From Mariprofundus sp. (lineage in GTDB: Bacteria > Pseudomonadota > Zetaproteobacteria > Mariprofundales > Mariprofundaceae): a stretch of DNA of 44,973 nucleotides. This document shows positions 1 to 44,973 of this stretch, in pieces; the stretch's first letter is position 1, and each line of letters begins with the position of its first letter. The position numbers were made by a program, and so were the translations under genes. A model generated the notes under the pieces. The model was given only the letters and a program-made list of their open reading frames with translations. It had not been told where the DNA came from and made no database searches. Where the stretch lies: assembly GCA_027019785.1 (NCBI GenBank), contig JALUWF010000232.1, forward strand, positions 1 to 44,973. The letters are read 5' to 3'.

Positions 1-125
1 CATGAAAACAGCGCATGAACTGGCGAGTCAATCACGATGATGAAACTACCGACTGGAAAGCCGTATGCGGGAGAACCGCACGTACGGTTTGGAGGGCGGG
101 GAGGTCATTCTTCCCGACCCCTATC
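1..125 (+). mobile_element. 3' end of a group II intron (end of domain IV, domain V and domain VI); rest of intron lies left of the window
   Basis: Domain V-like hairpin AAAGCCGTA-TGCGG-GAGAA-CCGCA-CG-TACGGTTT at about 57-92, with 2-nt bulge, followed by domain VI-like GGGCGGGGAGGTCATTCTTCCCGACCC and terminal CTAT(C). Confidence 0.85.
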
Positions 126-163
126 GGTACAATGATCCCCATTTTGTTACTCAAGAGGCAACA

Positions 164-196
164 CAAAAAAAGCCACCCAAGATAAATTGAGTGGCT
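164..196 (-). terminator. Rho-independent terminator for minus-strand transcript
   Basis: On minus strand AGCCACTCAA-TTTATC-TTGGGTGGCT followed by TTTTTTT; one mismatch in 10-bp stem. Confidence 0.7.
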
Positions 197-275
197 AATA
201 TTATTTAGACAATTAAAGCTTAAATTTTACAGAAGAACGGAGCAGTTTATGATTGTTCCTTCTCCTAAAAGGAGA

Positions 276-401
276 TTAGACTTTATCTATTTCATTCATG
301 CGTTTGACAGCGGGTGATGCACACATGTAAATTACAATAACACTGGTATAAAAGATAATAGCAGCGATGATAAAGGTAGTAAGCTGTGAATTGAGATCCA
401 T
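276..401 (-). CDS. Small single-TM protein (41 aa: MDLNSQLTTFIIAAIIFYTSVIVIYMCASPAVKRMNEIDKV)
   Basis: ORF below track cutoff; GGGAGG Shine-Dalgarno a few nt upstream of ATG, hydrophobic segment, terminator downstream. Confidence 0.6.
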   Translation of the reverse strand: MDLNSQLTTFIIAAIIFYTSVIVIYMCASPAVKRMNEIDKV

Positions 402-623
402 AGAATCCCTCCCGTTAGAAAATGTTTGCAAATAATAACTACTGTGATCGCAGAAGCAACTACTATTTTACCTTTCACATTCAAGGGTGGTAAATATACA
501 GGTGCTGGTTATACTCCCGCCTGCCCTGTAAGCGTTCTCAGGTGCGCTGTTGCAATTGTAAGATTCAACACATTAGTTGTCATGTTGCACTGAAAATAGA
601 GTGATGGTATTAGGATTGAATAA

Positions 624-938
624 ATGGATGAATTAAAACGGCGTGTTATCACGAGCACAGCAATGATGGTACTATTGCTATCATGTTTGTCCTTCATGCC
701 TGAAGCGGCACTGGCCTATGGTATTGATGATATGGTTGGAGATAAGTGGCGCGTGGGCACCTTTCTCTTTTTAGTCTTCGGTATGATATTATACGCAGCA
801 TTCGTGGTTGTTTATATGCGAAGCGCACATGGCAAGTTGAAAAAAGGTGAATTCATTATGTTGTCCACCATACTTGGCGGTGTCATGCTTGGATTTGTTG
901 TAGCATTTGTTCAGTTTGTTGAAGGATTCTTGCTGTGA
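624..938 (+). CDS. Small membrane protein with signal/TM segments
   Basis: 104 aa ORF, N-terminal signal-like segment and two TM stretches, first of a co-directional series. Confidence 0.7.
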   Translation: MDELKRRVITSTAMMVLLLSCLSFMPEAALAYGIDDMVGDKWRVGTFLFLVFGMILYAAFVVVYMRSAHGKLKKGEFIMLSTILGGVMLGFVVAFVQFVEGFLL

Positions 939-1025
939 TACAGCAAGAATTAGCAGTTACATGCAGATGACACAAGATTAATAAGCCATGCCTGTTGGTC
1001 AGGCAGGTTAATCAGGAGAGTAATA

Positions 1026-1316
1026 ATGCAAGGTATTGATCAATATTTAAATCAATTAGGTGAAGGCTGGACGATTTACATCTGGATCATATCTGGCGTT
1101 GCCATTGTGATTGCTGCGATTGTAGGAATTATATGGGCATCCAAGAATCGTCAGTTTGATGAAGACATCAAATATCTGGTGTTTAATGAGGGTGATAAAG
1201 ACCGCATGGATCCCAAAGAATATAAAAAGAGTCGCGAAGTACTGGCAGATCAGATGAAACAGCGTGAAGATGTTCTGGAAGAGCAATATCGTAAGCAGCA
1301 TAATGAGCGGTCCTGA
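1026..1316 (+). CDS. Small single-TM protein, weakly CcoS-like
   Basis: 96 aa, N-terminal TM then NRQFDED...LVFNEGD reminiscent of CcoS (QFDD..ILFDDD); SD AGGAG upstream. Confidence 0.6.
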   Translation: MQGIDQYLNQLGEGWTIYIWIISGVAIVIAAIVGIIWASKNRQFDEDIKYLVFNEGDKDRMDPKEYKKSREVLADQMKQREDVLEEQYRKQHNERS

Positions 1317-1319
1317 TTC

Positions 1320-1838
1320 ATGGCGCTTCGCCGAGGCGAAATAGGCATATATGCCCTTATTGCTGTAGTGGTTACAGGTTTTGGCATCTATAATTTTATT
1401 GAACTACAGTTGCATCCGCTCAGTGAGGATCCCGGTGTTCCCTTTTATTCGACAGCCAGCCATGAAGTAGAACGCGCTGCCACGGATATTATTCATCGTG
1501 AAAACTGCCGGGATTGTCACACCTTATGGGCAGTTCGCAATGTTATGCAAGCGGTTCCCTCTCCGCCGCTGGACGGCATGGGATCGCTACACAGTGAGCA
1601 GTGGTTGTATGATTACTTCAGCGCCAGTGATCCTCAATCTATTGTCCCGTCCCGGCTGAAACCGAAATACCGCATGAAATCGTATGCAGGATTGCCGGCA
1701 CATCAACGGCGTTTACTGGCGCAATATATTGCGAGTCTGAAGGTGAAGGATTGGTATCTGCAGGAGGTCAAGAAAACAGAATATGAAAAACTCACAGGTC
1801 ATTCCATGGTGGACATGGGGAAGCCTTCTTCAAGGTAG
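1320..1838 (+). CDS. Membrane-anchored monoheme c-type cytochrome, CcoO-like
   Basis: N-terminal TM anchor, CRDCH heme motif, C-terminal segment LLAQYIASLK as in class I/CcoO cytochromes. Confidence 0.75.
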   Translation: MALRRGEIGIYALIAVVVTGFGIYNFIELQLHPLSEDPGVPFYSTASHEVERAATDIIHRENCRDCHTLWAVRNVMQAVPSPPLDGMGSLHSEQWLYDYFSASDPQSIVPSRLKPKYRMKSYAGLPAHQRRLLAQYIASLKVKDWYLQEVKKTEYEKLTGHSMVDMGKPSSR

Positions 1839-2238
1839 TCTTGCATTTGGAGCAGTTTTACTGATTGATCATTTCGGTCTGCGTTTGCTGGGTGTTCGTA
1901 TCGAACTGTTTACCGGCATTCAGTATTTCAATCTGACTTGGTTTATTGCACTTTTTCTATTGCCTCTGTTCGGTGGTATAGTGATATCACTGATGTATGG
2001 GTTGGGTGGCAAGATTCTTGCCTATTTTCCACCTCTGCCCGTACTCGGATTCGATTATTACGTATCCCTGCATCATCTTGGCCAGTTGCCGTCGGGGTCG
2101 CAATTAATGCCGCTGGGCTGGTGGGGATTTTTCGTGATTCTGGCCATTGAATCGTCAGCAATCGGCGGCGTATTTGGTGAAATTTTTAATAAACGGATTT
2201 ACGGCAGAGACCTGCCAGCTCCAGGGAGGAAGAGATGA
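1783..2238 (+). CDS. Multi-TM membrane protein of unknown function
   Basis: 151 aa hydrophobic ORF overlapping the end of the cytochrome gene; co-directional. Confidence 0.6.
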   Translation: MKNSQVIPWWTWGSLLQGSLAFGAVLLIDHFGLRLLGVRIELFTGIQYFNLTWFIALFLLPLFGGIVISLMYGLGGKILAYFPPLPVLGFDYYVSLHHLGQLPSGSQLMPLGWWGFFVILAIESSAIGGVFGEIFNKRIYGRDLPAPGRKR

Positions 2239-3245
2239 AATTTCAGGCGGACAAGTCTCCTCTGGCACGGAAAAAACGCAAACACCTGCTGTTGATTACG
2301 CTAACTACCTGTATTGCCGGTGCCTTCCTCAGTGGTGCAATACATACAATCTGGCTTGCTGCAGCCAGAGTCGACCAGATGCAGCAGCACTCCACCTACG
2401 ACGCAACCAGTCCTGATGAAGTCGCCAAGCATCTACAAGCGGCAGGTGAATTCTTTGATGCCACCACACGCAATACAGGTGTCGCTGTCTATTCAGTGGC
2501 ACGAGCTGAATCCCTGTTGCGCGATGATCTCTGGAAACGTCTGTCTGCACAGGTTGCTGTTCCTGCCGGGCCGTTCATCATGGGTACGAACAAACCTGAC
2601 AGTGATGAGCAGGACAGACCGCAACATACAGCACGGACAGGCGCGTTTATGATTGACAAGTTTCCTGTCACCAATGCGCAATATGCGATGTTTGTGGCTG
2701 ATACTGCGCATAAGTCCCCCTCGCACTGGAAAACCGGAGTCATTCCACGCGGTTTTGAAACTAATCCGGTGGTCATGGTGACATGGCAGGATGCATCGGA
2801 TTATTGCACATGGGCTGGCAAGCGGTTGCCCTCTGAAGCAGAGTGGGAAAAAGCTGCCCGTGGTACGGATGGCAGGCGTTGGCCATGGGGTAATCGCATG
2901 GATCCCAAACTGCTGAACACCTACAACACACGTGGAACGACGACCTCGGTATTATTGCACATCAAGGGTGCCAGTCCGTATGGCGCTGTGGATATGGCTG
3001 GCAATGTTTCTGAATGGACTGCGGATGATTTTACACCGTACAAGGGTAGCCATGCCCCGACGTCCATGTTTATGGTTGATCAGTCAGGTAGCTCTTACGG
3101 AGCGGCAGAACATTATAAACCACTCAGAGGCGGATCATGGAAGAGTGATCCTTTTTCAACTTCTACCTACCATCGAAGTTATGCCTTGTATGGCGATGCA
3201 TCCAATTTTGTTGGATTTCGCTGCGCCAGTTCGAAAACCAAATAG
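2235..3245 (+). CDS. Membrane-anchored SUMF1/formylglycine-generating-enzyme-fold protein
   Basis: N-terminal TM, then VPAGPFIMGTN, VTNAQYAMFV, WAGKRLPSEAEWEKAARG, WPWGN, DMAGNVSEW, LRGGSW, GFRCA. Confidence 0.9.
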   Translation: MKFQADKSPLARKKRKHLLLITLTTCIAGAFLSGAIHTIWLAAARVDQMQQHSTYDATSPDEVAKHLQAAGEFFDATTRNTGVAVYSVARAESLLRDDLWKRLSAQVAVPAGPFIMGTNKPDSDEQDRPQHTARTGAFMIDKFPVTNAQYAMFVADTAHKSPSHWKTGVIPRGFETNPVVMVTWQDASDYCTWAGKRLPSEAEWEKAARGTDGRRWPWGNRMDPKLLNTYNTRGTTTSVLLHIKGASPYGAVDMAGNVSEWTADDFTPYKGSHAPTSMFMVDQSGSSYGAAEHYKPLRGGSWKSDPFSTSTYHRSYALYGDASNFVGFRCASSKTK

Positions 3246-3258
3246 AGGAATCCTATTC

Positions 3259-3537
3259 ATGCGTAAAATTATTAACCCCCTGACGGGTTGTCTCACTCTT
3301 ATTACCGTGGCAGTAATTGCCCCGACTTCTGCCATGGCTGCCGGTGTGCTGGGAGAGTATAGCTTTCTGCATGTAACTTTTGGTTCTGTATGGCATCTGT
3401 TTCTGTTTATTTTTGCATTGGTTATGATTCCGTTTGTACTGATTATTGTTATGTCGTGGCGTTTTCGGAAAATTAAAGAAGAGGAGATCACTGACACTGA
3501 GAGTGGCAACGCCCCATCTGATGGAAAAAAGGAATAG
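3259..3537 (+). CDS. Small membrane protein (92 aa) with signal peptide and one TM
   Basis: MRKIINPLTG...; start inside the 2932..3537 ORF, just after SUMF gene. Confidence 0.65.
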   Translation: MRKIINPLTGCLTLITVAVIAPTSAMAAGVLGEYSFLHVTFGSVWHLFLFIFALVMIPFVLIIVMSWRFRKIKEEEITDTESGNAPSDGKKE

Positions 3538-3545
3538 TCAACACT

Positions 3546-3938
3546 ATGTATCTGCCACGTCTGTTGTTTACCATGATGGTTGTTATTACGTTCGGGCTTC
3601 TTGCTACCCCTGTTACTGATGTGAATGCGGCTCCCGATCCTGGCGGGCAGGCTGCCACAACCAGTTCGAGTGAGGATATTCAGGCTATTCAGACCTTTAA
3701 TAAGCTGCGCGATAATGAGGTGGGCATCCTGAAGGTGGAAGCGCAGAAGAAACACAAGATTTTGTTTATCATGGGCGTTGGCCTGCTGTTAGGTATATTG
3801 ACCACTGCAGGACTAGGCCTGGCGATGGTATTGGGGGATAAGCCAGTGTTTATGTGGCATATGGCGGTAGCTGGTATCACAGTCACTTTAGCCATCGCTC
3901 ATGCTGTCACCTCGATGATATGGTTTTTCCCCTTTTAG
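3546..3938 (+). CDS. Membrane protein with His-containing TM helices
   Basis: Signal peptide, two C-terminal TM helices with MWHM...AHAVTSMIWF. Confidence 0.65.
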   Translation: MYLPRLLFTMMVVITFGLLATPVTDVNAAPDPGGQAATTSSSEDIQAIQTFNKLRDNEVGILKVEAQKKHKILFIMGVGLLLGILTTAGLGLAMVLGDKPVFMWHMAVAGITVTLAIAHAVTSMIWFFPF

Positions 3939-3945
3939 TTTAGTA

Positions 3946-4330
3946 AAACAAACCTGGCCACGAATGACACGAATGAACACGAATTAAAAGGCAATATGCA
4001 GATGGAGCTTTGAAGGTTTTATAATCAGTGCTAATTCGTGAAATCAGTGGCTAAATGGGTTAGATTTTACTGTCTGGTTATGGCTACACTGGTTTAGGTT
4101 ATTTATATATCCAACCGACATAGACGGAAGCAAACAAAGAGTGAACTTGTAACGAGGAAAGAGCATGTCAAAGGCAGGAACCGCAGATGAACGCAGATAA
4201 ACGCAGATGAGAAGCAACGGCAAAACATTTGCATTCGATTGCGGTTTTTCTCTGCCTTTCTCTGTGCTCTCTGTGGTGAACGATTCTGACTTGTTTTTTT
4301 TGAACCACAGAGAGCACAGAGTAAATCCAG
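3946..4330. repeat. Intergenic dispersed-repeat block (CACGAAT-, CGCAGAT- and CACAGAG-type short tandem/inverted repeats)
   Basis: CACGAATGACACGAATGAACACGAATTAA; CGCAGATGAACGCAGATAAACGCAGATGAG; perfect 18-bp inverted repeat CTCTGTGCTCTCTGTGGT (4260-4277)/ACCACAGAGAGCACAGAG (4304-4321). Confidence 0.85.
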
Positions 4331-4361
4331 ATCTTCTCATATATGCTAAGGGACTAGTTCT

Positions 4362-7151
4362 ATGAACAAATCGGAGACTGCCCCCACCCGTAAAGTTGCA
4401 GAGAAGTATGGGTATTCATACGCATTACTCATGCTTTACAGTATCTCCGGGTTTACGTCGCTGGCCTATGAGGTGTTGTGGATGCGGCTGGTTTCCACCC
4501 TCAGCGGTGCGACCAATTTCGGCATGGTGGCGACCCTGATTGCATTTATGGCAGGTCTTGGCCTGGGTGCATGGTTGGGGGCTCGGCTGCGTTTGCGATT
4601 TGAAGCCGCATTGATGCTGTTTGCCGCGATTGAGATCGGTGTTGCAATCACATCCATGCTGATGCCGGACGTCGTTGCAGTGCTGGAGCACGGTTTTGAA
4701 GCCATGGCGGCAAGCATGGGCATGCGTGGCTGGCATATATTTCATCTGATGGCCTGCATTTTGTTGCTGACGTTGCCGGCAACAGCGCTTGGCCTTACCT
4801 TTCCTGTGATGTTGCGCTTGCTGGGAAATCATCAGATCGGCGTGGCACGCATCTATGGCTATAATACCTTGGGCGGTGTTCTGGGGGCGCTGGCACCGTT
4901 GTTGCTCCTGCCCACCCTGGGCTGGGCCTATTCGCTGCGGTTGATTTCCGGCGTCGGTCTGATGACCGGCGCAATGACGCTGACGCTCATCTGGCTGATC
5001 CGTAGCGGCTTGGTAGCGTCGAATAGCGGTTCAAATTCCGCTATTGGAGCAAACGCGTCGGCAACCTCAACACAGACGGCAGCATTATCAAGACCATCGT
5101 GGGGTGAGATGGCTGCCTATGCCGGCATCGGCGCAGCGGCCCTGATGCTGGAAGTGGGCTGGACGCGCCTCTACAGCGTGGTGTTTATGCGTACAGAATA
5201 TGTGCTGGGCGTCATTCTGGCCGTGGTTTTGCTCGGCATAGCGCTCGGCAGCCTGCTTTCCAGACGTGTCGGCACGGAGCTTGTTCGTATCCTGCCGCCA
5301 TTATCGGCGCTGTCGGCGCTATTGCCGTTAGCGCTGTTGCCGGCTGTTTCGGCATGGATGGAAGTTTCCAGCTTTAGCAGTCTGTCGATCTCTATGGTGG
5401 TTCAGGGCATGGTGATGCTGGCGTTGACTCTGATGGCGACTGTGGCGCTGGGGGCCTGGTTGCCATTAATCGCCCGTCGTCATCAGGAGGGTTCAGCAGC
5501 ATGGTTGTATGCGGCCAATAGCCTCGGGGCTGCGGCTGGCGCCGGCTGTGCTGGCTGGGTGTTGACGCCGTGGTTCGGCAGCGCCGCAACGGTGGTCGTT
5601 GCATCAGGCCTGTTGCTGCTATGTGGCATGTACTGGATGAGGGGACGAATCCGCTTGTTGTCGCTGTTGATTGTACCGATGATGGTGTGGTTATGGTCGG
5701 TGCCGCCCGTCTCGAAGCTGCTGCCCCGTCACTATGCCAATGCTCGCACGTTGTCCCATTTTGAGGATGCGCTTTCCATGACGGATGTGGTTGTAAACCC
5801 TGATGGCAACCGTGTTCTACTCAATGATTTACAGCGCATTGATGCATCCAGCGATCCGACCGCCGTTGCCGTTCAGCGCAATCAGGGACGCCTGCCGCTG
5901 TTGTTGCGGCCGGGTGCCGGTCATGTGCTGTTTCTGGGACTGGGCACCGGAATTACAGCTTCCCCTGCACATCAGATTGACGGATTGAAAGCGGTGGCGG
6001 TGGAATTATCCGAAGGCGCTATCCAGGCGGCAGGACGCTGGTTTGCACCGTTTAATGATCATGCGGCCGACTGGCTGGATATTCGCCACGATGACGCCCG
6101 TCGTTTTCTTAAAGCCGATCAGCATCGCTACGATGTGATTGTGGGCGACCTGTTCCATCCGGATATGGCCGGCCGGGGATTGCTACTTTCCGTACAGCAA
6201 TTTGAACGCGTTCGCGAGCGCCTCGGGGATTCCGGGGTTTATGTGCAGTGGCTGGCATTGAATCAGTTTGATCTGGGCAGTCTGAAAATTGTACTGGCGA
6301 CATTCCGCAAGGTGTTTCCGCACAACAGTCTGTTTCTGGACGGCTTCCATCTGGCTATGGTCGGTTTTCGCAGTGCGCGACCATCTGTGGCAGCTATCAA
6401 GGTATGGGCGCAGGCACATTCTAAGGCGCTGACCGGCGATGAGGGTTGGCAGACATGGATAGGGCGTGATATGGGCGCAATTCCCGCATCCAATGCGCCG
6501 CTGCAGGATGAGTGGCGGCCGATGGTAGAGTACAGGCTGGCGCGAGCGCGGGTGGAAGGAAAATTGCATATTGCCAAAATCATGGCCTGGTTGTCAGCTA
6601 TCCGACCGCATCCGGCTGCTCTGATGCAACGATGGCATGTGGGCAAAGCCGATCAGGCCACGCTGGTGCGGGCAGTGCTTTCCACCGATGCGATGATGCA
6701 TGCATGGGAGGGGATGTTTTCCGGTCGTTCGCAGCAGGTGTCCAGATTCATTAAGCTGGCCTACCAGGCCAATCCGCGTGATCGTTGGGCCGGATTCGCC
6801 GTGGCTGATGCGATGGCGGATCAGTTGCGTAACAAAAACAGCGGGATTGTGGATAAGCGAAATTTAAATCCGATATTATCGGCTATTGGTAAAAATAGAA
6901 CGCCGCATCAGGTTGCAAGGCCGGCAGTTGCGCTGTTGCAGAAAAAACAACTGTTAAAAAACAAGCAGGCATGGCAACGTATTCTGTCCATTCGACCGGA
7001 TCATGTGATGGCGCTGCGTATGCTCTGGCGGATCGCGCAGCAGCAAGGCGATGATCAACAGGCTGCTGCGCTGTTGCGGCGTTTGCAGTCGATTGTGCCC
7101 TTCGATCCGGAAGTGGTTGCAGCTGTCAGGAAGGTGAAACATGGCGCTTGA
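4362..7151 (+). CDS. Multi-TM protein fused to spermidine synthase-like SAM-binding domain
   Basis: 929 aa; SGFTSLAYEVLWMRL N-terminal motif, many TM helices, VLFLGLGTGITAS and YDVIVGDLFHP of the spermidine synthase family. Confidence 0.85.
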   Translation: MNKSETAPTRKVAEKYGYSYALLMLYSISGFTSLAYEVLWMRLVSTLSGATNFGMVATLIAFMAGLGLGAWLGARLRLRFEAALMLFAAIEIGVAITSMLMPDVVAVLEHGFEAMAASMGMRGWHIFHLMACILLLTLPATALGLTFPVMLRLLGNHQIGVARIYGYNTLGGVLGALAPLLLLPTLGWAYSLRLISGVGLMTGAMTLTLIWLIRSGLVASNSGSNSAIGANASATSTQTAALSRPSWGEMAAYAGIGAAALMLEVGWTRLYSVVFMRTEYVLGVILAVVLLGIALGSLLSRRVGTELVRILPPLSALSALLPLALLPAVSAWMEVSSFSSLSISMVVQGMVMLALTLMATVALGAWLPLIARRHQEGSAAWLYAANSLGAAAGAGCAGWVLTPWFGSAATVVVASGLLLLCGMYWMRGRIRLLSLLIVPMMVWLWSVPPVSKLLPRHYANARTLSHFEDALSMTDVVVNPDGNRVLLNDLQRIDASSDPTAVAVQRNQGRLPLLLRPGAGHVLFLGLGTGITASPAHQIDGLKAVAVELSEGAIQAAGRWFAPFNDHAADWLDIRHDDARRFLKADQHRYDVIVGDLFHPDMAGRGLLLSVQQFERVRERLGDSGVYVQWLALNQFDLGSLKIVLATFRKVFPHNSLFLDGFHLAMVGFRSARPSVAAIKVWAQAHSKALTGDEGWQTWIGRDMGAIPASNAPLQDEWRPMVEYRLARARVEGKLHIAKIMAWLSAIRPHPAALMQRWHVGKADQATLVRAVLSTDAMMHAWEGMFSGRSQQVSRFIKLAYQANPRDRWAGFAVADAMADQLRNKNSGIVDKRNLNPILSAIGKNRTPHQVARPAVALLQKKQLLKNKQAWQRILSIRPDHVMALRMLWRIAQQQGDDQQAAALLRRLQSIVPFDPEVVAAVRKVKHGA

Positions 7152-8424
7152 ACTCGAATCTCCTCCATTGCAGGCGCCAGCCTCAAAGCATTTGCATCTG
7201 TTGCGTCGAATGTCGCAATTTGGCTTTCTGTTGCTGTTGATTCTGGCACCGATGCTGGGGTTGTTCCGTATTGATATATTGACCGGCGCTTTTGTTATCG
7301 GTCAGTACCAGATCTGGTTTTCCGATTTTGCCATCGTATTTGGAGCCTGGTTTCTCTTTGCCGGAGTGCTGGTGTTGAGTTATTCGTGGCTGGGGTCGGT
7401 ATTTTGCGGCTGGGCCTGTCCGCAGGGCTTACTGTCGGAGTTGGGCACAGGCTGGATGCACCGACTGCTCGGGCGCAAGGCGGAGCTTTCTGCGGATGGC
7501 GCAAGCGTAGAGGTTGCCCGACGCAAACAAAAACGGGGCAACTGGGTGTTGCTAGGTTTTGCTTTTGTGGCGACATCCATGTTGCTGGCGCTGATACCCG
7601 TGCTCTACTTTTACCCGCCGCTGGTCGTATGGCATTTTGTTACATTTCAGCGTGATATCGCCATGCCGTTATCGATGTACTGGATCTATTTTGTTTTTTG
7701 CATGGTTATTTTGCTGGATATCGCTTTTATCCGTCATTTGATGTGTCAGAACTTCTGTATTTATCGTATCTGGCAACATTCATTCAAGACCAAAGAGACG
7801 ATGCGTATCGGTTATGACACGCTGCGCTCTGATGAATGTGTGAAATGTGGATATTGTGCCAGTGCTTGCGCCGTCGATCTGGATCCGAAACATACGGAAG
7901 TCTACTCTGGATGTACTGCGTGCGGGGAGTGTATTGTGGCTTGCGATCGACTGCATGAGGGCAAGGGTGAAGCTGGGCTGCTCTCATTTATGTTCCCCTC
8001 CGCTGACGAGTCTCCTGACCATATGGCCAGTATGGCTGGTCGCTTTCGCGGCGTATTGCCGTTTCTGCTCATCGGAGCACTAATGCTGGGATTTGGCATT
8101 TCGACATACAGCCCTTATGAAGTCAGTGTCGGTAATATCGGCGCGCGTCATACCGGGATGAGCGATTATGTGGTACACCTGTCCAATAAACGCTATCGTG
8201 CTACGGATATACGGATTTCGGTGCAGGGGTTGAAGCAGCATCAGTTCAGGCTGGACAAGTCCGACGTTCACTTTGATTCTGCAGGGATGGTGAATGTTGG
8301 CTTGCATCTGAACGCCAAAACGATTGCGCATGGCATGCATCGAGTTGTGGTACATCTGGAGAGTGCTGATGGATGGCGTGAGGATTTTCCTGTGCAATAT
8401 TATCGTGTAGGAGATATGACATGA
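7141..8424 (+). CDS. CcoG/NapH-like membrane 4Fe-4S ferredoxin
   Basis: FCGWACPQG motif plus CVKCGYCASAC and CTACGECIVAC clusters with multiple TM helices. Confidence 0.88.
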   Translation: MALELESPPLQAPASKHLHLLRRMSQFGFLLLLILAPMLGLFRIDILTGAFVIGQYQIWFSDFAIVFGAWFLFAGVLVLSYSWLGSVFCGWACPQGLLSELGTGWMHRLLGRKAELSADGASVEVARRKQKRGNWVLLGFAFVATSMLLALIPVLYFYPPLVVWHFVTFQRDIAMPLSMYWIYFVFCMVILLDIAFIRHLMCQNFCIYRIWQHSFKTKETMRIGYDTLRSDECVKCGYCASACAVDLDPKHTEVYSGCTACGECIVACDRLHEGKGEAGLLSFMFPSADESPDHMASMAGRFRGVLPFLLIGALMLGFGISTYSPYEVSVGNIGARHTGMSDYVVHLSNKRYRATDIRISVQGLKQHQFRLDKSDVHFDSAGMVNVGLHLNAKTIAHGMHRVVVHLESADGWREDFPVQYYRVGDMT

Positions 8425-8831
8425 GTGAAAATAAAAACAGTGCAGACTCTGCCTTACAGGCAGAGGAAACATCTGAACAGATGAAGAACCACTACGGTTA
8501 TGCCAGCGATGAAGAGCGGCGGCGCAAACGTGGGCTGGAAGACTGGGAGTTGGTGGAGAGTATTCCGACCTCGCAAAAGCCCATTCCAAAATGGTTCATT
8601 GCAGTGATTGTCGGTGTTGTCTTTGTTTCCATCAGTATGAGTTTTCCGTTTTTCGGACGACGCGCTTTTTCGGTATTTGACTGGTCTCACTGGAGTATGG
8701 GGGTGATTGGTGCGGTGGTCTGGATTATTGCTGGCAGCATATTTATTTTTTTCATGACGCGAATGTATGGCAGCAAGACAGGAGGTCGTCTGGATAATGA
8801 TCCCGAACAGCACCCGGATGGCGATGAATGA
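8421..8831 (+). CDS. Two-TM membrane protein of unknown function
   Basis: 136 aa, ATGA overlap with preceding gene. Confidence 0.65.
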   Translation: MSENKNSADSALQAEETSEQMKNHYGYASDEERRRKRGLEDWELVESIPTSQKPIPKWFIAVIVGVVFVSISMSFPFFGRRAFSVFDWSHWSMGVIGAVVWIIAGSIFIFFMTRMYGSKTGGRLDNDPEQHPDGDE

Positions 8832-9145
8832 GGTGGCTAAAGAGAGGCTATATTGCCCCACTGTGCCTCTGTATGGCATATCTGGCGTTGGCTGGCTGTA
8901 ATAATGACGCAGGGGATAAATCGGCTCATGGAGAATCATCTGTCAGTTCGGTTGATGCAGGGCCGCTTCAAGCACTCTGTTCACAATGTCATGTGCCGCC
9001 CTCGCCCAAGCTGCATACTGCCGATCAATGGCCGGCTGTGGTGAGGCGAATGGAGCATCATCGCATGGATGCCAGAATGCCACCTGTTCCAGATGCAGCG
9101 CGTAAAATATTACTGACATGGCTGCAATCGCATGCAAAGCTTTAA
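8828..9145 (+). CDS. Lipoprotein monoheme c-type cytochrome
   Basis: LALAGC lipobox, CSQCH heme motif; ATGA overlap with preceding gene. Confidence 0.75.
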   Translation: MRWLKRGYIAPLCLCMAYLALAGCNNDAGDKSAHGESSVSSVDAGPLQALCSQCHVPPSPKLHTADQWPAVVRRMEHHRMDARMPPVPDAARKILLTWLQSHAKL

Positions 9146-9170
9146 TTTGCATGACCCATGCAAATTAAAG
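9140..9170. promoter_or_regulatory. Perfect 14-bp inverted repeat covering stop codon of one gene and part of the SD of the next
   Basis: CTTTAATTTGCATG-ACC-CATGCAAATTAAAG; next gene SD AAAGGAG at 9167-9173, ATG at 9180. Confidence 0.85.
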
Positions 9171-9179
9171 GAGAAAAAG

Positions 9180-9599
9180 ATGCTTAATCGAACAAGATTT
9201 ATGATGGCTGCAGCGATGCTGGTGATTGGTCTGTTATCGGCATGTAGTGGTGATGATGGCACATTTTTTCAACAGCGGCAGTGGAATACGCTGGATATCA
9301 AGCTCGAAACCCGGCCTCATCCGATACAGGCCGGGCATAATGAATTTTTACTGCATCTGACGGGGCCAAAAGGAGCTCGCTTGGCTGTTGGCGCGGTAGT
9401 GCATTATCGGCTTCACCCTGATGATGCGTGGATTCAGGCGATGCCTGATGGAATGAGCGATGTGTTTCGCAGGGCGCTGGATATTCAGGATCCGAAGCAT
9501 GCCAGGCTTTATGTGCGACTGCGCTTTCACGGGAAAAAAACGCAGTTGGAGTTTAATCTGTCGGATGCATCGGAGCATCAGTCCGGAGGTAAGTCATGA
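9180..9599 (+). CDS. Lipoprotein, FixH/YtkA-like (weak)
   Basis: LLSAC lipobox; SD AAAGGAG; ORF 9132..9599 with start moved to 9180. Confidence 0.6.
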   Translation: MLNRTRFMMAAAMLVIGLLSACSGDDGTFFQQRQWNTLDIKLETRPHPIQAGHNEFLLHLTGPKGARLAVGAVVHYRLHPDDAWIQAMPDGMSDVFRRALDIQDPKHARLYVRLRFHGKKTQLEFNLSDASEHQSGGKS

Positions 9600-10000
9600 G
9601 AAAGATATGGGTGGTGGCATTGCTGTTGATGATGCTGGCAGGGTGCTCATCGGCACCTCAGCATGAGGATCAGGCAGCTGCAATGGTGAACAAGCTCTAT
9701 ACCGCGCTGCAGCAGCAACAGTGGAATCAGGCTCTGGATATGTATGGCAAAAAGTTTTATGGCGGTCATTCACGCGATGCGTGGTTGAAGAAATTAAAGT
9801 CCATTCAGCAGAAGCTGGGGCCAATGCAGGGACGCACCCTGATATTCAAAAGCAAGGATCCCCGTTTTCATTATGATGCGTATATTTTTTCATATCGGGT
9901 GAAATATGCCAGGGGAGAATCTACCGATATCATTACCCTGTTTCAGGATGTGAACGGGGGAGACTTAGCCCTGGTTGGCCATAAAATCACAGTGAAATAG
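9596..10000 (+). CDS. Small lipoprotein of unknown function
   Basis: LMMLAGC lipobox; ATGA overlap with preceding gene. Confidence 0.65.
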   Translation: MRKIWVVALLLMMLAGCSSAPQHEDQAAAMVNKLYTALQQQQWNQALDMYGKKFYGGHSRDAWLKKLKSIQQKLGPMQGRTLIFKSKDPRFHYDAYIFSYRVKYARGESTDIITLFQDVNGGDLALVGHKITVK

Positions 10001-10008
10001 GGCAGTTG

Positions 10009-10461
10009 ATGTTATTGTTTACATCTCTGTTGGATCGGCGGTTACCGTACCGGCTATTGCTGATCTGCACCCTTGCAGGGTCGCTGCTGGTTGGGCCGAT
10101 GGCGCATGCGGCTGATGCAGCGCGTGGAGCCGTGGTGGCGCGGGTGCGCTGCATGCCCTGCCATTTTCTGAATCGAACGGAGAAGAGAATTGGGCCGGGT
10201 TTGCTTGGCGTGTACGGTCGTGCGCCGTCGATTACCGGCGTTCCGTTTTCCCGCTGGGATGCGCCAGCACTGGATGCATGGCTGGCCAATCCGCGTCGGA
10301 TCAAAATCAATACCACTATGTTTCTGCCGCCGCTTCAGCAGCGGGATCGTGCCGATGTGATTGCCTGGCTACGTGAAAAAGATGCTGGGTCTGCGGGAAT
10401 CAAAACTAACTCTCGCAAAGCCGCCAAGAGCGCAAAGAAAACCCGATCTGGAAAGTTATAG
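10009..10461 (+). CDS. Monoheme c-type cytochrome
   Basis: Signal peptide, CMPCH motif, GPGLLGVYGR, Met region; C-terminus encoded by dispersed repeat. Confidence 0.8.
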   Translation: MLLFTSLLDRRLPYRLLLICTLAGSLLVGPMAHAADAARGAVVARVRCMPCHFLNRTEKRIGPGLLGVYGRAPSITGVPFSRWDAPALDAWLANPRRIKINTTMFLPPLQQRDRADVIAWLREKDAGSAGIKTNSRKAAKSAKKTRSGKL

Positions 10462-10556
10462 GTGGGACAATAAACGGCACTTTATAATAGTTGAGAAGCA
10501 ACAGTAAATTAACGCTGGGTTGTGGTTTTCTTTGCGTTCCTGGCGGCTTTGCGAGA
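10411..10556. repeat. Inverted repeat (about 35-nt arms) spanning the 3' ends of two convergent genes
   Basis: TCTCGCAAAGCCGCCAAGAGCGCAAAGAAAACCC (from 10411) versus GTGGTTTTCTTTGCGTTCCTGGCGGCTTTGCGAGA (to 10556). Confidence 0.85.
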
Positions 10557-11093
10557 GCCGTTTTTCATGGCTTCTTTTGCTTTGAGTTTTTTCAGGCCTT
10601 TGCTGATTTTTTCGCTTGGCGTCCAGTGGCGCAGCAGCATGATTTTGTTGCCGCCGCGCTGTTCAGCGCAGAGCGGGCAGGTGAGATAGGCGAGATAGAC
10701 TTCCAGCGGTTTTCGTCCTGAACTGATCAGGCGGCTCTGCATGTTGCGTAGTAGCGGGCGCATGCCGCCGATATCGCCATGATGCAGTGCGACGCGCAGG
10801 CGAAACGGATTGGGCAGGCGATGTACTCGCCGGGCCGGGCAGGTTTCATCGTCCAGTAGCCTGACAATACTACCGCGAAAAGAGGCGGATCGGGTAAGAG
10901 CCAGCCCCGGCCATGTTTCATGCAACTCCAGCGTGGCGATATCATCCATCTGGCGCTGGCGGTAGAGATCAAAAGCTATCGGCATATGCAAAAACATGGG
11001 AGCTGTCTGTTCATGTACCAGATGCCCTCCCAGGTTGATATCCTGATCATCCCAGTCGGGGAATGATTCCGGGCAACCGCAGGGCAGCGTCAT
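10509..11093 (-). CDS. Hypothetical protein with CGC and CPLC cysteine motifs
   Basis: 194 aa, 4-nt overlap with upstream CcoN-like gene; no family recognised. Confidence 0.6.
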   Translation of the reverse strand: MTLPCGCPESFPDWDDQDINLGGHLVHEQTAPMFLHMPIAFDLYRQRQMDDIATLELHETWPGLALTRSASFRGSIVRLLDDETCPARRVHRLPNPFRLRVALHHGDIGGMRPLLRNMQSRLISSGRKPLEVYLAYLTCPLCAEQRGGNKIMLLRHWTPSEKISKGLKKLKAKEAMKNGSRKAARNAKKTTTQR

Positions 11094-11599
11094 GATTTAT
11101 GGTGTTGAATATCCCGGACAGTCAACAGAACATTGGCCAGATATATCCAGAATCCGACAGCGAGTACGGAGGAGGCGATAGAGACCATCGGCCCGTAAAA
11201 ACGGTGAATGGAGGGCACGACAGATGGATCATGCAGCCAGTAGTAGCCTTCCACACTGCCGAAAATAAGCAGCAGCACATAAAAACTTCCGACGCCGAAA
11301 ATCGTCCACCAGTAGGAGTGTTCAGCCATGCGCAGCGAGTGCAGCGATCTGCCGGTTATAGCTGGTAGCATATAATAGGTGACAGCCATGCCAAGCATGG
11401 TAACGCCGCCAATGAGGTTGATATGGGCATGAGCCAGCGGATCAATCATGTGGCCGGGACCGCCGTAGGGGCTGCCGATGGAGTCCAGCCACGCCCGCAC
11501 CGGCGGCAGCACCTGCAAGACCCCTTGCAGGGTGCCGATGAAGAAGGAGATGGCTGATGTGACAAGAAATTTAATGAGATAACGGTGCTCGGATGGCAT
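11090..11599 (-). CDS. Short CcoN/NorB-like membrane protein (about 4-5 TM, 169 aa)
   Basis: PLAHAHINLIGGVTMLGMAVTYYMLPAITGRSL resembles the HxH helix region of CcoN-type heme-copper oxidase subunit I. Confidence 0.7.
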   Translation of the reverse strand: MPSEHRYLIKFLVTSAISFFIGTLQGVLQVLPPVRAWLDSIGSPYGGPGHMIDPLAHAHINLIGGVTMLGMAVTYYMLPAITGRSLHSLRMAEHSYWWTIFGVGSFYVLLLIFGSVEGYYWLHDPSVVPSIHRFYGPMVSIASSVLAVGFWIYLANVLLTVRDIQHHKS

Positions 11600-11627
11600 G
11601 AGCGGAAGCTAACGGTCGTTATTGCGG

Positions 11628-11647
11628 ATGCAAGCATTCGCTTGCAT
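11628..11647. promoter_or_regulatory. Perfect inverted repeat in divergent intergenic region
   Basis: ATGCAAGC-ATTC-GCTTGCAT between the minus-strand gene starting at 11599 and the plus-strand gene starting near 11721. Confidence 0.6.
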
Positions 11648-11720
11648 GATTTGAATTGAATAGTGCTTGACGTGTGGGCGAGGATGCAAAAGCTTCAGCG
11701 CTGCTCGTAAGGAGAAATGT

Positions 11721-12104
11721 GTGTTGAGTTCACCGGTTCTGATCGCTTCGTTGCTGACATGGTTTTTGATGTTGGCTGCATATTTGTTTCATCGTCCCCG
11801 TGTGGTGCATGTCTGTGTGATGGGACTGTGTATGTGCTATGACATTGGGGTGCCATTTCTTCTCTACTTCTCACGCAACTGGCCGCATCGCCTGATTGAT
11901 CAGGGGGGCATCTTTAATTACTTGGTGTGGATGCATGTTGTGCTCGATATTCTGCTGTTCACGTTGTATGCCATGCAGATCAGGGAAGGGTTGCGCCTTT
12001 GGCGTGGTGGAGAAGAATCGCGGGAGATACACGCACAGCAGGGTAAGGTGATTTTGGCGGTGCGATTGCTGGTTGTCGTCACCGGTGGATTGCTGGCACC
12101 ATAG
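11721..12104 (+). CDS. Multi-TM protein, possibly DUF420-like
   Basis: ORF 11667..12104; AAGGAG SD precedes an in-frame GTG at 11721; TM helices with His residues. Confidence 0.6.
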   Translation: MLSSPVLIASLLTWFLMLAAYLFHRPRVVHVCVMGLCMCYDIGVPFLLYFSRNWPHRLIDQGGIFNYLVWMHVVLDILLFTLYAMQIREGLRLWRGGEESREIHAQQGKVILAVRLLVVVTGGLLAP

Positions 12105-12218
12105 AAAGCGGACTTCCGGGCTATGCCGATCTCACATTACATGTGCAAATAAATACTTGCATTGCATCGGAATGCGAGCGTAGCATACGCACTTAGTTAC
12201 ACTTAAGGAGGGTTACCA

Positions 12219-12359
12219 ATGGAAAGTTTTGTTGAAGCATCTGTTAATTTTCAGTCAGGAACGGTCTGGTCATTTTATTTCTGGATATTCGTGGTCTTTT
12301 TCGGCTGGGCTATGCTGATGCTGCGTAGCGGCATAAATCGGGATAAGCATTTCGACTGA
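12219..12359 (+). CDS. Small single-TM protein (46 aa: MESFVEASVNFQSGTVWSFYFWIFVVFFGWAMLMLRSGINRDKHFD)
   Basis: Below track cutoff; strong SD AAGGAGGG upstream of ATG; hydrophobic helix. Confidence 0.65.
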   Translation: MESFVEASVNFQSGTVWSFYFWIFVVFFGWAMLMLRSGINRDKHFD

Positions 12360-12494
12360 TTAGGTTATTCTAACCAGCTATCCGAGCTCGTGCTGAAATG
12401 GGTGAAGTATGCGGTCGCAAAATTAAAAGTTGTATCTTGTTCGATTGAAAATAATAAAAATATTATCTAATTCTAAGTAAGGGAGGGTTTATAC

Positions 12495-13244
12495 ATGCGG
12501 TATTTGATGTCAGCGGTTGGCGCAGTGGCGGTGTTCACTATGACGCTTATTGTTTCGGTTCCGGTTCAAGCTGAGAATTTCTTGGCGGGGGACATTGTTA
12601 ACGGGCGTAAAATTTTTACGCAGGGTAAAGGGGATGCTGTTCCTGCTTGCCAGAGTTGCCACGGTGTGGATGGCATGGGTCAGGATGATATGGGTACCCC
12701 GAGGTTGGCGCACCAGGTGTTTACCTACGAGCTGAAACAGCTTACGGATTTCGCCAACGATAAGCGCATCGACAATACTCTGGATGCCATGAATGGTATT
12801 GCCAAAGCATTGACAGCGCAGGAGCGCAGAGATGTGATCACTTATGTGGAATCCCTGAAGACGCCATTTCTGGGCTCCGATCTCAGGGCGTTAAAAGCGG
12901 CTGGTGATGTAAAAATAGGAGATCGTGCACGTGGTGCCATGATTGTAGAATATGGTGCTGAAGGCATTATTTCCTGCAAAAGCTGTCACGGCTTCCATGG
13001 CCGCAGTGCTGGCCGTATGTTCCCGATGCTGGGCGGTCAGCGATATGTTTACTTGCTCAATCAGTTGCATGCATGGAAAAATGGCACAGTGGCAGATGGT
13101 CGCGCCAATGATCCCAGAGGCATGATGCGTAAGGTAGCCAAATCCATGAGCGAGAAAGATATGCTTGATGTCGCATCGTTCCTGACTGGCGCATTGCCAT
13201 ACACCATCGGCAACCCGATGGCGCCACCACGCGGCACTGATTAA
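12495..13244 (+). CDS. Diheme cytochrome c4-like protein
   Basis: Signal peptide, CQSCHGVDGMG and CKSCHGFHGRS motifs, two-domain repeat; SD GGGAGG. Confidence 0.9.
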   Translation: MRYLMSAVGAVAVFTMTLIVSVPVQAENFLAGDIVNGRKIFTQGKGDAVPACQSCHGVDGMGQDDMGTPRLAHQVFTYELKQLTDFANDKRIDNTLDAMNGIAKALTAQERRDVITYVESLKTPFLGSDLRALKAAGDVKIGDRARGAMIVEYGAEGIISCKSCHGFHGRSAGRMFPMLGGQRYVYLLNQLHAWKNGTVADGRANDPRGMMRKVAKSMSEKDMLDVASFLTGALPYTIGNPMAPPRGTD

Positions 13245-13294
13245 CTCAAGCTACTGAATCTGCCAGGCTTCATCAGGCAGTATTCAGTTCGAGC

Positions 13295-13329
13295 AAAAAA
13301 AGAGCGGGGCATAGCCTCGCTCTTTTTTT
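13295..13329 (+). terminator. Strong Rho-independent (bidirectional) terminator
   Basis: AAAAAAAGAGCGGGGC-ATA-GCCTCGCTCTTTTTTT. Confidence 0.9.
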
Positions 13330-13371
13330 GCAGCCTTTGGATGCCAACAACTGGGACAGGAAGATTATCAT

Positions 13372-13602
13372 ATGAAATCTGATATTTGGAAATGCATGAT
13401 TCGGCGTTATGCTATCGCCAGTGCTATCGGTCTGGTGATCTGCGCTGTTCTCTTTACGAAACTGGCGAATATTCCCGCCGGGCAACCCATTCCCGGCTGG
13501 TTGTTGCCTGCCATCGTGGTAGGCGGATTATTGCTGTTCGGTGGGCTGTTTGGCATTGCTGTGTCGGTATTTTTTCGAATCCTGGGTGGACAAAAACCAT
13601 GA
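13372..13602 (+). CDS. Small two-TM protein
   Basis: 76 aa ORF, ATGA overlap with the next gene. Confidence 0.6.
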   Translation: MKSDIWKCMIRRYAIASAIGLVICAVLFTKLANIPAGQPIPGWLLPAIVVGGLLLFGGLFGIAVSVFFRILGGQKP

Positions 13603-15026
13603 TATCCCGTTTTTCAGAATGGGTGCATGCCATTGCTCCCCGCCATATTGCACTGGCGGGGCTGTGCGGGTTGTCGGTGGTTTATCTGGCTTGTTTCCGT
13701 TACGATCTTTATGGTGTGGAAGAAGGTGCGGCCAGAGCACTGTTGCTGAATTGGTCGCTGGGTACGCATATGCTCAATCCGGTTGCTATTATGGGTTTTC
13801 CGGATATGCGTGCTCTGTTGCTGGCGCCACTAAATTTTCACTGGATTGGTGACCTGACTGCGGCCAGGACGCTGGCGATGTTTTTGACGCTGGCGACCGG
13901 GCTTATGCTATACAGTTGGGCGGAGAAACAACTGGGGGATGAAACCGCTCTGTTTGCAAGTGGGTTGTGGCTGATTGCACCCTTGACTATATCGCAGGCA
14001 GGCAGCATCGGGGCCGGGAATTTTTTGGTTCTGGCCGGTATTCTCTGTTACTGGTCGTCGGGCTATTATCGTGCTTCAAAGCATGCCACACCGGGCAACT
14101 ATTTTGTTTTGCTGTTATTGATCGCCCTCGCTGCCAGCATGCATCCGGCTGGTCTGGGTATGGCTGCAGCACTACTCTGGCATGAAACCCTGATTCAACG
14201 GCCGGCCAGGCGTAAACGGGTTGCACTCTATATTGGCCTTGGGTTGATGTTGTTTTTAATTCTGGCCAGTCGGGCAGGGTGGCCAACTCTGTCCTTTTTC
14301 GTCAATCCTCTACCGGCGTTGACGACAGTGCTGACAGGCGGTTCTGTTGCCGATCCATCTTTAGGAGCTGGCTTGCTAGCACTTGGCTTGCTGTTGATTG
14401 CTTTGCTGTCGGGCATTCGGCGTAGCCGGGATGATCTGTTTTCCGCCATGTTGCTTGGGGGCGTCATGGCCGGGCTGGTCAGCGCTAACGAGGCTTGGGC
14501 GGAGTTGGCATTGACCTATATTCTGTTCGAAGGATTGCGGGGACTGATTCAGTTGAACAATCGTTTTGGCGGGAATGGGCTATTGCGGCGTAGGGGCATG
14601 GCGATTTTTCTGGTGATGCTGCTCAGCACAGGATTTATGATCGCAGACAAACAATATTTTCTATCCAATCGGACTAATCAGTTGCATGGAGTAGACAATG
14701 TGATTGCCCGTCTGGGAGAGATAACTGCGGCAATGGATGAGCAGACGATGGTGGCTACCCAGTGGCCAGGCCGCACCATGCTTGCCACAAGGCGAGGAGC
14801 ACTACCGCTGCCACCCTTGCGTAAGGATAATCCTGATGCATTTCTGCATCAGATGCGAGGCGTAAGCTTCCTGGTTTATGATCCCAACTCGTCGGGAATG
14901 AAGGGTATGAACAGGCAGGTTGCAGAGCTGAGCAATCGAATCAGGACTGAAGCCATGCTGCCCGGTGGCATTATTCTAAGGCTACCTGATCAGAGGGTAG
15001 AGAATCAGGGAGCAGGAAAGAGATGA
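13599..15026 (+). CDS. GT39/ArnT-like multi-TM glycosyltransferase-type protein
   Basis: ORF 13386..15026, better start MISRFSEW at 13599; YDLYGVEEGAARA motif and many TM helices. Confidence 0.65.
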   Translation: MISRFSEWVHAIAPRHIALAGLCGLSVVYLACFRYDLYGVEEGAARALLLNWSLGTHMLNPVAIMGFPDMRALLLAPLNFHWIGDLTAARTLAMFLTLATGLMLYSWAEKQLGDETALFASGLWLIAPLTISQAGSIGAGNFLVLAGILCYWSSGYYRASKHATPGNYFVLLLLIALAASMHPAGLGMAAALLWHETLIQRPARRKRVALYIGLGLMLFLILASRAGWPTLSFFVNPLPALTTVLTGGSVADPSLGAGLLALGLLLIALLSGIRRSRDDLFSAMLLGGVMAGLVSANEAWAELALTYILFEGLRGLIQLNNRFGGNGLLRRRGMAIFLVMLLSTGFMIADKQYFLSNRTNQLHGVDNVIARLGEITAAMDEQTMVATQWPGRTMLATRRGALPLPPLRKDNPDAFLHQMRGVSFLVYDPNSSGMKGMNRQVAELSNRIRTEAMLPGGIILRLPDQRVENQGAGKR

Positions 15027-15982
15027 AGGTGGATTGTTTGGCCACGCTGGATGCGCTGCGCAGTGCGATTGGTCGTGTGGTGATCGGTCAGCAGGCGCTG
15101 ATTGACCGGCTGTTGATCGGTCTGCTTGCAGGCGGCCACTTACTGCTGGAGGGCGTGCCAGGACTGGCCAAGACAACGCTGGCCAAAGCAGTGGCGGACT
15201 GTATTGATGTGGATTTTCATCGTATTCAGTTTACGCCGGATCTGCTGCCAGGCGATTTGATCGGCACGGATATCTTTCGTCCGGAGAATGGCAGCTTTGA
15301 GTTTATGCGCGGTCCGGTCTTTCATTCCATCCTGCTGGCCGATGAAATCAACCGTTCGCCTGCCAAAGTGCAATCGGCGCTGCTGGAAGCGATGGAAGAG
15401 CGTCAGGTGACGGTGGGCAACACCACCTATGCGCTGCCCGAGCTGTTCTGGGTGATCGCTACCCAGAATCCGGTGGAACAAGAGGGCACATTTCCGCTGC
15501 CTGAAGCCCAGATCGACCGTTTTATGATGATGCTGGTGCTGGATTATCCGAGCCGAAACGAGGAGATGGATATTCTGCGTATGCATGAAAGCGATGCAGG
15601 ATCGTCCAGGGTTACGCCGGTAATACATGCCGATGATGTGTTTGCATTGCGCCAGCAGATTCGTCGCATCCATCTTGCGCCCGAACTCAATGGCTATATT
15701 GTAGATATGGTTGCATCTACGCGCCATATTGAGCGTTTGGATAAGCAGCTCGAAGGCATGTTGACGCTGGGTGCATCGCCGCGCGCCAGTATTGCACTGA
15801 GCATCTGCGCCCGCGCCCATGCCGCTATTCAAGGCCGGGACTATGTCAGCCCGCACGATATTCAGTGTATCGCGCCGGATGTGCTGCGCCATCGCATTAT
15901 CCTCGGGTTCGATGCATTGGCCGCCGGTTGGGACAGGGAACGACTGATCGAACGACTGATCGAACTCACGCCTGTACCGTAA
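15023..15982 (+). CDS. MoxR-family AAA+ ATPase
   Basis: GVPGLAKTTLAKA Walker A, LLADEINRSPAKVQSALLEAMEERQVT, ATQNPVEQEGTFPLPEAQIDRFM. Confidence 0.95.
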   Translation: MKVDCLATLDALRSAIGRVVIGQQALIDRLLIGLLAGGHLLLEGVPGLAKTTLAKAVADCIDVDFHRIQFTPDLLPGDLIGTDIFRPENGSFEFMRGPVFHSILLADEINRSPAKVQSALLEAMEERQVTVGNTTYALPELFWVIATQNPVEQEGTFPLPEAQIDRFMMMLVLDYPSRNEEMDILRMHESDAGSSRVTPVIHADDVFALRQQIRRIHLAPELNGYIVDMVASTRHIERLDKQLEGMLTLGASPRASIALSICARAHAAIQGRDYVSPHDIQCIAPDVLRHRIILGFDALAAGWDRERLIERLIELTPVP

Positions 15983-15998
15983 GCGCTCGTCCAAGCTG

Positions 15999-16050
15999 GT
16001 TAGCAAAACAAACCTGGCCAAGAATGTCACGAATTAGCACGAATTGGATG
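15999..16050. repeat. Copy of CACGAAT-type dispersed repeat
   Basis: CAAAACAAACCTGGCCAAGAATGTCACGAATTAGCACGAATT, closely matching about 3945-3985. Confidence 0.8.
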
Positions 16051-16110
16051 ATAATTACAGAAGGTTCTATCAATGAAGCAAACAACGTGTATCAGAGGTT
16101 CTGACCCGCA

Positions 16111-17049
16111 ATGAAGGCGTTGCTGGCGATGCACCGGGAATTTCTGCCAGGTAGTAATGAACTGGCCAGGCTGGCCGCACATGCTGCGAACATGCGTATC
16201 GTTTTTGCCCGCCTTAGTCACGAGTATCAGGTTAATGATTCTGTCTCGCGTTTTTTTGGGCGCGGTCTGGAGTTTGAGGAATTGCGCGCTTATCAGCCCG
16301 GCGATGATGTGCGCAGTATTGATTGGCGGGCGACGGCGCGCACGGGCAGGCCGCATGTCAAAAAATATCGCGAAGAACGGCAACAGGTATTGATACTGAT
16401 GTTGGAGGTGCGCAAAAGCATGCTCTTTGGTAGCGGGCAAACTACCAAATGCGCACAGGCTGTGCGCGTTGCCGCCCTGTTGGCATATGCTATGAAACAT
16501 AGGCACCATCGAGTTGGGGTGTTGCTGTGGGGTGATTTTGGCAGTCTGGCCATTGAGCCTGCTGCCGCCGCCGATACCCTGAATCGGTTGCTGGACGCGC
16601 TTTCCGGGGATGCGCATTCTATGAATATGCTTACAGGCACCATCACCGCAGATGCTGGAGCCTCGGACTTGATTCGTTATACAGAACGTATGCCTCGCGG
16701 GCGCAAACTCGCATTTATATCCGATTTTATGCAGTGGCAGGCTGATGAGTGGCAAATGATCGGCCGCTTGCGCCAGCGCCACGAGACATGCGCTGTCCAG
16801 ATCACAGACCCAAGAGAAGAGACGATGCCGGATGTTGGCCTGGCACGCATGACTGATATGAGCGGTGACGATATGATTGTGGTGGATAGCGGGAGTCAGG
16901 CCTGTCGCGATGCCTATGCCGCCTGCTGGAAACGCCATCTGGAGTCGTTGCAGCAGCGCTTAAACGAGGTCGCCATTCCGCTACGCCGCATCTCCACACG
17001 CGATGGCGTTGCCGCCCTGACGCGTCATATCACAGATCTTGCCATCTAA
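16111..17049 (+). CDS. DUF58 family protein
   Basis: GRGLEFEELRAYQPGDDVRSIDWRATARTGRPHVKKYREER. Confidence 0.92.
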   Translation: MKALLAMHREFLPGSNELARLAAHAANMRIVFARLSHEYQVNDSVSRFFGRGLEFEELRAYQPGDDVRSIDWRATARTGRPHVKKYREERQQVLILMLEVRKSMLFGSGQTTKCAQAVRVAALLAYAMKHRHHRVGVLLWGDFGSLAIEPAAAADTLNRLLDALSGDAHSMNMLTGTITADAGASDLIRYTERMPRGRKLAFISDFMQWQADEWQMIGRLRQRHETCAVQITDPREETMPDVGLARMTDMSGDDMIVVDSGSQACRDAYAACWKRHLESLQQRLNEVAIPLRRISTRDGVAALTRHITDLAI

Positions 17050-17556
17050 ATGTTTGCATTATTGCTTGTTTCACTACCCTTGATTGCAGGCCCGGACGCG
17101 CCGGTTACAGTCGGCTGGTGGCCGTTGCCTCCGGGCTGGTGGTTGCTGGGATTGACACTGTTTCTTGGTTTGCTGTGGTTGGCGTATCTTTTTCTGCGGC
17201 GCTTTATACGTCCGGCCAGAGCCGGGGGGGAGCGTACGCTCCCGATTCGTGCTCGCGCTTTGGCGGCGCTGGATGAACTTGAGCAACGTCGCGGTCTGAA
17301 CGCGCGTGAAGCAGCCTATCGCCTCAACGAGATTTTACGGGCAGCGTTGCCGACTGAGAAAAAAATGGCTCCTTTTGATCAGGAGGAATGGCAGCATTTC
17401 TGGCAAGAGATGGAGATGCGTTATCAGCCTGATATGACAACCGGAAGAGCAGATGTAGAGCGTTGGCTCAGTCTGGCGCGTGGCTGGATTGAACAATTGC
17501 CGTTGAGTGATGTGAGTGATACCAAAAAAGGGATTCACCGGAGATTGAGGCAATGA
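17050..17556 (+). CDS. DUF4381 family protein
   Basis: Position between DUF58 and VWA gene; WWPLPPGWWLLG TM segment and C-terminal helical domain. Confidence 0.8.
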   Translation: MFALLLVSLPLIAGPDAPVTVGWWPLPPGWWLLGLTLFLGLLWLAYLFLRRFIRPARAGGERTLPIRARALAALDELEQRRGLNAREAAYRLNEILRAALPTEKKMAPFDQEEWQHFWQEMEMRYQPDMTTGRADVERWLSLARGWIEQLPLSDVSDTKKGIHRRLRQ

Positions 17557-17621
17557 AGGAAGTCTCCAGGATTGAACCCATCGCAATGGATAGGCTCTTC
17601 GCTAAAGAGGGTATTGCCTGA

Positions 17622-18695
17622 ATGGATATGCTGGGTCATCTGCGTTTGTTGCATCCGTGGGGATTGTTGGCGCTGGCGCTGTTGCCGTGGCTGCTGTGGC
17701 AGAGGAGATCCGGTGATTTGCAACCGCGTGCACTGGCACATCCATCGCTGGCATGGATACGTCAGAGCTTCCCCGCCCGGCGCATGGTGAGTATGCGGTG
17801 GTTGCGTGTGTTGGCGGTGCTGACGTGGTCGTTGTGGTCGCTGGCGCTGGCGGATCCGCAGTGGGTTGACGGGGAAATATCGGTTAGTCGCGAAGGGCGT
17901 GATGTGATGTTGTTGGTAGATCTGTCCGGCAGTATGGTGATTCGTGATTTTTCACTCTCCGGCGAGTCCATGAATCGCCTGCAGACGCTCAAATATGTGT
18001 TGAATAATTTTGCTCATCGTGATGTGGCACTGGAATCTGGCACTGCTCTCAATCGCTTGCAGGCGATTCAGCATGTGCTCGCCCCTTTTATTATGGAACG
18101 CGGTGCCGATCGACTGGGTTTGGTGGTGTTTGGCGATGAGGCCTATATCCAGACGCCGCCGACTTACGATCATGAGCTGGTTCGGAAACTGCTGTTGGAT
18201 GAACGGATTGGGCGGGTGGGCGAGAAAACAGCTATCGGAACGGCCATTGCTCTGGCTGCCAAACATCTTGAAGATGTGGCCCGCGTGCGCAAAATGGGAG
18301 GCGGGCAGGTGATGATTCTGCTCACTGACGGTCGCAACAACGCCGGTGTGATATCGCCATTACAAGCGGCCAGACTGGCACAGTCGCACGGAATTCGTAT
18401 TTATACAGTGGGTGTGGGCTCGCGTTTGCAACATGCCAGTGCAGCCGATGTGGCCTCTCTCGACGAAAAAACATTGAAATCTGTCGCAGCCCTGACATCC
18501 GGAGCCTATTTTCGCGCCACCGACACCGGCGCGCTGGCGCGTATTGCCGCACAGATCAATCAACTGGAAAAGGTGGAGGATCAGCATACCGATTACCTGT
18601 CATCGGTTACGCTCTATCCGGCCCTGTTACTGGCAGGTCTTGTGGTGGGATACCTGATGGTTTGGCTGGCGCGCGGTCGGGAGGCGATTCCATGA
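17622..18695 (+). CDS. von Willebrand factor A domain membrane protein, BatA-like
   Basis: DVMLLVDLSGSM MIDAS, VMILLTDGRNNAG, TM segments at both ends. Confidence 0.9.
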   Translation: MDMLGHLRLLHPWGLLALALLPWLLWQRRSGDLQPRALAHPSLAWIRQSFPARRMVSMRWLRVLAVLTWSLWSLALADPQWVDGEISVSREGRDVMLLVDLSGSMVIRDFSLSGESMNRLQTLKYVLNNFAHRDVALESGTALNRLQAIQHVLAPFIMERGADRLGLVVFGDEAYIQTPPTYDHELVRKLLLDERIGRVGEKTAIGTAIALAAKHLEDVARVRKMGGGQVMILLTDGRNNAGVISPLQAARLAQSHGIRIYTVGVGSRLQHASAADVASLDEKTLKSVAALTSGAYFRATDTGALARIAAQINQLEKVEDQHTDYLSSVTLYPALLLAGLVVGYLMVWLARGREAIP

Positions 18696-19819
18696 TGGAT
18701 GCATTGTCGCAATCATGGCTGCTGTTGTCGGCGCAACTCAACTGGCGCTCGCCGGCTTGGCTGGCACTGATTCCAGTGGCGGTGGTGGTGGCGCTGCTAT
18801 GGCAGTATCGGGTCAAGCCGACTCGCAATGTACTGGCTCGTGTGCGCTGCTATGCCGATGTGGATGTGTGGCCGCTGGTGGTGCGCGGTAGAGCAGACGA
18901 GGATGAGAAACAGTCCCGCATTGTCCGGATTCTGAAGGATCTGGCTGGCTGGCTCGGTCTGATTTTGCTGTTGTTGGCGTTGGCCGGGCCGCGCTGGCAA
19001 CACGAGGATGAAACCGTATTCAGGCAAGGGGCGGATATCGCCGTAGTTATGGATATGTCGCGTTCCATGCGTGTTGGCGATGGGCAGCCGGGCAGTTCGG
19101 GGCGTGGGGGCGGTTGGATGCATGAGGGTAGGTTAGCGCAAAAGGATCGGTTGACGCGGGAAAAAAATGAATTGCATGATTTTCTGTTGCGCTTGCAGGG
19201 TGATCGTGTGGCGCTGGTGGCGTTTGCCGGGCGTGCATTTCTGCTCTCGCCATTGACGCCGGATTATGGTGTGGTGATGCATCTTGCCCGGCAACTGCGT
19301 CCGGATATGATTACTGATCAGGGCAGTGATCTGGCGGCGGCATTGCGACGAGCCATGCAGGCATTGAAACCGGCGCGCGGCCATGGACGGGCGGTGGTGT
19401 TGCTGACGGATGGGGAGAATGTTAATCAGGGTGAGCTGAAACATGTGGCAGCCAGTCTGGTCAAGGCAAATATTCCCGTCTTTGTGTTGGGAATCGGGAC
19501 GTCGGAAGGTGGTCTTGTGCCAGCGGGTGACGGGCGTTTTGTGCATGATGCAGCGGGGCGGGTGGCGCAGAGTCATCTGCATGAACAGCGATTGATGGCC
19601 CTGGCTAAGGCAACGGGCGGTGTCTATGCGCACATGCAGCCGGATGACAGCGATTGGGATGCACTGTACGACAGCGGTATTGCGCAGATGGTGAAGCGTA
19701 CGCGAGTCGCTTCCCGCCAAAGGTTGCGCTGGCGGGAAGCCTTTGCCTGGGCGCTATTGCCGGCCATGCTGCTATTCGGACTGTGGTGGAAATCACGCAT
19801 GCGGGCGTGGCAGACATGA
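18692..19819 (+). CDS. von Willebrand factor A domain membrane protein, BatB-like
   Basis: IAVVMDMSRSMRVGD MIDAS-like, VVLLTDGENVNQG; ORF 18662..19819, ATG at 18692 overlaps preceding stop. Confidence 0.9.
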   Translation: MMDALSQSWLLLSAQLNWRSPAWLALIPVAVVVALLWQYRVKPTRNVLARVRCYADVDVWPLVVRGRADEDEKQSRIVRILKDLAGWLGLILLLLALAGPRWQHEDETVFRQGADIAVVMDMSRSMRVGDGQPGSSGRGGGWMHEGRLAQKDRLTREKNELHDFLLRLQGDRVALVAFAGRAFLLSPLTPDYGVVMHLARQLRPDMITDQGSDLAAALRRAMQALKPARGHGRAVVLLTDGENVNQGELKHVAASLVKANIPVFVLGIGTSEGGLVPAGDGRFVHDAAGRVAQSHLHEQRLMALAKATGGVYAHMQPDDSDWDALYDSGIAQMVKRTRVASRQRLRWREAFAWALLPAMLLFGLWWKSRMRAWQT

Positions 19820-20574
19820 CGGGGTCAGGTGTGAGGTGTCAGGTGCCAGGCGTCAGGGGGCAGATGATTGCTCTGGTTGTGATATTATTCTGCGGCTCCG
19901 GGCTGGCTGATGCGGGCTGGTTTGTGCCTGAAAACCGGATTGCGTGGCAGGCCTGGCAGCGCGGCGATGATGAGGCATCGTTGCAACATTGGGATTACAG
20001 CAGCAAAGGCATCTTTGGCCGCGCCACTGTGTTGCTTAAAATGGGGCGTCTGCGTGAAGCCGAACGCGGTTTTCGACAGGCGCTGAATGCAGCGGCGGGG
20101 CTGAAGCCTGCCTATATTGCCAGCATCTGGTACAATCTTGGCAATTGTTTGTATCGGGAAGGGGCGCTGCAACCGGCGAGGCAAGCCTGGCGGCAGGCGT
20201 TGCAATATCAGCCTGGGCATGTAAAGGCGGCGCATAATCTCGCCCTGCTGGAGGGGCTGCTTAAACGCAGGCGCAAGCATGAGCCAAACAGTTCCAGTTC
20301 ACTTTCATCTGCGCCAAAGCATAAGGACAAGGGTGGAAAACAGGATCATGGCGATCAACAGCAGGCGGAGAACGGCATACCGGGTGCAGACAAGAGCGGT
20401 AAGCAAAGCAAGACCGGAGAGGGGAATGGTGGCGGTGAAGAAGAGGAGGCGGGCATGAAACAGGCAGAGCAGGCAGCGGCCAGTGTTCGCGATAGCATGG
20501 ATCTGTTTCTCCGTAATCGCATGGCGGAGAAAGCTGCGCCTGCGATGCCATCACGCCGAGGCATGCCATGGTAA
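19816..20574 (+). CDS. TPR protein, BatC-like
   Basis: TPR region (YNLGNCLYREGALQPARQAWRQALQYQPGHVKAAHNLALLEGLL); start may be 19864. Confidence 0.8.
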   Translation: MTGSGVRCQVPGVRGQMIALVVILFCGSGLADAGWFVPENRIAWQAWQRGDDEASLQHWDYSSKGIFGRATVLLKMGRLREAERGFRQALNAAAGLKPAYIASIWYNLGNCLYREGALQPARQAWRQALQYQPGHVKAAHNLALLEGLLKRRRKHEPNSSSSLSSAPKHKDKGGKQDHGDQQQAENGIPGADKSGKQSKTGEGNGGGEEEEAGMKQAEQAAASVRDSMDLFLRNRMAEKAAPAMPSRRGMPW

Positions 20575-22316
20575 GGCGGCTGTTGTGCATGATGGCATGG
20601 CTGGGTTTGTCAGCCGCGTTGCCGGCTGCAGGCATGGCGGCAACATTCGCTGTGACGGTGGATCATACCATTACAAGCAGTGACCACACCTTACAGATGG
20701 TGGCGCGACTGGAGGGAAGTAGCGATAATTTTAGTCTGGATATCACGCCGCTGGAGAAGGATTTTTATGTGACTGCCGAACCCGATTTAAAACGGGCCGG
20801 GCAGTGGCGGGAAAAGCATTACCGTATTGGAGCCAAACGCCATGGGGTGCTCAAAGTGCCGGCGCTTCGTGTGACGGTTGGCGGCAAGAAGCTGTTCAGT
20901 CAGCCGTTTCAGATCACCATACTGGCTGCAGACGGCGATGTCGATGATGTGCGTTTGTGGGTGGAAGACAGGCTTGGTGGAAAACACGCATGGCTGCATC
21001 AGCAACTGACATGGCAGATGCGGGTGTTAAGTACCTATCCGTTTGCCGCCGTACCGGATGTTCAGTTTCCTTCATTTGAGGGCTTTGATGTGCGCAAGCT
21101 GGATAGTGCGGTGGCTGGCAGTGTGGTGAAGAACGGGCGCAGGCTGTTTACCATGACGTGGGTCTATTTATTGTACCCCCGGCATACGGGCGATCTGCAT
21201 ATCACACAACCTGCGGTGTCCGCACGTCTGGCACAGCATGTAAAAACACACCGTATTGCTTCCGGCAACCCCAATTTCGATGCCGGTGAAACACGGATAC
21301 ATACAAAGAAGGCGCATGGAAAACCACTGCTTATTCGAGTGCGCACATTGCCATTGGCGGCGACAGGTCTGCCTGTCGGTCACCTGGCGATTACATCGGA
21401 GCTGCCGGATGCGCATGCCTTTGCTCTGGAGCCGCTGACCTGGAATATTCACCTGAGCGGTCAGGCAATTCGGCTCGCCGACATGCCAGTGCTGTGGAAA
21501 TATTTATCGCTGGATGATGGGCTCCAGACTGTGCGTGAAAAGCCGCTTGTCACGATGGGAAGAGATGGATTACAGACGAAGGTGGATGTCCTGTATCGTC
21601 TTATATTGACACCATCGAAAGCAGGGAACTTACATATTCCGACCGTTGATATTGCATTTTTTAATCCCGATCAGGGTCGTATCGAGCATGCAATGCTGGC
21701 TTCACGCAGTGTGCAGGTGGCCCCGCCTCGCCAGTCCCAAGGCGATGAAGGTTTTGCGCTCTCCGTGTCTGGGTCAAAGCATGGGTCTGCGCGTCAACAT
21801 AGCGCAACAGTGTGGTGGAAATGGTTGGCAATCGGTATGTTTATATTATGGTCGCTGACGATTGTGGCATGGTTTTGTTGGGGGCGTGCGAACAAACCCT
21901 GCTGGCGCTTGCCAACGTGGCGTTACAGGGCGCGTGCGCCATCCATGCGTAAGTTGCTGGCTGAGCGCGATGCGACGGTGCAATTTTCCGCTATCAAGGC
22001 TGTCTCCGGTCTGCCTGCGCGTATTACGCCGCTTGGGTTGCTGGCTTTTTTTCCTGATTTACAGGATGGCGCGGGGGAAGTAGATGGCCCCGGAAATGAG
22101 GGTGGAGCGATTGCGACATGGCTTGCGGCGCTGGAGCGTGGTCGCTGGCAGCATGGCGAGCTTCCGCCGCCATTGGATGAGTTACAGGTGCGGGAGATGA
22201 TCAGGGTGATCGATGCCGCCATTCACAGCGGGGATAAAGTAGGAACGGCGGCATTTGACCCTGCCGAGTTTGGCCGTATCGGCAGTTATATGGAGCCAAC
22301 GACAGTTATGCATTGA
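20568..22316 (+). CDS. BatD-like oxygen-tolerance family protein
   Basis: Signal peptide, large periplasmic domain and C-terminal TM; operon position after BatC. Confidence 0.85.
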   Translation: MVRRLLCMMAWLGLSAALPAAGMAATFAVTVDHTITSSDHTLQMVARLEGSSDNFSLDITPLEKDFYVTAEPDLKRAGQWREKHYRIGAKRHGVLKVPALRVTVGGKKLFSQPFQITILAADGDVDDVRLWVEDRLGGKHAWLHQQLTWQMRVLSTYPFAAVPDVQFPSFEGFDVRKLDSAVAGSVVKNGRRLFTMTWVYLLYPRHTGDLHITQPAVSARLAQHVKTHRIASGNPNFDAGETRIHTKKAHGKPLLIRVRTLPLAATGLPVGHLAITSELPDAHAFALEPLTWNIHLSGQAIRLADMPVLWKYLSLDDGLQTVREKPLVTMGRDGLQTKVDVLYRLILTPSKAGNLHIPTVDIAFFNPDQGRIEHAMLASRSVQVAPPRQSQGDEGFALSVSGSKHGSARQHSATVWWKWLAIGMFILWSLTIVAWFCWGRANKPCWRLPTWRYRARAPSMRKLLAERDATVQFSAIKAVSGLPARITPLGLLAFFPDLQDGAGEVDGPGNEGGAIATWLAALERGRWQHGELPPPLDELQVREMIRVIDAAIHSGDKVGTAAFDPAEFGRIGSYMEPTTVMH

Positions 22317-22421
22317 CATCAGCGACCTGGCCTGTAAAGATTCATGCCAGATACCTCAATTATGGGTATTAATGATTAAAATTAATGATTAACGCATATG
22401 AGCGTTAGATGGAGGATAATA

Positions 22422-22787
22422 ATGAGTACGGTCTATGAGCAGTTAGGTGGTGAGCCAGCAATTGATGCGGCGGTGGATAATTTTTATCGCCGGGTATTGA
22501 ATGATCCCTATGTTACGCCATTTTTTGAAAATACGGATATGGAAAGACAGGCGGCCAAGCAGAAAGCTTTTTTAACCATGGTGACCGGAGGTCCGAACAA
22601 ATATACAGGTATGGACATGCGTGAAGGACACAAGCATCTGGTAAAAATGGGCCTGGATGACACCCATTTTGACCATATTGTCTGCCATTTGCGTTCCACG
22701 CTGGCTGACCTGAGTGTTCCGGCGGAGCTTATTAAAACTGTCATTGGTGTCGCGGAATCCACGCGCGCAGATGTGCTGAATCGCTAG
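22422..22787 (+). CDS. Group 1 truncated hemoglobin (soluble)
   Basis: STVYEQLGGEPAIDAAVDNFYRRVLNDPYVTPFF, REGHKHLV; SD GGAGG before ATG at 22422. Confidence 0.93.
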   Translation: MSTVYEQLGGEPAIDAAVDNFYRRVLNDPYVTPFFENTDMERQAAKQKAFLTMVTGGPNKYTGMDMREGHKHLVKMGLDDTHFDHIVCHLRSTLADLSVPAELIKTVIGVAESTRADVLNR

Positions 22788-22798
22788 GGGGTAATTGA

Positions 22799-23293
22799 AT
22801 GGGATTCCTTGAAATCATACTGCCGCTGATTCTGTTGGCGGCTATTCTGGTTGGTTTTATCAAGTTGACAAATCAGCCTTATGAGGCGCCAAATCCGGTT
22901 GCCAGCGGAGATGCATATAGTGGCGGAAATGAGACACTGTTTGCACAGTTGGGCGGCGCAGGCGCAGTAGATGCAGCGGTGGATATTTTTTACCGACGCG
23001 TACTGAATGATCCGTATGTCGTACCGTTCTTCGAAGGCGTGGATATGGAGAAGCAGGCAGCCAAGCAGAAGGCATTTTTGACTATGGCATTCGGCGGCCC
23101 GCATAACTATACAGGCAAGGATATGCGTGACGGGCACAGACACCTGATAAAAATGGGGCTGAATGGCACCCATTTTGATCATATCCTGATGCATATCCGC
23201 TCCACGCTGGCGGAGCTCGGCGTAGGCAAGGATTTGATTACACAGGTGATCGCTGTTGCTGAATCCACGCGTGATGACGTGCTGGATCGTTAG
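22799..23293 (+). CDS. Group 1 truncated hemoglobin with N-terminal TM anchor
   Basis: MGFLEIILPLILLAAILVGFI anchor then globin domain very similar to preceding gene. Confidence 0.92.
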   Translation: MGFLEIILPLILLAAILVGFIKLTNQPYEAPNPVASGDAYSGGNETLFAQLGGAGAVDAAVDIFYRRVLNDPYVVPFFEGVDMEKQAAKQKAFLTMAFGGPHNYTGKDMRDGHRHLIKMGLNGTHFDHILMHIRSTLAELGVGKDLITQVIAVAESTRDDVLDR

Positions 23294-23314
23294 ACGGAAT
23301 CCCGAAATCCGCAT

Positions 23315-23337
23315 AAAGGGGGCCTTTGGCCCCCTTT
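23315..23337 (+). terminator. Hairpin terminator after globin genes
   Basis: AAAGGGGGCC-TTT-GGCCCCCTTT. Confidence 0.75.
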
Positions 23338-23443
23338 AATATGAAATGAACAATATTAAGTGAATAATTTGAAATGAACAATTTGAAATTCAACGTGCCT
23401 GTATGGTCTTTGCTGGCGCAAGACGTACGGGAAGGGATTATAA

Positions 23444-24412
23444 ATGCCGACAATACGATTTGAAGGTAACGATTATTTTTGTGCTGAAGATGAAACGCTG
23501 CTGGATAGCCTGGAACGGCACGGGGTCATGTTGCCATCTTCCTGCAAGTCGGGCGCATGTCAGACCTGTCTGACGCGGGCGTTGGAGGGCGTGCCTCCTG
23601 TTGCTGCTCAAAAAGGCGTCAAGGACACGCTGGCCGCACAGGGCTATTTTCTGGCCTGTATGTGCAAGCCAGTGGAGGATATGGAAATTGGGCTGGCCTC
23701 GGTGTCGCCCAAATATGCGACACAGGTGCTTGCCAAAGATCAACTTAATGAGTCGGTTGTGCGCCTGCGTCTTGAATTGCCGACCGATTTTTCATACAGA
23801 GCTGGTCAGTTTATTAATGTTATCCGGGCTAGTGATGATCTGACTCGCAGCTATTCTCTGGCCAGTATTCCCGGCGATGATTTTCTGGAACTACATGTGA
23901 AACGTGTGCCGGAAGGGCGCATGAGTACCTGGTTGTTTGATGAAGTGGCTGTTGGCGATGCACTGAATTATTTCGGCCCGTCCGGAGACAGTTTTTATCT
24001 GGCCGATAAGCCTGAGCGACCACTACTGCTTGCCGGCGCAGGTACAGGGCTGGCGCCGCTCTACGGGATTTTACGTGATGCACTGGCGTGTGGGCATAGC
24101 GGCCCCGTGCATATCTTCCATGCCAGCCTGGCGACGGCCGGCTTGTATCTGATGGATGAGTTGCGCGCTCTGGCTGATGGACACGATAATGTCCATTATA
24201 CCCCGTGCGTGTTGCACGGCGAAGCGCCTGCTGGCGGCATGCAGGGGAATATCGTTGATATTCCGGCTAAAGAGCTGGGCTCATTGCGTGGTTATGGCGT
24301 GTATCTGTGTGGCGATCCGCCCATTGTGAATGCACTGCGCCAGAAAATATTTATGGCCGGCGCGTCTATGAAGGATATCCATTCCGATCCGTTTGTGTTT
24401 GCGCCGGCCTGA
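23444..24412 (+). CDS. 2Fe-2S ferredoxin / FAD / NAD(P)H oxidoreductase
   Basis: CKSGACQTC plant-type ferredoxin motif, RSYSLAS FAD motif, LAGAGTGLAPLYGI, YLCGDPPIV. Confidence 0.93.
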   Translation: MPTIRFEGNDYFCAEDETLLDSLERHGVMLPSSCKSGACQTCLTRALEGVPPVAAQKGVKDTLAAQGYFLACMCKPVEDMEIGLASVSPKYATQVLAKDQLNESVVRLRLELPTDFSYRAGQFINVIRASDDLTRSYSLASIPGDDFLELHVKRVPEGRMSTWLFDEVAVGDALNYFGPSGDSFYLADKPERPLLLAGAGTGLAPLYGILRDALACGHSGPVHIFHASLATAGLYLMDELRALADGHDNVHYTPCVLHGEAPAGGMQGNIVDIPAKELGSLRGYGVYLCGDPPIVNALRQKIFMAGASMKDIHSDPFVFAPA

Positions 24413-24429
24413 TGCGCCCGGATATTTAA

Positions 24430-24600
24430 CCCCAAATTACACAGAGTTTCACAGAGTAAAAACACAACCGGATTGACTTTGGTTTATGAAGCGAAAAGCA
24501 AAGTCACGCAAAGGCGCAAGGAACGCAAAGAAAACGGAGCGTCAGTAATCTCCCTTGGCGGTCTTTGCGCCTTTGCGTGAGGTGGTTTTGATTTTAAACT
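24430..24600. repeat. Dispersed repeat block with inverted repeat
   Basis: CACAGAGTTTCACAGAG; TCACGCAAAGGCGCAAGG inverted against CTTTGCGCCTTTGCGTGA. Confidence 0.8.
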
Positions 24601-24640
24601 GTTGCTTTTTTAGTGGTTGGCCTCTAATATGCGCCCTGTT

Positions 24641-24668
24641 AAAAAGTGAGCTGCGGCTCGCTTTTTTT
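24641..24668 (+). terminator. Intrinsic terminator-like hairpin in the leader of the rimP-nusA-infB operon
   Basis: AAAAAGTGAGC-TGCG-GCTCGCTTTTTTT ending about 18 nt before the rimP ATG. Confidence 0.75.
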
Positions 24669-24685
24669 GTTTTTTGAAGGTGGTT

Positions 24686-25183
24686 ATGGCTTTGGAATCT
24701 GTTATTGCATCACTGCTGCAGCCGATTACTGACGATATGGGTGTGGATATTCTGAAGATCAGCATTGGTGGCGGTGGTCGCAGCCAGCTGGTCAGGGTGA
24801 TAGTTGATTGCGCTGGCGGTATTGGTTCGGACAGGCTGGAGCGGATCAGTCGCGGACTGGCATTGCAACTGGATGCGGAAGATCTGATCAAGGGCGCGTT
24901 TCGTCTGGAAGTGACTTCGCCGGGGCTGGATTGGCCATTGCAAACCGTAGCTGATTTCAGACGTTACAAGAATGAGTGGATTAACGTATCGTTTCTGGAT
25001 GGCAGCAGTCAGGAAGGCAGAAATCTTGGCCTTGTTGATGCAGAAGATGGATCTGGCTTCAGGTTGTTGGTGCCTGGGCGTAAAGCCGCTGGTGATAAAG
25101 AAATAGTGGTTGATATGGTTGATGTATGCAAAGTAGTACGGGCGATCAACTGGCAAGAAGTAAGCAGGAAAAGTAAAAAATAG
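24686..25183 (+). CDS. rimP: Ribosome maturation factor RimP
   Basis: GVDILKISIGGGGRSQLVRVIVD, VTSPGLDWPL; upstream of nusA; start set to ATG 24686. Confidence 0.93.
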   Translation: MALESVIASLLQPITDDMGVDILKISIGGGGRSQLVRVIVDCAGGIGSDRLERISRGLALQLDAEDLIKGAFRLEVTSPGLDWPLQTVADFRRYKNEWINVSFLDGSSQEGRNLGLVDAEDGSGFRLLVPGRKAAGDKEIVVDMVDVCKVVRAINWQEVSRKSKK

Positions 25184-25253
25184 TGTAACAAATCAGTGGC
25201 GATCTGAGTAGTTGCAGGCGTATAGGAAGAATCGGAGTAGTGAGAATGCAGTC

Positions 25254-26723
25254 ATGAATGTAGAGATATTACAGGTAGCGGATGCAGTTGCGCGTGAGAA
25301 ATCAGTGGAGCGTGAGTTGGTGCTGGAAGCGATGGAGCAGGCACTGAAGACAGCTGCGCGCAGAACTTATCCGGGCAAAAATATAGTGGCGGAGATTGAT
25401 CGCACCACGGGAGAGATTCGTCTGTTCCATGTGCGTACGGTGGTCGAGGAAGTGGAAGAAGAGGTTAATGACCTGACCATTGAACAGGGCCGGGAACTCG
25501 ATGGGGATGCTGAAATAGGCAGTGAATTTCGTGAATCGTTGCCGCCGATTCCGCTGGGGCGTATTGAAGCCCAGACTGCCAAGCAGGTGATTAACCAGAA
25601 AATTCGTGAAGCCGAGCGGGATCGTGTGATCGCTGAATACGAACCGCGCGTGGGCGAGCTGATTACCGGCATCGTCAAGCGGGTGGAGCGGGGCAACGTC
25701 TATGTTGACCTGGGGCGTGGCGAAGCGGTGATGTATCGCGAGGATCTGCTGCCGCGCGAAACCTTCCGTCAGGGAGATCGTGTGCGCGCCTATTTGAGAG
25801 AAGTGCGCAATCAATCCAAGGGCCCGCTGGTATTTATTTCGCGTTCGGATGCCGGCATGGTATTGCGTCTGTTTGAGCAGGAGGTGCCGGAAGTTCAGGA
25901 TGGTACGGTATCCATTCAGGCCATCGCCCGTGATCCGGGGTCACGCAGCAAAATTGCTGTGATTTCCACAGATTCGACCGTAGATCCGGTTGGTGCCTGT
26001 GTCGGCATGCGTGGTGCGCGCGTGCAGGCCGTGGTGAACGAACTGCATGGTGAAAAAATTGATATCATCGAGTGGACGGAAGATCCGGCAGCCTTTGTTG
26101 TCAATGCATTGGCGCCGGCCGAGATTGAGCGTGTACTGGTTGATGAGTCGAGCAATACCATAGAAGTGGCGGTGAGTGAAGAAAACCTGGCCATTGCCAT
26201 TGGCCGCCGGGGCCAGAATGTGCGTCTGGCCTCCGAGCTATCCGGCTGGAATATCGAATTGATGAGCAGTGGTGAAGAGAAAGAACGGCGTCAGGAGGAA
26301 GTAGTCAAGGCTCGTCGCATCTTCCAGCAGGGGCTGGATGTGGATGAGGATTTTGCCTCGGTACTGGTGGCTGAAGGGTTCTATAGTCTGGAAGAGCTGG
26401 CCTATTGTGATGCAGCGGATATTGCTGCCATTGAAGGGCTGGACGGTGAAGTGGCTGGCGAACTGCAGAATCGCGCTCGCAATGCGCTGCTGGATCAGGC
26501 CTTGCAGAAGAGTGAGTCGGAAGGCGAAGCTGCGGTGTCGCTACTCGATTTGGCCGGCATGACGCGTGAAATTGCCGAGCAACTGGCGGCTCTGGAGATG
26601 GTCAGTGTCGATGCGCTGGCAGATGCTGGCGTGGATGAGCTGGAAAATATTGAAGGCTTGAGCCGGGAGCAGGCGGAAGTATTGATTATTGCTGCCCGTG
26701 AAGCCAGCGGTTGGTTTGACTGA
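25254..26723 (+). CDS. nusA: Transcription termination/antitermination factor NusA
   Basis: [18 protein letters not shown]..., S1 and KH domains ([26 protein letters not shown]), C-terminal acidic repeats. Confidence 0.97.
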
Positions 26724-27369
26724 TTCTGTTCGGGCGCAGCAGCCTCACAGGCGCTGCATAGCCTGTCGGCAGTCGCTGGCCAAGCAGGATATGCTGCGGT
26801 TGGTGGTAGATGATGACGGACAGGTTTGGCCGGACCTGTTGCAAAAGGCGCCGGGCCGGGGCATCTACCACTGTATGAGCAAGGCATGCCTTGCTCGCAT
26901 GAACGACAAACGGTTGCAGGTGCTGAAGGCCCGTTTCCGCATAGCCCTGCCGCAATGGACAGCGCTGTTGCTGCGCATGCGGGCTGCTTTGCAGCAGCAG
27001 TTGGAACGCATGTGTTCGTTGCAGCGTGGATCAGCAGCTATAGGCAGGGATGCAGTGATGCGCCGACTATGGAATAATGCGCCGCTGCTGTTACTGCGGG
27101 CGCCAGATGCCGGAGCGGCATTGGTTCGCCAGGTTGATGACGGGGTGAGCAAAAGGGCGGAGGCGGGCTACTGCTCCGAACTGGTGAATGTGCCATCCAG
27201 GCAATGGCTGGGTGAGATGTTCGGGCGTGATGATGTGTCTATTGTGGCGATGGATGCTGCAGGTGCTGCATCTGCAGTGGCAGACAGGTTGAAAAAATAT
27301 TGCGTCTGGTATGGGCGCATACAGATCATGATGTTGCAGGAAAGTCATGAATCAAGGGTATCAGGGTAA
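26689..27369 (+). CDS. YlxR (DUF448) RNA-binding protein fused to an L7Ae-like C-terminal domain
   Basis: RRCIACRQSLAKQDMLRLV, GRGIYHC; located between nusA and infB; start uncertain. Confidence 0.88.
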   Translation: MLPVKPAVGLTDSVRAQQPHRRCIACRQSLAKQDMLRLVVDDDGQVWPDLLQKAPGRGIYHCMSKACLARMNDKRLQVLKARFRIALPQWTALLLRMRAALQQQLERMCSLQRGSAAIGRDAVMRRLWNNAPLLLLRAPDAGAALVRQVDDGVSKRAEAGYCSELVNVPSRQWLGEMFGRDDVSIVAMDAAGAASAVADRLKKYCVWYGRIQIMMLQESHESRVSG

Positions 27370-27378
27370 TTAGAACAG

Positions 27379-30300
27379 ATGGCAAAGCGTATTCTAGATT
27401 TGGCAAAAGAACTGGGCGTAGAAGCGGCTGAAATTCAGCGCGTTGCTGTGCGCTGTAATGTGGCTGTGAGTGGGCCGACCAGCACACTGGATGCGGATGA
27501 CCAGAAAAAGATCAAGGCGGCTCTCAACGCCGGCGCGACGCCGAGCGCCGGCAAATCCGGTGGCAAAACATTGACCTTGAACCGGCCTATGGTTGCCGGT
27601 CAGGCGCGTAGTGGTTCTCAGGTAGAAGGGCGTGGTCGAACCGTTGAGGTAGCCGTGCGCCGACGCCATGCGCGCGTGAAGCCTGCCGTGTCGAAATCAA
27701 ACGTGTCGAAATCAACCGTATCGAAGCCGGATCAGACGGAGTCCGGACGTGCTTCAAGCGCCGCCGCATCTGCCAGTTCAGGTACCGGGGGCAGCAAGCC
27801 TGCCACACCGGCTCAGCGTGCTGCTGCGGCGCTGGAAAAGAAAAAACAGGATGCCGCAGCCCGTCAACGCGAGCAGGGGGTGGCAAAACCAGCCGCCGGG
27901 ACTGCAAAAACGTCGATATCAACAACTGCGGCAACAGCGCCTGCGACAGTAGCATCTGCTACAACCGCTCCAACGACGACGACAGCACCCAGAAAGACCG
28001 GAGAAGCGGCTCAGCGCGCTGCTGCTGCTGTGGCCAGAAAAGCTGCGGAACGGGAATCTGCGAAAAAATCTGCGAAAAAACAGTCTGCAGGCAGACCCAT
28101 TGCCAACAAGGCTGCGCCGGGCAGGCCTGCCGCCGGTGCAGGGGTGAGAAGAGGCGGACAACCTGTCCAGTCTGGTGGCGTCAGAAGAGGCGGACAACCT
28201 GTCCAGTCTGGTGGTGCCAGAAGAGGCGGACAGCAGCCCGCTCATAAAGGACCGCGCACCACGATTCGACGGGGATTAACGCCGGCGCAAATTGCTGCCA
28301 TGAAGGCGCCCAGTTCATCAGTGAAACAGATTGAGAAAAAAATATCGGATGAGCGCGCCGCGCAGCGTAAAAGCGCCAACAGAGGTCAGCGTCCCGGCGC
28401 GCGGCCAGGGTCTGCTGCGCCCGGCGCGCAACAGGGCATGCGCCGCTCGCCTTCGGTTGCAGTTGCACCCGGCGCAGGAGCGCCGCCACCGCCAACAGGT
28501 CAGCAGCGTCGCCGGGGGCCGGGTGGTATGCGTCCTCAGCGTCGTCTGTCTCCGGCTGAAAAGGCGGCTCGGCGCGCCTATGCAGCCAAACGTCATGAGA
28601 TATTATCGCCGGAAGAGGAAGAGCGTCAGGCCCGGCTGGCCCGCGGCTCCAGGCGTTTTAGTAGTCTTATTACCAAGGATGATGAAGCATTTGTCGTGCG
28701 TACGGTCGAATTTACAGATCCTATTCTGGTTTCGGAACTGGCCAGTCGCATGGCTATCAAGAGTTCTGAAGTGGTGAAGAAACTGTTTGAAATGGGTAAT
28801 CCAACCACGGTAAACGAGGCGATTGACGGCGATACTACCGCCCTGATTATTGAAGAGTTCGGTCATAAGCCAAAATTGATAAACGCCGCCGCAGTTGAAG
28901 ATGTGCTGGTTGAAGATGTCTCGGAAGATGACGAAGCCGATCTGCAGCCGCGTCCACCGGTCGTGGTGGTCATGGGGCATGTCGATCACGGCAAGACCTC
29001 GATTCTGGATGCCCTGCGCAAAGCCAATGTAGCAGCAGGCGAAGCTGGCGGCATAACCCAGCATATCGGCGCCTACATGGTGAAACTTAATGGCGGTGAG
29101 AGGGTGGTATTTATTGATACGCCAGGCCATGAAGCCTTTACCGGACTGCGCGCCCGAGGGGCGAGCATGACCGATGTGGCCGTACTGGTTGTGGGTGCTG
29201 ATGATGGCGTGATGCCGCAAACGGTGGAAGCGATCAATCATGCGCGTGCAGCTGGCGTGCCGATGATTGTGGCGGTCAACAAGATGGATAAAGAGGGTGC
29301 TGATCCCGAAAAAGTGATGCGTCAGATGGCCGAGCATGAAGTGGTGCCGGAAGATTGGGGCGGCGATACGATTTTTGTGCAGGTTTCGGCGCATACCGGA
29401 CAGGGGCTGGATGATCTGCTCGAAATGCTGGCACTGCAGACAGAAATCCTGGAGCTGAAAGCCAACCCGAAACGCCGAGGCAAGGGTATCGTGGTGGAAT
29501 CGCGTCTCGATCGGGGACGCGGTCCGGTGGCGACCGTACTGGTGCAGAACGGCACCTTTAATCAGGGTGATACCGTGGTTGTCGGTTCGGCGACTGGTCG
29601 TTTGCGCGCCATTATTGATGAGAATGCTGTGCAGCATCGCACAGCCGGCCCCTCCATTCCGTTCGAACTGTTGGGGCTGGATTCCGTGCCGGAAGCAGGC
29701 CAGGAAATTTATGCTGTCGAGAATGAGAAGCAGGCTCGAGATATTGTACGCTACCGCAAGGATCGGGAGCGCGAGATCGGCGCAGAAGCGCAAAAACGCG
29801 CCAGCCTTGATGAACTGTTTGCCAATCTGCAGAGCGGTGTCAAGGAAGTACCCGTACTGATCAAGGGCGATGTAACCGGTTCAGTTGAAGCCATGGCAGA
29901 GTCATTGGTCAAGGCCGGCACCGATGAAGTGAAGGTGAAAATTGTCCATAAGGCGATCGGCGGCATTACCGAATCGGATGTGATGCTGGCATCGGCGTCC
30001 AATGCCATCATTATCGGCTTTAATGTACGTCCTGAAGCCAAAGCCAAGAAAGTGGCCGAAGCTGAAGGTGTGGATGTTCGCTTTTATAAGGTGATCTACG
30101 ATGCCATTGACGAGATTAAAGCGGCCATGGCAGGCGTATTGGCACCGGATGAAGTAGAGAAGGTCACCGGCATGGCTGATGTGCGCGAAGTGTTCCAGGC
30201 GCCGAAGGTGGGTGCGGTTGCCGGCTGTTATATGACCGATGGTTATGTCACACGTGGATCGCATGTGCGCGTGCTACGCGAAGGTGTGCTGGTCTATGAT

Positions 30301-30453
30301 GGCGTTCTGGCCTCGCTGCGTCGCTTCAGGGATGATGTCAAAGAGGTCAAGTCCGGATACGAATGTGGCATGAGCGTGGAAAAATTCAATGATGTGAAAG
30401 AGGGTGATACCTTCGAGTTTTATATCATTGAGGAAGTGGCGGCGACGCTCTGA
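27379..30453 (+). CDS. infB: Translation initiation factor IF-2
   Basis: [40 protein letters not shown]; long low-complexity N-terminus. Confidence 0.98.
28144..28230 (+). repeat. 36-nt in-frame tandem repeat in infB N-terminal region ([12 protein letters not shown], 2 copies plus partial)
   Basis: GTGAGAAGAGGCGGACAACCTGTCCAGTCTGGTGGC repeated nearly exactly. Confidence 0.9.
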
Positions 30454-30497
30454 TTGTCACATGAAACAAACCATGCGCGTTATCCGGAGCATATACG

Positions 30498-30842
30498 ATG
30501 CGCGGTAACCCTGCCGGTCAAAAACGCTTTCTGGCCGATATCCAGCGACTGTTATCCACATTGTTGATGCGGGAGGTGGCTGATCCGCGTTTCAATGGCG
30601 TCAGCATTACCCGCATAGAAACATCCGGGCGTCAGTTGTTGCATGTCTGGGTCTACCACAATGGTGAATCCGATCCCGAGCTCTGTGTGCAGTCGCTCAA
30701 TCGCATGGCTCCACATTTTGAGCATCTGTTGCGGCGTGCGCTGCCCCGACGCCGCTTGCCGAAATTGCAATTTCAGTGGGATGAAGCCTTTGAGAAATCC
30801 GGAGATGTATTGCAGATGCTGAGAAACCTGGAAACACCATGA
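30498..30842 (+). CDS. rbfA: Ribosome-binding factor A
   Basis: MREVADPRFNGVSITRIE, operon position after infB. Confidence 0.93.
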   Translation: MRGNPAGQKRFLADIQRLLSTLLMREVADPRFNGVSITRIETSGRQLLHVWVYHNGESDPELCVQSLNRMAPHFEHLLRRALPRRRLPKLQFQWDEAFEKSGDVLQMLRNLETP

Positions 30843-31837
30843 AGATGTCTCCGACTCCATTATTCAATGATGTAGACTGGCAGCCGGTCATCGATGCCAT
30901 GGAACGAGCTGAACATATTGTCCTGATCACCCATTGCAATCCCGATGGCGACGGCATTGGCGCTCAACAGGCACTTTATGAAACACTCACATCTACAGGT
31001 AAGCAGGTGCGCATGCATAATCGGGATGGCGTGCCACGGATTTATCAGTTTCTTGAATATGCCGGCAAGGTCGGTCGTGGCGACTGGCAACAGCCGCAAT
31101 GGGCCGATCTGATTATTGCGCTGGATTGCGGCGCATTCGGACGCCTGGGCATGCCAGAATCCTTCTTTAACGGTGCGAAGATGATCAATATTGATCATCA
31201 TGCCAGCAATAAACTGTTTGGCGATATCAATGTGGTGGATGCCCGTTATTGCGCCACCGGGGCTATGATTTATGACCTGATCCTGGCCATGCAAGCGCCG
31301 CTGACTGCCAGCGCCGCAACGGCGATTTATGCCGCAGTGATGACCGATACGGCCAGTTTCAGATTATCCAGTGCCACCCCTGCAGTCTATCGGCTGGCGG
31401 CCTGTTTGATTGAGGCAGGAGCCGAACCATGGCCGATCAGTGTCAACGTCTATGAAAGCCGTTCCTTGGCCGGTATGAAGATGATGACAGCTTGTTTGGA
31501 TACGCTGGAAATTAAACATGAAGGGAAATCCGCCTGGATTTATGTCACTGAGGATATTTACCGGAACACAGGCGCGGATGTCGAGGATACCGAAGGGCTG
31601 ATCGATTATGCGCGCAGTATTGACGGGGTGGAAGTGGCCGTGTTTATCCGCGTCGATGAGCATGACAGCAGCCGCTGGAAAATCAGCTTCAGGGGTAAAA
31701 TATGGGCCAATGTCGGTCATCTGGCCGCAAGTCTGGGCGGTGGGGGCCATGCCTATGCGGCCGGCTGTGTGTTGCAGGGCGTATTCCATGATGTCTGTGA
31801 ACAGGTTGAGCAGGCGGTCAGCCGCACGCTGGGCTAA
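30839..31837 (+). CDS. DHH/DHHA1 phosphoesterase (NrnA-like)
   Basis: HCNPDGDGIG, IDHHASN, GGGGHAYAAGC. Confidence 0.93.
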   Translation: MKMSPTPLFNDVDWQPVIDAMERAEHIVLITHCNPDGDGIGAQQALYETLTSTGKQVRMHNRDGVPRIYQFLEYAGKVGRGDWQQPQWADLIIALDCGAFGRLGMPESFFNGAKMINIDHHASNKLFGDINVVDARYCATGAMIYDLILAMQAPLTASAATAIYAAVMTDTASFRLSSATPAVYRLAACLIEAGAEPWPISVNVYESRSLAGMKMMTACLDTLEIKHEGKSAWIYVTEDIYRNTGADVEDTEGLIDYARSIDGVEVAVFIRVDEHDSSRWKISFRGKIWANVGHLAASLGGGGHAYAAGCVLQGVFHDVCEQVEQAVSRTLG

Positions 31838-31840
31838 ACG

Positions 31841-32749
31841 GTGCCGGGTATCATCTTTCTTGATAAACCATCCGGCTGGACATCACGCCGCGCCGTCAAT
31901 GAAGTAGCGCGGATCTTTTCCACGCCGGGGCAGAAACGGATCAAGGCCGGTCACGGCGGCACGCTCGATCCGCTTGCCACCGGCATGTTGCCCATCCTGC
32001 TGGGCGATGCGACCCGTTTTGCCGATATGGGGCTGAATGCCGAAAAAAGCTACCGTGTCAGTTTCGACCTCTCATTCCAGAGTGATACACTGGATATGGA
32101 AGGGGAAGTAACGGGTCGATTCGATGCCTCAGTCAGTCAGCAACAACTGGAGTCGGTATTGCCTGAATTTCGTGGTGCCATAGAACAGATACCACCCCAA
32201 TATTCGGCCATTCGCATTGATGGCAAACGAGCCCATGATCTGGCTCGCCGGGGCAAGCATGTAGACATGCAACCGCGACGGGTAACAGTGTATAGCTTAC
32301 GCTTGCTGGCCTTTTCGTTTCCACTGGTGACGCTGGCTGTGACTTGTTCGAAAGGCACCTATATACGCTCACTGGCTCGCGATATCGGTACAAACCTGGG
32401 TATGGGCGGTTGTGTCACCGATCTGCGCAGGCTATCGACCGGCGGCTGGCCGGAGGCGATGATGGTAAGTCCCAGGCAGCTGGCTGCCGACAGAGAGGCA
32501 TGTCTGCTGCCGCTGGCGCAGTGGCTACGGGATTTGGGTCGGCAGGTGTTGACCGCTGCTGATGGCCGGCGATTTTTGCAGGGACAGCGTATTCAGTTGC
32601 AACAAACAGAGGCTGATGCCGAAGAAACAAGTGTGACAGTATTCAGCCAAGATATGCTGCTGGGTACGGGGGTATTGAAGCCCGGTATGCGGCACATGGT
32701 GTTGCACCCGGTCAAAATTATGCCGTCAGCACAGAAGAGGTTGCTATGA
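31841..32749 (+). CDS. truB: tRNA pseudouridine(55) synthase TruB (GTG start)
   Basis: IFLDKPSGWTSR, KAGHGGTLDPLATGMLPI, SKGTYIRSLARDIG. Confidence 0.96.
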   Translation: MPGIIFLDKPSGWTSRRAVNEVARIFSTPGQKRIKAGHGGTLDPLATGMLPILLGDATRFADMGLNAEKSYRVSFDLSFQSDTLDMEGEVTGRFDASVSQQQLESVLPEFRGAIEQIPPQYSAIRIDGKRAHDLARRGKHVDMQPRRVTVYSLRLLAFSFPLVTLAVTCSKGTYIRSLARDIGTNLGMGGCVTDLRRLSTGGWPEAMMVSPRQLAADREACLLPLAQWLRDLGRQVLTAADGRRFLQGQRIQLQQTEADAEETSVTVFSQDMLLGTGVLKPGMRHMVLHPVKIMPSAQKRLL

Positions 32750-33360
32750 AAGGCCAACATGGAACGAATCAGGAACGAAAACTGAAAAGAAGAAATTATA
32801 TCATGATGGCGTTTGCATTTGCCGGCGTGCTGTTGATCAGCCAGTTCAATGCAGGTCATCAGAGTGATGCAAAGGAGCATAACGTGGGTCTATTTACAAA
32901 AGCACCGCAGGCAGGCGATAAGGATATTCCTGCAGGCAATCATATTAAAATCGAAACGAAACACGGTGAGATTCTGATCGAGTTATACCCGGATTCTGCC
33001 CCCAATACCGTGGCCAATTTCAAAGCGCTGGCCGGCAGGGGTTTTTACGACGGTTTAACATTTCACCGCGTGATCGCCGGATTTATGGCGCAGGGCGGTG
33101 ATCCGGATGGTACCGGCATGGGTGGCCCCGGTTATAAAGTCAAAGCCGAATTCAATGATCGAAAGCATATTCGCGGTACAGTAGCGATGGCGCGCTCGGC
33201 CAGTCCCGATTCAGCCGGCAGTCAGTTTTATATCTGTTTTGCTCCGCAACCGCATCTGGATGGCCAGTACACCATTTTCGGGCAGGTGGTTGAAGGTATG
33301 GATGTTGTCGATCAGATCAAACAGGGTGATATTATGACCAAGGTGTCTGTTCTGCCATAA
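32746..33360 (+). CDS. Membrane-anchored/exported cyclophilin-type peptidyl-prolyl isomerase
   Basis: FHRVIAGFMAQGGDPDGTGMGGPGY, ARSASPDSAGSQFYI; N-terminal TM. Confidence 0.93.
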   Translation: MKGQHGTNQERKLKRRNYIMMAFAFAGVLLISQFNAGHQSDAKEHNVGLFTKAPQAGDKDIPAGNHIKIETKHGEILIELYPDSAPNTVANFKALAGRGFYDGLTFHRVIAGFMAQGGDPDGTGMGGPGYKVKAEFNDRKHIRGTVAMARSASPDSAGSQFYICFAPQPHLDGQYTIFGQVVEGMDVVDQIKQGDIMTKVSVLP

Positions 33361-33468
33361 CTTCATAATTTGTAATAATCAATTCGCCTCCGCTACCAAC
33401 AGGTTCAGTCTGTCGGAAGTCGGCTTTGATCTCCGGGAGGGTTGCTGACAATACTCGAAAGGAGAACA

Positions 33469-34059
33469 ATGATGATTATAAAATGTGTACGGCGGGCCAA
33501 TTATCTTGCGCCTGTATTTGCTGTTGCACTGCTTGGTGCTTTAAGCGCATGTAGTACCAGCAGCGGCGGTGGTTTTTTCGGCCTTGGTAGTGCTGATGAG
33601 CCTGCTGCAAAATCACAGATGGGTGGTGCTACGATCAACCGTGGCATGTCACAGTCTGAATCTTATCTGACGGTGCAGGTGAAAGCTGCGGGTTCGGTAC
33701 CGTCTGTCGTGGCCAAGCTCAAGAATATGGTGCATAAGAATGGCATGATGGTGATGGGAGAGCTGCATCAGGGTAGAGTGATGTCCATGGTGGGTCTGAA
33801 TATTGAATCCGAAAGCATTTTTATCGGCAGCGCCGCAGTGGGCAAGAAGCTGTTTTCGGCCAATCCCGGTGTGGGCATCGCAGTTCCTGTCCGCATTAAT
33901 GTCTACAGGGATACGAATGGATCAACCATAGTGGCATATGTGCCACCTTCACGGATACTCTCTGTATATCATAACCCCATGATCAATAAAGTGGCCGGCA
34001 TGATGGATGGCAAACTGAAGATGATGACGGGTATGTTAAGCGGTTCGGGTGGTATGTAG
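33469..34059 (+). CDS. Lipoprotein of unknown function
   Basis: LGALSAC lipobox; SD AAAGGAG before ATG 33469. Confidence 0.65.
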   Translation: MMIIKCVRRANYLAPVFAVALLGALSACSTSSGGGFFGLGSADEPAAKSQMGGATINRGMSQSESYLTVQVKAAGSVPSVVAKLKNMVHKNGMMVMGELHQGRVMSMVGLNIESESIFIGSAAVGKKLFSANPGVGIAVPVRINVYRDTNGSTIVAYVPPSRILSVYHNPMINKVAGMMDGKLKMMTGMLSGSGGM

Positions 34060-34136
34060 GTGATATAAAGTCGATGCCATCTGTGTTTTGAGAAAGGCCC
34101 AGTGGGTGGAAAATCCATGTGCGTAAGCGCGGAATA

Positions 34137-34173
34137 AAATAAAAAAACGTCTCTGCAATGGGGACGTTTTTTT
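34137..34173. terminator. Bidirectional Rho-independent terminator
   Basis: AAAAAAACGTCTC-TGCAATG-GGGACGTTTTTTT. Confidence 0.85.
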
Positions 34174-34301
34174 GTCATGATGCGGTTTTAAATCGATTTG
34201 AAAAAACCGGCTATCGTAAATGCCAACTTTTTCTTTCTACAGAGCAAATACGGTTATTAACTGATCCTTCTGCGTCCTTCGCGCCTTCTGTGGCGAAAGG
34301 A

Positions 34302-35303
34302 TTATGCCTGTGCTGTGAGGATGGCGCGGACTGGGGCGGGATAGCCTTCGATGGTGCGGTCGGGATCGTCCGGGTCGAGAAAATCGGACAGCGATTCGAA
34401 TCGCATCCAGGCGGTGCTGCGCTGTTCTTCGCAGCTGGTAGGGCTGACATCGATCGCCTTGATATCTTTGAAACCGGCGCGTTTGAGCCACAGCCTCAAC
34501 ATCGCCACCGATGGGATAAACCAGACATTACGCATTTTGGCATAGCGCCCTTGGGGCATCAGGCAGTGCTGTTCATCGTTCCGGGCCTGCAGCGTATCGA
34601 GCACCAGCGTATCGAGCACCAGTTCGCCGCCGCTCTGTAGTAATGCCTTCAGTTCCAGCAGATGATCAATCGGCGAGCGGCGGTGATAGAGAATGCCCAT
34701 CGAAAACACGGTGTCGAAACAGCGCATGCCGCCCGGCATCGCTTCAATACCAACCGGCAGGATGAAAGCGGACGCATCTGGCAGGTAGCGCTTAATAGCG
34801 GCGAACTGCATCGAAAACAGGGCGGTCGGATCGATGCCGACGGCCAGCGCCGCCCCAGCGCCGAGCATGCGCCAGAGATGGTAACCGGAGCCGCAGCCAA
34901 CATCGAGTACGGTGCGTCCGGTCAGCGGTGTGATATCGTTGTTCAATCGATCCCATTTCCAGTCGGAGCGCCATTCGGTGTCGATATGTACGCCGAACAA
35001 CTCGAACGGCCCCTTGCGCCACGGGTGCAGCTGTTTCAGGGTCGATTCGATGGCTTGCTCTGGATCAGACGTATCGGAGGCAGTGCCTATACTGACCGTT
35101 GCGGCGTCCAGATGAACTTCGGAAGGGGGAGCATCGGGCAGGGCGTCCAGACCGCGCTGCCAGCGGCTGTAATCACCATGTTTCAGGATATTCGCCCAGC
35201 CGTTTTCGTTCACCTTGACCAGTTGCCCTGCGAACGCAGTCAGCGGCGAACGGGACAGGCAGTCGTGCAGTCGGGCCGCTTCAAGCTGTGAAAAGTTGCT
35301 CAT
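34302..35303 (-). CDS. cmoB: tRNA U34 carboxymethyltransferase CmoB
   Basis: WRSDWKWDRL, VLDVGCGSGYHLWRMLGAGA, VFSMGILYHRRSP; start set to give ATGA overlap with cmoA. Confidence 0.95.
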   Translation of the reverse strand: MSNFSQLEAARLHDCLSRSPLTAFAGQLVKVNENGWANILKHGDYSRWQRGLDALPDAPPSEVHLDAATVSIGTASDTSDPEQAIESTLKQLHPWRKGPFELFGVHIDTEWRSDWKWDRLNNDITPLTGRTVLDVGCGSGYHLWRMLGAGAALAVGIDPTALFSMQFAAIKRYLPDASAFILPVGIEAMPGGMRCFDTVFSMGILYHRRSPIDHLLELKALLQSGGELVLDTLVLDTLQARNDEQHCLMPQGRYAKMRNVWFIPSVAMLRLWLKRAGFKDIKAIDVSPTSCEEQRSTAWMRFESLSDFLDPDDPDRTIEGYPAPVRAILTAQA

Positions 35304-36010
35304 CTCACGGCGATCATGGAGACGAAATTGAAACACTGAAACCAGGTGTGGGATGCGGAGAAGCCGGCCTGTCGCAGGCGGGCGTGATGAACATCCAGCG
35401 TTTCGGGAATCAATACATACTCCAGCGCCGTGCGTTTGCGGCTGATTTCCAGGTCTGAATAGCCCTGAGCGCGCTTAAATGCTTCGTGTAGCCGAATCTG
35501 TCGGCGTTGTTCATCGGCATCGTTGAAAGCGATTTTTTCGGACAGAATCAATACGCCGCCGGGCGCCAGCCCATCATGGATGCGCGCCAGCAGATCGAGC
35601 CGCGCTGCCTTGTCGATAAATTGCAGCACAAAATTCAGCACCACGACCGATGCATGCTCGATCCGGGTGTCGAGAATATTCTGACAACGAATCTCCACGG
35701 CTTCGTTGTTGAGCATTTCTTTACAGCGATCCACCATGGCGGGGGAGTTATCCACGCCGATGATGTGAGCCCCTTTGCCAGCGGCGCCCCGGCCCAGAGC
35801 CATGGTGGCTGCGCCGAGCGAGCAGCCCAGATCATACAGGTTGCTGCCGGACTGGGCATATTCATGCGCCAGCAACTCCACCATCTGCAATGTCTGCCCG
35901 TAGCCGGGCACGGAGCGGTTGATCATATCGGCGAAAACGCTCGCTACCTTGTCGTCAAAGGCGAAACCGTTGTGGTGAATGTCCGAGGTATAAATCGAAT
36001 CGCGCGTCAT
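35300..36010 (-). CDS. cmoA: Carboxy-SAM synthase CmoA
   Basis: FDDKVASVFADMINRSVPGY, DLGCSLGAATMA, adjacent to cmoB. Confidence 0.95.
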   Translation of the reverse strand: MTRDSIYTSDIHHNGFAFDDKVASVFADMINRSVPGYGQTLQMVELLAHEYAQSGSNLYDLGCSLGAATMALGRGAAGKGAHIIGVDNSPAMVDRCKEMLNNEAVEIRCQNILDTRIEHASVVVLNFVLQFIDKAARLDLLARIHDGLAPGGVLILSEKIAFNDADEQRRQIRLHEAFKRAQGYSDLEISRKRTALEYVLIPETLDVHHARLRQAGFSASHTWFQCFNFVSMIAVR

Positions 36011-36173
36011 GTGCCGAAACTATATGATGTAAAGTACAATATCACGGGTAACGACCCGAGTGAGAAGATACTATCTTGCCATTTTTTCGGGGTGACAGTG
36101 TGGCGTGCATCAGACCGCGCAGACTGCCATTGGCAGCTGGTTTGAAACCTGAGAGGCGCGGGCCGGACTGTTG

Positions 36174-36197
36174 CTGCCGGGGCTGACACCCCGGCAG
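36174..36197. terminator. GC-rich hairpin without U-tract upstream of cmoA
   Basis: CTGCCGGGG-CTGACA-CCCCGGCAG. Confidence 0.5.
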
Positions 36198-36278
36198 TGA
36201 TAATAAGCATAGAAGGGCGGCGATAACTTTCAGGCCTGTTTTACCAATGATGGCCCTGCATCAATGGGTGTTTATTGA

Positions 36279-37595
36279 CTATTCCGGCAGCCATAGGCTT
36301 ATTGTCTCCACATGGCCTGCGCCCGGAAACATATCGAGCGCCCGCAGCGCTGCCAGTTGATAGCCGTGCTGCTTCAGCAGAGCGCCATCACGCGCGCCAG
36401 CGGCGGCATCACAGGAGACCATGATGATCTTTTTCGGCAACAGGCGCGAGATCTGCTGGCAGATGTGCTTTGCGCCACGGCGCGGCGGATCAAGGATCAG
36501 CACATCTGCGCCGATATAGGGTTCCGGATTAAACGCATCGAACAGGTTGGCGACTACAAAAGTGGCATGCAGACCAAGCGATTTGGCATTTTTTGATGCT
36601 GCACGCACGCTGGCCGCATTCAGTTCCGCGCCATAGATTTGCGCGCCGGTCACCGCAGCCAGCGGCAGTGACAAATTGCCGATGCCGCAAAACAGGTCTG
36701 CGATTCTGTGGGTCGGCCCTGCCCATGCCTGAATCTGGCTGATCAGCTCCCGATTGCCTGCAGCCTGTCCCTGCACAAAATCATCCGGGCCGACAGCGGG
36801 CGTGATATCCACGCCTGCTGTCGGCAATGTATCGTGGAGGAGGCGGACAGGCTTGTGAAAAGGACGGGTAATGTGTTGCTGATCGCGCCACCACCATTGC
36901 AGCGGAAAATCACTGCAATGGCTGATATTCGTGTTATTGGGCTGCAGCTTCGCTTCCAGAATGATGTGTATGCCATCACTCAGTTGCAGCGCCTGAATAC
37001 TGGTGATTGTTTCCAGTTTGATATGCGCTTCAATCAGATGTCTGAGCGCGTTGAGTTCCGGCGTTACTGCCATGCAATCACCATGACGCACCGCCTGATT
37101 GCTGGCTGGCGTATAAAAGCCGAGAAAATCCCCCTGTTCATCATGCCCGACAAACCATCGTAGCCGCCGTCGGAATCGGTTATCGTTTGACTGTATCGGC
37201 ATCCAGTGTATTTGTTCACGCATCAGGGCTTTGAATGCATCAGAAACCCAGCTCGATTTTATCGTGGCTTGATCTGCCGCCGTGATATGCTGCAAGGCGC
37301 AGCCGCCGCACGCATGCGCCACAGGGCACGGCGCCTGCACGCGTTGCGCTGATGGCTGCACGATTTCAACGATTTCAGCCCGCATCACACCGCGCCGCTT
37401 TCCCGTCAATCTCAGGGTCAGTGCATCACCCGGCACAGCATTCGCCACCAGTGCCGTGGCCTTGCCCATGCGCACCAGTGTTTCTCCGCCGGGCAGGATC
37501 TTTTCCGCATGTCCGCTATAGGTAGTGGCGGAGCTCATCTTCGCAGACACCGTATTGATGTGTGTGGTTGTATGCTGATCCTTTTGCCCCGACAA
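36279..37595 (-). CDS. RlmD/RumA-type 23S rRNA (uracil-5-)-methyltransferase
   Basis: CPVAHACGGCALQH iron-sulfur motif, DLFCGIGNLSLPLA, LDPPRRGA, MVSCDAAAGARD; exact start uncertain. Confidence 0.88.
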   Translation of the reverse strand: MSGQKDQHTTTHINTVSAKMSSATTYSGHAEKILPGGETLVRMGKATALVANAVPGDALTLRLTGKRRGVMRAEIVEIVQPSAQRVQAPCPVAHACGGCALQHITAADQATIKSSWVSDAFKALMREQIHWMPIQSNDNRFRRRLRWFVGHDEQGDFLGFYTPASNQAVRHGDCMAVTPELNALRHLIEAHIKLETITSIQALQLSDGIHIILEAKLQPNNTNISHCSDFPLQWWWRDQQHITRPFHKPVRLLHDTLPTAGVDITPAVGPDDFVQGQAAGNRELISQIQAWAGPTHRIADLFCGIGNLSLPLAAVTGAQIYGAELNAASVRAASKNAKSLGLHATFVVANLFDAFNPEPYIGADVLILDPPRRGAKHICQQISRLLPKKIIMVSCDAAAGARDGALLKQHGYQLAALRALDMFPGAGHVETISLWLPE

Positions 37596-38054
37596 TCACC
37601 TTCGCCCTGACGATCCAAACCCGCCTGCGCCGCGTTCGGTTTCCGACAGGCTATCCACGGCCTGAAAATCCGCCTGCACAAATGGCGCGATAATCATCTG
37701 GGCGATACGGTCGCCGCGCCGGACGGTGAATGGCTCGTTGCCATGGTTGATCAAAATCACCCCGACTTCGCCGCGATAGTCCGCATCAATGGTGCCCGGG
37801 GCATTGAGTACAGTAATGCCGTGCTTCAACGCCAGCCCGGAGCGGGGGCGAATCTGCGCTTCGTAATTGTCCGGCAGCGCCATGGCGAAACCGGTCTTGA
37901 TCAGGGCGTGCGTTCCCGGTGTAATCGTAACATCCTCTGCCACTGCCGCGCGCAGATCGGCGCCGGCGGCATGGGTGGTGGCGTAGAAGGGGAGGTCGAT
38001 ACCTTCGCCATGCGGCAGTGTCTGGATATGAACGGTCGGATTGTGATTGCTCAT
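37596..38054 (-). CDS. dut: dUTP diphosphatase
   Basis: [58 protein letters not shown]. Confidence 0.97.
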
Positions 38055-39301
38055 CGGTTAAACTCCCTTGGTTCCATTTCAATCATCTGTTGAATGTGTT
38101 GAATAATCTGCTTGGCGAAATCGAGCTTGGAGCCGGTTTCGATTACCGTCTGCTCGCCATGCCGGCTGATCCACCAGCCACCGGCCGCTTTGTGACCGCC
38201 CGCACCGCTGCCGTCCATGCCATTGCCTGCAGCTCTACCCATATTGCTGATGTCATTGGCAATGATGGCATCGGCATTTTTGGCGGCCAGTTTGGCTTTG
38301 GCATGGTCGATATGATGGTCGCTTTCTGCTGCAAAGGCGATGACTTTGGCCGGGCGGCGGGACATGGCGACGATATGGGCGACGATATCCGGATTGGCTG
38401 TCAGTTCGATGTTCATATGGGCGGTATTGCCGCGCTTGAGTTTGCCCTGATGCGATTTGGCGAAGCGAAAATCACTGACTGCAGCCGTGCCGATAAACAC
38501 GTTCGCACCGGCAGCTTCGATTTCGCAGATGGACAGCATTTCCAGCGCTGTCGATACATTGCGTCGCAACACGCCGGGATGTGATTCCGGGGTGCCGGGG
38601 CCGGCTACCAGTGTGACCGATGCGCCCATGAGGCAGGCCAGATCAGCCAGCAGAGCGCCGAGCGTGCCGCTGGCGCGATTGGTCAGGATGCGAACATCAT
38701 CCCATGCTTCCACGGTGGGGCCGGCATTGATTACCCAGTGCTGGCCGATCAACGGTTTGTCGGACAGCAGTGGCAACAGTGCCGAGAGGATGGCGTGAAT
38801 ATCAGCCATGCGTCCAGCGCCCTGCTCGCCGCAGGCCAGTTCGCCTGCGTCCGGGCCGATATGGTAGAGCCCGCGTTGCTTTAGCGTGTTGAAGTTGCGT
38901 TGGGTGGCCGTAGATTCCCACATGGATGTGTTCATGGCCGGCGCCAGCAGCACGGGCGCTTCGCAGACCTGCATGATGGTGGCGAGCAGGTCGTCGGCGA
39001 TACCATGCGCCAGCCGGGCCAACAGGCTGGCCGTGGCCGGTGCGATGATCACTGCATCCGCCCAGCGCGCCAGTGAGATATGACCCATTTGCTGATCGCT
39101 GGTCAGATTGAACAGTTTGGTATGCACAGGGTTGCCGGTCAGTGCTTCAAAGGTGAGCGGGTTAACGAATTCACAGGCGGATTTGGTCATCACGCAGCGC
39201 ACATCGGCACCCGCCTTGCTGAGCATGCGGGCAAGCTCGGCAACTTTATAGACGGCAATACCGCCGCCAATGCCGACAAGGATTTTTTTGCCGGTTAGCA
39301 T
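38051..39301 (-). CDS. coaBC: Bifunctional phosphopantothenoylcysteine decarboxylase/phosphopantothenate-cysteine ligase
   Basis: [48 protein letters not shown]. Confidence 0.95.
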
Positions 39302-39326
39302 GATGGCATCACCTCGCGCGATCGTT

Positions 39327-39420
39327 TTGGAGGTGCGGCTTTAGCCGCGCAAAAACAGGCAGTAAAATCTCTTTTCATGCCAATATAACAGCTCTGCGCG
39401 GCTGAAGCCGAACCTCCGGC
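39327..39420. repeat. Long imperfect inverted repeat (about 25-nt arms, each arm itself palindromic)
   Basis: TTGGAGGTGCGGCTTTAGCCGCGCA versus TGCGCGGCTGAAGCCGAACCTCCGG. Confidence 0.85.
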
Positions 39421-39457
39421 GCAGGTAGGCTGGTCACAGTAATGCACTGTCTGAAAT

Positions 39458-39940
39458 TTACGACTGCAATTCTTTCAGCGTATTCAGCACGGTTTCTACA
39501 TGCTCTTTGACGCGCACTTTGCGCCAGGCAAAGGCGATATTCCCTTCCGGATTGATGATGAAGGTGGAGCGCTCCACGCCGAGATACTCCCTGCCGTAAT
39601 TCTTTTTAAGCTGCAAAACGTCAAAGGCTTTGCATAGCGCTTCTTCGGTATCGGCCATAAGCGGGAAGTTCAGCCCCTGCTTTTCGGTAAAACGGGCATG
39701 CGATTTCACCGAATCGCGCGATACGCCGATCACGGCGGCATCGGCAGCCGAGAAATCGGGCAGCGCATCGCGAAAGCCGCACGATTCGGTGGTGCAGCCC
39801 GGCGTGCTGTCCTTGGGATAAAAATAGAGGATGACCCACTGGCCTTTCAGATCAGCCAGTTTCAGGCGACCTTCGGGCCATGTCTTCAGTTCAATGCCTG
39901 CCGGTGCGGCATCGCCGGGATTGATGTTGTAATCTGCCAT
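39458..39940 (-). CDS. bcp: Bcp-type thioredoxin-dependent peroxiredoxin
   Basis: WVILYFYPKDSTPGCTTESCGFRD. Confidence 0.95.
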   Translation of the reverse strand: MADYNINPGDAAPAGIELKTWPEGRLKLADLKGQWVILYFYPKDSTPGCTTESCGFRDALPDFSAADAAVIGVSRDSVKSHARFTEKQGLNFPLMADTEEALCKAFDVLQLKKNYGREYLGVERSTFIINPEGNIAFAWRKVRVKEHVETVLNTLKELQS

Positions 39941-40003
39941 GACTGTTACCTCGTTTCGAATTTGTTAGTGTTGGCGCGAAACCGTAGCGCAAGGAGCCAT
40001 TGA

Positions 40004-40969
40004 ATGCAGCAAGAAACCAGAACTGTCACAATCCAGCCGAAGTCGGTCTTACTGGCCGAACCGCGCGGTTTTTGCGCCGGCGTGGATCGCGCCATTGAAA
40101 TTGTCGAACGGGCGCTGAAGGTATATGGCGCACCGGTCTATGTGCGCCATGAAATTGTGCATAACCGTTTTGTGGTTGAAAACCTGGGCGCCAAGGGAGC
40201 CGTGTTTGTCGAATCGGTGGATGATGTGCCGGATGGTGCACTGCTGATTTTTTCCGCCCACGGGGTCAGTAGGCAGGTACGCGAATTAGGTGAGCAGCGT
40301 GGGATGCGGGTGATTGATGCCACTTGTCCGCTGGTAACCAAGGTGCATCTGGAGCTGTTGCGCCACTATGCCAACGGCCTCCAGGTGATTCTGATCGGCC
40401 ATGCCGGCCACCCGGAAGTAGACGGCACCATGGGGCAGGTGCCTGACGGCGCTGTGTTGCTGATTTCCGAGCCGGAAGATGTGGACGCTTTGCAAGTGAA
40501 TGATCCCGATAAACTGGCGTTTGTTACCCAGACCACCCTGAGCGTGGACGATACGCGTGATGTGGTGGATGCACTGAAACGCCGCTTTCCCAATATTCTG
40601 GGGCCGAAGCACGAGGATATCTGTTATGCCACCAGCAACCGGCAGGAGGCGGTCAAGGCGCTGGCCGCGCGCTGTGATGTGGTGCTGGTGATCGGCTCTA
40701 GAAATTCATCGAACTCCAATCGCCTGCGTGAAGTGGCGGAGCGGGCCGGTTCTCCGGCGCACCTGATTGACGGCCCGGACGATATTGATGCGGGATGGTT
40801 TTCACCGGATTCGACCGTGGGCATTACCGCCGGTGCCTCCGCGCCCGAGATTCTGGTCGGGCAGGTAACGGACTGGCTGCATCAGCGTGGGTTTTCAAAC
40901 ATCAGTACGCTGACCGTGAAGGAAGAAAATGTCGCCTTCACTCTGCCGGAAGTGTTGCGCTCACATTAA
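40004..40969 (+). CDS. ispH: 4-hydroxy-3-methylbut-2-enyl diphosphate reductase
   Basis: [44 protein letters not shown]. Confidence 0.97.
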
Positions 40970-41005
40970 CCCCAACCCAGCATAGCCGGTGCCAAACAGG
41001 AAAAG

Positions 41006-41791
41006 TTACTGGCCGAAGTGTTTGTTGGCCAGCAGTTGCAGGCCGGATAAGGTCAGGTGGGGAAGGTGGTGGTCGATATCAGGCAAATCATCAATGAGTA
41101 GCGGGATCAGGCCGCCGGTGGCGATGATGGGAGATACTTCGTAACCGGACTGCTGACGCAAGCGTTTGATCAGGCCGGCAATGGCGTCGATGGCGGCCCA
41201 GTAGCTGCCGGACTGGATGCTGGTGACGGTATCCCTGCCGATGAATTCATCGGCGCGTTTGATCGATACTTCCGGCAATTTGGCGGCGCGTTTGCATAGT
41301 GCTTCCAGCGCCATTTCCACACCGGGTAAAATCAGGCCACCGGCATAATGGCCTTGCGGTGATACGATATCAAATGTGGTGGCTGTACCACAATCCAGCA
41401 CAATGGCAGGTGCGCCGAATTGTTCGCGCGCAGCTACCGCATTCACAATGCGATCCGCGCCCACTTCTCTGGGATTTTTGTAATCGACAGCCATGCCGGT
41501 TTTGACTTCGCCCGATCCGACAAAGGCAGGCTGCTTGCCGCAGATGCGCGAACATGCATCCGCCAGCGGCGCATCCAGGTGCGGCACCACGCTGGCCGCC
41601 ATAATGCCGTGTATTTCGCCGGCAGGTTGCCCGGACTGCTCAAACATACCGTGCAACTGCCAGGCCAGCTCATCGGAGGTTAGCTGCCGCTCACTGGAGA
41701 GCCGCCAATGCGTGATCAGCCGTTCCCCTGCAAACAACCCGAACACCATCTGCGTATTGCCGATATCAGCTACCAGTAACTTTTCATGCAT
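41006..41791 (-). CDS. coaX: Type III pantothenate kinase
   Basis: LLVADIGNTQMVFGLF, REVGADRIVNAVAA, VLDCGTATTFD; start set to MHEKLL. Confidence 0.94.
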   Translation of the reverse strand: MHEKLLVADIGNTQMVFGLFAGERLITHWRLSSERQLTSDELAWQLHGMFEQSGQPAGEIHGIMAASVVPHLDAPLADACSRICGKQPAFVGSGEVKTGMAVDYKNPREVGADRIVNAVAAREQFGAPAIVLDCGTATTFDIVSPQGHYAGGLILPGVEMALEALCKRAAKLPEVSIKRADEFIGRDTVTSIQSGSYWAAIDAIAGLIKRLRQQSGYEVSPIIATGGLIPLLIDDLPDIDHHLPHLTLSGLQLLANKHFGQ

Positions 41792-41819
41792 AGGATTGCC
41801 TCTTTTCATTACATTCAAC

Positions 41820-41968
41820 ATCTTTTACCGCAAAGGACGCAAGGTTTCGCAAAGTAACATAAAAAAGCCACCTGTACCGCAGGGGTTAAAATGAAGCGAA
41901 CATGTTGCACTATCTTCTGTTGTTTGTCCTTTGCGTTACTTTGCGTCCTCTGCGGTGAAAATCTTTTG
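41820..41968. repeat. Dispersed repeat forming a long inverted repeat between coaX and birA
   Basis: ATCTTTTACCGCAAAGGACGCAAGGTTTCGCAAAGTAAC versus CCTTTGCGTTACTTTGCGTCCTCTGCGGTGAAAATC. Confidence 0.8.
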
Positions 41969-41971
41969 ACT

Positions 41972-42931
41972 CTATATCAATTCCAGATCGCCAGCGATGA
42001 TGCGTTGCGTGCCGCTGGCGGTTTCCAGCAGCAGTGCGCCATCATTGTCCAACGCACGGGCGATGCCCTCAATATAGTTGCGCCCGTCATAGACGCTGAC
42101 CTTGGCGCCAGAGGCAGCGTGAGCCTGCCACCAGGCGCGATGTACGGGGGCAAAACCACCCCTCAAATAGATATCATACCAATCATCAAGTGCATGCAGG
42201 ATCGCAACAGCAAGATCTGTTTTGCTGACCTGTGTGGCGGTGATGCTGGCCAAGTCGGTGGCCGGTTTATTGATGTCAGTCGGCCAGCCGTCGGCGGGAG
42301 CGGCCAGATTGATGCCGAAACCGAGCACGACAGCATGTACACGCCCCGGCTCGGCCCTCATTTCGGTCAGAATGCCTGCCACCTTGGCGCCGTGATAGAG
42401 CAGATCATTGGGCCACTTGATGCGAATATCCGGGCAATAGCAACTTAATGCATCGTGCAGTGCCACGGCGGTGAGCAGGGAGAGCTGCGGCACCTGTTCC
42501 GGCGGCAGTTCGGGGCGCAGCAATACGCTGGCGGCCAGCGATTCGGGCATGGTGTGCCAGGTGCGCCCGAGCCGCCCTTTGCCGCCGGTCTGCTTGTTGG
42601 CGAAAATCACCAGCCCTTCCGGCGTGCCCGCTTCGGCCTCGGCCATGGTATCTCGATTGGTAGAGCCGGTTTCTTCGAGAATCATTATTCGTTTGCCGAT
42701 GCGTTGGGTGGAGAGTTTTGCCTTGATCAATCCGGCGCTGAACACGTCTTCGTTCAAGACATAGCCTTTTCCGGCCTGCGCCTCAATCGCGATGCCGGTT
42801 TTTTTCAGTATCTGGATATGTTTCCAGACGCCGGCGCGCGTTAGCCCCAGTTCGGCGGCAAGATCATCACCGGAGATCGGCGTGTTGCTCATGCCGAGCC
42901 GGGTCAGGATATGTTCACGCGCCTGATTCAT
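41972..42931 (-). CDS. birA: Biotin-[acetyl-CoA-carboxylase] ligase / repressor BirA
   Basis: N-terminal HTH, GSTNRDTMAEAE, KQTGGKGRLGRTW, KWPNDLLYHGAKVAGIL. Confidence 0.95.
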   Translation of the reverse strand: MNQAREHILTRLGMSNTPISGDDLAAELGLTRAGVWKHIQILKKTGIAIEAQAGKGYVLNEDVFSAGLIKAKLSTQRIGKRIMILEETGSTNRDTMAEAEAGTPEGLVIFANKQTGGKGRLGRTWHTMPESLAASVLLRPELPPEQVPQLSLLTAVALHDALSCYCPDIRIKWPNDLLYHGAKVAGILTEMRAEPGRVHAVVLGFGINLAAPADGWPTDINKPATDLASITATQVSKTDLAVAILHALDDWYDIYLRGGFAPVHRAWWQAHAASGAKVSVYDGRNYIEGIARALDNDGALLLETASGTQRIIAGDLELI

Positions 42932-42937
42932 GGCCGT

Positions 42938-43774
42938 TTACAGGCTGCTGACGCGCATGGAGAGATCAAGCGCCGGGGCGGAATGGGTGATGGCGCCGAT
43001 GGCGATGCGGTCGACGCCGGTTTCAGCATAGGCGCGGGCGTTGGCCAGCGTGATGTTGCCGCTGGCCTCCAGCAGAATGGAAGCCGGCACGATAGCGCGC
43101 GCTGTTCTGACCAAATCGGGGCTCATATTATCGAGCAGGATGATATCCGGGCAGGCGGTGACCGCTTCTTCAACTTCGGCCAGTGTTTCGCATTCCACTT
43201 CGATCCAGACCGGGTGATTACTTGCCTGATTGCTCTGATAGCAGGCGTGAATGGCATCGGTGATCGACCCGCAAACTTCGATATGATTTTCCTTGATCAG
43301 CATGCCGCTTTGCAGATCCATGCGATGATTGACGCCGCCGCCGTGCACCACCGCCTGTTTCTCCAGATGCCGAAATCCTGGTGTGGTCTTGCGCGTATCG
43401 GCCATCTGACAACCTGTGCCATCCAGTGCATCGACAAAGTTGCGCGTGGCTGTGGCGATGCCGGATAAATGTTGCAGGAAATTCAGCGCCGTACGTTCCG
43501 CCGCCAGCAAAGCGCGCATCGGCCCATTCATCTCACAGACGATCTGGCCAACCTCAACCCTGTAGCCATCAGTGGCTTTCCAGTCGCAGGCAATAGCCTG
43601 ATTCACTGCGGAAAACACGGCATCTGCGACCGCAACGCCGGATAGTACGCCAGCGGCTTTGGCCGTGATGCAAGCCGAGCCATGCAGGTTGGCAGGCAGG
43701 GTGGCAGTGGCGGTCAGATCATTAAATGCGGCATCTTCAGCCAGCGCCAGTTCGATAAGCTGGGAAACATTCAT
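42938..43774 (-). CDS. nadC: Nicotinate-nucleotide diphosphorylase (carboxylating)
   Basis: ERTALNFLQHLSGIAT, DTRKTTPGFRHLEKQAV, HRMDLQSGMLIKENHI. Confidence 0.96.
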   Translation of the reverse strand: MNVSQLIELALAEDAAFNDLTATATLPANLHGSACITAKAAGVLSGVAVADAVFSAVNQAIACDWKATDGYRVEVGQIVCEMNGPMRALLAAERTALNFLQHLSGIATATRNFVDALDGTGCQMADTRKTTPGFRHLEKQAVVHGGGVNHRMDLQSGMLIKENHIEVCGSITDAIHACYQSNQASNHPVWIEVECETLAEVEEAVTACPDIILLDNMSPDLVRTARAIVPASILLEASGNITLANARAYAETGVDRIAIGAITHSAPALDLSMRVSSL

Positions 43775-43850
43775 CTGCCCGACTCTAGGTGTCCGGCGGA
43801 CTCAGGACAATTTTTGTGTCGTAGACAGGCTGAATTTTTTGGCTAATATG

Positions 43851-44222
43851 CTATGCCTTCGTTTGCTTTAGTAAGCTTGTAATGAATTTATTTATATCGT
43901 TAAATAATGCATCTTCTATTTCAAAATCTATATCAAAGCTCATACCATTATCCAACCACAGTTGTAACGAATTCCTATCTATTTTGTAACTCAATATATT
44001 TGCACCTCCATCACTTTCGCTACCATCAAACCACTCTATACTCGGAATGATTGGGGGAAATTCATAACTTACGGAAATATCAAAATAAAATTTTGATGGG
44101 TTAATTGGGTCATCGTCACCATCCTCTTCAAAAGAAGCTTGGATAATGTCGCCATCAATGGCCTCGGTGTATGAGACATCATGTGCAGTAAATTTAATGT
44201 GCATAATTTTCCATAGGGGCAT
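43851..44222 (-). CDS. Orphan integron-cassette-type ORF (small acidic protein, unknown function)
   Basis: ORF begins at the attC R' box (G|TTATGCCCC); AT-rich relative to neighbours; start may instead be at 44204 (MHIKFTAHD). Confidence 0.65.
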   Translation of the reverse strand: MPLWKIMHIKFTAHDVSYTEAIDGDIIQASFEEDGDDDPINPSKFYFDISVSYEFPPIIPSIEWFDGSESDGGANILSYKIDRNSLQLWLDNGMSFDIDFEIEDALFNDINKFITSLLKQTKA

Positions 44223-44295
44223 AACGCCGCCAGCAGGGGCCGAAAAACCAGAGCGAAGCGGCGGTTTTTTGGTCCCTCTGGCTGGCTTTGTTAGA
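44220..44295 (-). other. Integron attC recombination site
   Basis: Minus strand TCTAAC-AAAGCCAGCCAGAGGG...CCCCTGCTGGCGGC-GTTATG: outer TCTAAC/GTTA boxes, imperfect palindromic arms with extrahelical bases, and inner AAAAAACC/GGTTTTT stem. Confidence 0.85.
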
Positions 44296-44973
44296 TTTTT
44301 AATGCTCCAGTGTTTTCACTTTTAAACCCAAACAATGAACAATCTACAGGGCCAGCATACATCAACACCGAGTTTTCTCCCTCACCAACCATACTTAAAG
44401 GCTGCTCTAGCTCAGGCTTTATAAATGAGAGTGAATCTTCGGTAATAACAACAGCCTTTTCATTGTCAGCCCAGCAACCACATACTTTTACTACCCCAGG
44501 TTTGATCACTTCAAGCTCTAGTAAGACTATTTCCCCATTTGAAGCGAATTCCGGTTTCTGCACTCTCATTTTTTCTACAAATGATTCAGAAAGAAAGGAT
44601 TCGATTTCTGTAGTTGCCACTTTGACATGACCAGGGACCTGATTAAACGAGAGCGTAGTTGTGTCGTGTATTCGTACGTGGTTATCTGAGACTTTGAGCT
44701 TTTCATCTCCGTTCAAATCACTCACCTTTAGATTTAGCAGAGCGATATCCCCATCTAATATTCTAAAACTCAATTTGTTGTTTTCTGCAAGCTCAAAAAT
44801 TGTTGCCCCTTCGTTCTTTGATGAAAGTGCAATGCTTCCGGTAAGCAGCTTTATACTGTCTGCAGGCTCGATATATACATGGGATGCATTAGGTTTTTCA
44901 GTTCTCTCTATACCTTTCCATTCATAGAGGAGCTCATCACTAAACTCCAAGGATCCATGATGTATAGCATCGT
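44291..44973 (-). CDS. Orphan integron-cassette-type ORF, 5' end beyond the window
   Basis: Stop codon TAA lies inside the attC TCTAAC box; reading frame is open to the window edge (DAIHHGSLEFSDELLYEW...). Confidence 0.65.
   Translation of the reverse strand, partial: DAIHHGSLEFSDELLYEWKGIERTEKPNASHVYIEPADSIKLLTGSIALSSKNEGATIFELAENNKLSFRILDGDIALLNLKVSDLNGDEKLKVSDNHVRIHDTTTLSFNQVPGHVKVATTEIESFLSESFVEKMRVQKPEFASNGEIVLLELEVIKPGVVKVCGCWADNEKAVVITEDSLSFIKPELEQPLSMVGEGENSVLMYAGPVDCSLFGFKSENTGALKI

What the first reader, a model, noticed from the sequence alone, without database searches (positions are those of the whole stretch)
43851..44973. Integron gene cassettes with an attC site downstream of a housekeeping block
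The minus strand reads TCTAACAAAGCCAGCCAGAGGGACC...GGCCCCTGCTGGCGGCGTTATG. It has a CTAAC/GTTA simple-site pair, two nearly palindromic arms (AACaaaGCCAGCcAGaGG against AACgccGCCAGCAGGGG) with bulges, and an inner AAAAAACC/GGTTTTT stem. The stop codon of the right ORF lies inside CTAAC, and the left ORF can start at the ATG immediately after G|TT. This is how cassette genes are packed. Both proteins are orphans to me, so their function is open.
Basis: partly seen in the sequence, partly recalled or inferred. Interest (0 to 1): 0.75.

Follow-up and report, generated by a model that had tools for sequence, protein, structure and literature searches.

The report
Integron cassettes whose integrase gene vanished
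The end of this piece of a Mariprofundus (iron-oxidising marine bacterium) genome holds real mobile "gene cassettes" of an integron, a natural gene-capturing device, at a landing site that has lost its own integrase gene yet carries different cassettes in two sister species.

Summary
An attC covariance model built from ten sites beside integrases of other bacteria, with the window site left out, finds it at 44218-44297 (-) with 41 bits, E 4e-7; the next best hit in the window has 10.9 bits. The window contig ends at 44973 but shares an exact, unique 127-bp overlap with contig C140, which completes the right ORF (an HNH-domain protein). Beyond it lies an attI. Its sequence is shared with sister species G007 and with the DNA beside an intact integron integrase in G014. 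All three part exactly at the crossover base (AGAATAAATAG|), each with a different cassette. The HNH cassette (962 bp) begins G|TTAGAT, the perfect complement of its own R'' box ATCTAAC. No integrase gene remains at this locus in G000 or G007; the order is ADH - DUF3012 - attI - cassette(s) - nadC. The only integron integrase found in this genome (contig C41) is of another lineage. The left ORF sits where a second cassette would, but no attC follows it. So: a small chromosomal integron remnant, a new member of a known kind. Its modest surprise is precise cassette turnover at a site without its own integrase.

The parts
44218..44297 (-). attC site: R'' ATCTAAC 44296-44290, R' GTTATGC 44225-44219, crossover G at 44225, two extrahelical bases in the stem
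   Evidence: covariance model R1, 41.0 bits, E 4.1e-7, window site held out; DNA fold z -3.9 on the + strand
44225..44973 (-). HNH cassette, part inside the window; the whole cassette is 962 bp and begins at the attI crossover G, C140:341
   Evidence: 127-bp exact unique overlap of contig ends; cassette start GTTAGAT is the reverse complement of its R''
44291..44973 (-). right ORF, C-terminal 226 residues of a 287-residue HNH-domain protein; starts TTG at C140:308; stop inside the attC R'' box
   Evidence: Pfam HNH E 1.7e-4, 22.1 bits against cut-off 21.4
43851..44222 (-). left ORF, 123 aa (or 117 aa from ATG 44204), function unknown, begins right after the attC crossover; probable second cassette without its attC
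   Evidence: homologue in G005:C315 at 31% identity
43775..43850 (-). array/chromosome junction: shared with sister G007 only from about 43817 towards nadC (CAAAAATTGTCCTGAGTC...); no attC here
   Evidence: comparison of nadC upstream regions; no R1 hit
42938..43774 (-). nadC, first chromosomal gene beyond the array (then birA, coaX)
   Evidence: nadC homologues in 77 of 80 genomes searched; birA and coaX named from their sequence, not searched

Best explanation
This is the distal end of a small chromosomal integron in a Mariprofundus species. Cassettes sit at an attI site between an alcohol dehydrogenase/DUF3012-like gene pair and nadC. An integron integrase inserted a circular 962-bp HNH cassette by recombining its folded attC bottom strand with attI at G|TT (inferred from anatomy). 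The integrase gene that should lie beside the attI has been deleted; the same attI still stands beside an intact integrase in another species of the genus. The left ORF occupies the next cassette position but has lost its attC. Shown: attC, attI, crossover-precise cassette boundaries, absence of intI at the locus. Inferred: the recombination itself, that the left ORF was a cassette, and expression from upstream of attI. Cassette functions are unknown beyond an HNH nuclease-type domain in the first.
For: Held-out attC model hit, with three more attC sites elsewhere in the genome. Unique 127-bp contig overlap, with the HNH reading frame continuing across it. Shared attI sequence in G000 and G007 (88% over 277 bp), and in G014 beside an intact integrase ORF; all end at AGAATAAATAG and continue with different cassettes. 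Cassette start GTTAGAT complements R'' ATCTAAC; in G007 the start GCTATGC matches rc(R'') GTTATGC in 6 of 7 bases. G007 has the same order, with attC sites at L219:511-576 and, degenerate, at L044:378-450 just before nadC. G000 carries an IntI above the NCBIfam cut-off on C41.
Against: The C232-C140 join rests on a shared 127-mer in a fragmented assembly, not on reads. Only one attC is found in the array. The left ORF has no attC. No IntI of the matching (G014-type) lineage is found in this genome; an unassembled copy cannot be excluded at 94.6% completeness.
Confidence: 0.9

Rival explanations
1. The window and contig C41 flank one ordinary, complete integron (intI on C41, attI, a long array, then nadC) that the assembly broke.
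For: IntI on C41 is cut by the contig end; cassette arrays often break draft assemblies (PMC9024848).
Against: The window end continues into C140, not C41, with a unique 127-bp overlap, and leads to attI and core genes. C41's end has no second copy in the genome. The sister species has the same intI-less order.
Confidence: 0.05
2. A lone cassette was inserted at a non-att chromosomal site (attG-type insertion), not at an attI.
For: Single cassette, no intI nearby; such insertions are described (Loot et al. 2024, seen only as a reference in PMC11023631).
Against: The receiving sequence is the one beside an intact IntI in G014, and three species have three different cassettes at exactly that base.
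Confidence: 0.04
3. The hairpin is an ordinary terminator or chance palindrome between two chromosomal genes.
For: A strong stem with a T-rich stretch.
Against: attC model score and bottom-strand bias, simple sites at both ends, crossover-precise cassette boundary at the other end of the HNH gene, no synteny in relatives.
Confidence: 0.01

Closest known systems
Sedentary chromosomal integron
   Same: attI, attC-bounded cassettes of unknown function in one orientation, chromosomal position beside core genes
   Different: No intI at the locus; only one detectable attC; one or two cassettes rather than tens
[quoted passage not shown]
   Same: attC-bounded cassette(s) without a neighbouring integrase
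   Different: Keeps a recognisable attI, and has a single attC, below the default of two in IntegronFinder 2.0 (PMC9024848)
Integron of Mariprofundus relative G014 (L088)
   Same: attI homologous over about 130 bp, same crossover context AGAATAAATAG|TTA
   Different: G014 keeps an intact integrase ORF beside attI and carries a different first cassette (GIY-YIG-like ORF)
attC sites of Vibrio-type chromosomal integrons (from memory)
   Same: Arm pattern AACAAA...AGAGGGA / GCCCCT...GCGTTA looks very similar
   Different: Compared from memory only; not aligned here

Membership tests
integron gene cassette with attC | attC: R''/R' simple sites (RYYYAAC/GTTRRRY), imperfect palindrome with extrahelical bases, bottom-strand folding | tested here: met
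   R1 41 bits held out; fold z -3.9 on the bottom strand against -2.6 on the top strand. R' GTTATGC departs from GTTRRRY at one base; these bases come from the next cassette
integron gene cassette with attC | cassette bounded at crossover points, first bases complementary to its own R'' | tested here: met
   HNH cassette G|TTAGAT against ATCTAAC, 962 bp
integron gene cassette with attC | left ORF is also a cassette, with its own attC | tested here: not met
   no attC between 43851 and nadC; position only
complete integron | attI site | tested here: met
   homologous sequence beside intact IntI of G014, breakpoints at G| in three species
complete integron | integron integrase gene next to attI | tested here: not met
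   no intI similarity between the DUF3012-like gene and attI in G000; tblastn with G014 IntI gives only E 0.6 or worse. IntI exists elsewhere, C41, 321 bits
complete integron | cassette promoter Pc | tested here: inconclusive
   consensus scan found no sigma-70-like site in C140:290-640
CALIN | at least two attC sites without integrase (IntegronFinder 2.0 default; one in version 1) | tested here: not met
   one attC in the G000 array; the sister G007 array has two
integron | recombination of attC with attI by an IntI | not testable with these tools
   needs a cassette excision/insertion assay

The most novel reading that the evidence does not exclude
The attI lost its integrase before two species split, yet its cassettes have since changed at exactly the crossover base, so an integrase of another lineage (C41 in G000; C274/C119 in G007; 45-47% identical to the G014 type that belongs to this attI) works on this orphan site in trans.
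Probability: 0.4. Interest if true: 0.5.

Novelty: new member of a known kind. Interest (0 to 1): 0.35.

Why it matters
It shows that Mariprofundus and other Zetaproteobacteria carry chromosomal integrons with several integrase lineages (26 of 80 sampled relatives, not all of them Zetaproteobacteria, have one), on which the held open-access papers say almost nothing. The locus also offers a natural, testable case of cassette turnover at an attI without a neighbouring integrase, which a survey requiring an adjacent intI or two attC sites would miss.

Tried and rejected
Rfam scan of the interval: nothing relevant. A first family query used a wrong Rfam number (SAM-I-IV) and says nothing. Idea that window and C41 flank one array: rejected after the C140 overlap was found. 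Idea of an attG-type insertion: rejected after the attI was recognised beside G014's IntI. A suspected Pc promoter upstream of attI did not pass the consensus scan. Homologue searches of the left ORF in plasmids and genome contigs: none. Structure predictions of both ORFs were too poor to use (mean pLDDT 29.6 and 50.2), so no fold search was made. Collection scan for the attI sequence in viral contigs: the machine gave no answer. PADLOC hits for the HNH protein are short and weak.

Full report
WHAT IS THERE. The right ORF ends with TAA inside CTAAC, and the left ORF may start at the ATG that follows GTT. As single-stranded DNA the site folds better on the window's + strand, which is the attC bottom strand (-21.2 kcal/mol, z -3.9), than on the other (-17.7, z -2.6).

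ATTC TEST. Twenty-six of 80 sampled relatives have an integron integrase above the NCBIfam cut-off. An anchored-arm scan of the array side of these integrases gave a set of attC sites. Ten of these, from Mariprofundaceae and more distant relatives, made a covariance model, R1; the window site was not among them. R1 finds the window site with 41.0 bits and E 4.1e-7, against 10.9 bits for the next best place in 45 kb. In the rest of the genome it finds three more: C317:1903-1964, C208:551-616 and C373:4355-4416.

THE RIGHT-HAND SIDE. The window is the whole contig C232 and ends at 44973. Its last 127 bases are identical to the first 127 of contig C140 and occur nowhere else in the genome, as expected of neighbours in an assembly graph with k = 127. 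The right ORF continues without a break and becomes a 287-residue protein with an HNH nuclease domain (Pfam E 1.7e-4, just over its cut-off). Further right lie a small DUF3012-like lipoprotein gene (my naming), an alcohol dehydrogenase and other core genes, but no integron integrase.

THE ATTI. Reading with the cassettes, the sequence before the HNH gene is ...CATATCCAGATATGAATATC...GATATACAGTTAGATG...TATGATATGCAGAAACTAGAGAATAAATAG|TTAGAT. The sister species G007 has the same gene order and the same sequence (88% over 277 bp) up to AGAATAAATAG, and then a different cassette. The same sequence, in two blocks of 83% and 91%, stands directly beside an intact integron integrase ORF in G014, again up to AGAATAAATAG, again followed by a different cassette, a GIY-YIG-like ORF by eye. 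Three species with one left flank and three different right flanks, parting at the G of G|TT, is what an attI site looks like.

CASSETTE BOUNDARIES. The HNH cassette begins G|TTAGAT and its attC begins ATCTAAC, an exact reverse complement, as expected of a circular cassette opened at G|TT. On the minus strand of the joined 57 kb GTTAGAT occurs only here and 94 bases upstream, inside the attI region. The cassette is 962 bp long. This also supports the contig join independently. In G007 the first cassette has two ORFs and an attC at L219:511-576 (R1 34.5 bits); its start GCTATGC matches the complement of its R'' in 6 of 7 bases. A second G007 cassette follows; the contig holding it shares about 126 bases with the nadC contig, where a degenerate attC (CATAAG in place of GTTA; 31.5 bits) lies about 140 bases before nadC.

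THE LEFT ORF. It starts at the attC crossover, but there is no attC between its stop and nadC. Similarity to G007 upstream of nadC begins only at about 43817. It is therefore best read as a second cassette whose attC was deleted, but a chromosomal gene is not excluded. One homologue (31% identity) lies in G005, after a SNF2-type helicase gene and without a visible attC.

THE MISSING INTEGRASE. Between the stop of the DUF3012-like gene and the start of the attI homology there are about 135 bases and no integrase similarity. The only protein of this genome above the integron-integrase cut-off is on contig C41, cut by the contig end, 45% identical to G014's integrase, the type that stands beside this attI. 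G007 has two integrases of a third lineage (45-47% to G014's, 53% to C41's). Because G000 and G007 share the junction DUF3012-attI, the loss probably preceded their separation; the cassettes then changed at the crossover base afterwards. Either an integrase of another lineage acts on this attI in trans, or the ancestor's array was larger and was trimmed precisely in each species (which would also call for an integrase), or the locus was exchanged by homologous recombination. These were not separated.

HOST. Contig G011:C45 (113,556 bp) corresponds to Mariprofundus sp. EBB-1 contig NZ_RCFQ01000005.1 of the same length, and G011 is listed as the same genus as the window's genome. The genus is therefore that of Mariprofundus sp. 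EBB-1 (Zetaproteobacteria).

KNOWN OR NEW. Integrons, and attC clusters without an integrase (CALIN), are well known; IntegronFinder 2.0 reports the latter only from two attC sites on and notes that single ones can be real (PMC9024848). This locus keeps an attI, has one attC and no integrase. In the held papers the pairs integron/Zetaproteobacteria and integron/Mariprofundus occur in three and two papers, none with a title on this subject; they were not read. I file it as a new member of a known kind, with the turnover at an orphan attI as the interesting part.

Noticed in passing
G000:C373 (L111):4355-4416: Lone attC site (39.8 bits) next to a glucokinase-like gene, in a short intergenic region away from any integrase.
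   Followed up: partly
G000:C317 (L110):1903-1964 and about 1220-1280: attC (52.2 bits) between a BrnA-like antitoxin ORF and two small ORFs; a second attC-like hairpin without a GTT end follows before a DinG-like helicase gene.
   Followed up: partly
G000:C208 (L107):551-616: attC (45.9 bits) between two small ORFs with signal-peptide-like starts, followed by an IS256-like transposase fragment.
   Followed up: no
   Followed up: no
L088:9368-10681 (G014); also G023 and G007:C274: Some integron integrases lie in open frames of about 440-460 residues, over 100 longer than usual; in G014 the extra part is N-terminal and ends at attI.
   Followed up: no
G000:C281 (L103):6273-6954: Frame-broken tyrosine recombinase gene, not of the integron type by score.
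   Followed up: no
L085:7676-7794 and 8756-8874; similar ends in L112: Two copies of a 119-bp inverted-repeat element ending in GTAACTGCTCAG...CTGAGCAGTTAC, unrelated to attC; similar ends near the left-ORF homologue in G005.
   Followed up: no
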